A stretch of 64,000 nucleotides of DNA from Hymenobacter pini (GTDB lineage: Bacteria; Bacteroidota; Bacteroidia; Cytophagales; Hymenobacteraceae). Of the stretch, positions 1 to 64,000 are shown piece by piece (the first letter of the stretch is position 1; every line of letters starts with the position of its first letter). The notes beneath the pieces are model-generated. The model did no database searches, was not told the DNA's origin, and saw only the letters and a list, made by a program, of their open reading frames with translations. Location of the stretch: the NCBI RefSeq assembly GCF_020421205.1, contig NZ_JAIZZH010000003.1, forward strand, positions 434,001 through 498,000, in the 5' to 3' direction. Both the position numbers and the translations under genes were made by a program.

Positions 1-442
1 GGCGGATTTCGGCGCCGTTGCGCAGGAACAGGTGCCACACTTCCTTGATGGCCGTCACGGGCTCCACCACGTCGCGGGTTTTCTGGAATCCTTCCTGAAT
101 CAGCTCGGCTACCTGGGTAGCGTCGGCCAAGTGGGCGGCCACCAGCATGTCTTCGTCGAACAGGGCCTCACCGGGCGTTAGCGCCTGTACCTGCTGCACC
201 AGCAGGTCGTCGGGGCAAATGGCACCGTTGATGACGAGGGCCGGCCCCTGCGTGTTACCAGCCGGAAACTTGGCTTGCAGGTACTGTTCCGTCAGATATC
301 CTACCTGCTCTACGCCCAGGCGGTGCTGCCATTTTTCGGCCAGCGTGAGAATGCCGCAACGCAGGGCCGCCACGGGCCGGGTAAAGGTGAACGGCAGCAG
401 ATGGGGCCGAATGGCGGGGTCGTCGAAAAGCAGAACGTGCAT
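1..442 (-). CDS. Putative sugar nucleotidyltransferase, GlmU-like (partial, C-terminus beyond window)
   Basis: The reading frame opens at the ATG at 442-440 and runs without a stop to base 1, giving 147 visible residues; the rest lies outside the window. The N-terminus (MHVLLFDDPAIRPHLLPFTF, then TRPVAALRCGILT) matches my memory of a Bacteroidota family annotated as putative sugar nucleotidyl transferase, whose N-terminal half resembles the GlmU/RfbA fold and whose C-terminal half carries left-handed hexapeptide repeats. The visible part contains a family-like TPGEALFDEDMLVA segment but no complete nucleotide-binding signature, so the reaction and sugar are unknown. It lies downstream of rpmE2 on the same strand with a terminator between them, so it is probably transcribed separately. 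Confidence 0.75.
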   Translation of the reverse strand, partial: MHVLLFDDPAIRPHLLPFTFTRPVAALRCGILTLAEKWQHRLGVEQVGYLTEQYLQAKFPAGNTQGPALVINGAICPDDLLVQQVQALTPGEALFDEDMLVAAHLADATQVAELIQEGFQKTRDVVEPVTAIKEVWHLFLRNGAEIR

Positions 443-447
443 ATTAT

Positions 448-607
448 TTAGCTGTTGGCTACTAGCTGTTAGCTGACAGCGCCGGCAGCCTAAACTGACC
501 GGGCGCGAAACGAATGTTCAAAAATGGCAAATAAAAAACTCCCTCCGGATGGCGAAGGGAGTTTCTTATAGAAAGCTATCAGCCAACGGCTAGTAGCTAA
601 CAGCTTA
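448..607. repeat. Intergenic inverted repeat of heptad words around a terminator
   Basis: The left arm (448-480) reads as repeated 7-base words of the form TAGCTGT, TGGCTAC, TAGCTGT, TAGCTGA. The right arm (574-607), read on the minus strand, gives the same word family. A conventional terminator hairpin sits between them. Together they fill the gap between rpmE2 and the next gene. Similar nested structures occur at 32773-32978 and 55354-55536. Confidence 0.7.
536..564 (-). terminator. Intrinsic terminator after rpmE2
   Basis: The arms aaactccct (536-544) and agggagttt (556-564) pair perfectly around an 11-base loop. On the minus strand the right-hand end continues into a run of T, as expected for the end of the rpmE2 transcript. 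Confidence 0.8.
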
Positions 608-614
608 CGAAAAG

Positions 615-860
615 CTATTTTTTCTTGTAGCGGTTCATGAACTTCTCTACGCGGCCAGCCGTGTCGAGCAGTACGTTTTTGCCGGTGTAGAAGGGGTGCG
701 ACTCCGAGCTAACTTCCACCTTGATTACGGGGTACGTTTTGCCGTCTTCCATGGTGATGGTCTCGTTGGAGTTCATCGTCGAGCGGGTCAGGAACTTGAA
801 GCCGCTGGAAGTGTCCTGGAATACCACTTCGCGGTACTCGGGGTGAATGTCTTTTTTCAT
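615..860 (-). CDS. rpmE2: 50S ribosomal protein L31, type B
   Basis: This 81-residue protein ([20 protein letters not shown] at the start, [18 protein letters not shown] near the end) is ribosomal protein L31, a component of the large subunit at the central protuberance. It contains no cysteine at all, so it lacks the zinc-binding CxxC pairs of the C+ form and is the zinc-independent type B (RpmE2/YkgM). Length is normal for type B. It is preceded by a strong Bacteroidota-type promoter at 912-942 and followed by an intrinsic terminator, so it is a single-gene unit. In other bacteria the zinc-free paralogue is induced under zinc limitation; I see no Zur-like operator, and it may be the only L31. 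Confidence 0.97.
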
Positions 861-911
861 GGTCGTAGTGCCGTTTTACCTTGGTACCTGCCGATTTTGC
901 GGAAGGGACTG

Positions 912-942
912 CAAAAGTACACGTTACGTCCGGATTTCAAAA
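912..942 (-). promoter_or_regulatory. Bacteroidota-type promoter of rpmE2
   Basis: On the minus strand the -33 element TTTTG (942-938) and the -7 element TACTTTTG (919-912) are separated by 18 bases, a close match to the TTTG / TAnnTTTG consensus of the Bacteroidota primary sigma factor. Transcription would begin near 905, about 45 bases before the rpmE2 ATG. Confidence 0.75.
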
Positions 943-1055
943 GCGGGCGGTGGCTTTTCTGCGGCGTAACCGAGACTTAATACTGACGACGCCCTTTTCC
1001 AGCCGGATAGCCGTATACTTACTCCGCATTCTTCCGCCGCTATCTTAGAAAGCCT

Positions 1056-1454
1056 ATGGCTCGTATTCTTACGCTACTGACCGGCTGTTTACTAGCTTCT
1101 CTACTCGCATACGGCGCTTCGGTGGCTGTATTCCGGGCGCAACAGCGGGGTTCCAGCGTGTTGCTGGAATGGCAGGCTCCTCGCGCGGCCATCGTTAAAG
1201 ATTACGAAGTGTGGCGGCGCGACTACCCCGCGGACGATTTTGACCGCCTGGTAGTGCTTAGCTCCACCGCTCAGCAGCAATACCGCTACACCGACCTGAA
1301 TATGCTGCGCAGTACCTTGGGGCGGGGCCCGGTTACATACCGGCTGGCCGTACGCACGGCCACGGGCACTTACACCTACCTGACCTCGCCGGTGCAGTCC
1401 GAAGACAACGTAGTGCTACGCTCCTGGGATACTATTAAGCAGATGTTTCGCTAG
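1056..1454 (+). CDS. Small exported protein with fibronectin-III-like segment
   Basis: The 132-residue product begins with a hydrophobic signal or anchor (about residues 4-25, LTLLTGCLLASLLAYGASVA). The remainder has a pattern typical of one fibronectin type III fold: VLLEWQAP early, YEVWRRD in the middle and YRLAVRT late. That assignment rests on these strand patterns only. A cysteine at position 10 falls inside the hydrophobic segment, but the context is a poor lipobox. No function can be given. It is a monocistronic gene between L31 and RdgB, transcribed away from rpmE2. Confidence 0.7.
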   Translation: MARILTLLTGCLLASLLAYGASVAVFRAQQRGSSVLLEWQAPRAAIVKDYEVWRRDYPADDFDRLVVLSSTAQQQYRYTDLNMLRSTLGRGPVTYRLAVRTATGTYTYLTSPVQSEDNVVLRSWDTIKQMFR

Positions 1455-1567
1455 GCAGCTCCGCGTAGTTAATGTAGCTGAGTATGTTTGAGGGCTGATT
1501 GGATAGTCTGGCACACTGGCCGCCTTCCGTTTTGCATTTCCTTTTTTCCCTCCTTCACCCAGCACCT

Positions 1568-2158
1568 ATGCGCCTCTGCTTTGCCTCCAACAACGCCCAC
1601 AAGCTGGACGAAATCCGGCCTTTGCTGCCTTCCTTGGTAGAGCTGCTCAGCCTGGCCGACATTGGCTGCCACGAGGAACTCCCCGAAACCCAGGATACTT
1701 TGGAAGGCAATGCCCGCCAGAAGGCCCAGTACGTGTGGGACCACTACGGCGTGGCCTGCTTCGCCGATGATACCGGCCTGGAAGTAGCCGCCCTGAACGG
1801 GGAGCCGGGCGTTTACTCGGCCCGCTACGCCGGCCCCCAGCGCCGCTCCGAAGACAACGTGCAAAAGCTGCTGCAAGAGCTGCACGGCAAAGCCGACCGC
1901 GCGGCCCAGTTTCGCACGGTGGTGGCCTTGGTACTGAGTGAGGCCGAGGTGCACGAGTTTGCCGGGGCTGTGGATGGCGTTATTACCGAAACGCTCCAGG
2001 GCACCGACGGCTTCGGCTACGACCCCGTATTTCAACCCATCGAGGGCGACGGCCGCACCTTCGCGCAAATGACGCTGGCCGAAAAAAATGCCATCAGCCA
2101 CCGCAGCCGCGCCGTGGCCGGGCTGGTGCAGTTTCTGAATGAGCGAATGGCGGAATAA
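1568..2158 (+). CDS. rdgB: dITP/XTP pyrophosphatase (non-canonical purine NTPase)
   Basis: The 196-residue product belongs to the HAM1/RdgB family, which hydrolyses dITP, ITP and XTP to monophosphate plus pyrophosphate and so keeps deaminated purines out of DNA and RNA. Visible family motifs are SNNAHK at residues 7-12 (substrate loop), ADDTGLE at about 66-72 (catalytic acidic pair), YSARYAG, and the C-terminal FGYDPVF with SHRSRA, which bind base and phosphate. The frame is open upstream to 1499, but the ATG at 1568 places the conserved N-terminal strand (RLCFASNN) at the start and is preferred. Cytosolic, length typical. Confidence 0.97.
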   Translation: MRLCFASNNAHKLDEIRPLLPSLVELLSLADIGCHEELPETQDTLEGNARQKAQYVWDHYGVACFADDTGLEVAALNGEPGVYSARYAGPQRRSEDNVQKLLQELHGKADRAAQFRTVVALVLSEAEVHEFAGAVDGVITETLQGTDGFGYDPVFQPIEGDGRTFAQMTLAEKNAISHRSRAVAGLVQFLNERMAE

Positions 2159-2211
2159 GGAGTTTAACCAACCGTTGAGCAGAAACCTCAACTGATGTTA
2201 CTATCGTAACG

Positions 2212-2284
2212 GTCATGCCGAGTGCAGCGGAGCATGACGCGCTGAGTAGAGTGGAAGCCATGGTGTATCTCGAATGACTTCCAC
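2212..2284. repeat. REP-like palindromes in the rdgB-udk gap
   Basis: Two neighbouring inverted repeats lie in the 348-base gap between rdgB and udk: gtcatgc...gcatgac (2212-2237, core ccgagtgcagcgga) and gtggaag...cttccac (2251-2284). The first shares the gtcatgc and gtcattcc type core with elements at 12024, 22292 and 29424, so it looks like one copy of a dispersed REP-type family. The rest of the gap contains only the udk promoter region. Confidence 0.65.
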
Positions 2285-2459
2285 GAGACAGAATGGCCTA
2301 CCGGGCGGCGCTGGTCATTTTGCGAGCTTGATTTTGGCCGGCTGAGGGCTGCGAAATACGCTGGTAAGCGGGGCGAAACTCCCCGTTGCTTCCGCCACTG
2401 GCGGACTTGTTTCCGGGGCACTTCGTGGGGTATTCCTTCATCACCTCGACCTTTCTGCT

Positions 2460-2467
2460 TACTTTTG
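2460..2467 (+). promoter_or_regulatory. -7 promoter element of udk
   Basis: TACTTTTG at 2460-2467 fits the TAnnTTTG consensus and lies 39 bases before the udk ATG. No clear -33 TTTG is visible at the usual spacing. Confidence 0.45.
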
Positions 2468-2506
2468 CAGGGTTGGCCCTGCCGGTACGGGCCTATTCCC
2501 CCCACC

Positions 2507-3139
2507 ATGCAACACCCCTTTATCGTCGGTATCACGGGCGGCAGCGCCTCCGGCAAAACCACTTTTTTGCGCCGGCTGCTGGCTTCGTTTCCCGAAGAGG
2601 AAATCTGCCTGATTTCGCAGGATAACTATTACCACCCCCGGGAAAACCAGGCCGTTGATGCCCAAGGCGTCACCAATTTCGACCTGCCCGGCAGCATCGA
2701 CTCGGCGGCCTACGCTGCCGACGTGCTGCAGATCAGCCAAGGCTTGGAAGTACGTCGCCAGGAATACACCTTCAACAACCCCAACGTGGTGCCCGCCGAA
2801 CTGGTGTTCCGGCCCGCGCCCATTGTGGTGGTGGAAGGTATTTTTGTGTTCTACTTTGAGGAAGTGGCCAAGCTGCTGGACCTGAAAGTGTACATCGACG
2901 CCCGGGAGCATGTGAAGCTGCAGCGCCGCATTGTGCGCGACCGGGACGAGCGGGGCTACGACCTGGAGGACGTGCTCTACCGCTACACCAACCACGTAGC
3001 ACCCACCTACGAGAAGTATATCAAGCCCTTCAAGCACGACGCCGACATCATCATTCCCAACAACCGCCATTTCGATAAGGGCCTGGATGTGCTGGTGTCG
3101 TTTCTGCGCAGCAAAATCACCACGGGCCAGAACTCTTAG
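2507..3139 (+). CDS. udk: Uridine kinase
   Basis: The 210-residue product phosphorylates uridine and cytidine to the monophosphates in pyrimidine salvage. The P-loop GITGGSASGKTT is at residues 8-19, and further family motifs are SQDNYY (substrate binding), FDLPGSID, VVEGIFVF and the basic RRIVRDRDERG lid segment. The ATG at 2507 puts the P-loop at the usual distance from the N-terminus; the open frame further upstream overlaps the promoter. A terminator follows, so it is monocistronic. Phosphoribulokinase belongs to the same fold, but the length and the SQDNYY and DRDERG motifs favour Udk. Confidence 0.96.
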   Translation: MQHPFIVGITGGSASGKTTFLRRLLASFPEEEICLISQDNYYHPRENQAVDAQGVTNFDLPGSIDSAAYAADVLQISQGLEVRRQEYTFNNPNVVPAELVFRPAPIVVVEGIFVFYFEEVAKLLDLKVYIDAREHVKLQRRIVRDRDERGYDLEDVLYRYTNHVAPTYEKYIKPFKHDADIIIPNNRHFDKGLDVLVSFLRSKITTGQNS

Positions 3140-3174
3140 TAGTTTCCTCCTCTGGCCTTACCCTGTTAGCTATA

Positions 3175-3207
3175 AGAGCCTCTGCTGCGGCAGGGGCTCT
3201 TTTTTTG
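3175..3207 (+). terminator. Intrinsic terminator after udk
   Basis: The stem agagcc / ggctct (3175-3200, extended inside by ctg/cag pairs) is followed by seven T at 3201-3207. Confidence 0.8.
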
Positions 3208-3232
3208 GCTTGCCGTGCTCCAGAGTACAGGC

Positions 3233-3265
3233 TTTTGCAGCGCCCGGGCCAAAAACCTATATTTG
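3233..3265 (+). promoter_or_regulatory. Bacteroidota-type promoter of the small exported protein gene
   Basis: TTTTG at 3233-3237 and TATATTTG at 3258-3265 are separated by 20 bases and match the TTTG / TAnnTTTG consensus. The promoter lies inside the longest open frame, so the true start codon of the following gene must be downstream of about 3272. Confidence 0.7.
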
Positions 3266-3285
3266 TAGCTCTTACCCCCACTGCG

Positions 3286-3654
3286 TTGCGTTTTCTGACT
3301 GCCTTGTTGCCCCGCTTGCGTTTTGCCCTCATCACAGCCACCGTGCTGATGGTGTTGGGGCTCAACCACCAAGCTGTGGCCACGCTGCGGGTGCTGCCCA
3401 CCGGCCATCAGGCCCGCGTGGATGCCGCTCCCCGCACGGCCGTCATCAAGCAGCGGGTGACCCTCGAAGCCACGTCGCCGCTGGTGCTGGACGTGGCCCC
3501 GGCCACCGATGCGTGGCTGCCCTGGCCCCTGACGCTGCCGCTAGTGCAGTGGCAGCCGGCCTGCCCCGCTGGCCTGCCGGCCCGCCCCAGCGCCGTCCCC
3601 GATTTCTTCCGGGCGCGGCTGTTGCTGGCCGCCCTCTCGCCGCAGGCTCCATAG
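3286..3654 (+). CDS. Small exported protein of unknown function
   Basis: I do not recognise this protein. The frame is open from 3205, but a good promoter ends at 3265, so I place the start at the TTG at 3286; GTG 3343, ATG 3349 or GTG 3352 are alternatives. From the TTG the product is about 122 residues and begins with a plausible signal peptide (basic MRFLTALLPRLRF, then a hydrophobic run ending near NHQAVA). The rest is rich in Ala, Pro and Leu, with no cysteine pair or enzyme motif. It sits between udk and secDF on the same strand and does not overlap either. Confidence 0.5.
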   Translation: MRFLTALLPRLRFALITATVLMVLGLNHQAVATLRVLPTGHQARVDAAPRTAVIKQRVTLEATSPLVLDVAPATDAWLPWPLTLPLVQWQPACPAGLPARPSAVPDFFRARLLLAALSPQAP

Positions 3655-3806
3655 CCCGGTGCGGGCCGAATACTGAATGAAGTGCCGCTGGCTGCTAGCT
3701 GATGCAGCCCGGTTGTGAAGTTGACTGGTACAGCCCCACAGTAGGGCGGCCCACTGCAGCGCATCAGCCTTTCTCTCCTTTTGGATTATCCAACTCTACT
3801 TTTTAC

Positions 3807-6779
3807 ATGCGTAACAAAGGACTCATCATTACGCTGACCGCACTCGTGTCGGCGTTGTGCTTGTACTTCCTCTCGCTGACCCTCGTTTCGCGCGGGGTGC
3901 AGCGGGATGCGGCCGGCTATGCCACGCGCGGCGGCCAACTCAACGAAAAACGTCGTCAGCACTACCTCGACTCGGTGTGGCGCGCCCCGGTATTTGGGCC
4001 GCTCACTTATAAGGACGTGCGGCAGTCGGAGCTGGGCCTGGGCCTGGACCTGAACGGCGGTATGCACCTGACAATGGAAGTATCGCCGGTGGAAATTGTG
4101 CGCGCCATGAGCGGCAACTCCAAAGACCCGGTGTTCAACAAGGCCATGACCCAGGCGCAGGAGCTGCGGAAAACCAACCCCTCCACGCCCTTCACCACAC
4201 TGTTTGCCCAATCGTTCCAGCAAATTGCCCCGAACGATAAGTTAGCTCGCATCTTCGCCAACACCGTCAACAAAGGCGCCATTGACATCAACGCCTCCAA
4301 CGACAAGGTAATCAGCGAGATCAACAAGCAGGAGGAAGAAGCCATTGACCGCTCATTCAACATCCTGCGCAACCGCATCGACAAATTCGGCACCAGCCAG
4401 CCCAACATTCAGCGGGTGAAAGGCACGGGCCGCATCCAGATTGAGCTGCCTGGCGTGGACAACCCGGACCGCGTACGGAAACTGGTGCAGAGCCAGGCCA
4501 AGCTGGAGTTCTGGGAAGTATGGCGTCAGGATGAGTTTGCTCCCTACCTGAACCAGCTGGCCCAGGTGCTGAATGCCCAAGAAAAAGCCGCCAAGCCAGC
4601 CGCCGCTACCGCCACCACGGATACTACCAAAGCCGCTGCTGCCGCCGGCGACTCGACCTCGCTGGCTAGCCAGTTGGCCAAGAAAGACCCCAAAGCCGCT
4701 GCCAAGGCGGACTCGGCTGCTCCCCAGACCAACGTGCTGGCCAGCCTGTTCACCATGCCCGGCAAGCTGGGCGTAAACCTGCGCGACACCGCCCGCATGA
4801 ACGCCGTGCTGCGCAGCCCCGAAACCCGCTCGGTACTGCCCTCCAACCTTACCTTTATGTGGGCGGCCAAGCCCGAGGCCATCAGCGGCCAAGAGTACCT
4901 GGAGCTGTACCCCATCCGCAAGAGCACTACCTCGGAAGCCCCCATCGGCGGTGAGGTAATCAGCGACGCGAAAGGCGACTACGATGCCGTGAGCGGCCGC
5001 GCCGAAGTGAGCATGCAGATGAACCCCGCCGGTGCCCGCAAGTGGCAGCGCCTGACGGCCGCTAACATCGGCCGCCAGATTGCCATTGTGCTTGATGACT
5101 ACGTGTACTCGGCTCCGGTGGTACAGTCGGAAATTGCCGGCGGCAACTCCAGCATCTCCGGCAACTTCGCCATTGAAGAAGCCCAGGACCTGGCCAACAC
5201 CTTGAAAGCCGGTAAGCTTCCTGCGCCCACACGCATTGTGGAGGAAGCCATTGTGGGTCCGTCGCTGGGCCGCGAGGCTACCAACCAGGGCCTGTTCTCG
5301 GTGATTGGTGGCCTGGCCATCATCATGCTGTTCATGGCCGTGTACTACGGCCGCGCCGGCCTGGTAGCCGATGCTGTGCTGCTGTTCAACTTGTTCCTGA
5401 TTATGGGTGTGCTGGCGAACTTCCAGTTTGCCCTCACGCTGCCCGGCATTGCCGGCTTGCTGCTGGTAATTGCCGCCTCGGTGGATGCCAACGTACTGAT
5501 TTTCGAACGAATCCGGGAAGAACTGGACCACGGCTTGCAACCCACGGATGCCATCAACAAAGGCTATTCGCGCGCTACCACGGCCATCTTCGACTCCAAC
5601 GTAACCCAACTGATTATTGCCGTTATCCTCGGCTTTTTCGGCACGGGTCCGGTGCAGAACTTCGCCATTACGCTGGGTATCGGCGTGTTCACCTCGTTCC
5701 TGTCGGCCGTGTACGTGTCGCGCCTCATCATTGAGCGGATGGTAAAGAACAACAGCTCCAACTCGCTCAGCTTCAGCACGCCGTTCTCGCGCAACCTGTT
5801 CAAGAACATCAACCTGGACATTGTGGGTAAGCGCAAAATCGCCTATACCTTCTCCAGCATCGTCATCGTTATCGGCTTCGTGCTGATGTACTTGCAGGGT
5901 GGCCCGAACCTGGGCGTTGACTTCCGCGGTGGCCGTGAGTACATCGTGAACTTCAGCAAGCCGGTTGTGGCTTCGGATGTGCGCGACCTGTTGACGCAGG
6001 ACTACTTCGGCGGGGCCGGCACGGAGGTAAAAACCTTCGGGTCGGAAAGCCGCCTGCGCATTACCACGGGCTACCTGGCCGCCGACGAAAGCGTGGATGC
6101 CGATAAGCAGGTAGAAACCGCCATGTTCAAGGGTCTGAACAGTAAGTACAGCGCGCTGAACCCCACCAAGGTTAGCTCCTCCAAAGTAGGCGCTACCATT
6201 GCCGACGACATCAAGCGGACCTCGGTGCTGAGCCTGGGCCTCACGCTGCTGGCCATCTTCGTGTACGTGTTGTTCCGCTTTGAAAAGTGGCAGTACTCGA
6301 TGGCCGCCGTGGTGGCTTTGTTCCACGATGCGCTGCTGGTTATTGCCTGCTTCCCCATTGCCCGGGCTTTCGGCTTGAACTACGAGATGGACCAAGTGTT
6401 CGTGGCCGCAGTGCTGACTACTATCGGCTTCTCCATGAACGACACCATCGTGATTTACGACCGGATCAGGGAGTACCTGCGGGAAAACAAGCACCTCACG
6501 TTTGCCCAGGTGGTAAACCCGGCCCTAAACAGCACGTTCTCACGCACCATGATTACGTTCACCACGGTATTCCTGGTGATGGTGGTGCTCTACATCTTCG
6601 GGGGTGAAACGCTCCGCTCGTTCTCCTTCGCCATGATTATCGGTATCATCTTCGGTACGTACTCCTCACTGTACATTGCCGCTCCGCTGATTCTGGATAC
6701 TTACGGCCGCAAAGAGAAAGAACGCCTGAACACCTCAGAAGCCGGTGCTCCCAAGCTAAACACCGCCGCCCAAGTGTAA
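3807..6779 (+). CDS. secDF: Protein translocase SecDF fusion
   Basis: This 990-residue inner-membrane protein is SecD and SecF in one chain, an arrangement usual in Bacteroidota. It uses the proton-motive force to help SecYEG finish export. An N-terminal membrane helix (about residues 5-27) is followed by the motif LGLDLNGGMHLTMEV, a large periplasmic part, and the SecD membrane block with TLPGIAGLLLVIAASVDANV and LIFERIREELD. The SecF half contains FRGGREYIVNF and TTIGFSMNDTIVIYDRIRE. About residues 255-315 form an Ala/Lys/Thr-rich insert in the periplasmic part that looks disordered. The ATG at 3807 starts directly before the first helix; the longer frame from 3702 lacks support. A terminator follows at 6832. 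Confidence 0.97.
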   Translation: MRNKGLIITLTALVSALCLYFLSLTLVSRGVQRDAAGYATRGGQLNEKRRQHYLDSVWRAPVFGPLTYKDVRQSELGLGLDLNGGMHLTMEVSPVEIVRAMSGNSKDPVFNKAMTQAQELRKTNPSTPFTTLFAQSFQQIAPNDKLARIFANTVNKGAIDINASNDKVISEINKQEEEAIDRSFNILRNRIDKFGTSQPNIQRVKGTGRIQIELPGVDNPDRVRKLVQSQAKLEFWEVWRQDEFAPYLNQLAQVLNAQEKAAKPAAATATTDTTKAAAAAGDSTSLASQLAKKDPKAAAKADSAAPQTNVLASLFTMPGKLGVNLRDTARMNAVLRSPETRSVLPSNLTFMWAAKPEAISGQEYLELYPIRKSTTSEAPIGGEVISDAKGDYDAVSGRAEVSMQMNPAGARKWQRLTAANIGRQIAIVLDDYVYSAPVVQSEIAGGNSSISGNFAIEEAQDLANTLKAGKLPAPTRIVEEAIVGPSLGREATNQGLFSVIGGLAIIMLFMAVYYGRAGLVADAVLLFNLFLIMGVLANFQFALTLPGIAGLLLVIAASVDANVLIFERIREELDHGLQPTDAINKGYSRATTAIFDSNVTQLIIAVILGFFGTGPVQNFAITLGIGVFTSFLSAVYVSRLIIERMVKNNSSNSLSFSTPFSRNLFKNINLDIVGKRKIAYTFSSIVIVIGFVLMYLQGGPNLGVDFRGGREYIVNFSKPVVASDVRDLLTQDYFGGAGTEVKTFGSESRLRITTGYLAADESVDADKQVETAMFKGLNSKYSALNPTKVSSSKVGATIADDIKRTSVLSLGLTLLAIFVYVLFRFEKWQYSMAAVVALFHDALLVIACFPIARAFGLNYEMDQVFVAAVLTTIGFSMNDTIVIYDRIREYLRENKHLTFAQVVNPALNSTFSRTMITFTTVFLVMVVLYIFGGETLRSFSFAMIIGIIFGTYSSLYIAAPLILDTYGRKEKERLNTSEAGAPKLNTAAQV

Positions 6780-6831
6780 GTAATTTTCGGGTTTCTAGTT
6801 ATGACGCTAACTAGCAACCAGAAACTTAGAA

Positions 6832-6862
6832 AAAGCCCAGCCTGACCGGCTGGGCTTTTTTT
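6832..6862 (+). terminator. Intrinsic terminator after secDF
   Basis: The arms agcccagcc (6834-6842) and ggctgggct (6848-6856) pair perfectly with a 5-base loop and run into seven T. A second small palindrome, ctagtta...taactag, precedes it at about 6795-6814. Confidence 0.88.
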
Positions 6863-6940
6863 GTTAACTTTTTTATCTACTCCGGGCAACCTTTTCGGCA
6901 CCTGCCCCGAGTTGCCTGGTAACTCAGACGCTCCGCTCCC

Positions 6941-7543
6941 GTGGCTGCTTCCACCCCCGATTCTGCGCTGCTTATCGATTTGCTGGCCGGGTGCCGGCGG
7001 CAGGACCGTGCGTGCCAGCGTCAGTTCTACCGGCAGTACTTCGCCTACGCGCTCAGCATCTGCCTGCGCTACCTGCACGACCGGGACCTAGCCCAGGAGG
7101 CCGTAAACGACGGCTTTGTGAAGGTATTCCAGGAGCTGCCCCGCTTTGATGCGGCCCGCTACCCCGAGGATTTAGCTGGTTCCTTACGTGGCTGGCTACG
7201 GCGCATTATGGTGCGCACGGCCATCGACCAGTTCCGCAGCAACCACCGTCATGCCTTCCAGACCGAGTTGGAAGCCGCCGAGCACTACCCGGGCGAAACG
7301 GGCGGAGCCCCGCTGGATGCGCTGTCGTTTGAGGAATTGCTGCACCTGATCGGGCAGCTGCCACCGGCCTACCGGGCGGTGTTCAACCTATTTGCTATTG
7401 ATGGCTACTCCCACGAGGAAATAGCCGACCACCTGGGTATTTCAACCGGTACGTCAAAATCGAACCTGTTCAAAGCCCGCACCCAGCTGAAAATGCTGCT
7501 TAAACAAACCCACCACCATGCCTACGCCGGATATGTCAGATGA
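6941..7543 (+). CDS. ECF-type RNA polymerase sigma factor
   Basis: The 200-residue product has the two domains of group 4 sigma factors. Sigma-2 spans about residues 24-95 (RQFYRQYFAYALSICLRYL, AQEAVNDGFVKVF), and sigma-4 spans about 130-190 (LPPAYRAVFNLFAIDGYSHE, EIADHLGISTGTSKSNLFKA, the helix-turn-helix that reads the -35 region). The start is GTG at 6941. The last 26 bases overlap the next gene, which encodes a membrane-anchored protein with a cytoplasmic head, so the pair is translationally coupled and the neighbour is the natural candidate for its regulator. The regulon cannot be told from the sequence. Confidence 0.92.
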   Translation: MAASTPDSALLIDLLAGCRRQDRACQRQFYRQYFAYALSICLRYLHDRDLAQEAVNDGFVKVFQELPRFDAARYPEDLAGSLRGWLRRIMVRTAIDQFRSNHRHAFQTELEAAEHYPGETGGAPLDALSFEELLHLIGQLPPAYRAVFNLFAIDGYSHEEIADHLGISTGTSKSNLFKARTQLKMLLKQTHHHAYAGYVR

Positions 7544-8987
7544 GGAGTTGGACCGCCTGTTCAGGGGCGGTGCCGAAGCCTACCCCGACGAGGTATCCCT
7601 GTCGGGCTGGCTGCAGATAGAGGAACAGCTAGAGGCCGCTGAGCACCAGCAACTGGTGCAACAGCAGGTGCGCCGCCGCGTGACCAAATGGTTTGCCGCC
7701 GAGCTGGTCTTGGTGGGGTTATTGGCATTACTCTGGCACCTGACCCCAGAATGGCAACCTGGGACACAGGCTACGGCTCCCCAACAGCGGATACCCAGCA
7801 CTACTGCTGATGCGGCAGTTGCTCGTACGGCTGCTGCGTCCGATGGAGTTACTGCACCACGCGCTACCAATCTGGCGCCTGCCTTACTGACCAATAAAGC
7901 AGCACAGCCGCAAGCCGCCAAGCCAGCCCAGACTTCTATACCAACCACTGGCGAAACGACATCATCGGCGTCGCAACGCAATGTGCAGGGCTACGCAGTT
8001 TCCCGGCCATCGGTACCCGTGCTCTTGGTGAGGAAACATCGGCAGGTATTCCGCACCAGCACTCATCTTCTAGTTGATGAGCGCAAACCCAAACCCACAC
8101 GTAGCGAAGCTGCTGCGCACTCTCACAACACAGTGGCCGTGGCAGCTGTGGCGGCCTCTAACCGCCCAGATACAACTCCAGGCATAGGTGGTATGCCCGC
8201 CTCGGCTGGATTGACCACCAGCGAGACGCCGACTCAATCTGACCATTCTTCGCTTCAATCGGTCCCGAATACTGGCTCAGTGGTTCAGCCGACTGCTACA
8301 GCTGCTGCTCTCCCTGACACAACTGTAGCTGCTACCGCCCCTGATACTACCCGGCCACGACCTACTCGCGCTGCGCCACTGCCGCGGTGGGTAATAGGCG
8401 TAGTGGGAGCCCCGGCCCTAAGCGCAGTGCGCACGGTGGGCACGGCCCGGCTGGGCGGCGACCTGGGCCTAACGCTGGAGTACCGATTAAGCCAGCGGCT
8501 GCGGGTACGCACCGGACTTATCCGCAGCGTGAAGCGCTACGGAGCCGCCAGCACCGACTATATGGCCCCCAGCAGCTGGGGCTGGTACATGGGCGACTAC
8601 GACGTAAATGCCAACTGCCGCATCACCGAAATTCCGCTGGATTTACGGTATGATTTCGTACGCCAGCCCTCCTATTCCGTGTTTGCCAGTGCCGGCCTGA
8701 CTTCTCTGCTCATGCGCAACGAGCGATACAACTACAGCTACCAGCTGGGCGGCCAAACCCGCATCCGAACAGCCCGGGTAGTAAATGGTCAGAATCATCC
8801 GTTCAGCGTTGTGAACCTGACGGCCGGTATTGAGCAGTTCTTCGGAGGCCGCTGGGCGGGGCAGGCGGAGCCCTACCTGCAAATTCCACTGGGCGGCGTA
8901 GGGGCCGGCAAAGTAAAACTGAGCAGCGCCGGCCTTCTGCTGGGCATCAAATACAGCCTGTTTGGCCCCCGCACGGTAGTTCCGTAG
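7518..8987 (+). CDS. Membrane-anchored protein with C-terminal outer-membrane-like beta-barrel, sigma-linked
   Basis: The 489-residue product has an unusual layout. Residues 1-58 are charged and should be cytoplasmic (DEELDRLFRGGAEAYPDEVS, then a Gln/Glu-rich helix). Residues 59-75 form one membrane helix (FAAELVLVGLLALLWHL). A low-complexity Ala/Thr/Pro/Ser linker of about 210 residues follows. The last 200 residues have alternating strands and end LLLGIKYSLFG, as in small outer-membrane beta-barrels of the PorT/OmpW type. It overlaps the ECF sigma gene, so the head may act as an anti-sigma factor (inference). Related genes beside sigma factors are common in Bacteroidota and are annotated as outer membrane beta-barrel protein; I know of no demonstrated mechanism. 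Confidence 0.75.
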   Translation: MPTPDMSDEELDRLFRGGAEAYPDEVSLSGWLQIEEQLEAAEHQQLVQQQVRRRVTKWFAAELVLVGLLALLWHLTPEWQPGTQATAPQQRIPSTTADAAVARTAAASDGVTAPRATNLAPALLTNKAAQPQAAKPAQTSIPTTGETTSSASQRNVQGYAVSRPSVPVLLVRKHRQVFRTSTHLLVDERKPKPTRSEAAAHSHNTVAVAAVAASNRPDTTPGIGGMPASAGLTTSETPTQSDHSSLQSVPNTGSVVQPTATAAALPDTTVAATAPDTTRPRPTRAAPLPRWVIGVVGAPALSAVRTVGTARLGGDLGLTLEYRLSQRLRVRTGLIRSVKRYGAASTDYMAPSSWGWYMGDYDVNANCRITEIPLDLRYDFVRQPSYSVFASAGLTSLLMRNERYNYSYQLGGQTRIRTARVVNGQNHPFSVVNLTAGIEQFFGGRWAGQAEPYLQIPLGGVGAGKVKLSSAGLLLGIKYSLFGPRTVVP

Positions 8988-9155
8988 CACCGCGGTCCGT
9001 GGGGCCCCTTGGGGGCCATTATTCACGGTTTTCAGCATTCTGTTACTTCTCTTTTGCCTGGGGCAGCGCCGCAGTGCCTGGTCTGCTATAACCCGTTCCG
9101 GAGCGGGCTAATCAGACTCCTGCCCCTCATTTTCACCCACTTTTTCTGTACAACC

Positions 9156-10043
9156 ATGGCACCTTTTCTATTTCGCCGCTTCCGGCTGGGGGCGGGGGCT
9201 GGCTTTGCCTTGCTCATTGGCTGGCTGCTACTAACGGCCTGCAACGGATCCGACGACAAGCCCGCCCAGCCTACCCCCGACCCAACCATCAAGCTGGCCT
9301 CATCGGCGGCGTTGGGCAACTTTCTTACTGACAAGGATGGCAATACGCTGTATTACTTCACCCGCGACGTGGATGGGCAGAACGTGTGCACGGGAGGATG
9401 CGCCGCCGTCTGGCCAGTTTTCTACGAAGCCGATATTCAGGTAGGCGACGGGCTGCAGGCTGCGGATTTCAAAACCCAGATGACGGCCAGCGGCCAGCCG
9501 CAAACTACCTACAAGGGCTGGCCTTTGTACTACTACGCCCCGGCCGTGAACGGGCAAAACGTGCGCGAAGCTAGCGGCCAAACTACCGGCAACGGCGTGG
9601 GCAACGTGTGGTACGTGGTAAACCCCAGCTACTCAGTAATGGTAGCTACCAAAGCAGTAACGGATAAATCAACCAGCCAAACGGCCACCAAAAGCTTTCT
9701 GATTGACGGGAAGGGCCGCACGCTGTACTTCTTCCACAAGGATGAGTTGAACCCCACTACCCTGCCTACCAACTGTACCGGCTCCTGTGAAGCGGCCTGG
9801 CCGCCCTTCACCACAACGGGGCGGGTATTCCCGACTCTCCTGAAATCATCGGATTTTGGTACCATCACCCGCACCACGGCGGGTGGCGGCGGCCCCTACG
9901 GCGACGGCACGGCCTCCACGGCCCAACTCACCTATAAGGGCAAACCGCTCTATTACTTCACGGCCGATAACCTTACGCGCGGCCGGGTGGAAGGACACGG
10001 ACTCGTGAGTGAGGGTGACCAATGGCTGGTGGCAACGCCATGA
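9156..10043 (+). CDS. Lipoprotein with YxxxD-type secreted repeats (Lipoprotein_15 / COG4315)
   Basis: The 295-residue product starts with a signal peptide ending in a lipobox (WLLLTAC, cysteine at about 28), so it should be an envelope lipoprotein. The body holds paired repeats of the family of unknown function PF03640/COG4315: LTDKDGNTLYYF, CTGGCAAVWPVF, TTYKGWPLYYY, then again LIDGKGRTLYFF, CTGSCEAAWPPF, LTYKGKPLYYF. Each half has a CxGxCxxxWPxF motif, so two cysteine pairs are present, suggesting disulfides or a redox role. The ATG at 9156 precedes the signal peptide. It is the first gene of a tight operon: its stop overlaps the next start in an ATGA. Confidence 0.88.
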   Translation: MAPFLFRRFRLGAGAGFALLIGWLLLTACNGSDDKPAQPTPDPTIKLASSAALGNFLTDKDGNTLYYFTRDVDGQNVCTGGCAAVWPVFYEADIQVGDGLQAADFKTQMTASGQPQTTYKGWPLYYYAPAVNGQNVREASGQTTGNGVGNVWYVVNPSYSVMVATKAVTDKSTSQTATKSFLIDGKGRTLYFFHKDELNPTTLPTNCTGSCEAAWPPFTTTGRVFPTLLKSSDFGTITRTTAGGGGPYGDGTASTAQLTYKGKPLYYFTADNLTRGRVEGHGLVSEGDQWLVATP

Positions 10044-10495
10044 GCCGGCTGGTTCCTCCGGGTGGCCGGGCAGTTCGCGGGGGCGCACGCCTGGCCACTT
10101 TGCTCACCCCCGGCCGGCGGCCGGCGTGGTGGCTGCTGCTCGCATTGTGCGGGCTGCTCTACACCTCCGCCTGCACCTACGACAACGTGGAAGACCTGCT
10201 GGGAAATGCGCCGCCCGCTCCCACCTGCGACTCCACGGCCGTCACATTCGCGGGAACCGTCGCACCGCTGTTGCAGCAGCGGTGCGTGAGCTGCCACAAC
10301 AACACCCTGCGCAGTGGCAATGTGAGCCTGGAAAGCTATGCGCAAGTGCAGCAGGTAGCCGCCGATGGCCGCCTGCTGGGCGTGGTGCAGCACCAGCCCG
10401 GTTACCCCGCTATGCCCCAAAATCAGCCGCAGCTAGCCCGCTGCGACATTGCCCGCCTGCGGCAATGGGTACGGGCGGGTATGCCCAACAACTAA
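10040..10495 (+). CDS. Exported c-type cytochrome domain protein
   Basis: The product (151 residues) has a membrane or signal segment (WWLLLALCGLLYTSAC, the final Cys in lipobox position) and one haem-binding motif CVSCH. A methionine in GYPAMPQNQP and the end helix IARLRQWVRAGMPNN match small planctomycete-type cytochrome c domains, so one c-type haem is expected outside the cytoplasm. I chose the ATG at 10040 because it overlaps the preceding stop (ATGA) and still leaves a basic region before the hydrophobic segment; an ATG at 10022 would overlap more. The YceI gene starts 3 bases after its stop. A role in envelope electron transfer follows from haem plus location; the partners are inferred. 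Confidence 0.85.
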   Translation: MSRLVPPGGRAVRGGARLATLLTPGRRPAWWLLLALCGLLYTSACTYDNVEDLLGNAPPAPTCDSTAVTFAGTVAPLLQQRCVSCHNNTLRSGNVSLESYAQVQQVAADGRLLGVVQHQPGYPAMPQNQPQLARCDIARLRQWVRAGMPNN

Positions 10496-10498
10496 GCT

Positions 10499-11086
10499 AT
10501 GCCACGACTTACTGCCTTGCTGGCTCTGCTGCTCCTGCTGGGGCAAGGGCCAGCCGGTAGCGCCCAGGCCAGCCGCTACCAGACCCGCACCGGCACCGTG
10601 TCCTTCTTCTCGGCCAGCCCCATTGAGGATATAGAAGCCCGCAGCCAGCAACTGGCCGCCGTGCTGGATGCCGCCACCGGCCAGCTGGCGTTTTCGGTGC
10701 CCATTCGCTCGTTTCAGTTCAAGCGCACCCTCATGCAGGAGCACTTCAACGAAAACTACCTGGAATCGGAGAAGTACCCGAAGGCCACCTTCAGCGGCCG
10801 GCTGCTGGAGTGGAAGTCGGAGGCGCTGACGGCCGGCTCCGGTGCTGTGCCGGTAGTAGCCGAGGGTGACCTGACCATGCACGGCGTAACGCGCCACCTC
10901 AAGGTGCCCGGCACCCTCACGCCGCTTACCGGCCAGTTGCTGCTGAATGCCAGCTTTTACGTGGCTCCGGCCGACTATAAAATTGATATTCCGGCCCTAG
11001 TGCGCGACCATATTGCCAAAAACGTCCTCGTAACGGTGCGCCTTGCTTGTACGCCGCCTATGGGTGCCACTGCCTCACAACCCTGA
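10499..11086 (+). CDS. YceI family periplasmic protein
   Basis: The 195-residue product begins with a signal peptide (LTALLALLLLLGQGPAGSAQA) and then shows the YceI lipocalin-like pattern: TGTVSFFSASPIEDIEA, VPIRSFQFKR, LMQEHFNENYLESEKYPKAT, GDLTMHGVTRHLKVP. Family members bind polyisoprenoids or quinone-like molecules in a beta-barrel pocket. The downstream gene starts one base after its stop. Position between a cytochrome c and a DUF5777 protein suggests a role linked to quinones or redox chemistry in the periplasm, which is inference. Confidence 0.93.
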   Translation: MPRLTALLALLLLLGQGPAGSAQASRYQTRTGTVSFFSASPIEDIEARSQQLAAVLDAATGQLAFSVPIRSFQFKRTLMQEHFNENYLESEKYPKATFSGRLLEWKSEALTAGSGAVPVVAEGDLTMHGVTRHLKVPGTLTPLTGQLLLNASFYVAPADYKIDIPALVRDHIAKNVLVTVRLACTPPMGATASQP

Positions 11087-11087
11087 C

Positions 11088-11993
11088 ATGCGTATGCGCT
11101 TTTCCTACCTTTCGCTGCTGCTGGGCGGGCTGCTTGCCCTGCTGCTGACCACCAACGCCCGGGCCCAGGACCTGCTTTCGGAGCTGAACACGCAAACCAC
11201 CGACAGCACCCGGCACGAGCTGGTGCAGGCCACTTTCAAAGGTACCCGCATCATCAACGGGCACTCCGTGGAAACGCCCACCAACGGCACTCTGGTATTT
11301 TTGATTTCGCACCGGTTTGGGCGGCTGAACAGCGGGGCTTACAACCTGTTTGGGCTGGACCAGGCCACTATTCGGCTGGGGCTGGAATACGGCCTCACGG
11401 ACCGGCTGGCGGTGGGCGTGGGCCGCAGCTCCGTGGAGAAAGCCTACGACGGCTTTGTGCAGTACCGGGTGCTGCGCCAACGGATGGGCTGTATGCCTTT
11501 CAGCGCCACATTGCTGGCCAGCTCGGCCATCAACACCTTGCGCTACTCGGCCGCTACCGATGGCTTTGACCACACGTTTGCCCGTCGCCTCACCTACTCC
11601 TGGCAGGCGCTGCTGGCCCGCAAATTCAGCCCCGGCCTTTCGGTGCAGCTCATGCCCACGGTCATTCACCGCAACCTGGTGGCCGATAAATTGGTCCCTA
11701 ACGACTTGTACGCCCTAGGCATTGCCGGCCGGCAGAAGTTCACCAAGCGCGTGGCCTTCACCTGGGAATACTATTACCGGCTGCCCAGCTCCCGCACCCG
11801 CGGCCTGCGCGACGCACTGGGCGCGGGCCTTGATATTGAAACCGGCGGCCACGTATTTCAACTGCACGTTACCAACGCCAACAGCATGATTGCCCAGCAG
11901 TTTGTACCCGCCACCAGCGGCCGGTTCTTCAAAGGCGACCTGTATTTCGGCTTCAACGTAGCCCGCAACTTTACTCTCAAGTCCGGTTTGTAG
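11088..11993 (+). CDS. DUF5777 family outer-membrane beta-barrel protein
   Basis: The 301-residue product has a signal peptide (YLSLLLGGLLALLLTTNARA) and then the DUF5777 pattern: ATFKGTRIINGHSVETP, LVFLISHRFGRLNSGAYNLF, GLTDRLAVGVGRSS, FVQYRVLRQ. Alternating strands run to the last segment (FFKGDLYFGFNVARNFTL), consistent with an outer-membrane barrel. Function of the family is unknown to me. It is the last gene of the 9156-11993 operon (1 base after YceI). The longer frame from 11043 would overlap YceI and lacks a signal peptide start, so the ATG at 11088 is used. Confidence 0.88.
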   Translation: MRMRFSYLSLLLGGLLALLLTTNARAQDLLSELNTQTTDSTRHELVQATFKGTRIINGHSVETPTNGTLVFLISHRFGRLNSGAYNLFGLDQATIRLGLEYGLTDRLAVGVGRSSVEKAYDGFVQYRVLRQRMGCMPFSATLLASSAINTLRYSAATDGFDHTFARRLTYSWQALLARKFSPGLSVQLMPTVIHRNLVADKLVPNDLYALGIAGRQKFTKRVAFTWEYYYRLPSSRTRGLRDALGAGLDIETGGHVFQLHVTNANSMIAQQFVPATSGRFFKGDLYFGFNVARNFTLKSGL

Positions 11994-12023
11994 CCGTAGC
12001 GCGTCCTTGCTGGTGCTTCAAAG

Positions 12024-12056
12024 GTCATGCAGATGCTTTGCTACGCTCTGCATGAC
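12024..12056. repeat. REP-like palindrome
   Basis: The arms gtcatgcaga (12024-12033) and tctgcatgac (12047-12056) are a perfect inverted repeat with a 13-base loop. The outer gtcatgc core is shared with the elements at 2212 and 29424. Confidence 0.65.
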
Positions 12057-12093
12057 GTTCCAGTAACTCCTACCAGTCCCGGCTATAAACACC

Positions 12094-12125
12094 AACGCGC
12101 CCCGCCAGAACTGGCGGGGCGCGTT
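12094..12125. terminator. Bidirectional terminator between DUF5777 gene and nfu
   Basis: A perfect 14-base-pair stem, aacgcgccccgcca (12094-12107) with tggcggggcgcgtt (12112-12125), separates two convergent genes. There is no strong T run, so termination efficiency is uncertain. Confidence 0.65.
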
Positions 12126-12146
12126 GCGTATGGAATTCGTTTTTGG

Positions 12147-12779
12147 TTAGAAACCTTGAGCGGTTACGCCTTCGGCTACTACTTCTTTTACTTCGGGCAC
12201 CATGCGCTTGAGCAGGTTTTCGATGCCCGATTTCAGCGTAACGGTGGCCGAGGGGCAGCCGGAGCAAGAACCCTGCAGGTTTACCGTCACGATGCCTTCG
12301 TGGTAGCTTTTGAAGGTGATGTTGCCACCATCCTGCTCCACGGCGGGACGCACGTAGTTATCCAGCAGGTCGATGATTTTCTGGCTGGTTTGCTGGTCGG
12401 CCTCCGAGGCGTCGCCGGTGGCGGCCTGCTGGGCAGCGCGCTGCTCGGCGGCGGGGTCTACGGTGAAGATGGGGCCACCAGCTTCCACGTACGACTTCAG
12501 GAAGGTGCGCAGCTCAGGAATGAGCTGAGCCCACTGGTGTTCCGTAGTTTTGGTGATGGTAACGAAGTTCTGGGCGATGAACACGCGGCCCACATAATCG
12601 AAATTAAACAGCTCCTGGGCCAGCGGCGAGTTGGCGGCGGCTTCCAGGTTGGGGTAGTCCACGCTTACCCCGTCCGTGAGGAGCTGGGTGTTGAGCACGA
12701 ACTTCATAGACTCGGGGTTGGGGCTGGCTTCGGCGTAGATAGAAACCGGCGCAGCGGGGGCAGTGAGTTGTTCAGCCAT
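12147..12779 (-). CDS. Nfu-type iron-sulfur cluster carrier protein
   Basis: The 210-residue product has an N-terminal Nfu_N domain (about residues 12-98, beginning ASPNPESMKFVLN) and a C-terminal NifU-like domain (about 135-205) with the cluster-binding motif GSCSGCPSAT. Such proteins receive an Fe-S cluster from the scaffold and hand it to target apoproteins. The linker near residues 100-130 is Ala/Gln-rich. The ATG at 12779 gives the expected N-terminus; the frame stays open up to 12959 but that region contains a -7 promoter element. It is monocistronic and convergent with the redox operon. Confidence 0.93.
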   Translation of the reverse strand: MAEQLTAPAAPVSIYAEASPNPESMKFVLNTQLLTDGVSVDYPNLEAAANSPLAQELFNFDYVGRVFIAQNFVTITKTTEHQWAQLIPELRTFLKSYVEAGGPIFTVDPAAEQRAAQQAATGDASEADQQTSQKIIDLLDNYVRPAVEQDGGNITFKSYHEGIVTVNLQGSCSGCPSATVTLKSGIENLLKRMVPEVKEVVAEGVTAQGF

Positions 12780-12866
12780 GTTTGAAAGACTTGGAGACAA
12801 GCGGAGAGAAGACCCGCCAAAGCGGCGCGGTCCGAAAGCATAAACCGCCCAAGGCGGTAATAGTTG

Positions 12867-12874
12867 CAAAGGTA
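12867..12874 (-). promoter_or_regulatory. -7 promoter element of nfu
   Basis: On the minus strand TACCTTTG (12874-12867) fits TAnnTTTG and lies about 90 bases before the nfu ATG. No TTTG is seen at the usual -33 position. Confidence 0.45.
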
Positions 12875-12909
12875 ACCAGGAAATGGAGGATGCAGACGGT
12901 GCCGGTTTC

Positions 12910-14229
12910 TTAGGTAGCCTCAGAAGCAGCCGGGGTGGTACGCAGCAGCAAAAAGCCAACTGTACCCGATAGGAACGAGGCGGTCAGAATGGCTAGCTTA
13001 GCTACCGGCTCACCCGCGGAATGTTCGCCCAGGGCCAGCAGCGTGATAAACAACGACATGGTGAAGCCAATACCGCCCAGCACCCCGGCCCCCCATAGCT
13101 GCCGCCACGTAACGCCAGCCGGCAACGAGGCCCAGCCCAGCCGCACACTCAGCCACGACAACGCCCCAATGCCTAGCGGCTTACCCACCACCAGTCCCAG
13201 CATAATGCCCAGCCCCAGCGGCGACAACAATTGCCCGAATACACTGGCATCAATCACCAGACTGGTATTGGCGAAGGCAAACAGCGGGATGATACCAAAT
13301 GCCACCACGGAATGCAGACGCTGCTCCAGCTTCTGGGCCGGCGAGCTGATGGCATCCGATAGATACTCCAGTTCCTCACTGATGATGCGCGGGTTGGCCT
13401 CGGCCCCGTGCACCTCGTGCTGCAACATGCTCAGCCGGTCGGTCAGCATCAGCAGAATTTCGGGGCGACCCCGCCCGATGCGGGCAGGAATAGCCAGGGC
13501 CAACAGCACGCCCGCCAGCGTGGCATGAATGCCCGACTGGTACATAAAAAACCACAACAGTATGCCCAGCGGCAGGTAAAACGCCAAGCCGCGCGCGCCC
13601 AGAAAATTCAGGTTCAGCAGCAAGGCCCAAATGCCCAGCGCCAGTAGCAGGAAGGTCAGGTTGAGGTGGGTAGTGTAGAAGCCGGCAATAACCAGCACCG
13701 CGCCCAAATCATCGACAATAGCCAGGGCCGTGAGAAACACCTTGAGGCCTAACGGTACGCGTGGTCCCAGCAGTTGCAGCACGGCCAGCGCAAAGGCAAT
13801 ATCGGTGGCCATGGGAATGCCCCAGCCGTTTTGGGTGGGCAGGCCGCGGTTCACCAGAAAATACAGCAGGGCCGGCAGCAACATCCCACCCAGCGCCCCC
13901 GCAATGGGCAAAGCGGCCTGCTGCCATTCCGATAACTCACCTTCTATTACCTCCCGCTTGATTTCCAGCCCCACAATCAGGAAAAATACGGTCATCAGCC
14001 CGTCGTTGACCCAGTGCAGCAGGCTCATATCAAGCACCACTCCATTGAGCGATAGGCGCAGATGCTTTTCCCAGATGGCGGGGAAGTACTCGGCCGGCCC
14101 CCAACTGGTATTGGCCATCAGCAAAGCCAGCGCCGCACTCACCATCAGCATGATACCTCCGGCGGCTTCGCGGCGGAAAAATTCGGCAAAAGGCCGCACC
14201 AGCGGACGCACGAGTTGGGGAACAGCCAT
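12910..14229 (-). CDS. nhaA: Na+/H+ antiporter NhaA
   Basis: The 439-residue inner-membrane protein is the NhaA antiporter, exporting Na+ (or Li+) in exchange for protons and contributing to pH and salt tolerance. Family signatures are FFLIVGLEIKREVIEGEL, GWGIPMATDIAFALAVL and the ion-binding aspartate pair in LTALAIVDDLGAVLVIA. About twelve hydrophobic segments can be followed. The ATG at 14229 is preferred over the TTG at 14241. It is followed closely by nfu on the same strand, but the 130-base gap holds a separate nfu promoter element. Confidence 0.96.
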   Translation of the reverse strand: MAVPQLVRPLVRPFAEFFRREAAGGIMLMVSAALALLMANTSWGPAEYFPAIWEKHLRLSLNGVVLDMSLLHWVNDGLMTVFFLIVGLEIKREVIEGELSEWQQAALPIAGALGGMLLPALLYFLVNRGLPTQNGWGIPMATDIAFALAVLQLLGPRVPLGLKVFLTALAIVDDLGAVLVIAGFYTTHLNLTFLLLALGIWALLLNLNFLGARGLAFYLPLGILLWFFMYQSGIHATLAGVLLALAIPARIGRGRPEILLMLTDRLSMLQHEVHGAEANPRIISEELEYLSDAISSPAQKLEQRLHSVVAFGIIPLFAFANTSLVIDASVFGQLLSPLGLGIMLGLVVGKPLGIGALSWLSVRLGWASLPAGVTWRQLWGAGVLGGIGFTMSLFITLLALGEHSAGEPVAKLAILTASFLSGTVGFLLLRTTPAASEAT

Positions 14230-14357
14230 AGGCAGCAGCAAAGCACAAAGCTTCCGAAATTACCCCAAAGGGCGGCACCAGAAGCGCAGAAAAGCAGGTT
14301 CGGCAGCCGTTTTACAGCGGAAGTGGCAGCCAGGTTCCCATATATAACAACTGGCAG

Positions 14358-15434
14358 CTACACCTGGTTGGCGCGGGCGCGCAGCAGCATGTCGGCCAGC
14401 ACGAGGTTAGTCATAGCATCCACGATGGGTACGGCGCGGGGCAGCACGCAGGGGTCGTGGCGGCCCCGGCCGGCCAGGCTGATGGCCTCGCCCTGGTCGT
14501 TAATAGTAGCCTGCGGCTGCAGAATAGTGGCCACGGGCTTGAAAGCCACCCGGAAATAGATGTCCTGCCCGTTGCTGATACCGCCCTGGATACCGCCCGA
14601 GTGGTTGGTGCGGGTGCGCACCTGCCCGGCCTCATCAGTATAAAACTCATCGTTGTGCTCGGAGCCAAACAACAGCACGCCAGCAAAGCCCGAGCCGTAC
14701 TCGAAGCCTTTTACGGCGTTGATGCCCAGCATGGCCCGGCCAAGCTCGGAGTGCAGTTTATCGAATACCGGTTCGCCCAAACCGGCAGGCACACCTTGCA
14801 CTACCCCCGTAACCAGCCCGCCAACGGTATCGTGCCGGTCCCGCACCTGCCGGATGAGGTCGGCCATGCGCTCGGCAGTTTCGGGGTGCGGGCAGCGCAC
14901 CGGGTTCGAGTCGACGAGCCCCAAATCAAGCTGCTCGTACCCTACCGGCACCTGCACGGCTCCCACCTGCGACACATAGCTGCTGACCCGGATGCCTTCC
15001 CGGCGCAAGAGTTGCTCAGCTACGGCCCCGGCGGCTACGCGGGCGGCCGTTTCGCGGGCCGAGCTGCGGCCCCCACCCCGAAAGTCGCGCCGGCCGTATT
15101 TCTGGTCGTAGGTGTAGTCGGCGTGCGAGGGGCGGTAGGCGTGCTCGATGTGGGAGTAGTCGTGGCTGTGCTGGTCTTGGTTGCGGATGAACAGGCTGAT
15201 GGGCGTACCAGTGGTTTCGCCCCGGAAAATGCCCGACTGGATTTCTACCCGGTCAGCCTCGGAGCGGGGCGTGGTCAGGTCGCTCTGGCCGGGGCGGCGG
15301 CGGTCCAGAGCCGCCTGAATCTGCTCCGCACTCACCGGCAGCCCCGCCGGGCAGCCGTCGATAATCACCCCAATGCCGGGCCCGTGCGATTCTCCGAAGG
15401 TGGTGATGCGAAACAGGGTACCAAACGTATTCAT
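14358..15434 (-). CDS. aroC: Chorismate synthase
   Basis: The 358-residue enzyme converts 5-enolpyruvylshikimate 3-phosphate to chorismate using reduced FMN, the last shared step to the aromatic amino acids and folate. Signatures are [13 protein letters not shown] (about 10-22), [32 protein letters not shown] and the C-terminal [18 protein letters not shown]. The ATG at 15434 gives the standard N-terminus [10 protein letters not shown]; the upstream extension to 15494 is not family sequence. It lies downstream of batD on the same strand with a 109-base gap, so any co-transcription is uncertain. Confidence 0.97.
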
Positions 15435-15543
15435 GGGGCAAGCGGGTAAAGTGTGAAGCCCGCCAGTGCCTGTGTAGCACCAGCCAGCGGCCATTGGTGC
15501 CGCAAGTTCACCCGAAAACTCTCCATTTCACAATTTACCCGGC

Positions 15544-17010
15544 TCAGCGCTGGGCTCGCCACCACCCGGCCAGGGCAATTATCAGCAACAGACCTACCAC
15601 CAGGTTGGCGTAATACCGCACGTTGCCGTAGGCGTCGCGGGGCTGGGGTACGGCGCTGGCATCGGCCAGCGCGTCCCGGTAAAATGGGTCTTCGGGAATA
15701 GCGTGGAGTTGCGCGGCGGCTTGTTGCACCCCTCGTACCACGGGCTGCAGCCCGGAGCGCAATGTGTCGTAGCGGGCAGCGGCAGGGTTGAAATACACCA
15801 GCTGAAACAGAGTATCCAGGGCCAACGGACCGGGTTGGCGCGCTACCAGCCGGAACCGGAAGCTTTTGCGCCCGCCCACCCGGCCATTCTGCCGGGTCAG
15901 GCTCTGCTGCACCTCTGGGCCATACACTTCCAGCGCGGACGTGGTGGCGGGAGCCACTAGGTTTACGGCGGCCAGATTTCCCTCCCCTTCCACCGTGAAG
16001 GTGTAGGCGAAGGTTTTGCCGGTACGAAATGTGGTCCGGTCAATAGCTTCTTTCAGCTCGTAGTTGCCCACGGGCACCTGGTCGCGCAGGGGGTGCGGGG
16101 GCAGGGGCAGCACGGGCACCGTGCGCGCCACCGAGCGGTACGTTTTATACCCTTCCAGCCGGTTATCGAGGCCCGCCGCAGGTATCTTGGCCAGCCGATA
16201 TTTCAACATCTGCAGCTCCACAGCCGGAAATGTGAGGGGCTGGGTATTCAAGGGGTACAGCTCAGCTTCCCAAAGCCGGTAACGCAGGAAGGGCTTGCCG
16301 CCCACCGTCACGTTTTCGGGCACAATTTCCTGCTCATCAAAGCTTTCGATCCAGGCGCTCCGCTGCCGGAGCTGCTGGAGTAGTTTAGGGAGCTGCCCCG
16401 CAAAGTTGTAGAAGTTGAGCACGGCCTGGTCCTGCGGAGTGAGGTAGAAATACAGCCCCACGTGCACACCTTCACCCACGTACACCCGCGGCTTATCGGG
16501 CACCACGGCCAGAAACGCCTGGTCCTGGGGTTCCACATAGTCCTGGGGCCTGGGTTTGCCAAACAGCTGATCCAGCAGCCCAATGCCCTGCAGTGGGGCC
16601 GTGCCGGCCGGTGGGGCTGCCGCCGTGTTCTGAGGCCCTACTTTCAGCGTAGCCCCGCCCGATTCCACTGTCAGCCCGTTGATTTTCATGCTGAACGGCT
16701 TTACCACGTAGGTACCCTCCGCAAAAGCCGCGTAACGCTGCGTAATGGTGAGCTCCGTGGACGTCTGACCGCCCACTATGCGGGTAGTGGTAGTGCTGGA
16801 CTTGCCGCTTTTCTTGAACCCTTCCAGGTCAGGGAAGGCCGAATACCGCTCCAGCGGTGCCCCGCGCAGCTGAAAACTAATAGTGTAATACTCGTTGATG
16901 GGGAAGGCCGGCGTACCCAGCACAAGGCTGGCGCTGGGCGCGGGGGCTTGGGCCACTGCGCCAGTGGCAATCAGCAGAAGTGTCCACCAACAAATCAGAG
17001 TCAGGCGCAT
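15544..17010 (-). CDS. batD: BatD-like oxygen tolerance protein
   Basis: The 488-residue product has a signal peptide (LTLICWWTLLLIATGAVAQA), a long extracytoplasmic part made of immunoglobulin-like beta strands, and a C-terminal membrane helix (ANLVVGLLLIIALAGWW) ending in a short basic tail. Early FPINEYYTISFQLRG and the later FAYTFTVEGEGNLAAVNLVA agree with the BatD/DUF7 oxygen tolerance family. In other Bacteroidota batD stands beside moxR, a DUF58 gene and batA/batB. Here it is alone; a moxR gene is 38 kb away at 53837. The ATG at 17010 begins the signal peptide and is preferred over the upstream TTG. Confidence 0.85.
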   Translation of the reverse strand: MRLTLICWWTLLLIATGAVAQAPAPSASLVLGTPAFPINEYYTISFQLRGAPLERYSAFPDLEGFKKSGKSSTTTTRIVGGQTSTELTITQRYAAFAEGTYVVKPFSMKINGLTVESGGATLKVGPQNTAAAPPAGTAPLQGIGLLDQLFGKPRPQDYVEPQDQAFLAVVPDKPRVYVGEGVHVGLYFYLTPQDQAVLNFYNFAGQLPKLLQQLRQRSAWIESFDEQEIVPENVTVGGKPFLRYRLWEAELYPLNTQPLTFPAVELQMLKYRLAKIPAAGLDNRLEGYKTYRSVARTVPVLPLPPHPLRDQVPVGNYELKEAIDRTTFRTGKTFAYTFTVEGEGNLAAVNLVAPATTSALEVYGPEVQQSLTRQNGRVGGRKSFRFRLVARQPGPLALDTLFQLVYFNPAAARYDTLRSGLQPVVRGVQQAAAQLHAIPEDPFYRDALADASAVPQPRDAYGNVRYYANLVVGLLLIIALAGWWRAQR

Positions 17011-17034
17011 GGGTAAGCATACCGCTATTCTTAT

Positions 17035-17042
17035 CAAAGCTA
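17035..17042 (-). promoter_or_regulatory. -7 promoter element of batD
   Basis: TAGCTTTG on the minus strand (17042-17035) matches TAnnTTTG and is 24 bases before the batD ATG. A TTG lies about 23 bases upstream of it. Confidence 0.45.
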
Positions 17043-17295
17043 GGCAAAAAGCCTTGCCGGCTTACCAAGGCTGATTTCAAATATTTCAATATCAAATAAG
17101 CTTCAAGTATTTACGAGAATCCACTTACAAGATTTTGGCTTTCATCAATCCATGCCACGGAGCTTGGCGTATCTGCACACATACTCCACCACCCTTTATA
17201 GATTCCTGCGGTTTCCGGGTTTGTTTGTAAAGCCGCTTTTGGGCGGGGTGGCATTGTATTGCCTGTAGTTTTCTTTCACCCAACCAGTTCTACTC

Positions 17296-18027
17296 ATGTC
17301 CAACCACAAACTATTCGGCAGCGACGAAGCGGAATTCGCCAAGCCACTGTATACGCCCATCAAACGGCGCTCCTTCTTCATGTACGCTGGTGCTACGGCC
17401 GGTGCTACCGCGTTGCTGCTGGCGGGTTGCGACGATGACGACGACAACACGACCGGCAATAACGCCGCTGTAAGCCTGGGCTCGGGTGATGTGGGCGTGC
17501 TGAACTACGCCTATGCGCTGGAGCAGTTGGAAGCCGCTTTCTACGCCCGCGTAGTATCCGATTCCAGCTTTACTACCACCTTCACCAGCGCCGATGAGCG
17601 CACAGCTCTGCAGGCTATTGCCAAGCACGAGGCTATCCACCGGGACTTCTTCAAGGCTGCCATTACCGCTGCGGCCTCCTCGCAGGTTATCGGAGGCCTG
17701 ACGCCCAACTTCGACAGCGTTAATTTCTCCAACCGTAACTCGGTGTTGACTACGGCCAAGACGTTTGAGGACCTGGGAGTGGCGGCCTATAACGGCGCCG
17801 GCCAACTCATTCAGAATGCTACGTATCTGACTATAGCCGGCAAAATTGTTTCGGTAGAAGCCCGTCACGCGGCTTACATCCGTGACCTTTTGACTCCTGG
17901 TTCCTTCGCTGACAATACCACAGTAGATTCGAATGGTTTGGACAAACAGATGACGGTTTCGCAGGTGCTGAGCGCCGCTCAGCCGTTCATCAAAGAAACC
18001 ATCAACGGCGACAACGTCGGCAAATAG
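17296..18027 (+). CDS. Ferritin-like domain lipoprotein, pair 1 short member (A1)
   Basis: The 243-residue product has a twin-arginine export signal with a lipobox: KRRSFF, a hydrophobic stretch, then LLLAGC with the cysteine at about residue 41, so it is a predicted Tat-dependent lipoprotein. The rest is a four-helix ferritin-like domain. The expected di-iron ligand pattern is complete: LEQLEAAFY (helix 1), KHEAIHRDFF with ExxH (helix 2), FEDLGVAAYNGA (helix 3) and VEARHAAYIR with ExxH (helix 4). Tat export fits a protein that folds or binds metal before export. Function is unknown; iron handling or peroxide protection is possible. The next gene starts 33 bases after its stop. Confidence 0.88.
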   Translation: MSNHKLFGSDEAEFAKPLYTPIKRRSFFMYAGATAGATALLLAGCDDDDDNTTGNNAAVSLGSGDVGVLNYAYALEQLEAAFYARVVSDSSFTTTFTSADERTALQAIAKHEAIHRDFFKAAITAAASSQVIGGLTPNFDSVNFSNRNSVLTTAKTFEDLGVAAYNGAGQLIQNATYLTIAGKIVSVEARHAAYIRDLLTPGSFADNTTVDSNGLDKQMTVSQVLSAAQPFIKETINGDNVGK

Positions 18028-18060
18028 TCCCTTCCTTTCACTCTCTGAAATCTACTTCCT

Positions 18061-18927
18061 ATGAACCTGTTTCAAATAATTGCTGAGCTCGAGAAGGTTG
18101 ACCCGGAAATTGCCGACCGCCTCACCCACCGCCGGAGCGCCCTCAATGCCATTGGCAACATTGGCAAGAAAATGGCCCTGGCCGCCGCTCCCATTGCCAT
18201 TGGCTCGGCCTTCAATAAAGCCGTAGGTCAGAATACGCTGACGGCCGTTAACGACATCCTGAACTATGCCCTGCTGCTGGAACGCCTGGAGTATAGCTTC
18301 TATAACCAAGCCCTCTCGGCCACCACGCTAACGGCTACGCTTACCGGCGCCGACCGCACGGCCATCGAAACCATCCGGGCCCACGAGCTGGCGCACGTAA
18401 ACCTGCTGCAAGCGGCTCTGGGTTCCAATGCTGCTGCTACGCCTACCTTCAATTTTGGTACTGCTTTCTCCACTTACGCCACGTTCCTGACGTTTGCGCA
18501 AGCTTTCGAAGACACCGGCGTACGTGCTTACAAAGGCCAGGCGGCTAATATCCCCCGCACGCTAAATCCCACGGTAAACGGCCAAACGGTAAACCTGCTG
18601 ACGGTAGCTCTCCAGATTCACTCAGTAGAGGCCCGTCACGCTGCACACGTGCGCTACATGCGCCGTGGCACTACAGCCGGTGCCCAAACCACCATCATGC
18701 CTTGGATTGTGAATGCAGACGCCAATGGCGCACCCGCCGCCGTGTACGGTGCCGGCAACCCGGCCGCCAACTTCCCGGCTGAAAGCAACGTTTCGCAGGG
18801 CAGTATTCCTAGCTTGGTAACTGGCCTGGGTACCACCTACGATGCGGCCGATGTAAGCGCCGCCTTCGACGAGCCGCTCGACAACACCACCGTAACGGCC
18901 ATTGCCCGCTCGGCTGCCTCCTTCTAG
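18061..18927 (+). CDS. Ferritin-like domain protein, pair 1 long member (B1)
   Basis: The 288-residue product is a longer ferritin-like protein with an N-terminal segment HRRSALNAIGNIGKKM plus ALAAAPIAIGSAF, which looks like a weak twin-arginine signal without a lipobox. The ligand pattern is complete: LERLEYSFYNQAL, RAHELAHVNLL (ExxH), FEDTGVRAYKG and VEARHAAHVRYMRR (ExxH). Compared with A1 it has extra sequence after helix 4 (about residues 205-288). It directly follows A1, so the two are probably co-expressed and may form a hetero-oligomer (inference). An intrinsic terminator follows at 18961. Confidence 0.86.
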   Translation: MNLFQIIAELEKVDPEIADRLTHRRSALNAIGNIGKKMALAAAPIAIGSAFNKAVGQNTLTAVNDILNYALLLERLEYSFYNQALSATTLTATLTGADRTAIETIRAHELAHVNLLQAALGSNAAATPTFNFGTAFSTYATFLTFAQAFEDTGVRAYKGQAANIPRTLNPTVNGQTVNLLTVALQIHSVEARHAAHVRYMRRGTTAGAQTTIMPWIVNADANGAPAAVYGAGNPAANFPAESNVSQGSIPSLVTGLGTTYDAADVSAAFDEPLDNTTVTAIARSAASF

Positions 18928-18960
18928 AGGTTCGCAAGCAGCTCTTTATTTAACTTCAGC

Positions 18961-18991
18961 AAAAGCACCTCCCAGTGGGAGGTGCTTTTTT
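18961..18991 (+). terminator. Intrinsic terminator after ferritin-like pair 1
   Basis: The arms aaaagcacctccca and tgggaggtgctttt (18961-18989) pair around a one-base gap and run on into a T tract. Confidence 0.85.
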
Positions 18992-19093
18992 TATGCAACC
19001 TTTCGCCCGACGCCGGCATCTGCCAGAAGCGGGTTATCTTTGCTGAACTGCGGCAGCCAAGCCTACCTGCCCGCTGCTGATATATTCTTGCTT

Positions 19094-19792
19094 ATGCCTA
19101 CTTCTGCTTTCTTGGAGCGCACTTTTCGTCGGCGCACTTTCCTGCGCGTAGCCGGGGCTACGGCCGCCTCTACGGCGCTGGTGCTGGCCGGCTGCAACTC
19201 CGATGATAATAACCCCACTCCTTCCACGGAAGTCTCGCTTGTTCTGGATGGCAACGACAACGGCTTGCTGAACCTAGCTTATCTGCTGGAGCAGTTAGAA
19301 GCCACCTTCTACCAGAAGGTAGTAGACGCGTTTCCCAGTGACTTTACCGCCGAAGACAAAGCCGCTTTCATTGACCTACGCGACCATGAGGTAATTCACC
19401 GGGAATACCTCAAATACGTGCTGGGCAGCAACGCTTACGATCAGAAAACAGGAAATCTGACGTTTACACTCACCTCTTTCACCTTTACCACCCGTGCCGG
19501 GGTGTATGCTGCCGCCCGCACGCTGGAAGATATTGGCGTGGGTGCTTACAACGGAGCCGCCAAGCTGCTTTCGGAGCCGGCCTATCTGGTAGCCCTGAGC
19601 AAACTGGCTTCGGTAGAAGCCCGGCACGCGGCCTTCGTGCGTGAGCAAGCGCAGGCGGGCTCATTTGCCAGCTCCGATGTAGTAGGCTCCACCGGCCTGG
19701 ATACCGTGAAAACGCCCGCTGAAGTGGCGGCGTTGTTGGCTCCCTATCTGCCGCTCAAGCTGGTCGTTGATAAACTGACGGCCCTTTCCTAA
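19094..19792 (+). CDS. Ferritin-like domain lipoprotein, pair 2 short member (A2)
   Basis: The 232-residue product is a paralogue of A1. Its signal carries three arginines (FRRRTFLRVAGATAAS) and the lipobox LVLAGC (cysteine near residue 34), again a predicted Tat lipoprotein. All ligand motifs are kept: LEQLEATFY, RDHEVIHREYL (ExxH), LEDIGVGAYNGA and VEARHAAFVR (ExxH). The frame is open far upstream, through the pair-1 terminator, but the ATG at 19094 directly precedes the signal peptide. B2 begins 20 bases after its stop. The pair terminator and the repeated order indicate a duplication of a whole A-B unit. Confidence 0.88.
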   Translation: MPTSAFLERTFRRRTFLRVAGATAASTALVLAGCNSDDNNPTPSTEVSLVLDGNDNGLLNLAYLLEQLEATFYQKVVDAFPSDFTAEDKAAFIDLRDHEVIHREYLKYVLGSNAYDQKTGNLTFTLTSFTFTTRAGVYAAARTLEDIGVGAYNGAAKLLSEPAYLVALSKLASVEARHAAFVREQAQAGSFASSDVVGSTGLDTVKTPAEVAALLAPYLPLKLVVDKLTALS

Positions 19793-19812
19793 GCCTGTTG
19801 CCCCGCTCTACT

Positions 19813-20715
19813 ATGAATTTCCTGGATTTCTTGGGCCAGCTGGCCTCACTAGATACTAATACTGCCGCTGCTGCTCCCCGGCGCTCTGCGTTGGCCCGCC
19901 TCGGGCAAGCGGGTACGGCCTTGCTGCCCGCCCTGCTTACCACCCTGCCCGCACCGTCAACTGCCGGTACGAAAGACAATACCCGACTGGACGCCCTGAA
20001 AATGCTGCTCCGATTCGAGAACCTGCAGAACACTTTCTATGCCCGGGCATTGGGTACGCAGCCGGGTGGTCCTACCAACCCCACCGCCTTTTTGGGCAGC
20101 GCCATCAACGATGTGCGTACCATGCAGCAGCACCAGCAAGCGCATGCGGCTCAGCTGGCCACACTTATCACCAATGCCGGCAGCACGCTGGATGCCGCCC
20201 CCAACTACGACTTTACCGGCAGCCGTAACGGAGCCCAGAGTGCCCAATTTGCGGGAGTGTACACTAACCTGGACACTTTCCTGAAAGTAGCCCAGGTGCT
20301 GGAAGACGCTAGCGTGCGGGCCTACAAAACCCAGGCAACTTTCCTGCAGTCTGATAACTCGCTGCTGGAAACGGCTATTCGGATGCACTCCACCGAGGCT
20401 CGGCACGCAGCCCAGATTCGGACGCTACGGCGGCAGCGGGGCGCTACCGTAAAAAGCTGGGTTAGCACCTCCGATGTAGCCATTACCACGGCCGGCACTA
20501 CGCCCGATACAGTGTATAGCGGCGAAGCAAACATCTCGCAGTACATCACCATCAATAACCAGGTTACCCGCGTACCCTTCGATTCTACCCTGCCCATTAA
20601 CGTAGGTACACCGCCGCTGAGCGCCGCTGCCATTCTGGCCAAAGTGGCCGAGGCGTTTGATGAGCCACTGGATACCGCTTCCGCCGAAAGCGTACTGCAG
20701 TACTTCACCTATTGA
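19813..20715 (+). CDS. Ferritin-like domain protein, pair 2 long member (B2), degenerate metal site
   Basis: The 300-residue product is a paralogue of B1, with PRRSALARLGQ and a weakly hydrophobic stretch at the N-terminus. Helices 3 and 4 keep their ligands (LEDASVRAYKTQ, TEARHAAQIR). However, helix 1 reads FENLQNTFY where the other three proteins have LExLExxFY, and helix 2 reads QHQQAHAAQ where they have HExxH. Two glutamates of the ligand set are thus glutamine, so a normal di-iron centre is unlikely. It could be a structural partner of A2. I prefer the ATG at 19813 to the TTG at 19798. Confidence 0.84.
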   Translation: MNFLDFLGQLASLDTNTAAAAPRRSALARLGQAGTALLPALLTTLPAPSTAGTKDNTRLDALKMLLRFENLQNTFYARALGTQPGGPTNPTAFLGSAINDVRTMQQHQQAHAAQLATLITNAGSTLDAAPNYDFTGSRNGAQSAQFAGVYTNLDTFLKVAQVLEDASVRAYKTQATFLQSDNSLLETAIRMHSTEARHAAQIRTLRRQRGATVKSWVSTSDVAITTAGTTPDTVYSGEANISQYITINNQVTRVPFDSTLPINVGTPPLSAAAILAKVAEAFDEPLDTASAESVLQYFTY

Positions 20716-20762
20716 TTTGATAACGTTCCGGCCACGGTCGGTTCACGTAGCCCGCTGATCTT

Positions 20763-20799
20763 TGCCCCCGTTGTTGGCCCTTGGCTTACAATGGGGGCA
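20763..20799 (+). terminator. Hairpin after ferritin-like pair 2
   Basis: tgcccccgttgt (20763-20774) pairs with acaatgggggca (20788-20799) with one G-T pair; only a short T run follows. The remaining gap to 20983 is AT-rich with no gene. Confidence 0.55.
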
Positions 20800-20982
20800 T
20801 TTGGCTTGTTACAGCGCTATATTTCTATTCTTCAGCTTGCATTTGAAAAATATAATCTTGTATATTTCAAGAAACTGCAAAAGAACTTCTAACAAGCGTT
20901 AGCCTTTTTATTTCGTTTCCGTACAAGTGCCTGCCCACCCTCCCCCGCTCTGTTTACCCACTACCCGTTAACCACAATACCC

Positions 20983-21177
20983 ATGCTTGAGTACGCCAAA
21001 ACCATTCTGCTCAAAGTAAGCTTTGACCGTATTTTGTTCGAGAAAGAACTGCGCAAAGCCCTCCGGACACTGCTGCCGGCTGAGTTGTCAGAACTGAAAG
21101 CCTGGTGTTACCAACAGTTCTCCAAACTGTACCGTCGGGTGCTGAACCGCGTGTTCCGCCAGCCGGTAGTTGCTTAA
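20983..21177 (+). CDS. Small conserved protein of unknown function
   Basis: The 64-residue product begins MLEYAKTILLKVSFD and contains FEKELRKALRTLLPAELSEL and WCYQQFSKLYR. I recall closely similar short proteins in Hymenobacter and related genera, but no function. It has no signal peptide or membrane segment and is basic and helical, so a small cytoplasmic binding protein is possible. It is preceded by an AT-rich leader and followed by a strong terminator at 21211, so it is monocistronic. Confidence 0.7.
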   Translation: MLEYAKTILLKVSFDRILFEKELRKALRTLLPAELSELKAWCYQQFSKLYRRVLNRVFRQPVVA

Positions 21178-21210
21178 CCCACCCGCACTCTTTTCCACCA
21201 CCTCCCACAC

Positions 21211-21267
21211 GCTGGAGCCGGGCGCCGCTTGCCATTGAGCAGGCCAGCGCCCGGCTCCGGCGTTTTT
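21211..21267 (+). terminator. Intrinsic terminator after the small conserved gene
   Basis: ggagccgggcgc (21214-21225) pairs perfectly with gcgcccggctcc (21247-21258), followed by ggcgttttt. Confidence 0.82.
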
Positions 21268-21273
21268 GGGCAG

Positions 21274-22260
21274 TTACATCCGCGGCGTTTCGGTTGGGGG
21301 CGCTGCCTCAACAGCTGAAGCCCCAGGCTCCTCGCCCAGCACAAACCGAATATTGCGCTGCAGCCCCGCGTAGCCCGTGCGCTTCACCGCCGACTGCCGG
21401 AACAGCTCCGAAAACAGCTCGTGGGTGATTTCCTGCCAGTCGCCGGGCGTAAGGTCCTTGAGGCCGGGATGGGGGTTGAATTGCGGCTCCTGGTGGGGCT
21501 TGGCAAAGCGGTTCCAAGGGCACACATCCTGGCAGATGTCGCAGCCGAAAATCCAGTTGCCGAACTGCCCGTTCACTTCCCGCGGAATCTGGTCTTTCAG
21601 CTCGATGGTGAAATAGCTGATGCACTTGCTGCCGTCTACTACGTAGGGCTCGGTAATGGCCTGGGTGGGGCAGGCATCCACGCACTTGGTGCAGGTGCCA
21701 CAGTAGTCTTTAATGGGGCCGTCGTAATCCAGCTCCACATCCACAATCAACTCGGCAATGAAGAAGAAGCTGCCGGTACCGGGCCGAATGAGGTTGGTGT
21801 TCTTGCCCACCCAGCCCAGGCCGCTCTTTTTAGCCCAGGCCTTGTCCATCACCGGAGCCGAATCTACGAAGCACCGGCCGCCCACCTCCCCTATCTGCTC
21901 CTGCATATCCTGCAGCAGGGTTTTGAGCTTGTCCTTGATGACGAAGTGATAGTCGCGGCCGTAGGCGTATTTGCTGACTTTGAGCGTGTCGTCGGGCTGC
22001 TGGGTTTCCTCGGGCGGATAGTAGTTCAGGAGCAGCGAAATGACCGATTTGGCCCCATCCACCAGAAGGCGCGGATCCAGGCGCTTATCGAAATGGTTGG
22101 CCATATAGGTCATCTGCCCATTCATGTTGCGGCTGAGCCAGTTTTCCAAGCGCGGGGCTTCTTCTTCCAGAAACCCAGCCTTACTAATGCCGCAGTACAT
22201 AAAGCCCAGCTCCGCCGCCCGGCGTTTAATAAAAGCAGTGTAGTGGGCGGTGGGCAGCAT
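21274..22260 (-). CDS. queG: Epoxyqueuosine reductase
   Basis: The 328-residue enzyme reduces epoxyqueuosine to queuosine in tRNA, the last step of queuosine synthesis, using cobalamin and two 4Fe-4S clusters. Visible motifs are [25 protein letters not shown] with the catalytic aspartate, GKNTNLI, the first cluster motif [12 protein letters not shown], the cysteine of KCISYFTIE, and the second motif [11 protein letters not shown]. Length fits the short QueG form without extra HEAT repeats; a low-complexity tail ([16 protein letters not shown]) ends the chain. It lies downstream of ruvB on the same strand, separated by a REP-like element. Confidence 0.96.
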
Positions 22261-22292
22261 GATAGTTGAGTAGGCGAACTACAAAAATACGT

Positions 22293-22375
22293 CATCCTGA
22301 GCACAGCGAAGGACCTTACTCCACCTGAACAATATGGTTCAAGCGGGATAAGGTCCTTCGTTGTGTTCAGGATGA
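22293..22375. repeat. REP-like long inverted repeat between ruvB and queG
   Basis: catcctgagcacagcgaagg plus acctta (22293-22318) is mirrored by taaggtccttcgttgtgttc plus aggatg (about 22350-22375) with few mismatches; a short inner palindrome around ctgaacaatatggttcaag lies between. The cgtcatcctgagc edge resembles the other gtcat-type elements of the window. Confidence 0.7.
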
Positions 22376-22394
22376 TGGATTGGGTGCCCGAAAC

Positions 22395-23441
22395 TTAGCT
22401 GAACAGCTCGCCCGTAGCCGTATTGCCGCGCAGGTGCTGGGGCATGGGGCGGCCGAGGTGCTGGTAGGCCAACTCAGTAGCCTCACGGCCACGGCTGGTG
22501 CGCTTGATGAAGCCTTCCTGGATGAGGAAGGGCTCGTACACTTCCTCGATGGTTTCGGCTTCGTCGCCGCAGGCGGTGGCAATGGTGCTTAGGCCTACCG
22601 GGCCACCCTTGAACTTATCAATGATGGTGCTCAGGATGCGCAGGTCCATTTCGTCGAGGCCGTTCTGGTCTACGTCGAGGGCGTTGAGGGCAAACTGGGC
22701 GATGTCGCGGGTGATGGTGCCGGTGCCTTTGATCTGGGCGAAGTCGCGGGTGCGGCGCAACAGGTTGTTGGCAATCCGGGGCGTACCGCGCGAGCGGCGG
22801 GCAATTTCAAAGGCAGCATCTTCGTAAATGGGCGTACCCAGAATTTCGGCCGAGCGCTGCACAATGGTGGTCAGCAGCTTGGAATCGTAGTACTCCAGCC
22901 GGGAGTTGATACCAAAGCGGGCCCGTAGCGGCGAGGTAAGCAGGCCAGAGCGGGTGGTCGCTCCAATAAGCGTAAACGGCGACAGGGAAATCTGCACCGA
23001 CCGGGCGTTGGGGCCCGAATCAAGCATAATATCGATGCGGTAGTCCTCCATGGCCGAGTATAGGTACTCTTCCACCACGGGGTTCAGGCGGTGAATCTCG
23101 TCGATGAACAGGACGTCGTTGGGCTCCAGATTAGTGAGCAGGCCGGCCAGGTCGGAGGGCTTGTCCAGCACCGGGCCGCTGGTCATCTTGATGCCCGATT
23201 CCAACTCATTGGCAATGATGTGCGAGAGGGTGGTTTTACCCAGGCCGGGAGGCCCGTGCAGCAGCACGTGGTCCAGGGCCTCGCCGCGGTGCTTAGCAGC
23301 GGCCACAAATACCTTCAGGTTTTCGACTACCTTACCCTGACCGGTAAAGTCATCAAAGGAAAGGGGCCGTAACGCCTTATCAATGTCCTTTTCGGTGGCA
23401 TCCATGTGGTCTTTGCCACCAGTCATATACGGTTCGCGCAT
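22395..23441 (-). CDS. ruvB: Holliday junction branch migration helicase RuvB
   Basis: The 348-residue ATPase is the hexameric motor that, with RuvA, drives branch migration of Holliday junctions. The order is [19 protein letters not shown], Walker [20 protein letters not shown] (about 61-79), Walker [31 protein letters not shown] with the arginine finger, and the C-terminal winged helix ([20 protein letters not shown]). The start at 23441 gives the usual length; a second in-frame ATG at 23426 is possible. No ruvA or ruvC is in the window. Confidence 0.97.
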
Positions 23442-23622
23442 AAGCGTAAAAAGTAGTTCAGCGTGTCGAAAGGTAACAGTTCGGCGGCGGGGTTGGTGCC
23501 TTTTTTAGCAAAAAATATTCTACTTCAGCTATTTTGCCAATTTTGTTAGCAAAATACGCACTTCATCGAAGTAGACCGGTTGGCAACTGCGTGTAACTTG
23601 CACACTCATTCGCCGCACAAGC

Positions 23623-24588
23623 ATGCCTATTTCCACTTCCTGGCTTGATACGCTTCCAGCCGATTTTTATGACCAGCTGGCGCACTGCCTAAGCCTGCAC
23701 GGCATGGCGGCGGCGGAGCTGCTCAGCCACCCGGGTGCCGCCCAATTGGCTACGCTAGCCAACCTGAGCACGCGCAAAGTACAGCAGCTAAACCAGATAC
23801 AAACGCACCAGGAGCTTCTGCACACCCTGCGCACTGAGCCGCTGGCGTTGTACCATTTGCTGCTGTTAGGCCGCCTGACGCTGGAAACCTCTTTGGCGGC
23901 CCCCGTGCTGGCCTTCGTGCAACAGCAGATGCAGATTGACGCCGCGCAGCTGGATGCCCTCAAAGTGTACTGCCTGGAACTGAGCGGAGCCTTTTTAACT
24001 ACCCTGGAAGAGCATATAGAAGCTCCAACTGGCACGGCTTCCCTGGGGCTGCACCGCTTGCTACTGGAAGAAGCTTTTGCCGAAATGTTGGCCACCCAGC
24101 CCACTTCAGTCCCACCCGCGGCCAATCTGCGCCTGGCTGAGCCGCAACTGCAGATGCTGCGCTTGGCGTTACTGCTGGTGCACAGCCTACCCAATACCGC
24201 CGACCATCCGTTTCTGCGGGCCGTGGCACAGCTTCCTAACCTGCAACCAGCCGCGCTGGAACCCCTGATTGAGCACCTAGGCCGGGTGCGGGCTCAGGAA
24301 CAGCTCACCCTCACCATGCCCGAGCTGGTGCAGCTCTACCAGGGTATGCAGGTGTGCGGGATGGTGTTTGTATCGGATGTGATGAGCCAGATTGGACTGG
24401 AAGACGCCTTTCCGGTACTCACCGAAACTGAAGCGGCGGCTACAGAAGCCGCCCCCGTCAGCAACCGGCAGGCCGTAGGCGAAATGGTGAGCGGCTTCAC
24501 CCACTGGGTGCAGCACACCTTCCCCGATGCCCCCGAAATCCTGCAGGCCCGCCAGGAAATCCTGGCCCTGGCTGATACGCTGGGGTAG
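23623..24588 (+). CDS. Leu/Ala/Gln-rich helical protein of unknown function
   Basis: I do not recognise this 321-residue protein. It has no signal peptide, no clear membrane segment and almost no charged clusters. It is rich in Leu, Ala and Gln and reads as successive amphipathic helices (for example ALYHLLLLGRLTLETSLAAP, LQMLRLALLLVHSLP), like a helical repeat scaffold. A low-complexity Glu/Ala stretch (LTETEAAATEAAPVS) precedes a final helical segment (EMVSGFTHWVQHTFPDAPEI). Its codon use and G+C resemble the neighbours. It is monocistronic and convergent with the HIRAN gene, with an octad inverted repeat in the gap. Confidence 0.7.
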   Translation: MPISTSWLDTLPADFYDQLAHCLSLHGMAAAELLSHPGAAQLATLANLSTRKVQQLNQIQTHQELLHTLRTEPLALYHLLLLGRLTLETSLAAPVLAFVQQQMQIDAAQLDALKVYCLELSGAFLTTLEEHIEAPTGTASLGLHRLLLEEAFAEMLATQPTSVPPAANLRLAEPQLQMLRLALLLVHSLPNTADHPFLRAVAQLPNLQPAALEPLIEHLGRVRAQEQLTLTMPELVQLYQGMQVCGMVFVSDVMSQIGLEDAFPVLTETEAAATEAAPVSNRQAVGEMVSGFTHWVQHTFPDAPEILQARQEILALADTLG

Positions 24589-24595
24589 GGCAATG

Positions 24596-24650
24596 GGTGA
24601 ATGAGAGAATGGGGAATTAAGAAGATGATAAATGTATTCGCTCATTCACC
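24596..24650. repeat. Octad-word inverted repeat between convergent genes
   Basis: ggtgaatgagagaat (24596-24610) is mirrored by attcgctcattcacc (24636-24650) with one mismatch. The words (gtgaatga, gagaatgg) belong to the same type as the repeat at 61783-61861. The arms begin 7 bases after one stop codon and end 2 bases before the other. Confidence 0.65.
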
Positions 24651-24652
24651 GC

Positions 24653-24985
24653 TTACCGCGCCAGCAGCACTTCAATTTCCAGGTGCAGCCACTCCTCTTC
24701 CCAAGCTTTGTGGGTGAGGCGGGCGGTGATGGGGAAACCGGCATCCAGCATACGGGCCACGGTTTCGTTGTGGCCTTCGGGCAGGTAGCCCAGCCAGAAC
24801 GCATCGGGGCCGGTGGTGTACACGCGCACGGCCCAGTCGTCGTAGGAGCTGTCGGGTTCCCGTTGCAGGGCCAGGGGCTGGTTGGGCTGTAGCTGCGGCT
24901 CGTAGGCGCGCAGCCCGTCGCGGTGCGTGGTACCGGCAACGAGGCATTCAAGCAGTACGAGGGGGCCAGCGGCGGGAGCAGACAT
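24653..24985 (-). CDS. Single-domain HIRAN protein
   Basis: The 110-residue product looks like an isolated HIRAN domain: an initial strand LLECLVAGTTHRDG, the positions LQPNQPLALQREPDSSYDDW, AVRVYTTGPDAFWLGYLP and the terminal EWLHLEIEVLL. HIRAN domains in SWI2/SNF2 helicases such as HLTF recognise 3-prime DNA ends at stalled forks; stand-alone bacterial copies have no assigned role. The family assignment rests on the NPxD-like LxREPxxxYDxxAVxV pattern followed by GYLP. I chose the ATG at 24985. No helicase gene is next to it. Confidence 0.78.
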   Translation of the reverse strand: MSAPAAGPLVLLECLVAGTTHRDGLRAYEPQLQPNQPLALQREPDSSYDDWAVRVYTTGPDAFWLGYLPEGHNETVARMLDAGFPITARLTHKAWEEEWLHLEIEVLLAR

Positions 24986-25090
24986 AAGCAAAAGAGGTTG
25001 GGTTGAGGCCGTAAATTACACGTTGGCGCGGGTTTACGCATCATGCAGCCGTGCAGGTAGCCTCCGGGAACCACGCGCAGCGCCAGCCCG

Positions 25091-25098
25091 TACTTTTG
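25091..25098 (+). promoter_or_regulatory. -7 element directly before the DUF4268 gene
   Basis: TACTTTTG at 25091-25098 fits TAnnTTTG and ends 7 bases before the ATG at 25106, which would make the transcript nearly leaderless. No TTTG is visible at -33. Confidence 0.4.
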
Positions 25099-25105
25099 CG
25101 CTACG

Positions 25106-25567
25106 ATGTACAGCAAGAACGAAGTTACTCAACTCCGCCAGGCTTTCTGGACCACTTTCGGGCAATACATGCAGCCCGTACCCTCGGCCGAGGGCGTACC
25201 CATCAACTGGATCAACTACAAAACCGGCCTCAAGCACGTGTACTTCCGCATGCAGGCCGACAACCGCCACGCCACCATCGGTATTGAAATTACCCACCCC
25301 GATGCTGGCTTGCGGGAGCTGTTCTTTGAGCAGTTCCAGGAGGTGCGCCCGATGCTGGAGGAAGCCACCGGCGAAACCTGGACCTGGGAGGCCAACGCCG
25401 AGAATGAGCATGGCCAGCAACTGAGCCGCATTTACCGGGAACTACGCCCGGCCAACCTCTTCAACCGGGAGCAGTGGCCTGAACTGATTTCGTTCTTCAA
25501 GCCCCGCATCATGGCCCTGGATGAGTTTTGGAGCAGCGGGCAGTATGCGTTTGATGAGCTGCGGTAA
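25106..25567 (+). CDS. DUF4268 domain protein
   Basis: The 153-residue protein matches the DUF4268 family as found alone in Bacteroidota: KNEVTQLRQAFWTTFGQYM, WINYKTGLKHVYFRMQADNR, ATIGIEITHPDAGLRELFFE, and the end FFKPRIMALDEFWSS. In other bacteria the domain is found near or fused to nuclease-like or restriction-associated proteins, but no such gene is adjacent. No signal peptide or membrane segment. The function is unknown. Confidence 0.85.
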   Translation: MYSKNEVTQLRQAFWTTFGQYMQPVPSAEGVPINWINYKTGLKHVYFRMQADNRHATIGIEITHPDAGLRELFFEQFQEVRPMLEEATGETWTWEANAENEHGQQLSRIYRELRPANLFNREQWPELISFFKPRIMALDEFWSSGQYAFDELR

Positions 25568-25671
25568 GTAGCAGGGGGCAGCATCTTATATAGGAAGGAG
25601 TAAATATCGGCTCAGATTTTGCTATTTGAGCGCCGTTCACTTTTCTCTCCTCCTATTCTCTACACATACCC

Positions 25672-26061
25672 ATGAAAACCCGCATGATTCTGTTGGCGCT
25701 GCTGCTAAGCTCCGCCGCTGTTGCTCCCGCCGCTACTACTGCTCCATCCGCAGAACCTACTACTGTAGCTGCTGGTAGTTACATGATGATTATCTCCCGC
25801 GTGTCATTGGGTTTTAATGCCCAGGCCAGCATCGTTACGGTGTCGCCCGATGGTAAGGAGCAGGTAAAGGAAATCGACTTCAGCCGCTTCAGCGCCAAGC
25901 AGATGGCGGCCAACATGACGGAAGTGCACAAAGCTGCCATGGCCGCTGTAAACCAATACACCGCCGACGGCTGGCGCCTGGTAAATGTATCACCGAGCGA
26001 CGTAATCAGCGGCGGCAACACTGTTTTCAGCCAGACGATTTACTATCTGGAGAAGAAGTAA
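25672..26061 (+). CDS. Small exported protein, DUF4177-like end
   Basis: The 129-residue product has a signal peptide (MILLALLLSSAAVAPAATT) and a short Thr/Ala-rich stretch. The C-terminal half contains AAVNQYTADGWRLVNVSPSD and ends QTIYYLEKK, a pattern seen in DUF4177-type small proteins (a Gly-Trp turn followed by a terminal strand). The function is unknown. It is monocistronic, with a strong terminator at 26077. Confidence 0.7.
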   Translation: MKTRMILLALLLSSAAVAPAATTAPSAEPTTVAAGSYMMIISRVSLGFNAQASIVTVSPDGKEQVKEIDFSRFSAKQMAANMTEVHKAAMAAVNQYTADGWRLVNVSPSDVISGGNTVFSQTIYYLEKK

Positions 26062-26076
26062 GCTGCTGTTCTCGGC

Positions 26077-26124
26077 AAAAGCACAAACACCCCGCTGCTT
26101 ACGCAGCGGGGTGTTTGTGCTTTT
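26077..26124. terminator. Long bidirectional terminator
   Basis: The stem aaaagcacaaacaccccgct plus gc (26077-26098) is perfectly mirrored at 26103-26124 and followed by T on the plus strand and on the minus strand. It separates two convergent transcription units. Confidence 0.9.
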
Positions 26125-26724
26125 TTAATCCATTCCCAGGTCATCAGTAAAGCTGTCCGTAAGCCGAATTTCCGGCACTGGTACCCCGCTCCGGTCACTG
26201 GTGATGCCAATTACGGCGCGTTGCACTTCGTAGAGCGTAGTAGGCTGCGGCAACAATCGGGTGTAATTCTGGGCTAGCAGCCACTCTGCTAGGTCAGAAA
26301 CGGCAGTCTGCGCCCAATTGGGCGAAAGTGGAGGTGGCGAGGGTGCTGTTTCGGACGCGTTGTTCCCAAACAGGCGCTGCCACCAGCCAGGCAGGCGAGG
26401 TGAAAACGAGGGCTCCGGTAAATCAGGCATTCGTAGATGCAGGCAGGCGGCCAGCGCCGCAGCCCGCGTTGGGCTGGTCCCCAGTAACTCCAGTTCAGTC
26501 AGCAGCGTGGATTCGGTAGCAACTGTGGGCAGACAGGCCAGCAGTTGGGCTAGCAGCTGGTAATAGGCCGCGGTACGCTCTGGATTAGCCGGCAAGCCCT
26601 TCATCTTGGCTATTACAGCGGCTGCATCAGCTACTGTATATATTGTTTCAGTTACCCGATTAGGAATATCAATCTGGAAATGCTGCTCAAATGCAACAAC
26701 TAATTCAACTGTATCAAGGCCCAT
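26125..26724 (-). CDS. Circularly permuted acyl-carrier-protein-like protein without the attachment serine
   Basis: The 199-residue product carries the two halves of an acyl carrier protein at opposite ends. Residues 1-39 (MGLDTVELVVAFEQHFQIDI, TIYTVADAAAVI) align with the half of AcpP after the attachment site (DSLDTVELVMALEEEF, TVQAAIDYI). Residues 164-199 (YEVQRAVIGITSDRSGVPVP, LTDSFTDDLGMD) align with the first half, and the chain stops exactly before the serine. The serine itself is not present: the N-terminus starts Met-Gly-Leu-Asp. Between them lies a region of about 125 residues with a Pro-rich stretch. I recall similarly built uncharacterised proteins in other genomes. It is the last gene of a three-gene operon, 21 bases after the previous stop. 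Confidence 0.72.
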   Translation of the reverse strand: MGLDTVELVVAFEQHFQIDIPNRVTETIYTVADAAAVIAKMKGLPANPERTAAYYQLLAQLLACLPTVATESTLLTELELLGTSPTRAAALAACLHLRMPDLPEPSFSPRLPGWWQRLFGNNASETAPSPPPLSPNWAQTAVSDLAEWLLAQNYTRLLPQPTTLYEVQRAVIGITSDRSGVPVPEIRLTDSFTDDLGMD

Positions 26725-26745
26725 ACGTGTAGAGCTAATTGTGTG

Positions 26746-27447
26746 CTAACTGACCCACCTGCTTAGTAAGCGGACTTTATGCCAACGGTTTTGTCGTTTT
26801 CGCAATAGCCACGTTTCGCTGCTACCACACTTGCTGCCACACACCAGCTTGATTACTACAATTGCGGTGAGTCTATTGCGAGAAAACAAAGGAGACTGTA
26901 TTGCAAAAATATTTTGGGTGCTATATGCTTGCTGCAATTCTTGTATCCACGCCCAACTTTCACCTGGATTGACTTCGGCTTGTTGCAAGCTGTCAATTGA
27001 AACAATATGGTAGTTAGGCAGATTATACTCACTCAAAGAAAATTCTGCTGGATATCGAAGTTGTTGATTAATAAAAATTGTATCAGCGGGAGTAAGTAAA
27101 TAGTCTTTCTCACAGAGCTGACTAATAATTTTTCTAAAATCAGTTGAAGTTCGATTAATTGGAGAAATTGAGCGAATACTGGCATAATCTAAAAGCACTT
27201 TCCCTATTTGGAAATGATCGGGAGCTTCAGTGTATCCAGATACTGATTGTGCTAACAACTCTTCTAAGAAACCACGGAGCTTGTCCTCTGCAATCAATGA
27301 GCGTGGAACTGCCCAATAAATTTTAGATTTTGCTTTATGCTTTGTTGGCCGATCAAACCTCATATATATTAGCATAAAAGCGCCCACCAGCAATAAAGTG
27401 GCACTTAGGAATCGACGAGTGTTAGGTTGCATATCGTATGATACCAT
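26746..27447 (-). CDS. AT-rich membrane-anchored protein of unknown function
   Basis: I do not recognise this protein (233 residues from 27447, 228 from the ATG at 27432). A single membrane helix lies near the N-terminus (FLSATLLLVGAFMLIYM), with the rest probably outside the cytoplasm, including IAIQSPLFSRNRLTAIVVIK and two cysteines in KLVCGSKCGSSE. Its base composition differs from the surroundings: in the two 60-base lines 27001-27120 I count 21 and 20 G+C (about 34 percent) against roughly 60 percent in neighbours. The start overlaps the upstream stop (TGATG), so it is translated with the gene before it. The composition suggests acquisition by transfer. Confidence 0.7.
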   Translation of the reverse strand: MVSYDMQPNTRRFLSATLLLVGAFMLIYMRFDRPTKHKAKSKIYWAVPRSLIAEDKLRGFLEELLAQSVSGYTEAPDHFQIGKVLLDYASIRSISPINRTSTDFRKIISQLCEKDYLLTPADTIFINQQLRYPAEFSLSEYNLPNYHIVSIDSLQQAEVNPGESWAWIQELQQAYSTQNIFAIQSPLFSRNRLTAIVVIKLVCGSKCGSSETWLLRKRQNRWHKVRLLSRWVS

Positions 27448-27800
27448 CAGTGCCAGTCAAAATTGCAGTACCGGCACTGCCGCGCCTGAGGTGTGCGCGC
27501 CAACCGATTACAAGCCCGACATCTATTGAGCAATTGCTCTCCGCCGTTTTCAGCGTATATCCGCTGAGCAGCCCGTTGAATAAACATTTCCTGGCCATCC
27601 TGTAATAGCGTCAAAACCCGCGCATCGTTTGTCAGCCAATTCATCCGCAGGTACATTTCTCGCATACGCTCTCGAGAATCTGCATCCCCATTCACCAGAA
27701 GCTTTTCGTTGTGCTGCAAGTGCTTTAGCGCCAGATGCTCTGTATCAGTTAGCAGGGAGGAATAGTACTTGATTAAGTATTCGGTTACATCAGCTTCCAT
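27447..27800 (-). CDS. Small protein with C-terminal zinc-ribbon-like motif, unknown function
   Basis: The 117-residue protein has a charged helical N-terminal part (EYLIKYYSSLLTDTEHLALK, RERMREMYLRMNW) and a C-terminal CRACNRL...CRYCNFDW arrangement: two CxxC pairs 13 residues apart, typical of a zinc ribbon. It has no signal peptide or membrane helix. It is the first gene of the three-gene operon with the AT-rich membrane protein (overlap TGATG) and the permuted acyl-carrier-like protein. The helices resemble no enzyme I know. Confidence 0.7.
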   Translation of the reverse strand: MEADVTEYLIKYYSSLLTDTEHLALKHLQHNEKLLVNGDADSRERMREMYLRMNWLTNDARVLTLLQDGQEMFIQRAAQRIYAENGGEQLLNRCRACNRLARTPQARQCRYCNFDWH

Positions 27801-27871
27801 AACAATACTGCTATACGAGAACGGCCGCCCTGCCCAGCAGAACGGCCGTTTGAAGATACGCGGGCGGCGGT

Positions 27872-29104
27872 TTACTTAAACGCCTGGATACCCGTAATAT
27901 CCGCCCCGGTGATGAGCAGGTGGATGTCGTGGGTGCCTTCGTAGGTGATGACCGACTCCAGGTTCATCATGTGGCGCATGATGGGGTACTCACCGGTGAT
28001 GCCCATGCCGCCGTGAATCTGGCGGGCTTCGCGGGCAATGTGCAGGGCAATTTCCACCGAGTTGCGCTTGGCCATCGAAATCTGGGCCGAGGTGGCTTTG
28101 CCGGCGTTTTTGAGCATACCCAGGCGCCACACCATCAGCTGGGCCTTGGTAATTTCGGTAATCATTTCGGCCAGCTTCTTCTGCTGCAGCTGGAACGAGG
28201 CAATGGGCTTGCCGAACTGCTCCCGCTGCAAAGAGTATTTCAAGGCCGACTCGTAGCAGTCGATAGCCACGCCGATGGCACCCCAGGCAATGCCGTAGCG
28301 GGCCGAGTCGAGGCAGCCGAGCGGGCCTTTGAGACCTTCCACGTTGGGCAGCAGGTTTTCCTTGGGCACCTTCACGTTGTCGAACACCAACTCGCCGGTG
28401 ATGCTGGCGCGCAGGCTCCACTTGTTGTGGATTTCGGGGGCGGTGAAGCCTTCCATGCCCTGCTCCACGATAATGCCCCGGATGCGGCCGTTGTCGTCTT
28501 TGGCCCACACCACAGCCACCTGGCTCTGGGGCGAGTTGCTGATCCACAGCTTAGCGCCGTTGAGCAGGTAATAATCGCCCATGTCCTTGATGGTGGTGGT
28601 CATGCCGCCGGGGTTCGAGCCGTGGTCGGGCTCGGTGAGGCCGAAGCAGCCCAGCCACTCGCCAGAGGCCAGCTTGGGCAGGTACTTGCGGCGCTGCTCC
28701 TCGGAGCCGTACTGGTAGATGGGGAACATCACCAGCGAGCCTTGCACCGAGGCAGTGGAGCGCATGCCGGAGTCGCCGCGCTCAATTTCCTGCATGATCA
28801 GGCCGTAGCTGATGTAGTCCAGCCCGCCGCCGCCGTACTCGGTGGGGATGGTGGGACCGAAGGCCCCTACCTCGCCAAACTTGCGCACGATTTCCGAAGG
28901 GAAGTGCGCCTGCTGGGCCCACTTCTCGATGTTGGGGCTGATTTCGCGCTTCACAAAGTCGCGGATGCTCTGGCGGATGAGCTTGTGCTCCTCGGTGAGC
29001 AAGTCGTCGATGTCGTAGTAATCGGTGAAGCCGGCGGCGTTCAGGGAGCCTTTATTGCGCTGCACCTGGGCCTTGGTGGACAGTACGTCGGTTTCTGAAG
29101 ACAT
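27872..29104 (-). CDS. gcdH: Glutaryl-CoA dehydrogenase-like acyl-CoA dehydrogenase
   Basis: The 410-residue flavoenzyme belongs to the acyl-CoA dehydrogenase family (N-terminal helices, LGCFGLTEPDHGSNPGGM in the beta domain, C-terminal helices with QIHGGMGITGEYPIMRHM). The end of the chain, VITYEGTHDIHLLITGADIT plus GIQAF, is the glutaryl-CoA dehydrogenase signature with the catalytic glutamate in YEGTHDIH, and LRASITGELVFDNV also fits. It would oxidise and decarboxylate glutaryl-CoA to crotonyl-CoA in lysine and tryptophan breakdown; substrate specificity cannot be proved from sequence. Monocistronic, with a -7 promoter element at 29130-29137. Confidence 0.88.
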   Translation of the reverse strand: MSSETDVLSTKAQVQRNKGSLNAAGFTDYYDIDDLLTEEHKLIRQSIRDFVKREISPNIEKWAQQAHFPSEIVRKFGEVGAFGPTIPTEYGGGGLDYISYGLIMQEIERGDSGMRSTASVQGSLVMFPIYQYGSEEQRRKYLPKLASGEWLGCFGLTEPDHGSNPGGMTTTIKDMGDYYLLNGAKLWISNSPQSQVAVVWAKDDNGRIRGIIVEQGMEGFTAPEIHNKWSLRASITGELVFDNVKVPKENLLPNVEGLKGPLGCLDSARYGIAWGAIGVAIDCYESALKYSLQREQFGKPIASFQLQQKKLAEMITEITKAQLMVWRLGMLKNAGKATSAQISMAKRNSVEIALHIAREARQIHGGMGITGEYPIMRHMMNLESVITYEGTHDIHLLITGADITGIQAFK

Positions 29105-29129
29105 GATAGTTGGTGGGTGGGATGATGCC

Positions 29130-29137
29130 CAAAGATA
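29130..29137 (-). promoter_or_regulatory. -7 promoter element of gcdH
   Basis: TATCTTTG on the minus strand (29137-29130) fits TAnnTTTG and is 25 bases before the ATG. No TTTG is visible at -33. Confidence 0.5.
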
Positions 29138-29186
29138 GGAATTTCGCTACGCCCGGCAGGCGTACTGCTCAGCCGCCGGGCATCAA

Positions 29187-29223
29187 AAAACCCTGACCGG
29201 CAAAGGGGACCAGTCAGGGTTTT
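29187..29223 (-). terminator. Intrinsic terminator upstream of gcdH
   Basis: aaaaccctgac (29187-29197) pairs with gtcagggtttt (29213-29223). On the minus strand it runs into six T, so it would stop transcripts coming from the TonB receptor gene. Confidence 0.75.
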
Positions 29224-29423
29224 CAGAAGGCGGAGCGGATGGCTCGGGAATGCCAGAAACCGGCTCACACGGCGCTACGCCCACAAAACGACCAGAAGGC
29301 AGATTTCCGGCCGGGAAATTCACTGCCGCTTCTTGGCAAAGCGTATGCCGAAAAATAGCGCTTCGCTAATCTATTCGCAAAAAATCCTGACAATGAAGTG
29401 GTTTATTATTTCCGATACGAACT

Positions 29424-29567
29424 GTCATTCCGAGCAGCGCGAGGAATCTTGCCTGCTGACGCTAGAGTGTATCTGTCATGCAGAGGCGGAGCCGAAGCAT
29501 CTCGCGTGCTGATGGTGCAGTGGTAACAACGTCAGCACGCAAGATTCCTCGTGCTGCTCGGAATGAC
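29424..29567. repeat. Composite REP-like element
   Basis: The outer arms gtcattccgagcagcgcgag plus gaatcttgc (29424-29452) and gcaagattcctcgtgctgct plus cggaatgac (29539-29567) are a nearly perfect inverted repeat. An inner unit, gtcatgcagaggcggagccg plus aagcatctcgcg (from about 29475), has the same gtcat core. Such motifs recur in Hymenobacter genomes in my memory. Together with the terminator this accounts for most of the 500-base gap; I see no gene in it. Confidence 0.75.
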
Positions 29568-29605
29568 GTTCTGGTAAATTGCGCGTTATAAACCGCCAAC
29601 TCAGC

Positions 29606-32083
29606 TTAAAACTTCACCCCTACCGAAGCCAGAAAGTTGCGGGTGGCCTGGGGATAGTAGTAGTTGAAGGTGAGCTGCTGGCCGGTGGCATCGGGGTAGC
29701 CGTAGGTGTAGCCGTTGGCCACGTACTCCCGGTTGAGCAGGTTATTCACCAGCAAGCCCAGCTCCAGCTCCCGCATAAACCGGGGCTGCACGGTGTAACG
29801 CAGACGCAGGTCTAGCACCTGGTAGGCAGCAATGGCCTTGTTGGCCGACTCCGTGTTATCCAGATACTGGCGGCTCACGGTTTTGTAGAGCAGGGCCGCG
29901 CGCAGGCCCTTCACCGGCATTACCTCCACCGTATGCGCCGATACAGCGCTGGGCGAGTAGGAAATGGTGGTGGTGCGGCCTTCGGAGGCAATTACCGGGT
30001 TGTAGTCCTTATCGTAGGTCACGGCGCGGTAGTCCAGAATGCGGTTGCGGCTCAGGGTGAGGGTGCTGCTCAGGCTCAGCCAGGTGAGCGGCTGGTAGGC
30101 GCCCGTCAGCTCCACGCCGGCCCGGTAGCTGCGGGGTGCGTTGGTGCGCAGCGGGGTCCCCACGTCGTTGAGCTGGCCGGTATTCACCAGCTGGTTGCGG
30201 TAGCGCATGTAGAACCCGTTGATTTCAGCCCGCAGCACTTGGTTGTTCACGGTGCGGTTGAGGCGGTAGCCGCCTTCCAGGTCGTGGAGCTGCTCAGCTT
30301 TGGGGCCGGCATCATACAACGGACGGTCCGTGAAGTCGGAGCGCACGGGCTCCCGGTGGGCCACGGCATAGCTGGCATATAGCGTCTGGCCAGCAGAAAG
30401 CTGCCAGGTGAGGCCGGCTTTGGGGTTGAAGAAGGTGTAATCGGCCTTGGCCGATACGGGCACCTGCTTGTCCTCAATGCCGCCCAGCTCGTAGTTGATG
30501 CGGCGCACCTGCACGTCGGCGTACACGCTCAGCTTTTCCGCAGCCTGCCAGATGGCGCGGGCGTAGGCGTTGTAGTCGGTTTTGGTGGCGTCGTTGAAGT
30601 AGGACCGGTGGCGGATGCTGCCCGTGGAGGCGTAGCGCGCCCAGATAACCTCGCCGTAATGGTCGTTGAGGAAGCGGTTCCAGCCCCCGCCCAGCGTAGC
30701 CTGCACCTTGCCGTCGGCGGGCTGGTAGTTCAGCGCGAAGATGCCGCCGAAGAAGTAGTTATCCAGCCATTTGCGGTCCACCAAATCGGTGCGCTTGATG
30801 GTGGTGGTGTTGGGCGCGGTACCCAGCACCACGTCGGGCAGGTTGTAGTCGGCCAGCTTGCGGTTGGCGCGGAAGCTCTCGTAGTAGCCGAAGCCCCGGG
30901 TAAGGTGGGCGGCGGCGGCCATATTCCAGTTACTTCCCAGGCCTTGGGTGAGGTGGAGCTGGTAGTGGTTCTGCTGGTAGTTGTCGGTCTGGTTGTCGTA
31001 GGTGTAGTAGGCGTAGCGGCGGCCTTCGCGCAGGGCGCGGGCGGCATCCTCGGGGCTCAGCTCGTAGTTGTCCACGTACTGCTGCAGACCGGCGGCGTTG
31101 CGGGTGAGGGCCGGCTCAGGCACCCCGTTCCAGGCTTGGTAGGTTTTCTCCCGGCCCGAGAAGGTGATGAACTTGAGCAGCGTGTTCTTCTGCTGGTAGC
31201 CGGCGGCCAGGTAGTACGATTTCAAATCGGAAGCCCCGCGCACCATATAGCCATCGGAGCTGATGCGCGACAGGCGACCATCCACGGTGAAGCGGCCGTT
31301 GATAAGGCCGGTACCGAACTGCACGTTGTTTTTCCAGGTGTTATAGGAGCCGTACGTGTTCTGGCTTTCCGCGTAGGCCTGCGGGCGGCTTTCCAGGGTG
31401 CTCAGGTTGAGTGAGGCCCCAAAGGCGGCGCTGCCGTTCTGGCTGGTGCCCACGCCCCGCTGCACTTGCAGGCTGCTGGTGCTGGAAGCCAGGTCGGGTA
31501 GGTTCACGAAGAACGCGCCGTGGCTTTCGGCGTCGTTCAGCGGCACGCCGTTCACCGTCACGTTGATGCCCTCAATGCCCGTGCCCCGCACCCGGATGCC
31601 GGTGTAGCCCACGCCGTTGCCGGCGTCGGAGTTCACCACCACGGAGGGCGTCTGGTCGAGCAGGTAGGGAATATCCTGGCCGAAGTTGCGCTTTTCCAGG
31701 TCTTCCTTGCTGAGGTTGGTGTAGGCTGTGGCCGTGCGCTCGTTGGCGCGGGAGGCCGTTACCAGGGCCTCACCGGTAAGCACGCCGCCGGGCTGCAGCT
31801 GTAGGCGCAGTTGCTGGGGGCCGGCCTGGCCCTCCAGGCGTTGCACTAGTGGCTCGTAGCCCACAAATGTGATGCGCAACTCGTGCACACCCGCGGCCAC
31901 GGCCGGCAGGGTAAACGTGCCATCCGTGGAAGCGGCTACGGCTACGCCGTCCAGCAATACGGTGGCATTGGGCAGGGCCACGCCCGTACGGGCATCCAGC
32001 ACTGCACCCGACACGGGCCCTTGCGCCCATGCCGCTCCGGTAGCGGCCAGCAAGGCTACTCCGGTAAACACTAAACTTTTCAC
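29606..32083 (-). CDS. TonB-dependent receptor, probably for thiamine or a derivative
   Basis: The 825-residue outer-membrane protein has a signal peptide (residues 1-20), a carboxypeptidase-regulatory-like domain (about 22-97, PVSGAVLDARTGVALPNATV), a plug (about 115-225, LLDQTPSVVVNSDAGNG, RGTGIEGINVTVNGVPLND) and a 22-strand-type barrel ending ATRNFLASVGVKF. It imports a large substrate using TonB energy. A TPP riboswitch lies in its leader, which identifies it as the thiamine-regulated receptor known in Bacteroidota (OMR1 type in comparative studies). The start is a GTG at 32083. No TonB-box-like sequence is certain. The gene stands alone with REP elements after it. Confidence 0.93.
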   Translation of the reverse strand: MKSLVFTGVALLAATGAAWAQGPVSGAVLDARTGVALPNATVLLDGVAVAASTDGTFTLPAVAAGVHELRITFVGYEPLVQRLEGQAGPQQLRLQLQPGGVLTGEALVTASRANERTATAYTNLSKEDLEKRNFGQDIPYLLDQTPSVVVNSDAGNGVGYTGIRVRGTGIEGINVTVNGVPLNDAESHGAFFVNLPDLASSTSSLQVQRGVGTSQNGSAAFGASLNLSTLESRPQAYAESQNTYGSYNTWKNNVQFGTGLINGRFTVDGRLSRISSDGYMVRGASDLKSYYLAAGYQQKNTLLKFITFSGREKTYQAWNGVPEPALTRNAAGLQQYVDNYELSPEDAARALREGRRYAYYTYDNQTDNYQQNHYQLHLTQGLGSNWNMAAAAHLTRGFGYYESFRANRKLADYNLPDVVLGTAPNTTTIKRTDLVDRKWLDNYFFGGIFALNYQPADGKVQATLGGGWNRFLNDHYGEVIWARYASTGSIRHRSYFNDATKTDYNAYARAIWQAAEKLSVYADVQVRRINYELGGIEDKQVPVSAKADYTFFNPKAGLTWQLSAGQTLYASYAVAHREPVRSDFTDRPLYDAGPKAEQLHDLEGGYRLNRTVNNQVLRAEINGFYMRYRNQLVNTGQLNDVGTPLRTNAPRSYRAGVELTGAYQPLTWLSLSSTLTLSRNRILDYRAVTYDKDYNPVIASEGRTTTISYSPSAVSAHTVEVMPVKGLRAALLYKTVSRQYLDNTESANKAIAAYQVLDLRLRYTVQPRFMRELELGLLVNNLLNREYVANGYTYGYPDATGQQLTFNYYYPQATRNFLASVGVKF

Positions 32084-32114
32084 TGGTGAAAAATGGAAAA
32101 GGTGGAACGGACCC

Positions 32115-32133
32115 GGTGCCAGGGGTCGGCACC
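32115..32133 (-). promoter_or_regulatory. Hairpin between TPP aptamer and receptor start
   Basis: ggtgcc-aggggtc-ggcacc (32115-32133) is a perfect 6-base-pair hairpin located between aptamer and start codon, in the position of an expression platform. Its arm ggtgcc repeats part of the aptamer sequence ggggtgcc, so alternative pairing is possible. No T run follows, which favours control of translation over termination. Confidence 0.45.
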
Positions 32134-32149
32134 CTAAGGTTTTTCGTTC

Positions 32150-32238
32150 GCGGATCGTTTGTTCCCTTCGCCGGCATTACCCGGGCAGGTTCAATGGGTA
32201 TGATCTCAGCCATCCTGTGCAGGAGGGCACCCCTAAAC
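32150..32238 (-). promoter_or_regulatory. TPP riboswitch (THI element)
   Basis: On the minus strand the leader reads aggggtgcc, then ggctgagatcatacccattg, gaacctg, and ccgggtaatgccggcgaagg gaac. These are the conserved P1-proximal GGGGTGC, the CTGAGA of the pyrimidine-sensing arm, and the GAACCTG...GGTAATRCCRGCGAAGGGA of the pyrophosphate arm of the thiamine pyrophosphate aptamer. It begins a few bases after the predicted transcription start and lies about 70 bases before the TonB receptor start. High TPP should switch the receptor off. Confidence 0.95.
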
Positions 32239-32245
32239 TATGCCG

Positions 32246-32253
32246 CAAAGGTA
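32246..32253 (-). promoter_or_regulatory. -7 promoter element of the riboswitch transcript
   Basis: TACCTTTG on the minus strand (32253-32246) fits TAnnTTTG and places the transcript start near 32239, directly before the aptamer. No clear -33 element. Confidence 0.55.
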
Positions 32254-32406
32254 AGCGGGAGTTTGGGTTTTGCGAGGTCTTACCCGTTCATCCTGGCTAT
32301 TTCGCTCCAAAAAGCCTCCAATGTATCCTCAACTGCCCACCATTTCACCCGGGTACACAAGCCAGCAACAAGCGCACAAATTGCTGCTCAAACGCTACTT
32401 TATTTC

Positions 32407-32435
32407 TTGACAATCAAGTAAATTAGCTAACCTTG
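32407..32435 (+). promoter_or_regulatory. Possible promoter of the 74-residue membrane protein gene
   Basis: TTG (32407-32409), 18 bases, then TAACCTTG (32428-32435), one mismatch from TAnnTTTG. Transcription would begin near 32442, about 110 bases before the ATG at 32552. Confidence 0.4.
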
Positions 32436-32473
32436 GTAGTTGTCCGCATAAAATCTGGCACTACCAAAACAAC

Positions 32474-32519
32474 CCGGCCTGCGCTACCGTTTCTTGCCCA
32501 AAGGGCCGGTTCTTTTTTT
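32474..32519 (+). terminator. Orphan terminator-like hairpin in a leader
   Basis: ccggcc (32474-32479) pairs with ggccgg (32504-32509) around a 24-base loop and is followed by ttcttttttt. No plus-strand gene lies upstream within the gap, so this would end a short leader RNA before the 74-residue gene. Confidence 0.45.
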
Positions 32520-32551
32520 CGGCTTGCTGTTGCACCTCTGCCCATCCTGCC

Positions 32552-32776
32552 ATGCTCTCTTCCGGTTTACTCTACCTGTTTGTTGCCCTGGTATTCGTTG
32601 GCTTGCTACTGGCATTTCCGCGCCGCCGCCAGCGCATTCCCCCCACCCCCGACAGTGACGACGACGGGGGCGAACCGCTGGATGATGGCTTACCTGACTT
32701 CGACCTGCCCCCCGGTATTTCCCGCCCCATCAACGACTGGGAGCCGGACTACAACCGCCGCCCAGTGGAGGTGTAG
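32552..32776 (+). CDS. Small single-helix membrane protein
   Basis: The 74-residue product has one hydrophobic N-terminal helix (SGLLYLFVALVFVGLLLAF), a basic stop (PRRRQR) and an acidic, proline-rich tail (SDDDGGEPLDDGLPDFDLPP). Topology would put the acidic tail in the cytoplasm. I do not know a function. The composition of the tail and the codon use look like coding sequence. Its stop codon forms the first bases of a heptad inverted repeat. Confidence 0.6.
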   Translation: MLSSGLLYLFVALVFVGLLLAFPRRRQRIPPTPDSDDDGGEPLDDGLPDFDLPPGISRPINDWEPDYNRRPVEV

Positions 32777-32978
32777 AATTCAGAACTTAGAAGTGAGAAT
32801 TTAGAACAAAGAAGCTGTTTGAGTTAGCCATAAACGATGTAGAAGCACACTAACAGTTTCACCACTCAAACTGAGAGGGGAGCCCTTCGTTCCGGCAATG
32901 CGCCAACAGAACGAAAGGCTCCCCTCTTACTTCTTTGTTCTCATTTCTAAGCACTGGCTTCTCAGTTCTAAATTCTAC
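32773..32978. repeat. Nested heptad-word inverted repeat between convergent genes
   Basis: The left arm (32773-32814) reads as 7-base words gaattca, gaactta, gaagtga, gaattta, gaacaaa, gaag. The right arm (32930-32978) is its imperfect reverse complement, ending aattctac. Both stop codons of the flanking convergent genes lie inside the arms. A strong inner hairpin, agaggggagcc (32874-32884) with ggctcccctct (32917-32927), sits between them. Confidence 0.8.
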
Positions 32979-33391
32979 AAATCCTTGGCCATGCGAATGT
33001 AGGGGATGGTGCCGCGGTAGAAGCGGTTGCCCTCGGGCTCCAGACCAAAGGCCCGGTAGAAGTTTTCGTTCACGGCGCGGGCGTCGCACCAGATGCGCTG
33101 GGCCCCTTTCTGGCGGGCATCATCCAGCACCTGGCGCAGCAGCTGGGAGCCGATACCCTGGCCCTGGCAATCGGGGCGGGTGGCAAACTTACGGAAGCGG
33201 GCCACGCTACCGTCAATGAACAAGGAAATCACCGATACGAGCTTGCCATTGCGGAAGGCCCCGTAGTGGTGGCCTTGCTCGTCCTGGTTCAGTTTTACGT
33301 AATCAAGGGATTCCTGGGGCCACAGCACTTCGTGGCGCAGCGGGTAGGTTTCGGCCGCCTTGATGGGGCGGATGGTAATTTCGGAGGTCAT
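32975..33391 (-). CDS. GNAT family N-acetyltransferase
   Basis: The 138-residue protein has the GNAT acetyl-CoA binding core: RFRKFATRPDCQGQGIGSQL contains the R/Q-x-x-G-x-G/A motif (QGQGIG), followed by RIWCDARAVNENFYRAFGL, the usual motif B helix with its tyrosine. It transfers acetyl from acetyl-CoA to an unknown amine substrate. The ATG at 33391 is chosen over a TTG upstream. It begins 7 bases from the end of the aldose epimerase gene, so the two share an operon with the NAD salvage genes above. Confidence 0.9.
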   Translation of the reverse strand: MTSEITIRPIKAAETYPLRHEVLWPQESLDYVKLNQDEQGHHYGAFRNGKLVSVISLFIDGSVARFRKFATRPDCQGQGIGSQLLRQVLDDARQKGAQRIWCDARAVNENFYRAFGLEPEGNRFYRGTIPYIRMAKDL

Positions 33392-33398
33392 GAAGAGG

Positions 33399-34274
33399 TT
33401 ACTCAACGGTGATGCTATGCGAGGTAATAAACTGCTGGCCGGGCCGCAGATGCAGAATTCCTTCCTTATCGGCTAGCTCCCGGGAGCCGGTGGTGGCGCT
33501 GGCAATGCCGTGCCAGGGCTCGATGCACACGAACGGCACGCCGGGCCCTTTGGTCCAAAGGCCCAGGTACGGAAACCCGTCGAAGCGCACCCGCACCGCG
33601 CGGCCCGAGCGGCGGCTGCGCAGCATGAGGTGGGTGAAATCGAAGTGCTTAAACACCAGTGCATCCTGCGCAAACAGCGCGTAGCTGAGCGGCAAGGTAG
33701 CTTGCTGCTCCAGCACGGGCGCGGTGTGACCCGTGAGCAGCCCTCCATCCAGCAAATGCCGCTGCAAAGTTACGGGCTGGTCGAACACAAATTCATAGTC
33801 CTCGAAGGTTTCCTCGGGCAGCAGCGGGCAGCGGAAGGCCGGGTGGGCCCCAATGCTGAATAGCAGCTCATCGGCGCCAGGGTTTTCAACCTCCCAGCCA
33901 ATGGTGAGCGTGGGGCCCGCCAGCCGGTAGCTGATGCGTAGGGCAAAGGCAAACGGGTACTGCTGACGCGTGGCCTCGGTGTCGCGCAGCTCAAACGTCA
34001 ACTCAGTTGGGCTCTGGTGCAGCAGCTGAAACTCCTGGTCGCGGGCGAAACCGTGCTGGGTGAGGCGGAAGTCCTGGCCGCGGTACTGGTAGGTATCCTG
34101 CGGGAGGCGGCCCACAATGGGGAACAGCACCGGGGCGTGGCGGTTCCAGTGGGCAGCCTCGGCGGGCCAGATGTATTCCAGGTTTTGCAGGTCTTTGCGC
34201 ACAAAGCTGTGTAGCTCGGCCCCGTGGGTATTCACGGCTACGCGGCACAGGTCGTTTTCGAGGGTATAGAGCAT
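33399..34274 (-). CDS. Aldose 1-epimerase family protein
   Basis: The 291-residue product belongs to the galactose mutarotase / glucose-6-phosphate 1-epimerase superfamily. Visible are YIWPAEAAHWNRHAPVLFPI (substrate-binding region), QHGFARDQEF with the conserved His-Gly, the catalytic-type IGAHPAFRCPL, and KGPGVPFVCIEPWHGIA with the glutamate and tryptophan-histidine of the LACX-like group. It probably interconverts sugar anomers; the actual sugar is unknown. The ATG at 34274 starts the first strand. It is flanked on the same strand by the nicotinamide riboside kinase (50-base gap) and GNAT. Confidence 0.9.
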   Translation of the reverse strand: MLYTLENDLCRVAVNTHGAELHSFVRKDLQNLEYIWPAEAAHWNRHAPVLFPIVGRLPQDTYQYRGQDFRLTQHGFARDQEFQLLHQSPTELTFELRDTEATRQQYPFAFALRISYRLAGPTLTIGWEVENPGADELLFSIGAHPAFRCPLLPEETFEDYEFVFDQPVTLQRHLLDGGLLTGHTAPVLEQQATLPLSYALFAQDALVFKHFDFTHLMLRSRRSGRAVRVRFDGFPYLGLWTKGPGVPFVCIEPWHGIASATTGSRELADKEGILHLRPGQQFITSHSITVE

Positions 34275-34324
34275 ACGGGTGGGAGTGGCAATCAGCCTCC
34301 CCAACGGCAAGCCGGCCCCGAAGG

Positions 34325-34888
34325 TTAAACCCGCAGGCTGGCCGGGGCCCGCCAATAGCCGGTTTTGCCCAGCAAAGTATCCACGTGAAAGCAGGCCTGC
34401 TCCAGCCGCTCGGTGGGGTCGCCGCTGATTTCGGCAAAGTTGGACATCTGCTCCCGCAGCTCGCGCAGGTACAAATCGTAGAAATACTGGCGGTGGTGCG
34501 GATGCTCGCGCAGGGGGTCCGGCTCCCAAGGCAAATCCACGTTCATCAGCAATACCAAATCGTACTGCTGCTGCTCAATCTGCTCCAGAATCCACTGCGG
34601 ACACACGCCAAAAGCATGCTCGGCCCAGATTTTAATTACCAGCAAATCGGTGTCGCAGAACACAATGGGCCGCCCCTGCAGCTGCGCGGCCTGCATGGCG
34701 TTCTGCTCGGCCCGGAGCTGGCCGCGGGCAATCCGCTCCAGGTCGGCGAGGGAGTAGCCCGGGCCGTGCTGCTCCAGGTAATAACGCGCGTATTCGGGGG
34801 CCCAGGTAGTAGTGTAATGTTCAGCCAGCAAGCGGCTCAGAGTAGTTTTACCCGTCGATTCGGGTCCGGTAAGGGCAACGCGCAGCAC
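34325..34888 (-). CDS. Nicotinamide riboside kinase-like ATPase (NadR C-terminal type)
   Basis: The 187-residue product resembles the C-terminal kinase domain of NadR. The P-loop ALTGPESTGKTTLS is at about residues 5-18, followed by WAPEYARYYLEQHGPGYS and the phosphate-side motif VFCDTDLLVIKIWAEHAFG. It would phosphorylate nicotinamide riboside to NMN. A GTG start at 34888 gives the family N-terminus (MLRVALTGPESTGK); the frame is open into pnuC but that part is not conserved. It follows pnuC by 41 bases, a transporter for the same substrate, which supports the role. No nucleotidyltransferase domain is fused. Confidence 0.88.
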   Translation of the reverse strand: MLRVALTGPESTGKTTLSRLLAEHYTTTWAPEYARYYLEQHGPGYSLADLERIARGQLRAEQNAMQAAQLQGRPIVFCDTDLLVIKIWAEHAFGVCPQWILEQIEQQQYDLVLLMNVDLPWEPDPLREHPHHRQYFYDLYLRELREQMSNFAEISGDPTERLEQACFHVDTLLGKTGYWRAPASLRV

Positions 34889-34929
34889 GTAAGGGGAGAT
34901 AATCAGCGGTGAAGAACGAAATATACGGT

Positions 34930-35556
34930 TTACGCGGCTCCCGACAAGGCGGCCTGCTCTTTCCGTAGCGCCTGCCGCCACTCCCAATAGCCGTACACGG
35001 CCAGCCCCAGGTACAGAGCGTAAAGGGCGCTGGTTGGGTACAGGTGCTTGTACCAGAGAATAGGCACGTACATAACGTCCACTACAATCCATAGCCACCA
35101 GTTTTCCAGCCGCTTACGCATCAGCAGGTACTGCGCCGCCAGGCTGATGGCTGTGGTAAGAGCATCCCAGTGCGGCAGGGCAGCATCAGTGTAGTGTTGC
35201 AGATAGTAGCCGGCACCCAAGGTGTAAAACGCCACGAATAACAGGCACCCCAACCACTCCGCGGGCCGGGTGTGCGACACGGCCAGTTTTGTTTCGTTAC
35301 GGCCGCCGTACAGCCACTGGTACCAGCCATATACGCTCAGCCCAATAAACCAGACCTGCAGGAACCCATCGGAATATAACCCCGCTTGGTAATACACCAG
35401 CACGTACAGCGCGCAGCTGACAATGGCCACCGGAAAATTCCAGAGCGACTCGCGGGCGGCCAGCCACACGCAGGCAAACCCGGTGAGTACGGCTACCCAC
35501 TCCAACGGACTGCCGCCAGCAGCAGCCTTCCAGAAATCAACTAGTGCTTGCAACAC
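34930..35556 (-). CDS. pnuC: PnuC-type nicotinamide riboside transporter
   Basis: The 208-residue inner-membrane protein has about seven helices with the family pattern: LEWVAVLTGFACVWLAARES, NFPVAIVSCALYVLVYYQAG, YGWYQWLYGG, and the NWWLWIVVDVMYVPILWYKH motif (WxxW-x-x-x-D-x-x-Y). PnuC moves nicotinamide riboside by facilitated diffusion, trapped by the kinase. Relatives in Bacteroidota (PnuT) carry thiamine instead, and a TPP-regulated receptor is 3 kb away, but this gene has no riboswitch and is coupled to a NadR-type kinase. The start is GTG at 35556. Confidence 0.88.
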   Translation of the reverse strand: MLQALVDFWKAAAGGSPLEWVAVLTGFACVWLAARESLWNFPVAIVSCALYVLVYYQAGLYSDGFLQVWFIGLSVYGWYQWLYGGRNETKLAVSHTRPAEWLGCLLFVAFYTLGAGYYLQHYTDAALPHWDALTTAISLAAQYLLMRKRLENWWLWIVVDVMYVPILWYKHLYPTSALYALYLGLAVYGYWEWRQALRKEQAALSGAA

Positions 35557-35620
35557 GGAAAAACCTGGTAAAGCCTTATCAACTGCTGCGCAATCTGCGG
35601 GCGGGTTTCCGAGGCATGGT

Positions 35621-35628
35621 CAAAGCTA
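35621..35628 (-). promoter_or_regulatory. -7 promoter element of the pnuC operon
   Basis: TAGCTTTG on the minus strand (35628-35621) fits TAnnTTTG, 65 bases before pnuC. It lies back to back with the rhodanese promoter element. Confidence 0.45.
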
Positions 35629-35641
35629 ACGAGTAGCGCGG

Positions 35642-35649
35642 TAATTTTG
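35642..35649 (+). promoter_or_regulatory. -7 promoter element of the rhodanese gene
   Basis: TAATTTTG at 35642-35649 fits TAnnTTTG and is 39 bases before the ATG at 35688. Confidence 0.5.
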
Positions 35650-35687
35650 CGGAGTCTGCGGCCATTCACCCGCTGATTCCCGCTGCT

Positions 35688-36011
35688 ATGCTCCCGGAAA
35701 TTACTCCGCTTGCCTTACAAGCCCGCCTCCAGCAAGGCGAGGATATTCAACTTATTGATGTGCGCCAGCCCGAGGAGTTTGCCTATTGCCGCATTGAGGG
35801 CAGCCAGCTGATTCCGCTGGGAGAGCTAGCCCGCCACGCTGAGGAAATTGACCCCGACCGGCCCACCGTGCTCATCTGCCACCACGGGGTGCGCTCCATG
35901 CAGGCCCTGGCCTACCTCCAACACCGCCACGAGCTTACCAACCTGCTCAACCTGCGCGGCGGCATTCACGCCTGGAGCCTGCAGGCCGACCCCTCGGTGC
36001 CTGTGTATTAA
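35688..36011 (+). CDS. Single-domain rhodanese-like sulfurtransferase
   Basis: The 107-residue protein is one rhodanese domain: IQLIDVRQPEEFAYCRIEGS (CH2A-type), IPLGEL, then the active-site loop VLICHHGVRSM with the catalytic cysteine, and LLNLRGGIHAWSLQ at the end. It transfers sulfur from a donor to a thiophilic acceptor; the substrate is unknown. Cytosolic, with no signal peptide. The hrpB ATG is 40 bases after its stop on the same strand, so they may be co-transcribed. Confidence 0.94.
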   Translation: MLPEITPLALQARLQQGEDIQLIDVRQPEEFAYCRIEGSQLIPLGELARHAEEIDPDRPTVLICHHGVRSMQALAYLQHRHELTNLLNLRGGIHAWSLQADPSVPVY

Positions 36012-36050
36012 TTGGTAGCACCCCGCTCTTTCTTTCGCAATTCGCCGTCC

Positions 36051-38579
36051 ATGCAATTTCCTGCCCTTCCTATTCTTGATGCCCTGCCGGAGTTGCTGAG
36101 CACTCTGGAAACCAGCTCCACGGCTGTATTGCAGGCTCCGCCGGGCGCGGGCAAAACCACCATTGTGCCGCTGGCTTTGCTGGAAGCCGGCTGGCGCAAC
36201 GACGGGCGCATTCTGGTGCTGGAGCCCCGGCGGTTGGCGGCCCGGGCGGCGGCTACCCGCATGGCCCAGCTGCTGGGCGAGCCGGTGGGCCAAACGGTGG
36301 GCTACCGCATGCGCCTGGAAAGTAAAGTATCGGCGAAAACGCGCATTGAGGTAGTTACGGAGGTGATTCTGACGCGCCAACTGCAGGACGACCCTTCGCT
36401 GGAAGGCGTAGCGGCCGTGCTATTCGATGAATTTCACGAGCGGAGCCTGCAGGCCGATCTGGGGCTGGCCCTAGCCCTGGATGCCCAGCAGGTGCTACGG
36501 CCCGATTTGCGGCTGCTGGTCATGTCGGCCACGCTGGATGCGGAGCGGCTGGGTGCTTGGCTTGGGGCGCCGGTGGTGCGCAGCCTGGGGCGTATGTACC
36601 CGGTAGAAACCTATTACCTGAGCCCGCGCCGGGCCGCCACCGTGTCCAGCCGCCCCCATGAGAAGCTCCAGGACCTCACCCCGGCCATCATCCGCGAGGC
36701 CCTGCACACTCATACTTCCGGCGACGTGCTGGTGTTCTTGCCCGGCTTGGCCGACCAGCGCCGCGTGGCCGATAAGCTGGCCGGGTTGCCCGAACATATT
36801 GATATTCACGTGCTGCACGGCGAACTACCAGCCGAGCAGCAGGATGCGGCCCTGCGCCCCGCCCCGGCCGGCCGCCGCAAGGTGGTACTGGCCACCAGCA
36901 TTGCCGAAACCAGCCTCACTATTGAGGGCGTAACCATTGTGGTAGATGGCGGCTATGCCCGGGTGCCCCGCTTTGAGCCCCGTACCGGCCTCACTACCCT
37001 CGGTACTGAACCCGTCAGCCAAGCCGCCGCCGACCAGCGCCGGGGCCGAGCCGGTCGCCTCGGCCCCGGCACCTGCTACCGCCTCTGGACTGAAGCCGAA
37101 TACCAGGCCCTGCCCCACCACCTCGCTCCCGAAATCCTTTCTGCCGACCTCAGCCCCCTGGCGCTGGAACTGGCCTTATGGGGTGCTTATGATGCCACCT
37201 CCCTGCGCTGGCTGGATGCGCCCCCGACTCCCGCCCTGGCCCAGGCCCGCGAGCTGCTGGTGCGGCTGCAGGCGCTGCAACCCAGTGGGCAACCCACGGC
37301 CCACGGCCGGGCCGTGGCCGGGCTGGGCCTGGCCCCGCGGTTAGCTCACCTGGTAGTACGCGGGCAGGAAATCGGATATGGAACTACGGCTTGTGCCTTG
37401 GCAGCCCTACTCACGGAGCGCGACATTCTGCGCCCCGCCGATGGTTCTTTTGGTCCGCCCGATTTGCGGCTGCGCCTGGAAGCGTTGCACACCGGCCGGG
37501 CGCCGCTGCCCGGCCTGCAGCCCGATGGGGCCGGGATGCGCCGCGTACGGGAAGCCGCCGCCGTGCTGCGTAACCGGGCCGGGGCGAAGGGCACCATTGA
37601 GCCTGATGTGGCCGGCCTGCTGGCCGCCCTAGCCTACCCCGACCGCCTGGCCCAGCGCGAAACTCCGGAGCGGGTGCGCCTCATCAGCGGGCAGCGGGCT
37701 ACCCTGCCGGCCGAGTTTTTTGGGCAGCAGGACGTGTTTTTTGCTGTGGCGGCGCTAGATGGGCTAGCCGCCCAGCCCCGCGCCAGCCTGGCCGCTCCGC
37801 TAAGCCGGCAGGAGCTGGAAACGCACTTTGCTGAGCAGATAGAAACTCAGGACGAAGTGCGCTGGGATGAGGCGGCGGGTCGAGTTACGGCCCGCCGCCT
37901 GCGCCGCCTCGGGGCTCTCATTCTATCTGATACGAACCTGCCTAACCCTGAGCCAGCCACCATTACAGCGGTGCTGTTGGGAGCCATCCGGGCAGGAGGC
38001 ATTGCGCGGCTGCCGTGGAGCGAAGCCGCACAGCAGTTACGGGAGCGGCTGGCGTTTCTGCACCACCACTTTCCCGAAAACTGGCCCGATGTATCCGAAG
38101 AAGCGTTGCTGACGGCACTGGAAGACTGGCTGGCTCCTTACCTGAACGGGGTGAAGTCGATGGCGGAACTAGGCCGGGTTGATTTTCAGGAAGCCTTGCT
38201 GGGGCGCCTGCCTAACGGCTGGGCCCAGCGCCAGGAGCTGGATCGGCTGGCCCCCGCCTACCTGGAAGTGCCCACCGGCTCCCACATCCGGCTCGATTAT
38301 TCGGAACCGGCGGCTCCGGTGCTGGCCGTGCGTCTGCAGGAGGTATTTGGGCTGTTGGATACGCCCACGGTAGCCGGCGGCCGGGTACCGCTTACCCTGC
38401 ACCTGCTCAGCCCTGGCTACCGCCCGGCCCAGGTCACGCGCGACCTGCGCAGCTTCTGGACCAGTAGCTACTTTGAGGTGCGTAAGGAGTTGCGGGGGCG
38501 CTACCCTAAGCACTACTGGCCCGAAAATCCGCTGGAAGCCCAGGCCATCCGGGGTACCAAGAAGCAGAACGGGCTGTAG
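36051..38579 (+). CDS. hrpB: ATP-dependent helicase HrpB
   Basis: The 842-residue DEAH-box-like helicase carries Walker A QAPPGAGKTTIVPL (about 28-41), motif Ia LEPRRLAARAAATRMA, DEFH at LFDEFHERSLQADLGL (motif II), SAT in VMSATLDA (motif III), and motifs V-VI ATSIAETSLTIEGVTIVVDG and QRRGRAGRLGPGTCYRLW. The C-terminus contains the HrpB-specific region, with YRPAQVTRDLRSFW and VRKELRGRYPKHYWPENPL at the end. The biochemical role in bacteria is poorly defined. The ATG at 36051 gives the usual start. Confidence 0.96.
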   Translation: MQFPALPILDALPELLSTLETSSTAVLQAPPGAGKTTIVPLALLEAGWRNDGRILVLEPRRLAARAAATRMAQLLGEPVGQTVGYRMRLESKVSAKTRIEVVTEVILTRQLQDDPSLEGVAAVLFDEFHERSLQADLGLALALDAQQVLRPDLRLLVMSATLDAERLGAWLGAPVVRSLGRMYPVETYYLSPRRAATVSSRPHEKLQDLTPAIIREALHTHTSGDVLVFLPGLADQRRVADKLAGLPEHIDIHVLHGELPAEQQDAALRPAPAGRRKVVLATSIAETSLTIEGVTIVVDGGYARVPRFEPRTGLTTLGTEPVSQAAADQRRGRAGRLGPGTCYRLWTEAEYQALPHHLAPEILSADLSPLALELALWGAYDATSLRWLDAPPTPALAQARELLVRLQALQPSGQPTAHGRAVAGLGLAPRLAHLVVRGQEIGYGTTACALAALLTERDILRPADGSFGPPDLRLRLEALHTGRAPLPGLQPDGAGMRRVREAAAVLRNRAGAKGTIEPDVAGLLAALAYPDRLAQRETPERVRLISGQRATLPAEFFGQQDVFFAVAALDGLAAQPRASLAAPLSRQELETHFAEQIETQDEVRWDEAAGRVTARRLRRLGALILSDTNLPNPEPATITAVLLGAIRAGGIARLPWSEAAQQLRERLAFLHHHFPENWPDVSEEALLTALEDWLAPYLNGVKSMAELGRVDFQEALLGRLPNGWAQRQELDRLAPAYLEVPTGSHIRLDYSEPAAPVLAVRLQEVFGLLDTPTVAGGRVPLTLHLLSPGYRPAQVTRDLRSFWTSSYFEVRKELRGRYPKHYWPENPLEAQAIRGTKKQNGL

Positions 38580-38655
38580 TGCAAGAGCGGGTTTTCAACC
38601 CTCCCGGTGCATCCACCCGCTGCTCTACCACATTCATCGAGAACCACTTAAAACT

Positions 38656-38697
38656 TAACATTAACAATTAGGTAACACAGGCAACAATTCGGTAACA
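38656..38697 (+). promoter_or_regulatory. TAACA direct repeats before the DUF2490 gene
   Basis: TAACA occurs at 38656, 38662, 38673 and 38693, with CAACA at 38682. Two pairs (38662/38673 and 38682/38693) have an 11-base period, and the 16-base unit at 38662 recurs at 38682 with two mismatches. The arrangement lies directly before the ATG at 38705 and looks like an operator of an OmpR-type regulator. Confidence 0.45.
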
Positions 38698-38704
38698 TTA
38701 CTCT

Positions 38705-39484
38705 ATGCAAACATCTACCCTGCTCAAACGGGGGCTGATGCTGCTGCCGAGCCTGATGTTGCTGCTGCTACATAGGGGCGCGGCCCAGCAGCTTACCACC
38801 CCGCGCTCTACCACCCTTGCCCGCCAGAACGCCTGGCTAATGCTGTTCAGTGATGCCCGCCTGAGCAAGCGCTGGGGTCTGCACACGGAAGTACAGGTTT
38901 TGCGCACCCGCACCTCGGAACTGGGTTTTCAGAACGTGTTTCGGGGCGGGGCCAACTACTATGCTACCAACAGCCTGTTATTTTCGGCGGGCTACGCTTA
39001 CTCGCAGGCCGTGGCCGAGGACAACGTGCCGGATGCGGCCGGGCCCGAGCACCGCTTGTATCAGCAGGTGCAGTTGCGCGACGCCAAGAGCCGCATTCAG
39101 CTGCAGCACCGCTACCGGGTTGAGCAGCGCTGGGTACGGCTGCAGCCCGACCACAGCTTCACTTACCTCAACCGCATGCGTTACCAGTTGCGGCTGGTGA
39201 TGCCGTTGCTGGGCCGCGAGCTGACCGGCGGTACTCCCTTTCTGGTAGCGGCCGATGAGATTTTTCTGGGTTTTGGGCGGCGCGAGAATGGCCGGGTATT
39301 TCAGCAGAACCGCGCGTATCTGGGAGTAGGATATCAATTGAGCAAGGCATCCTCGGTAGAAGTTGGCTACCTCAACCAACTGGTACAGGTGCCGCAGGAA
39401 GGCCGCGCCGAGCAAAACGAGAATCTGCAGGTGAGTCTGTGCTTCAACCCCGACTGGCGGCGGGTACTGGCAATTACTAGATAA
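38705..39484 (+). CDS. DUF2490 outer-membrane protein
   Basis: The 259-residue product has a signal peptide (LLPSLMLLLLHRGAAQQ) and the DUF2490 pattern: ARQNAWLMLFSDARLSKRWG, LHTEVQVLRTRTSELGFQNV, EHRLYQQVQL, RIQLQHRYRVEQRWV, NRMRYQLRLVMPL, and the final strand VGYLNQLVQV with LQVSLCFNPDW. It is predicted to be a beta-barrel of the outer membrane of unknown function. Directly upstream are TAACA direct repeats that may be an operator. It is followed by another outer-membrane protein gene after 122 bases. Confidence 0.9.
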   Translation: MQTSTLLKRGLMLLPSLMLLLLHRGAAQQLTTPRSTTLARQNAWLMLFSDARLSKRWGLHTEVQVLRTRTSELGFQNVFRGGANYYATNSLLFSAGYAYSQAVAEDNVPDAAGPEHRLYQQVQLRDAKSRIQLQHRYRVEQRWVRLQPDHSFTYLNRMRYQLRLVMPLLGRELTGGTPFLVAADEIFLGFGRRENGRVFQQNRAYLGVGYQLSKASSVEVGYLNQLVQVPQEGRAEQNENLQVSLCFNPDWRRVLAITR

Positions 39485-39606
39485 ATTTTCTACTGGAATT
39501 CTGGTATTTAGTGGCCGGAAAGAGTGCTTTTGTGGCCCAACAGTGGAGGCTGGCACCATCATTGGCTGAGCGGAAATGTGTATCACTTTTCCCTAATCAG
39601 CGTGCT

Positions 39607-40302
39607 ATGAAACACTCTTTTACTGCCCTTGCCCTACTGGGCGCTTCTCTTGGCCTCGCTCACTCAGCTGCCGCCCAGGACACCACCTCCAAATGGAGCT
39701 TTTACTTCGAAGCCGGCCCCAAAATCAGCGACTTCCGCACTAACTCGTCAGGGGGCAGCTATTTCCCTACCTCGGGGCGCTCATCGGCGGAGGAAGACCG
39801 GCGGGTTTCCCTACGCAACACGTTTTCGGGCTTTATGAATGTGATGGGCTTCCGGGCCTTATCGGAACACTTGATGCTTTCGGGTACAGTGGGGCTGGAT
39901 ATGCAGCACCTGAACTACCGCACGGGCTATACCCAAACCGGCAGCAACGGCGTTGTTACGGCCTACGGCAACCAACACGTAAGCCGCCTATTGAGCCGGG
40001 CCCGCGCCGATTTCGGCCTGCATTACACCGCACGCCTGGGCCAGTCGGGCCGGCTAATGCCGGGTGTATCGGTGGGACAGATGGTGAACCTGAGTAAAGA
40101 CGGCTACAGCTACACGTTCATTCAGCCCGGCCTGTACTTCACCACCGACCGGCTGCTGCTGGGGGCTACTGTTTCCACTACTCCCTACAATGTGCTTATT
40201 CCGGGTGCTTCTCACTTTGAGGGCGACCTGAATGGGCCTTACACCTACGATGCTGAGTACAATATCCGGGAGTTTCAGCTAAGCGTAGGGGCTAAGTTTT
40301 AA
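39607..40302 (+). CDS. Outer-membrane beta-barrel protein of unknown function
   Basis: The 231-residue product has a signal peptide (MKHSFTALALLGASLGLAHS, cleavage near AAAQ) and alternating strands throughout, ending YNIREFQLSVGAKF with a terminal aromatic, typical of an outer-membrane barrel. Early FYFEAGPKISDFRTN resembles the PorT-like group (outer membrane beta-barrel domain), but I cannot name a family with certainty. The ATG at 39607 begins the signal peptide. A strong terminator follows. Confidence 0.72.
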   Translation: MKHSFTALALLGASLGLAHSAAAQDTTSKWSFYFEAGPKISDFRTNSSGGSYFPTSGRSSAEEDRRVSLRNTFSGFMNVMGFRALSEHLMLSGTVGLDMQHLNYRTGYTQTGSNGVVTAYGNQHVSRLLSRARADFGLHYTARLGQSGRLMPGVSVGQMVNLSKDGYSYTFIQPGLYFTTDRLLLGATVSTTPYNVLIPGASHFEGDLNGPYTYDAEYNIREFQLSVGAKF

Positions 40303-40318
40303 CCCCGTGTACCTGCGC

Positions 40319-40357
40319 AAAAAAGCCGGCTGCCCGTAACGGGCAGCCGGCTTTTTT
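40319..40357. terminator. Bidirectional terminator
   Basis: aaaagccggctgcccg (40321-40336) pairs with cgggcagccggctttt (40340-40355), loop taa, with T on both sides for the convergent genes. Confidence 0.9.
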
Positions 40358-40383
40358 ATGAGCTGTGCGAATTGCGCCGGGCG

Positions 40384-41229
40384 TTATTCGCCGGCGGGGT
40401 AGTCGGCGGAGTCGCCGAGGTCGGCTACCTGAGCCAGCTCATCTACCAGTTGCGTGAACTTCTCGCGGGCCCCTTTCACGGCGGCTTTGCCCAGGGGCAG
40501 GTGCAGGGGCGGATTTTCTTGGCGTACCACGTCGAACATGATTTTGGCGGCGCGCTGCGGGTCGCCAGGCTGGCGGCCGCTGTAACCCTGAATGCCTTTC
40601 AGGTTCTCGCCCACAGTGCTGCGGTAGTCCTCAATTTTGGTATCCACGTAAGTAGCCGAGCTACCGGCCCATTCGGTGCGGAAGCCGCTGGGCTCAATGT
40701 TGGTTACCTTGATGCCGAGGGGCGCTACTTGCTGGCTCAGGCTTTCGCCAATGGCTTCCAGGGCAAACTTGCTGGCGTTGTACACGCCCACGCCGGGGAA
40801 GGTTTTGAGGCCGCCAATGCTGGTGATGTTGAGCACGTGGCCGCTGCGCCGCTCGCGCAGGTGAGGCAGCACAGCCCGCAGCACCCGCAGAGGCCCGAAC
40901 ACATTCACATCAAACTGGCGCTGCACCTCAGCGTCGTCAATTTCCTCGATGCTACCCAGGGAGCCGTAGCCAGCGTTGTTCACCACCACATCCAGGTGGC
41001 CGAAAAACTGAATGGCATCCTGCACGGCCTGCTGCACCTGCTGCTCATTCACCACATCACACACGAAGCCGCGGGCCCGGTTGCGGTCTTTTTTGCTGAA
41101 CTCCTTCGCCTGCTCGGGCTTGCGGAAGGTGGCCGCTACGGAGTCACCTTGTTGCAGGCAGTATTCAGCTAGTTCTTTACCAAAACCGGTGCTGACACCG
41201 GTAATAAACCAGGTTTTGGGAGTGGCCAT
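40384..41229 (-). CDS. Short-chain dehydrogenase/reductase
   Basis: The 281-residue protein is a classical SDR. It has the cofactor motif ITGVSTGFGKELAEY (T-G-x3-G-x-G) at about 9-23, the NNAGYGSLG strand, the catalytic serine in LNITSIGG, and the YNASK catalytic Tyr-Lys pair. The neighbour CDVVN with a basic residue at the end of strand 2 (ATFRKPEQ) suggests NADP preference. The substrate is unknown. The N-terminal MATPKTWFITGVS and the SGFRTEWAGSSA region resemble many oxidoreductase annotations in soil bacteria. Convergent with the barrel gene. Confidence 0.93.
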   Translation of the reverse strand: MATPKTWFITGVSTGFGKELAEYCLQQGDSVAATFRKPEQAKEFSKKDRNRARGFVCDVVNEQQVQQAVQDAIQFFGHLDVVVNNAGYGSLGSIEEIDDAEVQRQFDVNVFGPLRVLRAVLPHLRERRSGHVLNITSIGGLKTFPGVGVYNASKFALEAIGESLSQQVAPLGIKVTNIEPSGFRTEWAGSSATYVDTKIEDYRSTVGENLKGIQGYSGRQPGDPQRAAKIMFDVVRQENPPLHLPLGKAAVKGAREKFTQLVDELAQVADLGDSADYPAGE

Positions 41230-41356
41230 ACGTATTTGAAAAGAAAGGAGGGGAAACAAAAACTGCTTCAGAAGCCGGGCTCCTGAAGCAGCAGTACACG
41301 TTTGTTACAGCTACGTGCTGGTACTAACCAGCCGCGGCCGGTTTTGTTCGGTAGGG

Positions 41357-41773
41357 TTAGCGGCCTTGTTTGCTGAAGTGCAGCTGCAGTACTGTGGAGA
41401 GCTTTTCCTTGGTGAGCGGCTTGCTTACCATACCCGCTACTGGGAAGTGCTCCAGCCGGCCCAAGTCAACGGAGGGCATGCTCACGGCCAGAATTACGAT
41501 GATAGTGGACGCCTGTACCGACGCGGGCAACGCTTGGAAAGCCTCCAGAAAATCCATGCCGTTGAGCACGGGCATGGCCATGTCCAGCAGTATCAGCAGT
41601 GGCTTTTCGTGGGTGGCGTCGGCGCTGTTTTCTTTGAGCAGACGGAGAGCTTCCTCTCCGTTCCCAGCCGTCAGGTACTTATCCGTCAGGCGCATTTCGT
41701 AGAGGGTGGATTCGTTCAGAAAGTTAGTGGACGGGTCGTCGTCAACCAACAGAACGGCGGAGAGCTGGGGCAT
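41357..41773 (-). CDS. Single-domain response regulator
   Basis: The 138-residue protein is a receiver domain without an output domain: acidic pocket LLVDDDPSTNF, phospho-acceptor aspartate in LLILLDMAMPVLNG, the switch residue region VILAVSMPS and the lysine in VSKPLT. It lacks the usual conserved threonine/serine neighbourhood (ILAVS), but a serine is present. It is the last gene of the operon with the PAS kinase and a second regulator (58-base gap). Such stand-alone regulators act by protein contact or phosphorelay. The ATG at 41773 is chosen. Confidence 0.9.
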   Translation of the reverse strand: MPQLSAVLLVDDDPSTNFLNESTLYEMRLTDKYLTAGNGEEALRLLKENSADATHEKPLLILLDMAMPVLNGMDFLEAFQALPASVQASTIIVILAVSMPSVDLGRLEHFPVAGMVSKPLTKEKLSTVLQLHFSKQGR

Positions 41774-41831
41774 AACCAGAACAGTATAGAGAGAATACAA
41801 ACTTACGCCAGAATACGGATAATCACGCAAA

Positions 41832-42257
41832 CTACTGAGCTGCTCCAAACAGCGTCAACAGCTCCGAAATAGTATTGGAAGTCAATGGTTTATGCAAAAA
41901 ACCAGCTCCTAAATCCCGGGCACGGCGCTGATCAGCAGGCAATTCTGACGAAGATACCACCACCACGCGGGTGTGCTCCTGTTGCTCGACGGGCAGGTGT
42001 TGGTACTCTTCCAGAAACTCGAACCCATCCATCACGGGCATGTTCAGGTCCAGCAATACCAGCGTGCACCCCGGTGCGGCGGGCTGCAGAGCACGGAGGG
42101 CCTCTTCGCCGTTGGTGGCCAGCACCAACTGCACCTGCTGGGCATAAGGCCGTAATAGGCGCTGCCCCAGGTAACGGGCGGCCTCATCATCATCCACCAA
42201 CAGAATGGTGAGCGGCACGTCCTCCGGTGAGGTACAGGCAGTAATATTGAAATTCAT
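41832..42257 (-). CDS. Single-domain response regulator
   Basis: The 141-residue receiver domain contains ILLVDDDEAARYL (acidic pocket), LVLLDLNMPVMDGFEFLEEY with the acceptor aspartate, VVVVSSSELPADQRRARDLG with the switch serine, and FLHKPLTS with the lysine. No output domain. It lies 18 bases after the PAS histidine kinase gene, so it is its probable phospho-acceptor, and the second regulator follows at 41773. Confidence 0.95.
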   Translation of the reverse strand: MNFNITACTSPEDVPLTILLVDDDEAARYLGQRLLRPYAQQVQLVLATNGEEALRALQPAAPGCTLVLLDLNMPVMDGFEFLEEYQHLPVEQQEHTRVVVVSSSELPADQRRARDLGAGFLHKPLTSNTISELLTLFGAAQ

Positions 42258-42275
42258 AGGGTAGGCCCTTACGGC

Positions 42276-44735
42276 TCACTGAATAGTTGGTTGTGGTAGG
42301 ATGGCCCGGAAGGTGGAGCCCACGCCTTGTTGGCTCTCCACGGAAAGTTGCCCGCCGGCCTTTTCAACCACCTGCTTGGCCAAATACAGCCCAATGCCGG
42401 AACCTTCCACGTGGTCGTGCAGGCGCTGAAACATGCCGAACACGCGCTGCTGCTGCTCAGGCGTCAGGCCCAGGCCGTTGTCCTGCACCTCCAGCACAGC
42501 CATACCGGGCTCGGGCAGCGTGCACCGCACCTGCACCAGGGGCACCCGCTCGGGGGAGCGGTACTTAAGTGCGTTGCTGATCAGGTTGTAGAGCAGGCTG
42601 CGCAGGTGCTTTTCGGCAAATAGCAGCTCCGGGCAACTGTCGGCGGCTACCTGCACCTGCCCGTTGGTAACAGCCAGTAGTGGCGCCAGGTCGCGGCACA
42701 CATCGGCCACCAGCTCCGCTACGGCCACTGAGGAGGCCGGCAAGTCCTGCACCTGCTGCCAGCGGCTCACATCGGTGAGGTATTTGATAGTGCGCTGAAA
42801 CCGTTGCACCGAGTCCTGCATCAGGCGCAATACCGTTTCGGTGTCGGCCTCGGTGGCTGGCAAGGCCAGCTCGTGCCGTAGCGCCTGCAGCAATCCATCA
42901 ATGTTGGTGATGGGCGCTTTCAAGTCGTGTGAGGCCATGTACACGAAAGTGTCCAGGTCGGCATTGGCTCGGATAAGCTGAGTATTGGTTTTCTGCAGCT
43001 CGTCGGCCAGCAGCTGGGTTTGCACCTGGCTGTCTTCCAGCACCAAGCGGGCCTGTACCTGCTGAGTTACATCGTAGGCAAACACCAGCACGCCATTAAC
43101 CAGCCCCTCGGCACTACGGCGGGCCTGGTAGGTGAAGGTAAAATAGGCTGTTTCAAGTAGGTTGCCGGGTTGCCGGGCAAGGCGCAGCTCCATTTCGCGG
43201 GCCACGTAGGTTTCACCGGTGGCATACACTTGCCGCAACAGCTCGGGCACGGGCGTATCGAGCAGCTCGGGCAGGGCTTCCAGCAACGGCCGATTGAGCA
43301 GCTCCCGCCCCGGAAACAGCTGCTGGTAAGCCGGATTAACCAGTTGATACACCATATCGGGCCCAGCCAGAATGGCAATGGGCGCCGGGGCATCCAAGAA
43401 CAGTCCGTCCAACAATTGTTGCTGCACCTGCTGCAGCTGCCGCGACTGTACCTGCTCCGTAACCTCGGTACCGATTACGATTACGCCCGTTACCTCTTGC
43501 TGAAGGCTGCGCAAGGGCTGTAGTACAAAGTTGATGTAGGCCTGCGCCGGTTGCCCGGTATGGCTGCGGTTGAAGATAACTGGGGTTTCATTCAGCAAGT
43601 GTGGCTTCCCGCTCCGCATTACCTCGTCCAGGATTTCCTCAAACCCCTGGCCGGCCGTTTCGGCCACGGCCTCAAAGTAGGGTCGGCCCAATGTGTCGGC
43701 CGGCCAGCGGCCCCAAATGGTACCAATAGCCGCGTTGGCCTGCTCCACAATGAACTCGGGCCCGCGCATGATGGCAATGGCTACCGGGGCCTGCTCGAAG
43801 ATGCGCTGCAAATCTGCCTGCTGTTTTTCCCGCTCCTGCTCCGCTGCCTGCATGCCTTCTTCTACGCGTTTTGCCAGCTGCTCATTCTGCCACTCAATCT
43901 GCTGGCGGGCCTGCACCTGCGGCGTTACGTCGTAGGCAAACACGTAGATGCCGTCAACCTGGCCCTGCTGGTTACGGCGGGCTTGGTAAATGAAGTTGTA
44001 ATAGTACTGCTCCGGCTTAGCCTGCCCAGGGCCTTCAGCACGCAGTTGCACCGGCATTTCGTGCGCTGTGTAGGTTTCCCCAGTCTGATACACTTGGTTG
44101 AGCAGCGCCATAACCGGGTGGCCCTGTATCCCTGGCACGGCCACTTCAATGGGTAACCCCAGCAGCGGGCGGTTGCCCAGCGACGCCGCGTAGTTGGAAT
44201 TGACAAACTGAAAAACGTGCTCAGGGCCGCTGAGGACGCAAATCATGGACGGCGCCTGCTCCAGCAAGTGGTACAGCTGCTCCCGCTGCCGGTTTGCCTC
44301 GGCATACGCCGCCGATTCGCGGGCTTCGCTCTGGCGCTGGGCGGTTTGGGCGGCGGCCAGCTCCGGGCTATCGGCCGGCAGGCAGCTTAGCAGCAGCCCA
44401 CCCCCTACCCGGCGCACTATCAGGCGAAACGGTAGACTACCGCTTGGCAAATTCAGCATAAATAGCTGCTGCTGGCGTTGGCTCTGCTCGTGCGCCTCCT
44501 GCAACAACACCAGTAAATATCGGGCGGGAGCAGCCACCGGCCACTGGCTGAGCAACTGGCCCGGCTCAGCCAGTGGCCCCAGTAGTTTGCGGGCGGTTTG
44601 GTTGCTGTAAGCCACGGCAAAATCAGGCGCGGCATCCGGCACCAGGTAGAGTACGCCCGCCACCGTTTCTTCCAGCAACACCGATAGAAAATCGGGGGGT
44701 AAACCAGGGGGTATCGACGCGGACTGGGCAGACAT
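42276..44735 (-). CDS. Multi-PAS sensor histidine kinase
   Basis: The 819-residue kinase has no membrane segment. It carries several PAS-type domains: about 14-120 (degenerate), 155-275 (LLEQAPSMICVLSGPEHVFQ), 310-430 (IFEQAPVAIAIMRGPEFIVE) and 440-560 (APAPIAILAGPDMVYQLVN), joined by a Gln/Glu-rich coiled coil (about 275-315). The kinase core has the H-box FVYMASHDLKAPITNIDGLL (His near 600) and an ATP-binding domain with NLISNALKYRSPE (N box), VQDNGLGL (G1), and GSGIGLYLAKQVVE (G2). Two receiver proteins follow in the operon. The signal is unknown; multiple PAS copies suggest small ligands or redox. Confidence 0.93.
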   Translation of the reverse strand: MSAQSASIPPGLPPDFLSVLLEETVAGVLYLVPDAAPDFAVAYSNQTARKLLGPLAEPGQLLSQWPVAAPARYLLVLLQEAHEQSQRQQQLFMLNLPSGSLPFRLIVRRVGGGLLLSCLPADSPELAAAQTAQRQSEARESAAYAEANRQREQLYHLLEQAPSMICVLSGPEHVFQFVNSNYAASLGNRPLLGLPIEVAVPGIQGHPVMALLNQVYQTGETYTAHEMPVQLRAEGPGQAKPEQYYYNFIYQARRNQQGQVDGIYVFAYDVTPQVQARQQIEWQNEQLAKRVEEGMQAAEQEREKQQADLQRIFEQAPVAIAIMRGPEFIVEQANAAIGTIWGRWPADTLGRPYFEAVAETAGQGFEEILDEVMRSGKPHLLNETPVIFNRSHTGQPAQAYINFVLQPLRSLQQEVTGVIVIGTEVTEQVQSRQLQQVQQQLLDGLFLDAPAPIAILAGPDMVYQLVNPAYQQLFPGRELLNRPLLEALPELLDTPVPELLRQVYATGETYVAREMELRLARQPGNLLETAYFTFTYQARRSAEGLVNGVLVFAYDVTQQVQARLVLEDSQVQTQLLADELQKTNTQLIRANADLDTFVYMASHDLKAPITNIDGLLQALRHELALPATEADTETVLRLMQDSVQRFQRTIKYLTDVSRWQQVQDLPASSVAVAELVADVCRDLAPLLAVTNGQVQVAADSCPELLFAEKHLRSLLYNLISNALKYRSPERVPLVQVRCTLPEPGMAVLEVQDNGLGLTPEQQQRVFGMFQRLHDHVEGSGIGLYLAKQVVEKAGGQLSVESQQGVGSTFRAILPQPTIQ

Positions 44736-44921
44736 ACACGAAGGAGTCGTCGGCAACGGGCCGACTTAAGGTGCAAGTTCTCACATTCGCCCCGATTTCA
44801 CTAGTACGCTGAGGTGTTGGGTCAGCCTTCACCGATGCGCTGTCGGAGTATGTACGGCTGCTATTTTGAAATGATAACACAGAAAGAACCGACTCTGGGC
44901 CGCAATGCCAAGATTTCGCCG

Positions 44922-44929
44922 TAGATTTG
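44922..44929 (+). promoter_or_regulatory. -7 promoter element of guaB
   Basis: TAGATTTG at 44922-44929 fits TAnnTTTG and lies 36 bases before the guaB ATG. No -33 TTTG seen. Confidence 0.45.
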
Positions 44930-44940
44930 CCCGGCAATAA

Positions 44941-46437
<1,497 letters not shown>

Positions 46438-46482
46438 CTTGCCACGTAGGTTTACTGAAACCTACTAAGTGCTTCGACCATT

Positions 46483-46519
46483 AAAAAGCCGACGGTTCTC
46501 CGGAGCCGTCGGCTTTTTT
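46483..46519 (+). terminator. Intrinsic terminator after guaB
   Basis: agccgacggttc pairs with gagccgtcggct (46486-46513 region, one G-T pair), flanked by A and T runs. Confidence 0.85.
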
Positions 46520-46646
46520 GGGCTTGCATCCTTGGGAGAGCATATGCCGTATCTGCGGGCTTGCATAGTGGCTTTTTCCCCGCAGCCTGTATCTTGCTAC
46601 TCCATTCGGCTCCTAGCGCTGCCTTACACTGGCAGAATTTTCCTGC

Positions 46647-48740
46647 ATGTCATTTCTTCGGAAGCTACATCCCTTCCTGTTTCCCTTCACCCTCCTAACG
46701 TGGTTAGGGCTGCTGGGCTGCATGGTGCTGCATGCCCAGCCGCAGCTGTTTCCGGCAGTTTCTGCGCCGGCCAAATGGGTTCTTTTAGTGCTGCAGGCCT
46801 TTTTTACAGCGGGTATGTTTATGCTGGAGCGCAGCAAGCCCGAACGGCTGCGCGGCCTCGATTTTATCGGGCTGCTGCGTGGGCTGGTGCTGGGCCCTGG
46901 GCTCCTAGCAACGCTGTGCGTCGGGCTGCATCTGCTGCAGCGGCTCATTAGTACAAGCCTACCTGCTACCAGCTCCCTGCTGTTTGCGGTAGTGTACACC
47001 ATCAACATTGGGCTGTTCACGGTGCTGCTGGCGCGCACCAACTATGTGTGGCGCTCCTTGGTGCTATTCCGGTCTTCGGGCTGGCTGCGCCGCCAATGGG
47101 TGGTATTTGAGGTATTGCTGGGCGCTACGCTGCTGGTACACCTGTTTGCTCCTACGCCCACCTGGGGCTTTGTCACGCTGATAATCGGGGCTTTGGCGGC
47201 TTTCGGTGTGTACATCAGCAGCCACCAGAAATGGGTAGCCTTCCTGAACCGCCGCCAAAAGCTGCAGGCTGTACTGTGGCAGATTGCCGTTATTCTGGCC
47301 ATGGGGGCATTTGTGCTGTATTTCCAGGAAACCCGCAACGAGCCTCTGCTCCTGAGTGTGCCCACGCAGCATACGTTTCTGCTCCTGAACGCCTTCTTCG
47401 CCGGCTTTTACGCGCTGATGGGCCTGCTGGTGACGGTATTTAACCTGCCCACGGCCAGCGTATTTGAGCAAAAGCGCGAGGAAATTCTGAGCCTGCAGCG
47501 CCTTACCCAGCTCATTCAGCGCGGACAATCGGCGCAGGAAGTGTACCAGATGTTCTTCGACTCGGCGGTGCAAACGGTGGACGCGGACGCCGCCTGGCTG
47601 GAAGTAACTTCGGAAGGCAACCCGGAGCAGCTGTTTTACAACATTCGCGCTGAGCAGTCCCAGTCCATTCGTCAGTTGCTGAGCGAGTACAACCTCGCCC
47701 ACATTGAGTACCTGAACAACGACCTGTTCACCAGCGCCGGCTTCCGCAGCCTGGAGCTACCGTTCGGCTCCCTGATTGTGATGCCGCTCAACTCCAGCAA
47801 GCGGCAGTACGGCAGCATTTTTATGCTGAAGGAGCAGGCCCAGGGATTTGATCGGGAAAACCTGAGCATTCTACAGACCTTCGCCAACCAGGCAGTCCTC
47901 AGCATCGAAAACCTGCAGCTGGTGCAGGCGTCCATGCACACTCAGCGCGTGCAGGACGAGCTCAAGATTGCCTCGGCGGTGCAGGATAGCCTCATTCCCA
48001 AAAACCTGCCCATCGACAACTGGTTTGAAATCAGCTCGCACGCTTTGGCAGCCACCGAGGTGGGGGGTGACTTCTACGACTTTCTGCACTTGCCCGGCCG
48101 GCGGCTGGCCGTGCTCATTGGCGACGTATCGGGCAAGGGCGTAACGGCCGCGTTTCACGTGGCCCAGATGAAGGGCATCTTTCACGCCTTGATGCAGGAA
48201 AACCCGCTGGCCCGCAACGAGCGGGAGAAGTTTCCGGTGCCCAGCAAGTTTATGGCTCAGGCCAACAACGCCCTGGCCCGCTGCCTTGAAAAATCAGCCT
48301 TCATTACGGCTTCGCTCTACATCATTGACTATGAGCACGGTGGCTTTGTGTTTGCGCGGGCCGGCCACTGCCATACGCTGTACTATCACTCCATCAAGGA
48401 AGAAGTTTCTTACTTCCGCACGGCGGGGCTGGGGCTGGGTATTATCCGGAACGATACCTACGAGAAGCACATCAAAAATCAGTTTTACGACTACAACCCC
48501 AGCGACGTCATGGTGATTTACACCGACGGCATTGTGGAAGCGCGGAACGCGGCGCAGGAGGAGTACGGCGAGGAGCGCCTGCAGCACATCCTGGAGCAGA
48601 CCTACTACCTTGATGCGCACCAGATTAAGGAGAAAATCCTGACGGATCTTAACGAATTCAGCAAGGGCCAGCCCATGCACGACGACCAGACGCTGCTGGT
48701 CATAAAATTCAAGGCCGCCCAACCTGAGGCTACGCTTTAA
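46647..48740 (+). CDS. Membrane SpoIIE/RsbU-type serine phosphatase with GAF domain
   Basis: The 697-residue protein has about seven membrane helices in residues 1-265, a coiled segment, a GAF-like sensor domain (about 285-425, MFFDSAVQTVDADAAWLEVT and later LQTFANQAVLSIENLQLV) and a PP2C SpoIIE-type phosphatase (about 437-693). The phosphatase shows DELKIASAVQDSLIP, ATEVGGDFYDFLHLPG with the metal-binding aspartate, VLIGDVSGKGVTAAF, RAGHCHTLYY, VMVIYTDGIVEARNA and MHDDQTLLVIKF. It should dephosphorylate the STAS protein encoded 14 bases downstream in a partner-switch circuit. No sigma-B-type factor is in the window. Confidence 0.92.
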   Translation: MSFLRKLHPFLFPFTLLTWLGLLGCMVLHAQPQLFPAVSAPAKWVLLVLQAFFTAGMFMLERSKPERLRGLDFIGLLRGLVLGPGLLATLCVGLHLLQRLISTSLPATSSLLFAVVYTINIGLFTVLLARTNYVWRSLVLFRSSGWLRRQWVVFEVLLGATLLVHLFAPTPTWGFVTLIIGALAAFGVYISSHQKWVAFLNRRQKLQAVLWQIAVILAMGAFVLYFQETRNEPLLLSVPTQHTFLLLNAFFAGFYALMGLLVTVFNLPTASVFEQKREEILSLQRLTQLIQRGQSAQEVYQMFFDSAVQTVDADAAWLEVTSEGNPEQLFYNIRAEQSQSIRQLLSEYNLAHIEYLNNDLFTSAGFRSLELPFGSLIVMPLNSSKRQYGSIFMLKEQAQGFDRENLSILQTFANQAVLSIENLQLVQASMHTQRVQDELKIASAVQDSLIPKNLPIDNWFEISSHALAATEVGGDFYDFLHLPGRRLAVLIGDVSGKGVTAAFHVAQMKGIFHALMQENPLARNEREKFPVPSKFMAQANNALARCLEKSAFITASLYIIDYEHGGFVFARAGHCHTLYYHSIKEEVSYFRTAGLGLGIIRNDTYEKHIKNQFYDYNPSDVMVIYTDGIVEARNAAQEEYGEERLQHILEQTYYLDAHQIKEKILTDLNEFSKGQPMHDDQTLLVIKFKAAQPEATL

Positions 48741-48754
48741 CGTAGCACGGAGCT

Positions 48755-49084
48755 ATGAAAATAAATCAACACGCTACCGAACATACCCTTACGCTCGTGC
48801 TGGACGGGGAGCTGGATGCCAGCTCTTCAGTATTGCTGGATACCGAGCTGAGCAAGCCCGAAATTCTGCGCTATCAGAAGGTGCTGATTGATTGCCGCCA
48901 GTTGAACTACATTTCGTCGGCGGGCCTGGGCGTATTTATTTCCCACCTGCAAAGTTTTCAGGATGCCGGCGTGAAACTGGTATTCTTCAACATGCAAGAG
49001 AAAGTGCACAACGTATTTGAAATCCTGGGCCTTGATTCGCTGATGACCATTGTACCGTCGGAAGCCGAAGCGGTAGCCTTTTAG
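48755..49084 (+). CDS. STAS domain anti-sigma factor antagonist (RsbV-like)
   Basis: The 109-residue protein is a single STAS domain: LTLVLDGELDASSSVLLDTE, VLIDCRQLNYISSAGLGVFI with the phospho-serine in SSAGL, and FFNMQEKVHNVFEILGLDSL. In the partner-switch model the unphosphorylated form binds the HATPase kinase (next gene), and the phosphatase upstream restores it. The kinase gene starts 24 bases after its stop. Confidence 0.95.
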   Translation: MKINQHATEHTLTLVLDGELDASSSVLLDTELSKPEILRYQKVLIDCRQLNYISSAGLGVFISHLQSFQDAGVKLVFFNMQEKVHNVFEILGLDSLMTIVPSEAEAVAF

Positions 49085-49108
49085 TCGCGTTGCACACACT
49101 GCCAGGGC

Positions 49109-49522
49109 ATGAAACACGCAATCAGAGTTAGCTGCACACGCCGCAACCTAAAGGTGGTGCGCGACTTCGTGAGCGAATTTCTGGCTACCCAACAGCTTTC
49201 CGAGCTCATCGTCAACCAGATTGTGCTGGCGGTAGATGAGGTAGTTGCGAACCTGATTATTCACGGCAACGGCGAGGATGAGTCCCAGTTCCTGGATATC
49301 CGGGTGTCTGTTCAAAATCATGTGTTCTGCATTGAAATAGAAGATAACAACCTGACCTCCTACTCCCCTTCCAGCTACCAGGAGCCTGATTTACAGGAAT
49401 ATGTACGCGTAGGCAAGAAAGGCGGCGTGGGTATGATGCTCGTCAACCGCATTATGGATCAGGTGGAATTCACCACGCAGGGTGCCCGCAACCTGTGCCG
49501 GCTGTGCAAGAAGCTGGCCTAA
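49109..49522 (+). CDS. HATPase_c_2 anti-sigma-type serine kinase (RsbW-like)
   Basis: The 137-residue protein has the RsbW/SpoIIAB fold: the N-box ELIVNQIVLAVDEVVANLII plus HG, then VFCIEIEDNNLTSYS at the G1 position, and the G2 box GKKGGVGMMLVNRIMDQVEF. The usual G1 pattern is D-x-G; here it reads D-N-N, so nucleotide binding may be altered. It would phosphorylate the STAS protein or bind a target factor, completing the phosphatase/antagonist/kinase trio. The target is not in the window. Confidence 0.9.
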   Translation: MKHAIRVSCTRRNLKVVRDFVSEFLATQQLSELIVNQIVLAVDEVVANLIIHGNGEDESQFLDIRVSVQNHVFCIEIEDNNLTSYSPSSYQEPDLQEYVRVGKKGGVGMMLVNRIMDQVEFTTQGARNLCRLCKKLA

Positions 49523-49543
49523 ACGCGCGTCATACTACCAGTA

Positions 49544-49584
49544 GCATGCAAAAAGCCCGTTGCTAGCAACGGGCTTTTTGCATG
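49544..49584 (+). terminator. Terminator after the partner-switch operon
   Basis: gcatgcaaaaagcccgttgc pairs with gcaacgggctttttgcatgc (49544-49584) as a near-perfect palindrome with a T run. Confidence 0.88.
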
Positions 49585-49722
49585 CTGCCAAGCGGAACTA
49601 TTTGCAGACCGTAGTCCTTCCGGGACCCAGAAAAAAATCCGTAAAATTGCGACTAGCAGTCGTCTGCACTTGCCAGGTTTTCTGGTAGCCGGGCCGGCTT
49701 CGTCTGATTCCTATTCTACTGT

Positions 49723-52086
49723 ATGCACAAACGCATTTTGCTTGCCGGCACTGCCGCGGCTGCTTTTCTGGCCGGGTGCCAGGCCACCAAGCCTACCTCC
49801 AAGGCTCCCGTGCCCTCGGTTGAAACGCTGGGCACCACCGAAGTACCCGCCTCCGAGTTTGCGTACGTGTACCGCAAAAACAACAGCTCGGCCCCTGAGT
49901 ACGGCACCCGGGCCAGCGTGCAGGAATACCTCGACCTCTACACCAACTTCAAGCTGAAGGTGCTGGAAGCCGAGCAGCGCGGCCTCGATACCACTCAGGC
50001 CTTCCGGCGCGAGCTGGACGGCTACCGCCAACAGCTGGCCCAGCCCTACCTCACCGAGAAAAGCGTGACCGACAAGCTGGTGCGTGAGGCCTACGACCGG
50101 ATGAGCAAGGAAGTAAACGCCTCGCACATCTTGGTGCGCATCACCCCCGATGCCAGCCCCAAGGACACGCTGGTCGCCTATCAGAAAATTACGGCCCTGC
50201 GCCAGCGCGTAACCGGCGGCGAGGATTTCGCCAAGGTAGCTCGTGAAGCTTCTGAGGACCCATCGGCCGCCGAGAATGGTGGCAAGCTGGGCTACTTCAC
50301 GGCCATGCAGATGGTGTATCCCTTTGAAACGGTGGCCTACGCCACGCCGGCGGGGCAGGTGTCGCAGCCGGTGCGCACACGCTTTGGTTACCACATCATC
50401 AAGGTGAACGACGTGCGCCCGGCCCAGGGCGAAATCAAAGTGGCTCACCTGATGGTGCGGACGACGCCCGGCATGCCCGCCGCCGACTCCGTGACCACCA
50501 AAAAGAAGGTAGATGAGCTGTACAGCCGCCTGACAAAGCAGGGCGCCAACTGGGAGAAAACAGTAAGCCAGTTCTCGGAAGATGCCGGCTCGGCCGCCAA
50601 CGGCGGGGAGCTGCCGCCCTTCGGCACCGGCCGCATGATTCCGAGCTTTGAGGAAGCCGCCTTCAAGCTGCAAAAGCCCGGCGACATCTCGCAGCCCATC
50701 CAGACGCCCTACGGCTGGCATATCATCAAGCTAATTGAAAAGCAGCCGGTGCCCTCGTTTGAGGCCATGGAGCCCACCCTCAAAAGCAAGGTGGCCAAGG
50801 ACTCCCGCTCGGAGTTGAATAAAGCTGCTTTCCTGAAGCGGGTCCGCACCGAAAACAGCTTCGTAGAGAACAGTGCCGTGAAGGACTACGCCTTTGCCAA
50901 AGCCGACACGGCCTTGGTAAACGGCCGGTTCAAGTACACGGCCCCGGCGGCCGTTGTGAAAGCGTCGAAAACGCCCACCGATAACTCTACGCTGTTCACC
51001 ATCGGCGGCAAGCCTTACTTGGCGAAAGACTACCTGGCCTATGCCCAGCAAAACCAGCGCCCCCGCCCCGGTGCCGAGCCCCGCTTCGTAGCCCAGCAGC
51101 TCTACGACCAGTACGTGGAGCAGAGCTTGGTGGACTATGAAAAGGCCAACCTCGAAAACAAATATGAGGATTACCGCATGCTGGTGAAGGAGTACCGCGA
51201 CGGGATTCTGCTGTTCCAGCTGATGGACGAGAAAGTGTGGAGCAAGGCCATTGAGGACACTGTGGGTCTGCAGAAGTTCTTTCAGGAAAACCAGGCCAAG
51301 TACCAATGGGAGCCCCGCGTGCAGGCCACCGTTATCAGCGCCGCTTCGCCGGAGCTGCGGGGCCAGGCCCAAACCTACTTCATGCCCTACGGTTCGAAGC
51401 CGGTACCCGGCAAACCTAACACCAGCACGGGTTTTGCCAAATCGATAGTTCCGGTAACGGCTGGCATTCCGGCTACATTCCGCTTCGCGCCTGGCACTAC
51501 TACGCTGCTGCCCGACAGCCGCGCGGCCTTGGAGGCCCTGGCCGGCCGCATGGCCGCCGACACCACTATGGATTTGATGCTCAGTGCCCCGATTAAAACC
51601 CGGTCAGCCGGTGCACTGGCGGGTCGCCGCAACCAGGAGATACTGCGCTATCTACGTGACCAAGGTATTCCGGAGCGTCATCTGAGTTCCAATTCTCTGC
51701 TAGGTGGTAAGGCTCCGGTGCGCCCCGATGTGGTGCTGGTAAGCGCCTACAGCCGCAACCCGGCCGCTGTGGAGCAGTTCTTCAACGCCAAAAACCCGCT
51801 GGCCGTGCAGGTGCAGCAGCGCAGCTTCCAGAAGGGCGACAACAAGGTGGTGGACCTGTTTATGACCAACGCCCCCGGCATCTACACCGCCCAGCAGGAC
51901 GGCCGCTACTACACCGTCATCATCGACCGGCAGCTGCCGGCCGGGCCCAAAACCCTGGCCGAAGTACGCGGCCAAGCCACGTCCGACTACCAGAACTACT
52001 TGGAGAAGCAGTGGATTGCCGAGCTGCGCCAGAAATACCCGGTAAAAATCAACCAGCCGGAAGTAGATAAGCTGGTGACGAAATAA
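49723..52086 (+). CDS. Parvulin peptidyl-prolyl isomerase lipoprotein with OmpA-like segment
   Basis: The 787-residue product has a lipobox (FLAGC, Cys 19) and is probably an envelope lipoprotein chaperone. Two parvulin domains follow: about 131-229 (VNASHILVRI, GGKLGYF, FGYHIIKV) and 238-348 (IKVAHLMVRT, GGELPPFG, YGWHIIKL). The C-terminal half has a chaperone-like helical part; within it, about residues 583-660 read like an OmpA C-terminal domain (FRFAPGTTTLLPDSRAALEA, AGALAGRRNQEILRYLRDQG) but without the usual peptidoglycan-contacting aspartate motif. The end returns to a SurA-like tail. It begins a chaperone cluster with the SurA-like gene 269 bases downstream. Confidence 0.9.
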   Translation: MHKRILLAGTAAAAFLAGCQATKPTSKAPVPSVETLGTTEVPASEFAYVYRKNNSSAPEYGTRASVQEYLDLYTNFKLKVLEAEQRGLDTTQAFRRELDGYRQQLAQPYLTEKSVTDKLVREAYDRMSKEVNASHILVRITPDASPKDTLVAYQKITALRQRVTGGEDFAKVAREASEDPSAAENGGKLGYFTAMQMVYPFETVAYATPAGQVSQPVRTRFGYHIIKVNDVRPAQGEIKVAHLMVRTTPGMPAADSVTTKKKVDELYSRLTKQGANWEKTVSQFSEDAGSAANGGELPPFGTGRMIPSFEEAAFKLQKPGDISQPIQTPYGWHIIKLIEKQPVPSFEAMEPTLKSKVAKDSRSELNKAAFLKRVRTENSFVENSAVKDYAFAKADTALVNGRFKYTAPAAVVKASKTPTDNSTLFTIGGKPYLAKDYLAYAQQNQRPRPGAEPRFVAQQLYDQYVEQSLVDYEKANLENKYEDYRMLVKEYRDGILLFQLMDEKVWSKAIEDTVGLQKFFQENQAKYQWEPRVQATVISAASPELRGQAQTYFMPYGSKPVPGKPNTSTGFAKSIVPVTAGIPATFRFAPGTTTLLPDSRAALEALAGRMAADTTMDLMLSAPIKTRSAGALAGRRNQEILRYLRDQGIPERHLSSNSLLGGKAPVRPDVVLVSAYSRNPAAVEQFFNAKNPLAVQVQQRSFQKGDNKVVDLFMTNAPGIYTAQQDGRYYTVIIDRQLPAGPKTLAEVRGQATSDYQNYLEKQWIAELRQKYPVKINQPEVDKLVTK

Positions 52087-52108
52087 CACCTCCCAGCCAC
52101 CGCAACAG

Positions 52109-52162
52109 TCAGCGCCCCGACGGAACCGGCCAGCCGGTCCGGCCCGGGGCGCTGCCTTTTTT
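52109..52162 (+). terminator. Terminator between the parvulin genes
   Basis: agcgccccg (52111-52119) pairs with cggggcgct (52145-52153), with an inner ccggcc/gccgg stem, followed by gcctttttt. Confidence 0.8.
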
Positions 52163-52355
52163 CGGCACCGCCGGGGCCGCTGCAACCTCTGCCGCGGGCG
52201 GTGGCTCTCTTACCAAAACCGGCCTTCGTGCTCCGTCCGCGGGTGTTTTTGCCGGGTAAAGGATTTATGATGAAATTTACGGGCAACTATCGGCGTTTTG
52301 CCGGGGTTGTCTGGCTACGGAGCGGTACGCAGCCGCAGCATTACAGAAATACTCC

Positions 52356-53738
52356 ATGATTCAAATAGTAGGGGCCCGCAAGGCGCTGTTGAGTGCAGTT
52401 TTGGTGGCCGTATCGGTCACGGCCAGCTTTGCCCAGTTGGGTGTGGGACGGCCGGCAGGGCAGAAAGTGGTGGACGGCATCATTGCCAAGGTGGATAATC
52501 AGATTGTCCTGCGCTCCGACCTAGAAGCCATTTACGCGCAGGAACAGGCCCGTGCCGAGGGCAAGCCTCTGCCCCCCGATACCAAGTGCCGCATTCTGCA
52601 AAGCCTGGCCCTGAACAAGCTGCTGCTGGCCAAGGCCGAAACCGACTCGGTGGTGGTAGAAGAGCCGCAGGTAAAAAGCGAGCTGGACCGCCGCATGGCC
52701 TATTTCGTGCAGCAGATTGGCTCGGAGAAAAAGCTGGAAGAGTACTACAACAAGCCGCTGAAGCAGCTGAAGGAAGAACTGCGGGTGCAGGTGAAGGAGC
52801 AGCTGATTCAGCAGAAAATGCAGGACCAGATTGCCGGCAAAGTATCAGTGACGCCCCGCGAGGTGCGGCAGTTCTTCAATCGCATGCCCAAAGACAGCCT
52901 GCCCTACTACTCCACGGAGGTGGAAGTGGGTCAGATTGTGAAGCTGGCCAAAACCAATACCAAAGCCAAGCAGGAGGCCCAGACCAAGCTCAACGACATC
53001 CGGGCCCGCATTGTGGCCGGTGAGGATTTCGCCACCTTGGCCAAGCAGTACTCGCAGGACCCCGGCTCGGCCGTGGAAGGCGGTTACCTGGGCTTCTTCA
53101 AGCGCCGCGAGCTGGTGCCCGAGTACGAGGCTGCCGCGCTGCGCCTGGAACCCGGTGGGTTGTCGCCCATCGTGGAGTCGCAATTCGGCTTTCACCTGAT
53201 TCAGCTGATTGAGCGCAAAGGCGACTCGTACAGCACCCGCCACATCCTGCTCAAGCCCGAAACCGGCTCGGCCGATACCAACGAGGCCGCCCAGGAGCTC
53301 AGCAAGCTACGCCGCCGCATTCTGGCCGATAGCATCAGCTTTGCCAAAGCTGCCAAGGATAACTCCGACGACAAGCTGACCGGCGGCAACGGCGGTATGC
53401 TGCAGAACCGCCGCGACGAAAGCACTTACCTGCCCCTCGACCAGCTCGACCCAGCCATCTTCTTCACCATTGATACCATGAAGGTGGGCAGCATCACCCC
53501 GCCCCTGCCCTACCGTACCGATGACGGCAAGGACGCCGTGCGGATTCTGTACCTGAAGGCTAACCGCGCCCCGCACCAAGCCAACTTCGACGACGATTAC
53601 CAGAAAATTGCCGCCGCCGCCCTCAACGAGAAGAAAAACAAAGCCCTCGACGCCTGGTTTGCCCAGAACCGTGGCACCGTGTACCTCGAAGTTGACCCCG
53701 AGTACGCCGGCTGTCAACTGCTGAACTCGGTAAACTAA
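52356..53738 (+). CDS. surA: SurA-like periplasmic peptidyl-prolyl isomerase
   Basis: The 460-residue product has a signal peptide (about residues 8-26, LLSAVLVAVSVTASFAQ), the SurA N-terminal chaperone domain (VVDGIIAKVDNQIVLRSDLE, ILQSLALNKLLLAKAE) and two parvulin domains: about 187-285 (EVEVGQIVKLAKTN, GGYLGFFKRRELVP, FGFHLIQLIE) and 290-395 (YSTRHILLKPE, GGNGGML). SurA carries outer-membrane proteins across the periplasm. The C-terminal helix returns to the chaperone domain. It belongs with the parvulin lipoprotein upstream. Confidence 0.92.
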   Translation: MIQIVGARKALLSAVLVAVSVTASFAQLGVGRPAGQKVVDGIIAKVDNQIVLRSDLEAIYAQEQARAEGKPLPPDTKCRILQSLALNKLLLAKAETDSVVVEEPQVKSELDRRMAYFVQQIGSEKKLEEYYNKPLKQLKEELRVQVKEQLIQQKMQDQIAGKVSVTPREVRQFFNRMPKDSLPYYSTEVEVGQIVKLAKTNTKAKQEAQTKLNDIRARIVAGEDFATLAKQYSQDPGSAVEGGYLGFFKRRELVPEYEAAALRLEPGGLSPIVESQFGFHLIQLIERKGDSYSTRHILLKPETGSADTNEAAQELSKLRRRILADSISFAKAAKDNSDDKLTGGNGGMLQNRRDESTYLPLDQLDPAIFFTIDTMKVGSITPPLPYRTDDGKDAVRILYLKANRAPHQANFDDDYQKIAAAALNEKKNKALDAWFAQNRGTVYLEVDPEYAGCQLLNSVN

Positions 53739-53836
53739 CTGTAGCTGGGAAGAAGTGGGTTGCATGGTGCGTTTTTGCATCCTGACCTGGCTTTTATCCG
53801 TCCTATCTCCTAGCTACTAACTCCTACCCTCTTTCT

Positions 53837-54799
<963 letters not shown>

Positions 54800-54801
54800 T
54801 T

Positions 54802-54905
54802 AGTTAGGAATGCTGCATGGTGAATGATGAACTGGTGGCCAACTTATGGTAGCTTCTTCTCGCTTCAACTAACCCTTCAGCACTCCTAACTCATAATTCA
54901 TAAAC
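54802..54905. repeat. Imperfect inverted repeat between moxR and the next gene
   Basis: tagttaggaatgctg (from 54803) is mirrored by cagcactcctaactc (about 54877-54892), and further short words of 7 bases (gaatgat, tgaatta) match imperfectly. The element begins directly after the moxR stop and ends before the next ATG at 54909. Confidence 0.45.
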
Positions 54906-54908
54906 CCA

Positions 54909-55352
54909 ATGGAAGCAGCCGGTTACTACCAGCAGTTTGAGCGCAACCTCGAAATTATTCTGAGCGGCCTGGAGGCCGGGCTCGATGTGCATACCACGGC
55001 CCTGAATACTTCGTTGCCGCTGGAAGTGTACGTGCTGAGCGAAGTGCTGAACCAGGGCGGTGGCCAGTTCCGCCTCACCACCGAAACCCCGCTGGAGCGC
55101 CTGCGCGAGTTTTACGCTCAGTTCCGCCAGAACGAAGCCGGCAACGAGGCCATTCTGCAGCGTATTCTGGCCGATAAGAAAGCCATGATGCGTACCCCCG
55201 AAGGCCGCGTACTCACTAAGGAGATGCTCATCCGCCGCTTAGAGTACTTCAACGAAGCCGCCCGCCAGGTAAACGTGATGCGCAACCAGCGCGCCCTCGG
55301 CAGCCCGCCCCAGAGCCGTTCCGGCGTTGGGGCCGAACTGCAGAAAGGCTAA
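54909..55352 (+). CDS. Helical protein of unknown function
   Basis: I do not recognise this 147-residue protein. It is soluble, helical and charged (YYQQFERNLEIILSGLEAGL, LEVYVLSEVLNQGGGQFRLT, RLREFYAQFRQNEAGNEAIL, LTKEMLIRRLEYFNEAARQV) and ends in a flexible tail (GSPPQSRSGVGAELQKG). No signal peptide. It lies downstream of moxR on the same strand and could be part of the same unit. A strong hairpin follows at 55416. Confidence 0.7.
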   Translation: MEAAGYYQQFERNLEIILSGLEAGLDVHTTALNTSLPLEVYVLSEVLNQGGGQFRLTTETPLERLREFYAQFRQNEAGNEAILQRILADKKAMMRTPEGRVLTKEMLIRRLEYFNEAARQVNVMRNQRALGSPPQSRSGVGAELQKG

Positions 55353-55353
55353 T

Positions 55354-55536
55354 TCACAGATTTCATCGGATTGACGGCGGGTTTTGTGGTCAGTTACTGA
55401 CCACGGAATTGAAGCCCAGAAAACGAAAAAGACTTGCCGTACTGGCAAGTCTTTTTCGTTTTCTGGATAGCTCGGAAGTGCAATGAATCGTCCACAAAAT
55501 CCGCGGAATCCGCGGCACAATCCGTGAAATCAGTGG
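55354..55536. repeat. Nested word repeat around a 23-bp terminator
   Basis: The left arm (55354-55389, tcacagatttcatcggattg and so on to gttttgtgg) is mirrored by the right arm (55492-55536, ccacaaaatccgcggaatcc to gaaatcagtgg). The right arm is built from words such as ccgcgga and tccgcgg. A perfect 23-bp hairpin lies inside. The arms begin one base after one gene's stop codon and end two bases before the other's. Confidence 0.8.
55416..55466. terminator. Perfect 23-bp bidirectional terminator
   Basis: ccagaaaacgaaaaagactt plus gcc (55416-55438) pairs without mismatch with 55444-55466 around the loop gtact; A and T rich tracts flank the G+C part on both strands. Confidence 0.88.
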
Positions 55537-55538
55537 TC

Positions 55539-56423
55539 TTAGTTCATTGAGGCCAGGGCCTCTTTGCGCACTTTGGTATTGCCCTCTTTGGAGTGATGGA
55601 GCTGCAAGTGTCCGGTAGGTTCTTGTTTGAGGTGGGTGGGCACCTCGTCGCCGGCGGCACTTTTAGAGATGGTCACGCCGCCATCCACGAAGTAAGTAGC
55701 GCCGGTAACGTAGCTAGCTTCGTCGGAGGCTAGGAACAGGTACACGTTGGCTACTTCCTCGGGGGTGCCGCGGCGGCCCATGGGTACGCCGGCTACCGTA
55801 TTCTTCTCCATCTTCTGGTTCATGGGGCCGCTTTCCTTGTGCGTCCAGGCCGTGTCAATGGGGCCGGGACCCACGCAGTTCACGCGCACCCCGTGCTTGG
55901 CCTGCTCCACGGCTAGGCCCTTGCTGAACGTCATTACCCAGGCTTTGGTACCACCGTAGGGCGTAATCATGGGGGAGCCCATGTGCCCTGCCTCTGAGCC
56001 CGCCGACACGATGTTGCCCTTGGTTTTCTGCAGCTCGGGCAGGGCCGCCCGGCTCATCATGAACACTGAGTAGATATTGTTCTTGATCATATACTCGAAG
56101 GCATCCACTGGGTACTTATCGAGCTCCGAGGTAGCGGGGAATACACCGGCGTTGTTGACCAGAATATCCAGCTTACCAAACTCCTGCACGGCGGCCTTCA
56201 CGCAGGCTTCGGCGGTTTCCTGCTGGGCTATGTCGCCGAGGTAACCGATAGCCCGGCCGCCTTCGGCCAGAATTTCATCGACTACCTCGCGCACGGGGTC
56301 GGAATCAAGGCCTACTACTACCACGGCGGCCCCTTCGCGGGCAAACCGCTTGCTGATGGCTTCCCCGATACCGGAGCCACCCCCGGTTACAATGGCTACT
56401 TTATTGGCAAGTCTGGTTGACAT
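55539..56423 (-). CDS. Short-chain dehydrogenase/reductase (glucose dehydrogenase-like)
   Basis: The 294-residue SDR has VTGGGSGIGEAISKRFA (about 11-27) with the T-G-x3-G-x-G motif, NNAGVFP, the catalytic serine in IVSAGSEAG, TPYGGTKA with Tyr and Lys, and VNCVGPGPIDTAW. The aspartate in GLDSD at the end of strand 2 suggests NAD preference. After the usual end (YVTGATYFVDGG) there is an extra tail of about 40 residues (LKQEPTGHLQLHHSKEGNTK) absent from standard SDRs. Substrate unknown. The ATG at 56423 is the family start; an upstream extension is not conserved. Confidence 0.92.
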   Translation of the reverse strand: MSTRLANKVAIVTGGGSGIGEAISKRFAREGAAVVVVGLDSDPVREVVDEILAEGGRAIGYLGDIAQQETAEACVKAAVQEFGKLDILVNNAGVFPATSELDKYPVDAFEYMIKNNIYSVFMMSRAALPELQKTKGNIVSAGSEAGHMGSPMITPYGGTKAWVMTFSKGLAVEQAKHGVRVNCVGPGPIDTAWTHKESGPMNQKMEKNTVAGVPMGRRGTPEEVANVYLFLASDEASYVTGATYFVDGGVTISKSAAGDEVPTHLKQEPTGHLQLHHSKEGNTKVRKEALASMN

Positions 56424-56613
56424 AACGCAGATAATTTGAGTGAGAGAAACGAGCGGCCTGAGCCGGCTTTTGGCAGCCGGCTTTTCGTTCAGCCGCTGCA
56501 TCCTCAACGGTTCAATGAAACACGGAGTTACCTCGTCACCAAGTAGTACACGCTGGGATTAGCCGTTTTTCAGCGTTTCTGCGTAGTATTTGGCACCTTC
56601 TTTTCCCGAAATC

Positions 56614-57192
56614 ATGTACGCAGCTCCGCCTCTGCCCGCGCCTTCCGGTGCTCCCCTTGCCACGGCCCGGCTGCTACTCCGCCCCTACCACCCCACTGAT
56701 GCGGAAGCCTTCTTTGAGCTGATTAAGCAGAACCGGGAACGGCTCCGTCCTTCTTTCCCTAACCGCGAGGCGGCCACGCCCACGCTGACGGCAGCGGCGC
56801 AGGTACTCAAGCAGTTTCACCATGACTGGGCTACGGGCCGGCTGTACGTGTTTGGCATCTGGCACCAACAAACCCAGCAGTACCTCGGCGACATCAGCCT
56901 CAAGCCTAACTGGGCTTCCCCCATCACCGCCGAAATTGGGTACTACCTGGCTGAGCAGGCTGAGGGGCACGGTTTCGCCCGGGAGGCACTGGTGGCAGCC
57001 ATATCCTTTGGGTTTGATACGCTTAAAGCTAGCCGGCTGCTTATCCGGTGCCGGGCCAGTAACCCGCGCAGCTGTGCCGTGGCCGAGGCGGCCGGGTTTC
57101 AGCCGCTGCCTCCCCGCCCCCGGCCCTGGCCGCTCCGGGCCCTGGCCACTTCCAATATTCTGTACTACAGTTTGCGCCGGCCCGCCGAATGA
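56614..57192 (+). CDS. GNAT N-acetyltransferase, RimJ/RimL type
   Basis: The 192-residue protein has TARLLLRPYHPTDAEAFFEL (RimJ/RimL start), a middle strand pair (YLGDISLKPN, AEIGYYLAEQAEGHGFAREA) whose E-G-H-G-F-A is the acetyl-CoA binding loop, and RLLIRCRASNPRSCAVAEAA plus GF. It acetylates an unknown target, possibly an N-terminal or antibiotic amine. The ATG at 56614 is chosen over 56590. Confidence 0.9.
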   Translation: MYAAPPLPAPSGAPLATARLLLRPYHPTDAEAFFELIKQNRERLRPSFPNREAATPTLTAAAQVLKQFHHDWATGRLYVFGIWHQQTQQYLGDISLKPNWASPITAEIGYYLAEQAEGHGFAREALVAAISFGFDTLKASRLLIRCRASNPRSCAVAEAAGFQPLPPRPRPWPLRALATSNILYYSLRRPAE

Positions 57193-57210
57193 CCGCTACT
57201 GCGCACGGCG

Positions 57211-58374
57211 TTACTCTTTGCGCACAGTGCCCAGCAGAAAGCTCTGGTTGAAATTCAGGTACAGCGCGAAAGAGAAATCAAACAGACCGTTGTTCAGGTC
57301 GTACAACGGCTCAAAGCGGGTGGTGAGGATAACGTTGCCGGGAAGTTTGTAGTCCTTGATGGCCCGCAGAATCAGCAGCTGCCGGTTTTTCTCGGTGTAC
57401 TCCGGGTCGGCTACTGACACGGACACTGACTGGTACAGCCGCCCCCCAATGGGCGATATGTAGCCGTTGCCTTGCCAATACGCCAACTGCAGATTGGAAA
57501 GTCGCGTGTCGAATCCGGCATTCAGGTACAGCCCGGTGCCGCGCTTGTAAGGCAGCACGTACGTGAAGGAGTAGTCGTGAAAGTAAGTCACGTAGCCATC
57601 AAAATGAGTTGCCTGCACGAAGCGCGAAGCCAGCGCCTTGCGTACCCGCACACCGGTAGCTAGGTTGAATAGCGTCTGCAATGGTCGGTCCACGGTATCA
57701 AGTTGGCCGCCGCGGTGCGTGGCCGTAAACTGGAAGGGTAGCTTCAGCAGCCACCCCAGCGAGTCGCCCAGCAGCCGGCGCTCCACACTCAGGCCGCCGG
57801 CTACCTCCTCTTGGTAATTGCTGAAGCGGTACTGCTGCCGCCGCCAGTTTATCCAGGCATCCAGAAACGTATTGTTGGTCAGGTACTGATACTGGGTGCC
57901 TTCTTCCAGCCGGTCGGTCATCACCCGCTCAAAGTCGTACATCGGCTCAATGTAGCCGTGCTGCAGGTTGCCCTCAATATTGCCGAACAGCAGCCGGTGC
58001 GGGCCGTTGGCGTACTTGAGCGTGAACAACGGCCGCACCTGCCGCAGCCGCAGCGTACCGTAGTCCTTCTGTAGAAAGATGCCCGCTTCCAGCCGCAGAT
58101 TGGCCGCCGGGAAGTACACCAGCCGCGGAGCCAATTGTGCTCCGAAGTAGGTGAGGCCGGGGTCAATTTTGTTGAAATACTCGTTGTCCTTGTTGAACAG
58201 CAGGCCCTGCACATCCAGCCGAATTTGCCGCTCGTAGCCCGGCCCCAGGGGCAGACGGTTGTAAAATGACCGGTTATCCAACTGCGCCCAACTGGCCTGC
58301 GTACACCCCAGCCACGCTACCCACGTCAGTATCAGAACGGTACGAAACCGACGTATTTCCAAAAATTTTAGCAC
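57211..58374 (-). CDS. Outer-membrane beta-barrel-like protein of unknown function
   Basis: The 387-residue product has a signal peptide (VLILTWVAWLGCTQASWAQ) and about twenty alternating strands, for example LRLEAGIFLQKDYGTLRLRQ, RLLFGNIEGNLQHGYIEPMY, LGWLLKLPFQFTATH and FDFSFALYLNFNQSFLLG. It reads as a large outer-membrane barrel without a named family. The GTG at 58374 starts MLKFLEIRRF; a TTG a few codons on is also possible. It is divergent from recA. Confidence 0.7.
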   Translation of the reverse strand: MLKFLEIRRFRTVLILTWVAWLGCTQASWAQLDNRSFYNRLPLGPGYERQIRLDVQGLLFNKDNEYFNKIDPGLTYFGAQLAPRLVYFPAANLRLEAGIFLQKDYGTLRLRQVRPLFTLKYANGPHRLLFGNIEGNLQHGYIEPMYDFERVMTDRLEEGTQYQYLTNNTFLDAWINWRRQQYRFSNYQEEVAGGLSVERRLLGDSLGWLLKLPFQFTATHRGGQLDTVDRPLQTLFNLATGVRVRKALASRFVQATHFDGYVTYFHDYSFTYVLPYKRGTGLYLNAGFDTRLSNLQLAYWQGNGYISPIGGRLYQSVSVSVADPEYTEKNRQLLILRAIKDYKLPGNVILTTRFEPLYDLNNGLFDFSFALYLNFNQSFLLGTVRKE

Positions 58375-58545
58375 GGAAAAAATCTGCTAAATCCGACGAA
58401 TTTTTTTAGCATTGCGGGCACAAAATATAGTCCGGCGGCGTTACCATGAGCCGACCCGCTCCGGCCCGCCGCGCGAGTTGTGCAAGGCCTCAAAAAGGCC
58501 TACATTCACCAAACCTACGCATTTCCAATCCAACCCCTCTTACTA

Positions 58546-59646
58546 ATGGCTGCAACCACTGACAAGGCCGAAAAAACTGCCGCAAACCCCCAGGCCGAAA
58601 AACTGAAGGCCCTCCAGCTCACCCTGGATAAGCTCGACAAAAACTACGGTAAAGGCACCGTAATGAAGCTGAGCGACACGAAAGTGATGGACGTGGAGGT
58701 TATCAGCACCGGCTCGCTGGGCCTGGATATTGCCCTCGGCGTAGGCGGGCTGCCCAAAGGTCGGGTAGTGGAAATCTATGGCCCGGAATCGTCGGGTAAG
58801 ACCACGCTGACCATGCACGCCATTGCCGAAGCCCAGAAACGGGGCGGCATTGCGGCCTTCATCGACGCCGAGCACGCCTTTGACCCTGCTTATGCGAAAA
58901 AGCTGGGCATCGACACTGAAAACCTGCTGATTGCCCAGCCCGACAACGGCGAGCAAGCTCTGGAAATTGCCGACCAGTTGATTTCCTCCGGTGCCATCGA
59001 CATCTGCGTGATTGACTCCGTAGCCGCGCTGGTGCCCAAAGGCGAACTGGAAGGCGACATGGGCGACTCGAAAGTGGGCTTGCACGCCCGCCTCATGAGC
59101 CAGGCCCTGCGCAAGCTCACCGGTACCATCAACAAAACCAACTGCCTCTGCATTTTCATCAACCAGTTGCGGGAGAAGATTGGCGTAATGTTCGGCTCGC
59201 CCGAAACCACTACCGGTGGTAACGCCCTGAAATTCTACGCTTCGGTGCGTCTGGATATCCGTCGTATCGGCCAGATCAAGGAAGACAAAGACAACGTAAC
59301 CGGTAACCGCACTAAGGTGAAGGTGGTGAAAAACAAAGTAGCCCCGCCCTTCAAGGTGATTGAGTTCGATATTATCTACAACGAAGGCATTTCGAAAGTA
59401 GGTGAGATTCTGGACCTGGGCGTGGACATGGGCATCATTGCCAAATCGGGCTCTTGGTTCTCCTATGAAGGCAACCGCCTGGGCCAGGGCCGCGAAGGTG
59501 TGAAAACCGTGCTGCTGGACAACCCCGAGCTGGCCGACAAAATCGAAGCCCAGATTCGGGCCAAGGTGAAAGGTGACCCGGAAGAAGCGCTGGCCGCCAT
59601 TCCCGAGGACCGCTCTGTAGAGGAAGACGAAACCGTGGAGCTGTAA
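58546..59646 (+). CDS. recA: Recombinase RecA
   Basis: The 366-residue RecA drives homologous recombination and triggers the SOS response. Motifs: Walker [33 protein letters not shown], Walker [21 protein letters not shown], loop L2 [20 protein letters not shown] and the C-terminal [17 protein letters not shown]. An acidic tail ([12 protein letters not shown]) ends the chain, as usual. The start at 58546 gives [10 protein letters not shown]; the frame extends to 58480. I do not see a LexA box in the upstream gap. A terminator follows. Confidence 0.99.
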
Positions 59647-59667
59647 GCCTTGCATCGTTCTGCTAAA

Positions 59668-59698
59668 AAGCCCGCCGTACTGCACGGCGGGCTTTTTT
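59668..59698 (+). terminator. Intrinsic terminator after recA
   Basis: agcccgccgt pairs with acggcgggct around actgc (within 59668-59693), flanked by A and T runs. Confidence 0.88.
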
Positions 59699-59851
59699 AT
59701 TGGCCATGTGCTATTTAACACAGAAAAATACAGCAACTATCTGCCCGTAAAACCGCCGGCTAGGATAGGCCGTACCCTACCAACATCATCGGAAATACCT
59801 TACCGGGAAGCATCCTCCTGCTATACGGCCCCAGCGCCACGTAAGAAGATA

Positions 59852-59882
59852 TTTTTGCCCTGCCGGAATCCGAGTATCTTTG
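59852..59882 (+). promoter_or_regulatory. Bacteroidota-type promoter of the DUF3108 gene
   Basis: TTTTTG (59852-59857), 17 bases, then TATCTTTG (59875-59882), a full match to TTTG / TAnnTTTG. Start of transcription would be near 59889, 46 bases before the ATG. Confidence 0.75.
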
Positions 59883-59934
59883 CTGGCACCGCATTTGAGT
59901 AGGTACCGGCTACACTCCAATCTGCCGATTATTC

Positions 59935-60765
59935 ATGAACCGCCGCTGGCTTCTGTTTACTGTACTCGCGCTGCCGCTGACGGCTACTCTTACTGCGTTT
60001 GGCCCGGCCTCTGAACCCACCCGTACCATTGCCAACACCAGCTTTGAGCGGGGCGAGGTGCTTCAGTATAAAGTGCACTACGGGCTGATTAATGCCGCCG
60101 AGGCCACCATTGAGCTGGACGACGACGTGCACCGTATCCATGAGCGGCCCTGCTATAAAGCCACCGTCACGGGCCGCACCACGGGTTCCTTCGATTTCTT
60201 CCTGCGCATCCGGGACACGTGGCGCTCCTACATCGACACCACCAGCATTCTGCCCCAGCGCTTTTTCCGCAACATCGAGGAAAACAACTACCGCAAGCGC
60301 GAAACGGTGGACTTCGACCACGTGAAGGACGTGGCAGACGTGGAAAGCCACAAAAAGAACAAGGACGATGTGAAGAAGGGCACCTTCAAAGTGCCCAACA
60401 ACGTGCAGGATATTGTTAGCGGCTTCTATTTCCTGCGCACCCTCAACTACGACCAGCGCAAAGTAGGCGAGGTGATTAAGGTGCAGGGCTTTTTCGACGA
60501 GGACGTGTTTAATATGGACGTCATCTACAAGGGCCGCGAAATAGTGGAAACCAAGGCGGGCACCATTCGCACCATTCGGCTGGTACCTAAAATGCCCAGC
60601 AACAAACTCTTTAAGGGCGAAAACGCCATTTCGGTGTTCCTCTCCGACGACCGAAATAAAGTACCGGTCCTGATTCAGGCGGAAATGTTCGTGGGCTCCG
60701 TTAAGGTGGACATGTACAAGTATAAAGGCCTCCGAAACCGGCTGAATCTGGTGGCTCAAAAATGA
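59935..60765 (+). CDS. DUF3108 domain protein
   Basis: The 276-residue product has a signal peptide (WLLFTVLALPLTATLTAFG) and the DUF3108 pattern: FERGEVLQYKVHYGLINAAE, YKATVTGRTTGSFDFFLRIR, RFFRNIEENNYRKRETVDFD, VQDIVSGFYFLRTLNYDQRK, VKVDMYKYKGLRNRL. The family is exported and of unknown function, with a lipocalin-like beta fold expected. It has its own promoter and terminator. Confidence 0.93.
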   Translation: MNRRWLLFTVLALPLTATLTAFGPASEPTRTIANTSFERGEVLQYKVHYGLINAAEATIELDDDVHRIHERPCYKATVTGRTTGSFDFFLRIRDTWRSYIDTTSILPQRFFRNIEENNYRKRETVDFDHVKDVADVESHKKNKDDVKKGTFKVPNNVQDIVSGFYFLRTLNYDQRKVGEVIKVQGFFDEDVFNMDVIYKGREIVETKAGTIRTIRLVPKMPSNKLFKGENAISVFLSDDRNKVPVLIQAEMFVGSVKVDMYKYKGLRNRLNLVAQK

Positions 60766-60775
60766 TGCTTTTGCG

Positions 60776-60811
60776 AAGCGGCTCCCGTTGGGGGCCGCTT
60801 TTCTTTTTTTC
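60776..60811 (+). terminator. Terminator after the DUF3108 gene
   Basis: gcggctcccgttgggggccgc (about 60778-60798) forms a hairpin followed by ttttctttttttc. The rest of the 318-base gap to 61084 contains only a G+C-rich stretch and a -7 element, with no convincing gene. Confidence 0.75.
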
Positions 60812-61036
60812 TGATTTGCCCTTTTGCTCTTACCAAGTACCTGATGCAAACAACGCTAGCCACCCGCCGCCGCCTGGTGATGCCACCCCGCCGCCCCGCC
60901 GTGCCCCTGCCGGCACCCGGGCCGCCGCCCGTGGCCGATTTTGTGTGGCCCATTCCGAGTCCGGCCCCGCGCAAAGAAGCCATCCGGCCCGCATCAGGTA
61001 ACGAAACCATAACACGCCGCCCGCGCCGCCCGGCGG

Positions 61037-61044
61037 TACTTTTG
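61037..61044 (+). promoter_or_regulatory. -7 promoter element of the PhoB-like gene
   Basis: TACTTTTG at 61037-61044 fits TAnnTTTG and lies 40 bases before the GTG start at 61084. This position argues against the longer open frame from 60844. Confidence 0.5.
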
Positions 61045-61083
61045 TCGTCGCGCATTCTGTTTTACCCTAAACCTCCCCGTTCC

Positions 61084-61785
61084 GTGCAACCAACCGCCAA
61101 CCCCAACGCCTACAAAATTCTGGTAGTGGACGACGACCCCGATATTGTGGAGCTGCTGGAGTACAACCTGCGCAAGGAAGGCTACGAGGTAGCCAGTGCC
61201 CCCGATGGCCGCAAAGCCCTGGAAGTAGCTCCCCAGTTCGGTCCCGATATCATTCTGCTGGACGTGATGATGCCGCACCTCGACGGCATTGCCGCCTGCC
61301 GACAGCTGCGCGAGCAGCCCAAGTTCAAGGACACCTACATCATCTTCCTGACGGCCCGGGCCGAGGAGTTTTCGGAAGTAGCCGCCTTTGATGCCGGTGC
61401 CGACGACTTCATTGCCAAGCCCATTAAGCCCCGGGCCCTGCTCAGCCGTCTGGCCGCCTTCGTGCGCCGCGACAAAGACCCGCAGCAAACCTCGGATACC
61501 ATCGAAATCAACGGCCTCAAAATTGACCGTACTGGTTTTGCCGTGTACCAGGAGGGCCGCAAGATTACCCTGCCCAAGAAGGAGTTTGAGCTGCTGGCCT
61601 TCCTGGCTGCCTCGCCCCATAAAGTATTCGGCCGCGACGAACTGCTGCAGAATATCTGGGGTAACGACGTGTTTGTGCTGGCCCGCACCGTGGACGTGCA
61701 CGTGCGCAAAGTGCGCGAGAAAGTAGGCGACCACCACATCCAGACCATCAAGGGCGTCGGGTACAAGTTCAACACCGATAACTAA
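61084..61785 (+). CDS. OmpR/PhoB-type response regulator
   Basis: The 233-residue regulator has a receiver domain (KILVVDDDPDIVELLEYNLR, acceptor Asp in DIILLDVMMPHLDG, FLTARAEEF with the switch threonine, DDFIAKPIKPRAL) and a C-terminal winged helix (KKEFELLAFLAASPHKVFGR, RTVDVHVRKVREKVGDHHIQ). The frame is open from 60844, but the start is set at GTG 61084, which gives MQPTANPNAYKILVVDDD and follows a -7 element. It is coupled to the kinase at 61869 across an octad inverted repeat. The closest families are PhoB and other OmpR types. Confidence 0.93.
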   Translation: MQPTANPNAYKILVVDDDPDIVELLEYNLRKEGYEVASAPDGRKALEVAPQFGPDIILLDVMMPHLDGIAACRQLREQPKFKDTYIIFLTARAEEFSEVAAFDAGADDFIAKPIKPRALLSRLAAFVRRDKDPQQTSDTIEINGLKIDRTGFAVYQEGRKITLPKKEFELLAFLAASPHKVFGRDELLQNIWGNDVFVLARTVDVHVRKVREKVGDHHIQTIKGVGYKFNTDN

Positions 61786-61861
61786 GTGAGTAAATGAGCG
61801 AGTGAGCGAATGAGTGAATTTCCAAAATGTCACTTGTTCGCTCACTCGCTCATGCACTTAT
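61783..61861. repeat. Octad-word inverted repeat between response regulator and kinase genes
   Basis: The left arm (61783-61810 and on to 61818) reads as 8-base words gagtaaat, gagcgagt, gagcgaat, gagtgaat; the right arm (61837-61861) is its reverse complement (ttcgctcactcgctcatgca). It begins at the stop codon of the regulator and ends just before the kinase ATG, inside what should be a single operon. Confidence 0.8.
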
Positions 61862-61868
61862 TACATGC

Positions 61869-62969
61869 ATGCGTTTCAACGTTTCTTCCCGCACTGTTGC
61901 CATCGTTCTGTCACTGCTGGTGGCGGCCGTACTGACGGCGCTGGCGTGGATAGCTCCTACCCTACCCTTCGAACAGGGTGTGCTGGCGGCGGGCATTACA
62001 GTAGCGGCCTGCTTTCTGCTGCTGTACCTGATGTTTGAGGCCCTGATTTTTCGGGAAATCAACAACATCTACGAAGGGCTGGAAAGTATCAAGCGCAAAG
62101 AGTTTCGGCGCATGTCGAACAAATTCCTGTTTCGGCCAGAGCCGCTCAAGCGCATGCGCGACGAAATTCTGGACATGGCCCAGCGCCGGCAGCAGGAACT
62201 GGAGGAGCTGAAGCGCCTACAGGTGCTGCGCCGCGAGTTTCTGGCCGATGTATCGCACGAGCTGAAAACGCCCATTTTCGCCGCTCAGGGTTTCGTGCAT
62301 ACTATTCTGGACGATGACGAGGTGGATGAATTCACCCGCAAGAAATTCCTGCAAAAAGCCGCCACCAGCCTCGATGCCTTGGATGCCTTGGTACAGGACC
62401 TGGTAACCATCTCCCAGCTGGAAAAAGGCGTGGTCCGTATGCGCCGCCAGCGCTTTGATGTGGGCCAGCTGGTGCAGGATATCTTCGAGCAACTGGAGCT
62501 GAAAGCGGCCCAGCGTCACGTAACCCTGTCGCTGGAGCCCGGCACGCCCACCGACGAACCTTTGCTGGTCGTAGCCGACCGGAACCGCATCCGGCAGGTG
62601 CTTATCAACCTCATCGATAACGCCATCAAGTACGGCCGCGAAAATGGCCACGTGCGCGTGGCGCTGCAGCCCGCCGGCAAAAGCCTGCGGATACGGGTGC
62701 AGGACGACGGCGAGGGAATCCCAAAGCAATTCCAGAACCGCATTTTCGAGCGGTTTTACCGCATCGATAAGAGCCGCACCCGCGAATCCCGTACGGCGGG
62801 GGGCTCGGGCCTGGGACTGGCCATCAGCAAGCACATCGTGGAAGCGCACAAATCCACCATCCGGGTGCGGAGCGAGCTGGGAAAAGGCACCACGCTGGAA
62901 TTCAAACTTCCCCGCCCGAAGCGCACGATTGGTACTGCTGCCAACGAGGCCGCCGACGAAAACCAGTAG
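61869..62969 (+). CDS. Sensor histidine kinase, PhoR-like
   Basis: The 366-residue kinase has two membrane helices (about 7-28 and 34-60) with almost no loop between them, then a coiled/HAMP-like linker (RMRDEILDMAQRRQQELEEL). The core has the H-box FLADVSHELKTPIFAAQGFV with the phosphorylated histidine, N box INLIDNAIKYGREN, VQDDGEGIPKQF (G1), FERFYRIDKSRTR (F box) and GSGLGLAISKHIVEAHK (G2). With no periplasmic domain it probably senses through the membrane or a partner. The ATG at 61869 follows a 6-bp gap after the repeat. Pairing with the OmpR-type regulator is clear. Confidence 0.93.
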   Translation: MRFNVSSRTVAIVLSLLVAAVLTALAWIAPTLPFEQGVLAAGITVAACFLLLYLMFEALIFREINNIYEGLESIKRKEFRRMSNKFLFRPEPLKRMRDEILDMAQRRQQELEELKRLQVLRREFLADVSHELKTPIFAAQGFVHTILDDDEVDEFTRKKFLQKAATSLDALDALVQDLVTISQLEKGVVRMRRQRFDVGQLVQDIFEQLELKAAQRHVTLSLEPGTPTDEPLLVVADRNRIRQVLINLIDNAIKYGRENGHVRVALQPAGKSLRIRVQDDGEGIPKQFQNRIFERFYRIDKSRTRESRTAGGSGLGLAISKHIVEAHKSTIRVRSELGKGTTLEFKLPRPKRTIGTAANEAADENQ

Positions 62970-63038
62970 GCAGACGCTTGCTCAAGTCGCTTTTGGCTGG
63001 CTGTTCCGCTGCGGCTGCGGCATCAGCCTATTACCTGT

Positions 63039-63046
63039 TACCTTTG
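63039..63046 (+). promoter_or_regulatory. -7 element before the pseudouridine synthase gene
   Basis: TACCTTTG at 63039-63046 fits TAnnTTTG and ends 9 bases before the ATG at 63056, so the transcript would have almost no leader. Confidence 0.4.
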
Positions 63047-63055
63047 TGGCACTCT

Positions 63056-63769
63056 ATGAAGCTGCCCAATTTCAACGACCTGATTCTGTTTGAGGACGAG
63101 GATTTCGTCATCATCAACAAACCCCCTTTTCTGGCTACCCTCGATGAGCGGTTCGGGGGCGCGCCCAACATCCTGCGCCTGGCCCGCGAGAAGTACGACG
63201 ACGTGCAGGCCTGTCACCGCCTCGACAAGGAAACCAGCGGTGCGTTGGCCCTAGCCAAAAACCCGGCGGCCTACCGCCACCTCGCCATGCAGTTCGAGGA
63301 CCGGCAGGTGAAAAAAGTGTACCATGCCGTGGCCTGGGGCGTACACCAGTACGAGGGCCTGCGCGTGGACCGCAGCATTGAAACTACCACCAAAGGCAAA
63401 GCCCGCCTGGCCTACAAAGGCAAGCCGGCCGTAACGCTGGTGCGCACCCTGGAGGCGTACGCCCGCCACACCCTGCTGGAATGCCAGCCCATCACTGGCC
63501 GCATGCACCAGATCCGGCTGCACCTGGCCTACCTGCAGGCCCCCATTGTGGGCGACGGTATGTACGGCGGCGACGACTTCTACCTATCGTCGCTCAAGAA
63601 GAAGTTCAACATGAAGCAGGGCGAGGAAGAGCAGCCGTTCATCAAGCGATTCGCCCTGCACGCTCGCCAGCTCACCTTCGCCAAGCTGGATGGTGAGCAG
63701 GTAACTATTGAGGCCCCCTACCCCAAAGACTTCCGGGTACTGGTGGAAACGCTGCAGCAGTATTCATGA
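63056..63769 (+). CDS. RluA family RNA pseudouridine synthase
   Basis: The 237-residue protein is a pseudouridine synthase of the RluA group: DFVIINKPPFLATLDERFGG, the catalytic aspartate motif CHRLDKETSGALALAKN, YHAVAWGVH, GRMHQIRLHLAYLQAPIVGD and YGGDDFY. It isomerises a uridine in 23S rRNA or tRNA; which site is unknown. There is no S4 domain. The ATG at 63056 is chosen; the open frame from 62978 lacks a family N-terminus. A separate -7 element suggests its own promoter after the kinase gene. Confidence 0.94.
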   Translation: MKLPNFNDLILFEDEDFVIINKPPFLATLDERFGGAPNILRLAREKYDDVQACHRLDKETSGALALAKNPAAYRHLAMQFEDRQVKKVYHAVAWGVHQYEGLRVDRSIETTTKGKARLAYKGKPAVTLVRTLEAYARHTLLECQPITGRMHQIRLHLAYLQAPIVGDGMYGGDDFYLSSLKKKFNMKQGEEEQPFIKRFALHARQLTFAKLDGEQVTIEAPYPKDFRVLVETLQQYS

Positions 63770-63833
63770 GCTGGGGCTGTTGAGTATCAGGGCTCTGGTT
63801 GATTACTAAGTTCCTCCCGTTTTATCGTAATCG

Positions 63834-64000
63834 GTGTCATCTGCTTCTTTTGTTACGCGTGCACTAGCTGGCCCCGGGCGTTGGTTCTGGCCCTTACTAA
63901 TTGGGTTAAATTTCCTGCTCCACGCCCCGTTTTTTAACCGGCCACCTTCCAGCATCCACGTCTGGCGGCAATGCAATACCCTGGCCGTAGCGCGTAACTT
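63834..64000 (+). CDS. GT-C-like membrane glycosyltransferase (partial, C-terminus beyond window)
   Basis: From a GTG at 63834 a frame is open to the end of the window (55 codons). It begins MSSASFVTRALAGPGRWFWP, a hydrophobic stretch LLIGLNFLLHAPFF, and then SSIHVWRQCNTLAVARNF. The WRQxxTLAxARNF pattern after the first helix is typical of ArnT/PMT-like GT-C membrane proteins of Bacteroidota, where a polar loop follows the first membrane segment. The rest lies outside the window, so substrate and length are unknown. Confidence 0.55.
   Translation, partial: MSSASFVTRALAGPGRWFWPLLIGLNFLLHAPFFNRPPSSIHVWRQCNTLAVARN

Follow-up and report, generated by a model that had tools for sequence, protein, structure and literature searches.

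Degenerate heptads occupy intergenic gaps in cyanobacteria as the STRR heptanucleotide repeats. Intergenic heptamer arrays have had no accepted role, and the best-studied case has been interpreted in terms of G-quadruplexes. Specifically, Rehm et al. described GGGAATC and GGGGA(C/T)T heptamer repeats in Xanthomonas and Nostoc as intergenic, emphasising G-quadruplexes and finding no function (PMC4692102). The GGGAATC repeats are under-represented between divergent open reading frames, form 70–75 inverted pairs per Xanthomonas genome, may overlap stop codons, and differ in length and sequence across species at the same gap; transcripts also start or stop more often at these repeats (PMC4692102). 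MacGregor reported TAACTGA heptamer arrays just upstream of starts in Beggiatoaceae, Cyanobacteria and some Bacteroidetes; the repeats are direct, with one inverted case, and were proposed as translational regulator sites, a palindromic stop-to-start layout not being reported (PMC4679880). GTAG- and CGTC-tagged REPs are extragenic palindromes that follow genes and have proposed roles in termination and mRNA stabilisation (PMC3733652). Template switching, a single event of which yields a perfect inverted copy and re-establishes pairing, creates and maintains RNA hairpins, although the hairpins of that report concern RNA-gene stems and not intergenic word arrays (PMC8794818).

The window analysed here is a stretch of 64,000 nt from Hymenobacter pini, within which the gap between two convergent genes (32774–32977, from stop TAG to stop CTA) is a single nested palindrome with degenerate heptad arms (Table 1). 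The initial annotation had described this gap as filled by a nested inverted repeat, and the words that it listed are exact: directly 3′ of the TAG (32774–32776), the left arm reads GAATTCA GAACTTA GAAGTGA GAATTTA GAACAAA GAAG, and the right arm terminates with ...CTTCTCAGTTCTAAATTCTA at the stop codon of the GNAT gene (32975–32977). The period-7 array is also detected by Tandem Repeats Finder, and the heptads of the arms lack any GGG. The MFE of the gap is –97.2 kcal/mol, compared to –54.4 ± 4.8 kcal/mol for 200 shuffles (z = –8.97), and the stop triplets of both genes are base-paired in the MFE structure, in agreement with the earlier statement that both stop codons are part of the arms. The outer arms show 74% complementarity across 47 nt, and the strong GC-rich hairpin claimed to lie inside them is indeed present. 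The insertion-like stretch that separates the left arm from this hairpin has no partner on the right side and lies outside the large palindrome; a search of the genome found no second copy of it, and H. rigui has no equivalent, its arms otherwise forming a near-perfect palindrome. The small protein encoded upstream is acidic and looks membrane-anchored, and is kept beside the GNAT gene across Hymenobacter.

Table 1. Features of the focal convergent gap and further word-built palindromes in the window.
Feature	Position	Strand	Remarks
Upstream gene, 74-aa small protein, ORF ends in TAG	32552–32776	+	Adjoins GNAT gene in many Hymenobacter
Left (5′) arm, AGAATTC AGAACTT AGAAGTG AGAATTT AGAACAA AGAAG	32775–32814	+	Starts within stop codon
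Asymmetric 54-nt stretch carrying a separate small hairpin	32815–32868	+	From sequence comparison and fold
Inner GC-rich hairpin, arms 32869–32892 and 32909–32932	32869–32932	+	24-nt arms, 88% complementary, no U-tract
Right (3′) arm, reverse-complement heptads	32930–32977	+	Final three bases are the GNAT stop codon
Convergent neighbour, GNAT-type N-acetyltransferase, 143 aa	32975–33406	–	
Second convergent example, stop-to-stop (gap 452–614)	450–605		Arms TAGCTGT TGGCTAC TAGCTGT TAGCTGA
Co-directional example, stop-to-start	61786–61868		Octads TAAGTGAG TAAATGAG CGAGTGAG CGAATGAG
Co-directional example, stop-to-start	53739–53836		CTCCTAN words; AAGCACY words in H. rigui orthologue
Co-directional example, stop-to-start	54800–54908		AAAAATTAGGAATTA-type words in H. 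rigui orthologue
Weak convergent example	24589–24652		22-nt arms, GGTGAATGAG-type words

The other palindromes in the window had been described as running from stop codon to stop codon; this holds for the gap at 452–614, whereas those at 61786–61868, 53739–53836 and 54800–54908 run from stop to start. The heptad arms at 452–614 enclose a separate inner hairpin that is terminator-like, and an alternative start at 61827 would place part of the 61786–61868 octads within the next ORF. A convergent gap at 55353–55538 has outer arms of roughly nonamer words (AATCCGCGG / CCGTGAAATC), which surround a perfect 23-nt terminator-like hairpin (55416–55466). REP-like hairpins of the form GTCATTC/CGTCAT(T/C)...GAGCGAAGCGAAGAATCTCGCG, resembling CGTC-tagged REPs, are found at 29424–29567, at 22286–22381 and in the gaps of loci L042–L051. 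Elsewhere in the genome, near-perfect heptad arrays of TTAGAGC, TTAGCTG and TTAGTGC occur at C8:511127–511165, C8:857375–857420, C10:379376–379421 and C10:464874–464912, and are candidates for recent slippage and strain-level variation.

To place the focal gap among others, we surveyed 864 kb of the H. pini genome including the window, 480 kb of H. rigui, the nearest named relative found, and 80 kb surrounding the orthologous region in four other Hymenobacter, with genes called by a purpose-made codon model that is exact for stops and approximate for starts. At a threshold of at least 16 of 21 lag matches, the 1104 gaps of these six genomes held 39 arrays at period 7, 21 at period 8, and none at periods 6, 9 or 10, while shuffled gaps of the H. 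pini genome yielded approximately none. Divergent gaps were depleted in arrays, with 0/197 at period 7 and 2/197 at period 8 (Fisher p = 9e-4). Median MFE z-scores versus shuffles were –6.8 for convergent gaps (88% below –3), –2.5 for co-directional gaps and –0.4 for divergent gaps. Pairing between the 30-nt ends of each gap was evaluated at an alignment score of at least 12, using the ends of other gaps as the control; this level was reached in 23/81 convergent gaps against an expectation of 0.44, in 22/318 co-directional gaps against 0.35, and in 0/89 divergent gaps against 0.16. The arrays and the end pairing thus concentrate in convergent and co-directional gaps and are rare or absent in divergent ones, which ties the class to gene 3′ ends. 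The heptad palindrome of the focal gap belongs to this class. The survey therefore bears out both the proposal of a class, as arrays of period 7 or 8 occur in the gaps of six Hymenobacter genomes, and the expectation that the pairing exceeds chance; most members, however, sit stop-to-start between co-directional genes and not stop-to-stop.

The palindromes of the class share a common anatomy. In co-directional array palindromes, ~7 nt separate the stop codon from the arm and ~10 nt separate the arm from the next gene, compared to 23 and 31.5 nt for other palindromes. With one zero-skew case excluded, a G-rich 5′ arm is combined with a C-rich 3′ arm in 34/36 co-directional array palindromes, whereas the opposite arm skew occurs in 79/103 of the non-array convergent palindromes, which are mostly terminators. 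Arrays at the 5′ end of a gap have positive skew in 30/33 co-directional and 7/9 convergent cases, versus 35–37% of array-free gaps; arrays at the 3′ end have negative skew in 50/52 co-directional and 6/7 convergent cases, a property already seen in 83% of array-free co-directional gaps. The G-rich 5′ end of array gaps is therefore not background, and the C-rich 3′ end is partly so. Recurrent word families include AACTGRC, AGCTNAC, GAAACYA, TTCTCAC and CTCCTAN, as well as the octads GTCCCTAA and TTCACCAT. Across 46 palindromic arrays, the identity of one arm to the other is 0.87 in register, a value somewhat inflated by picking the best offset beforehand, and falls to 0.59–0.63 upon a shift of one word, compared to 0.55 for neighbouring words within an arm; the register is best in 44/46 arrays. 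Thus, the description of heptads matched by their reverse complement is accurate for the arm as a whole (~87% in register), but not for words within an arm, which are only ~55% alike. This word-by-word agreement rules out independent slippage of the two arms, and requires either an inverted copy or sustained selection for pairing. Growth by short-word slippage, as originally suggested, fits the period of 7 or 8, but alone leaves the agreement between arms unexplained.

Like the GGGAATC repeats of Xanthomonas, the Hymenobacter arrays have a 7-nt tandem unit, the same placement and strand polarity, depletion in divergent gaps, and inverted pairing, and several are built of AACTGAC, the same word type as TAACTGA. 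The initial annotation knew of no description of the class, a view that the earlier accounts of GGGAATC arrays in Xanthomonas (PMC4692102) and of TAACTGA near starts (PMC4679880) do not support. In contrast to the single fixed G-tract word of GGGAATC, which forms G-quadruplexes, Hymenobacter uses many degenerate words, mostly without GGG, and also at period 8. G-quadruplexes were accordingly rejected as an explanation of the class, as many of its words are unable to form them; the common factor is the hairpin architecture. What is known is therefore the intergenic heptamer array with the same layout, and what is new is the many words and the lack of quadruplex potential. A comparison with Rfam returned only a sub-threshold chance hit for the window element (18 bits versus a gathering threshold of 40), and a promoter within the arms was rejected, the frequency of the motif TAnnTTTG in array gaps not being significantly different.

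Comparison of orthologous gaps reveals how quickly the words are exchanged. Among 23 Hymenobacter loci orthologous to the focal gap, judged by eye, all are convergent gaps with hairpins, and the GAAnTnA words recur in H. rigui alone, with a looser match in H. perfusus; the other orthologues carry CGTC-REP-like hairpins, CCCTAAT or GTGAATA heptads, or short terminators. The CGTC-REP-like hairpins fill the orthologous gap in several Hymenobacter. Between H. pini and H. rigui (289 reciprocal best hits, median protein identity 92.7%, 244 gap pairs), complete word sets are replaced at the same gap. The co-directional gaps whose palindromic arms showed no recognisable homology were palindromic in both species in 5 cases, in H. 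pini only in 4, in H. rigui only in 4, and in neither in 91 (odds 28, p = 1.5e-4), a result that holds under minimum-gap-length filters and matches the earlier expectation that words change while the palindrome tends to stay. A coarser test on the folding z-scores of unalignable gaps was not significant (p = 0.43 for co-directional gaps and p = 1 for convergent gaps), such that palindrome retention represents good but not final evidence. At P149820 (C9 region, L158), H. pini carries a long GC-rich palindromic block and the H. rigui orthologue an unrelated heptad palindrome, both at the same spot between the stop codon and a conserved flank containing TACCTTTG. In alignable convergent palindromes, unpaired sites change more than paired sites. 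Pairing-preserving double changes were more numerous than expected: in those without arrays, double changes restored pairing in 22 cases and did not in 7 (9.5 double changes expected), and in those with arrays the counts were tiny, with 3 restored and 1 not (0.8 expected). Palindromes without arrays turn over too, indicating that turnover is not peculiar to heptads. Overall, these comparisons suggest that orthologous gaps tend to keep a hairpin, often while the spelling of the words changes entirely.

Related arrays extend across Bacteroidota. Exact arrays of four TTAGNNN words are present in 68/198 genomes, compared to 7 genomes for TTAG at period 6 and 18 at period 8, and at period 7 the control with the core reversed (GATT) is about as frequent, in ~67/198 genomes, with controls counted by eye. 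A special role of the TTAG core was rejected on this basis: the period is special, the core is not. In a genome of 33% GC (G249), period 7 is again dominant, and in a distant genome of 58% GC (G257), only period 8 occurs, chiefly in convergent gaps. Loci from these genomes, such as L204, L206 and L211, include palindromes of both the stop-to-stop and the stop-to-start kind, in which the core is fixed and the fillers vary. At another locus (L205, G257:C2 ~407747), a convergent gap of 68 nt consists of eight same-direction octads TTAGTNNN and has no hairpin, showing that arrays can occur unpaired.

Starting from the observed structure, period, location, polarity, register match and replacement of the palindromes, we consider it about an even chance that they arise at gene 3′ ends by slippage and inverted copying, and are retained as RNA hairpin boundaries, 3′-terminal or intercistronic, and not for their sequence. 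In this mechanism, slippage by 7 or 8 nt would multiply a word beside the stop codon to give a degenerate tandem array, as suggested by the strong period signal. A replication template switch may then copy the array, variants included, as its reverse complement, which would account for the word-by-word match of the arms; the inverted copy would land across a spacer or an existing hairpin, and continued template switching could go on correcting the arms. The upstream transcript would fold into a long hairpin that begins ~7 nt past the stop codon and either stops ~10 nt short of the next start or extends to the facing stop. Such a hairpin may delimit the upstream message on its 3′ side, most likely through a block to 3′-to-5′ decay and/or a pause of RNA polymerase, and would act other than as a U-tract terminator. 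Selection would retain the hairpin and not its spelling, so that a different set of words, a REP-like element or a plain terminator could take the place of whole arms.

The palindromes could instead be mutational by-products, with slippage and template switching acting everywhere and their functionless hairpins surviving only where they are harmless, after stop codons. We regard this as rather unlikely, even though each palindrome is essentially unique in its genome, the words are replaced wholesale between species, an unpaired octad array exists at L205, and period 7 matches heptamers known to be prone to slippage (PMC4692102, PMC4679880). The recurrence of palindromes with non-homologous arms at the same co-directional gaps would, under neutrality, require mutational hotspots or unusually tolerant gaps, and the uniform polarity and the uniform spacing from the stop codon and the next gene also argue against an origin without function. 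The initial annotation proposed bidirectional terminators or mRNA 3′-end stabilisers, and a Rho-independent terminator with long accessory arms would be in keeping with the GC hairpins and A/T tracts normally carried by convergent gaps of the H. pini genome, and with the inner hairpin enclosed by the heptad arms at 452–614. As with intrinsic terminators, the focal element is a hairpin in a convergent gap; unlike them, the heptad palindromes have no U-tract, are far longer, and have reversed GC polarity. No terminator-like site (GC hairpin plus U-tract) was found in 32500–33300, where 0.8 were expected, and among co-directional gaps such signals occur in 4% of those with arrays versus 14% (p = 0.014). 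The canonical intrinsic terminator was therefore rejected, and the version with accessory arms is improbable. The bidirectional reading is not supported either, as most class members lie between co-directional genes.

A role as an all-frame stop cassette, in which stop-containing words of 7 or 8 nt, not being multiples of 3, close every reading frame, would explain the absence of periods 6 and 9. Per 28 nt, the Hymenobacter arrays close 1.37 forward frames versus 0.88 ± 0.11 for permuted-column words, and 1.72 reverse frames versus 1.34 ± 0.12. However, this enrichment is modest and does not recur in two other Bacteroidota genomes (2.10 versus 1.87 ± 0.18 and 1.14 versus 1.14 ± 0.38), the stop-free core GATT is about equally common at period 7 across the phylum, period 10 is absent too, and words copied from around a stop codon carry stops anyway; the cassette was downgraded and now appears quite implausible. 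CGTC-tagged-like REP hairpins fill many neighbouring and orthologous gaps, which could indicate a mobile or dispersed repeat (REP/BIME or MITE). In contrast to the high-copy sequence families of REPs, the heptad palindromes are single-copy and word-built: the window element has no second copy in the H. pini genome, the sole other match being its own palindromic half, and at ~200 nt without a CGTC tag it is not a short (20–40 bp) tagged palindrome. A mobile or dispersed family was thus rejected for this element, and we consider such an origin very improbable.

Returning to the reading of a retained gene-end hairpin, a broader version is possible but tentative. The GGGAATC and TAACTGA repeats, the cyanobacterial heptads and the Bacteroidota arrays might all be stop-anchored, word-independent and continually rewritten palindromes of 7–8-nt words, serving as gene-end RNA boundaries in several bacterial phyla. 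The conserved trait would then be the period of 7 or 8, the G-rich 5′ arm following the stop, the C-rich 3′ arm preceding the next gene and the word-copied arms, with no involvement of a G-quadruplex. The occurrence of the same placement and polarity with non-quadruplex words makes it testable whether selection acts on a gene-end hairpin of any spelling, and also whether template switching supplies such hairpins. Searches by sequence similarity miss a class of word-built palindromes entirely. Overall, the results point to a poorly described and fast-rewritten type of gene-end element.
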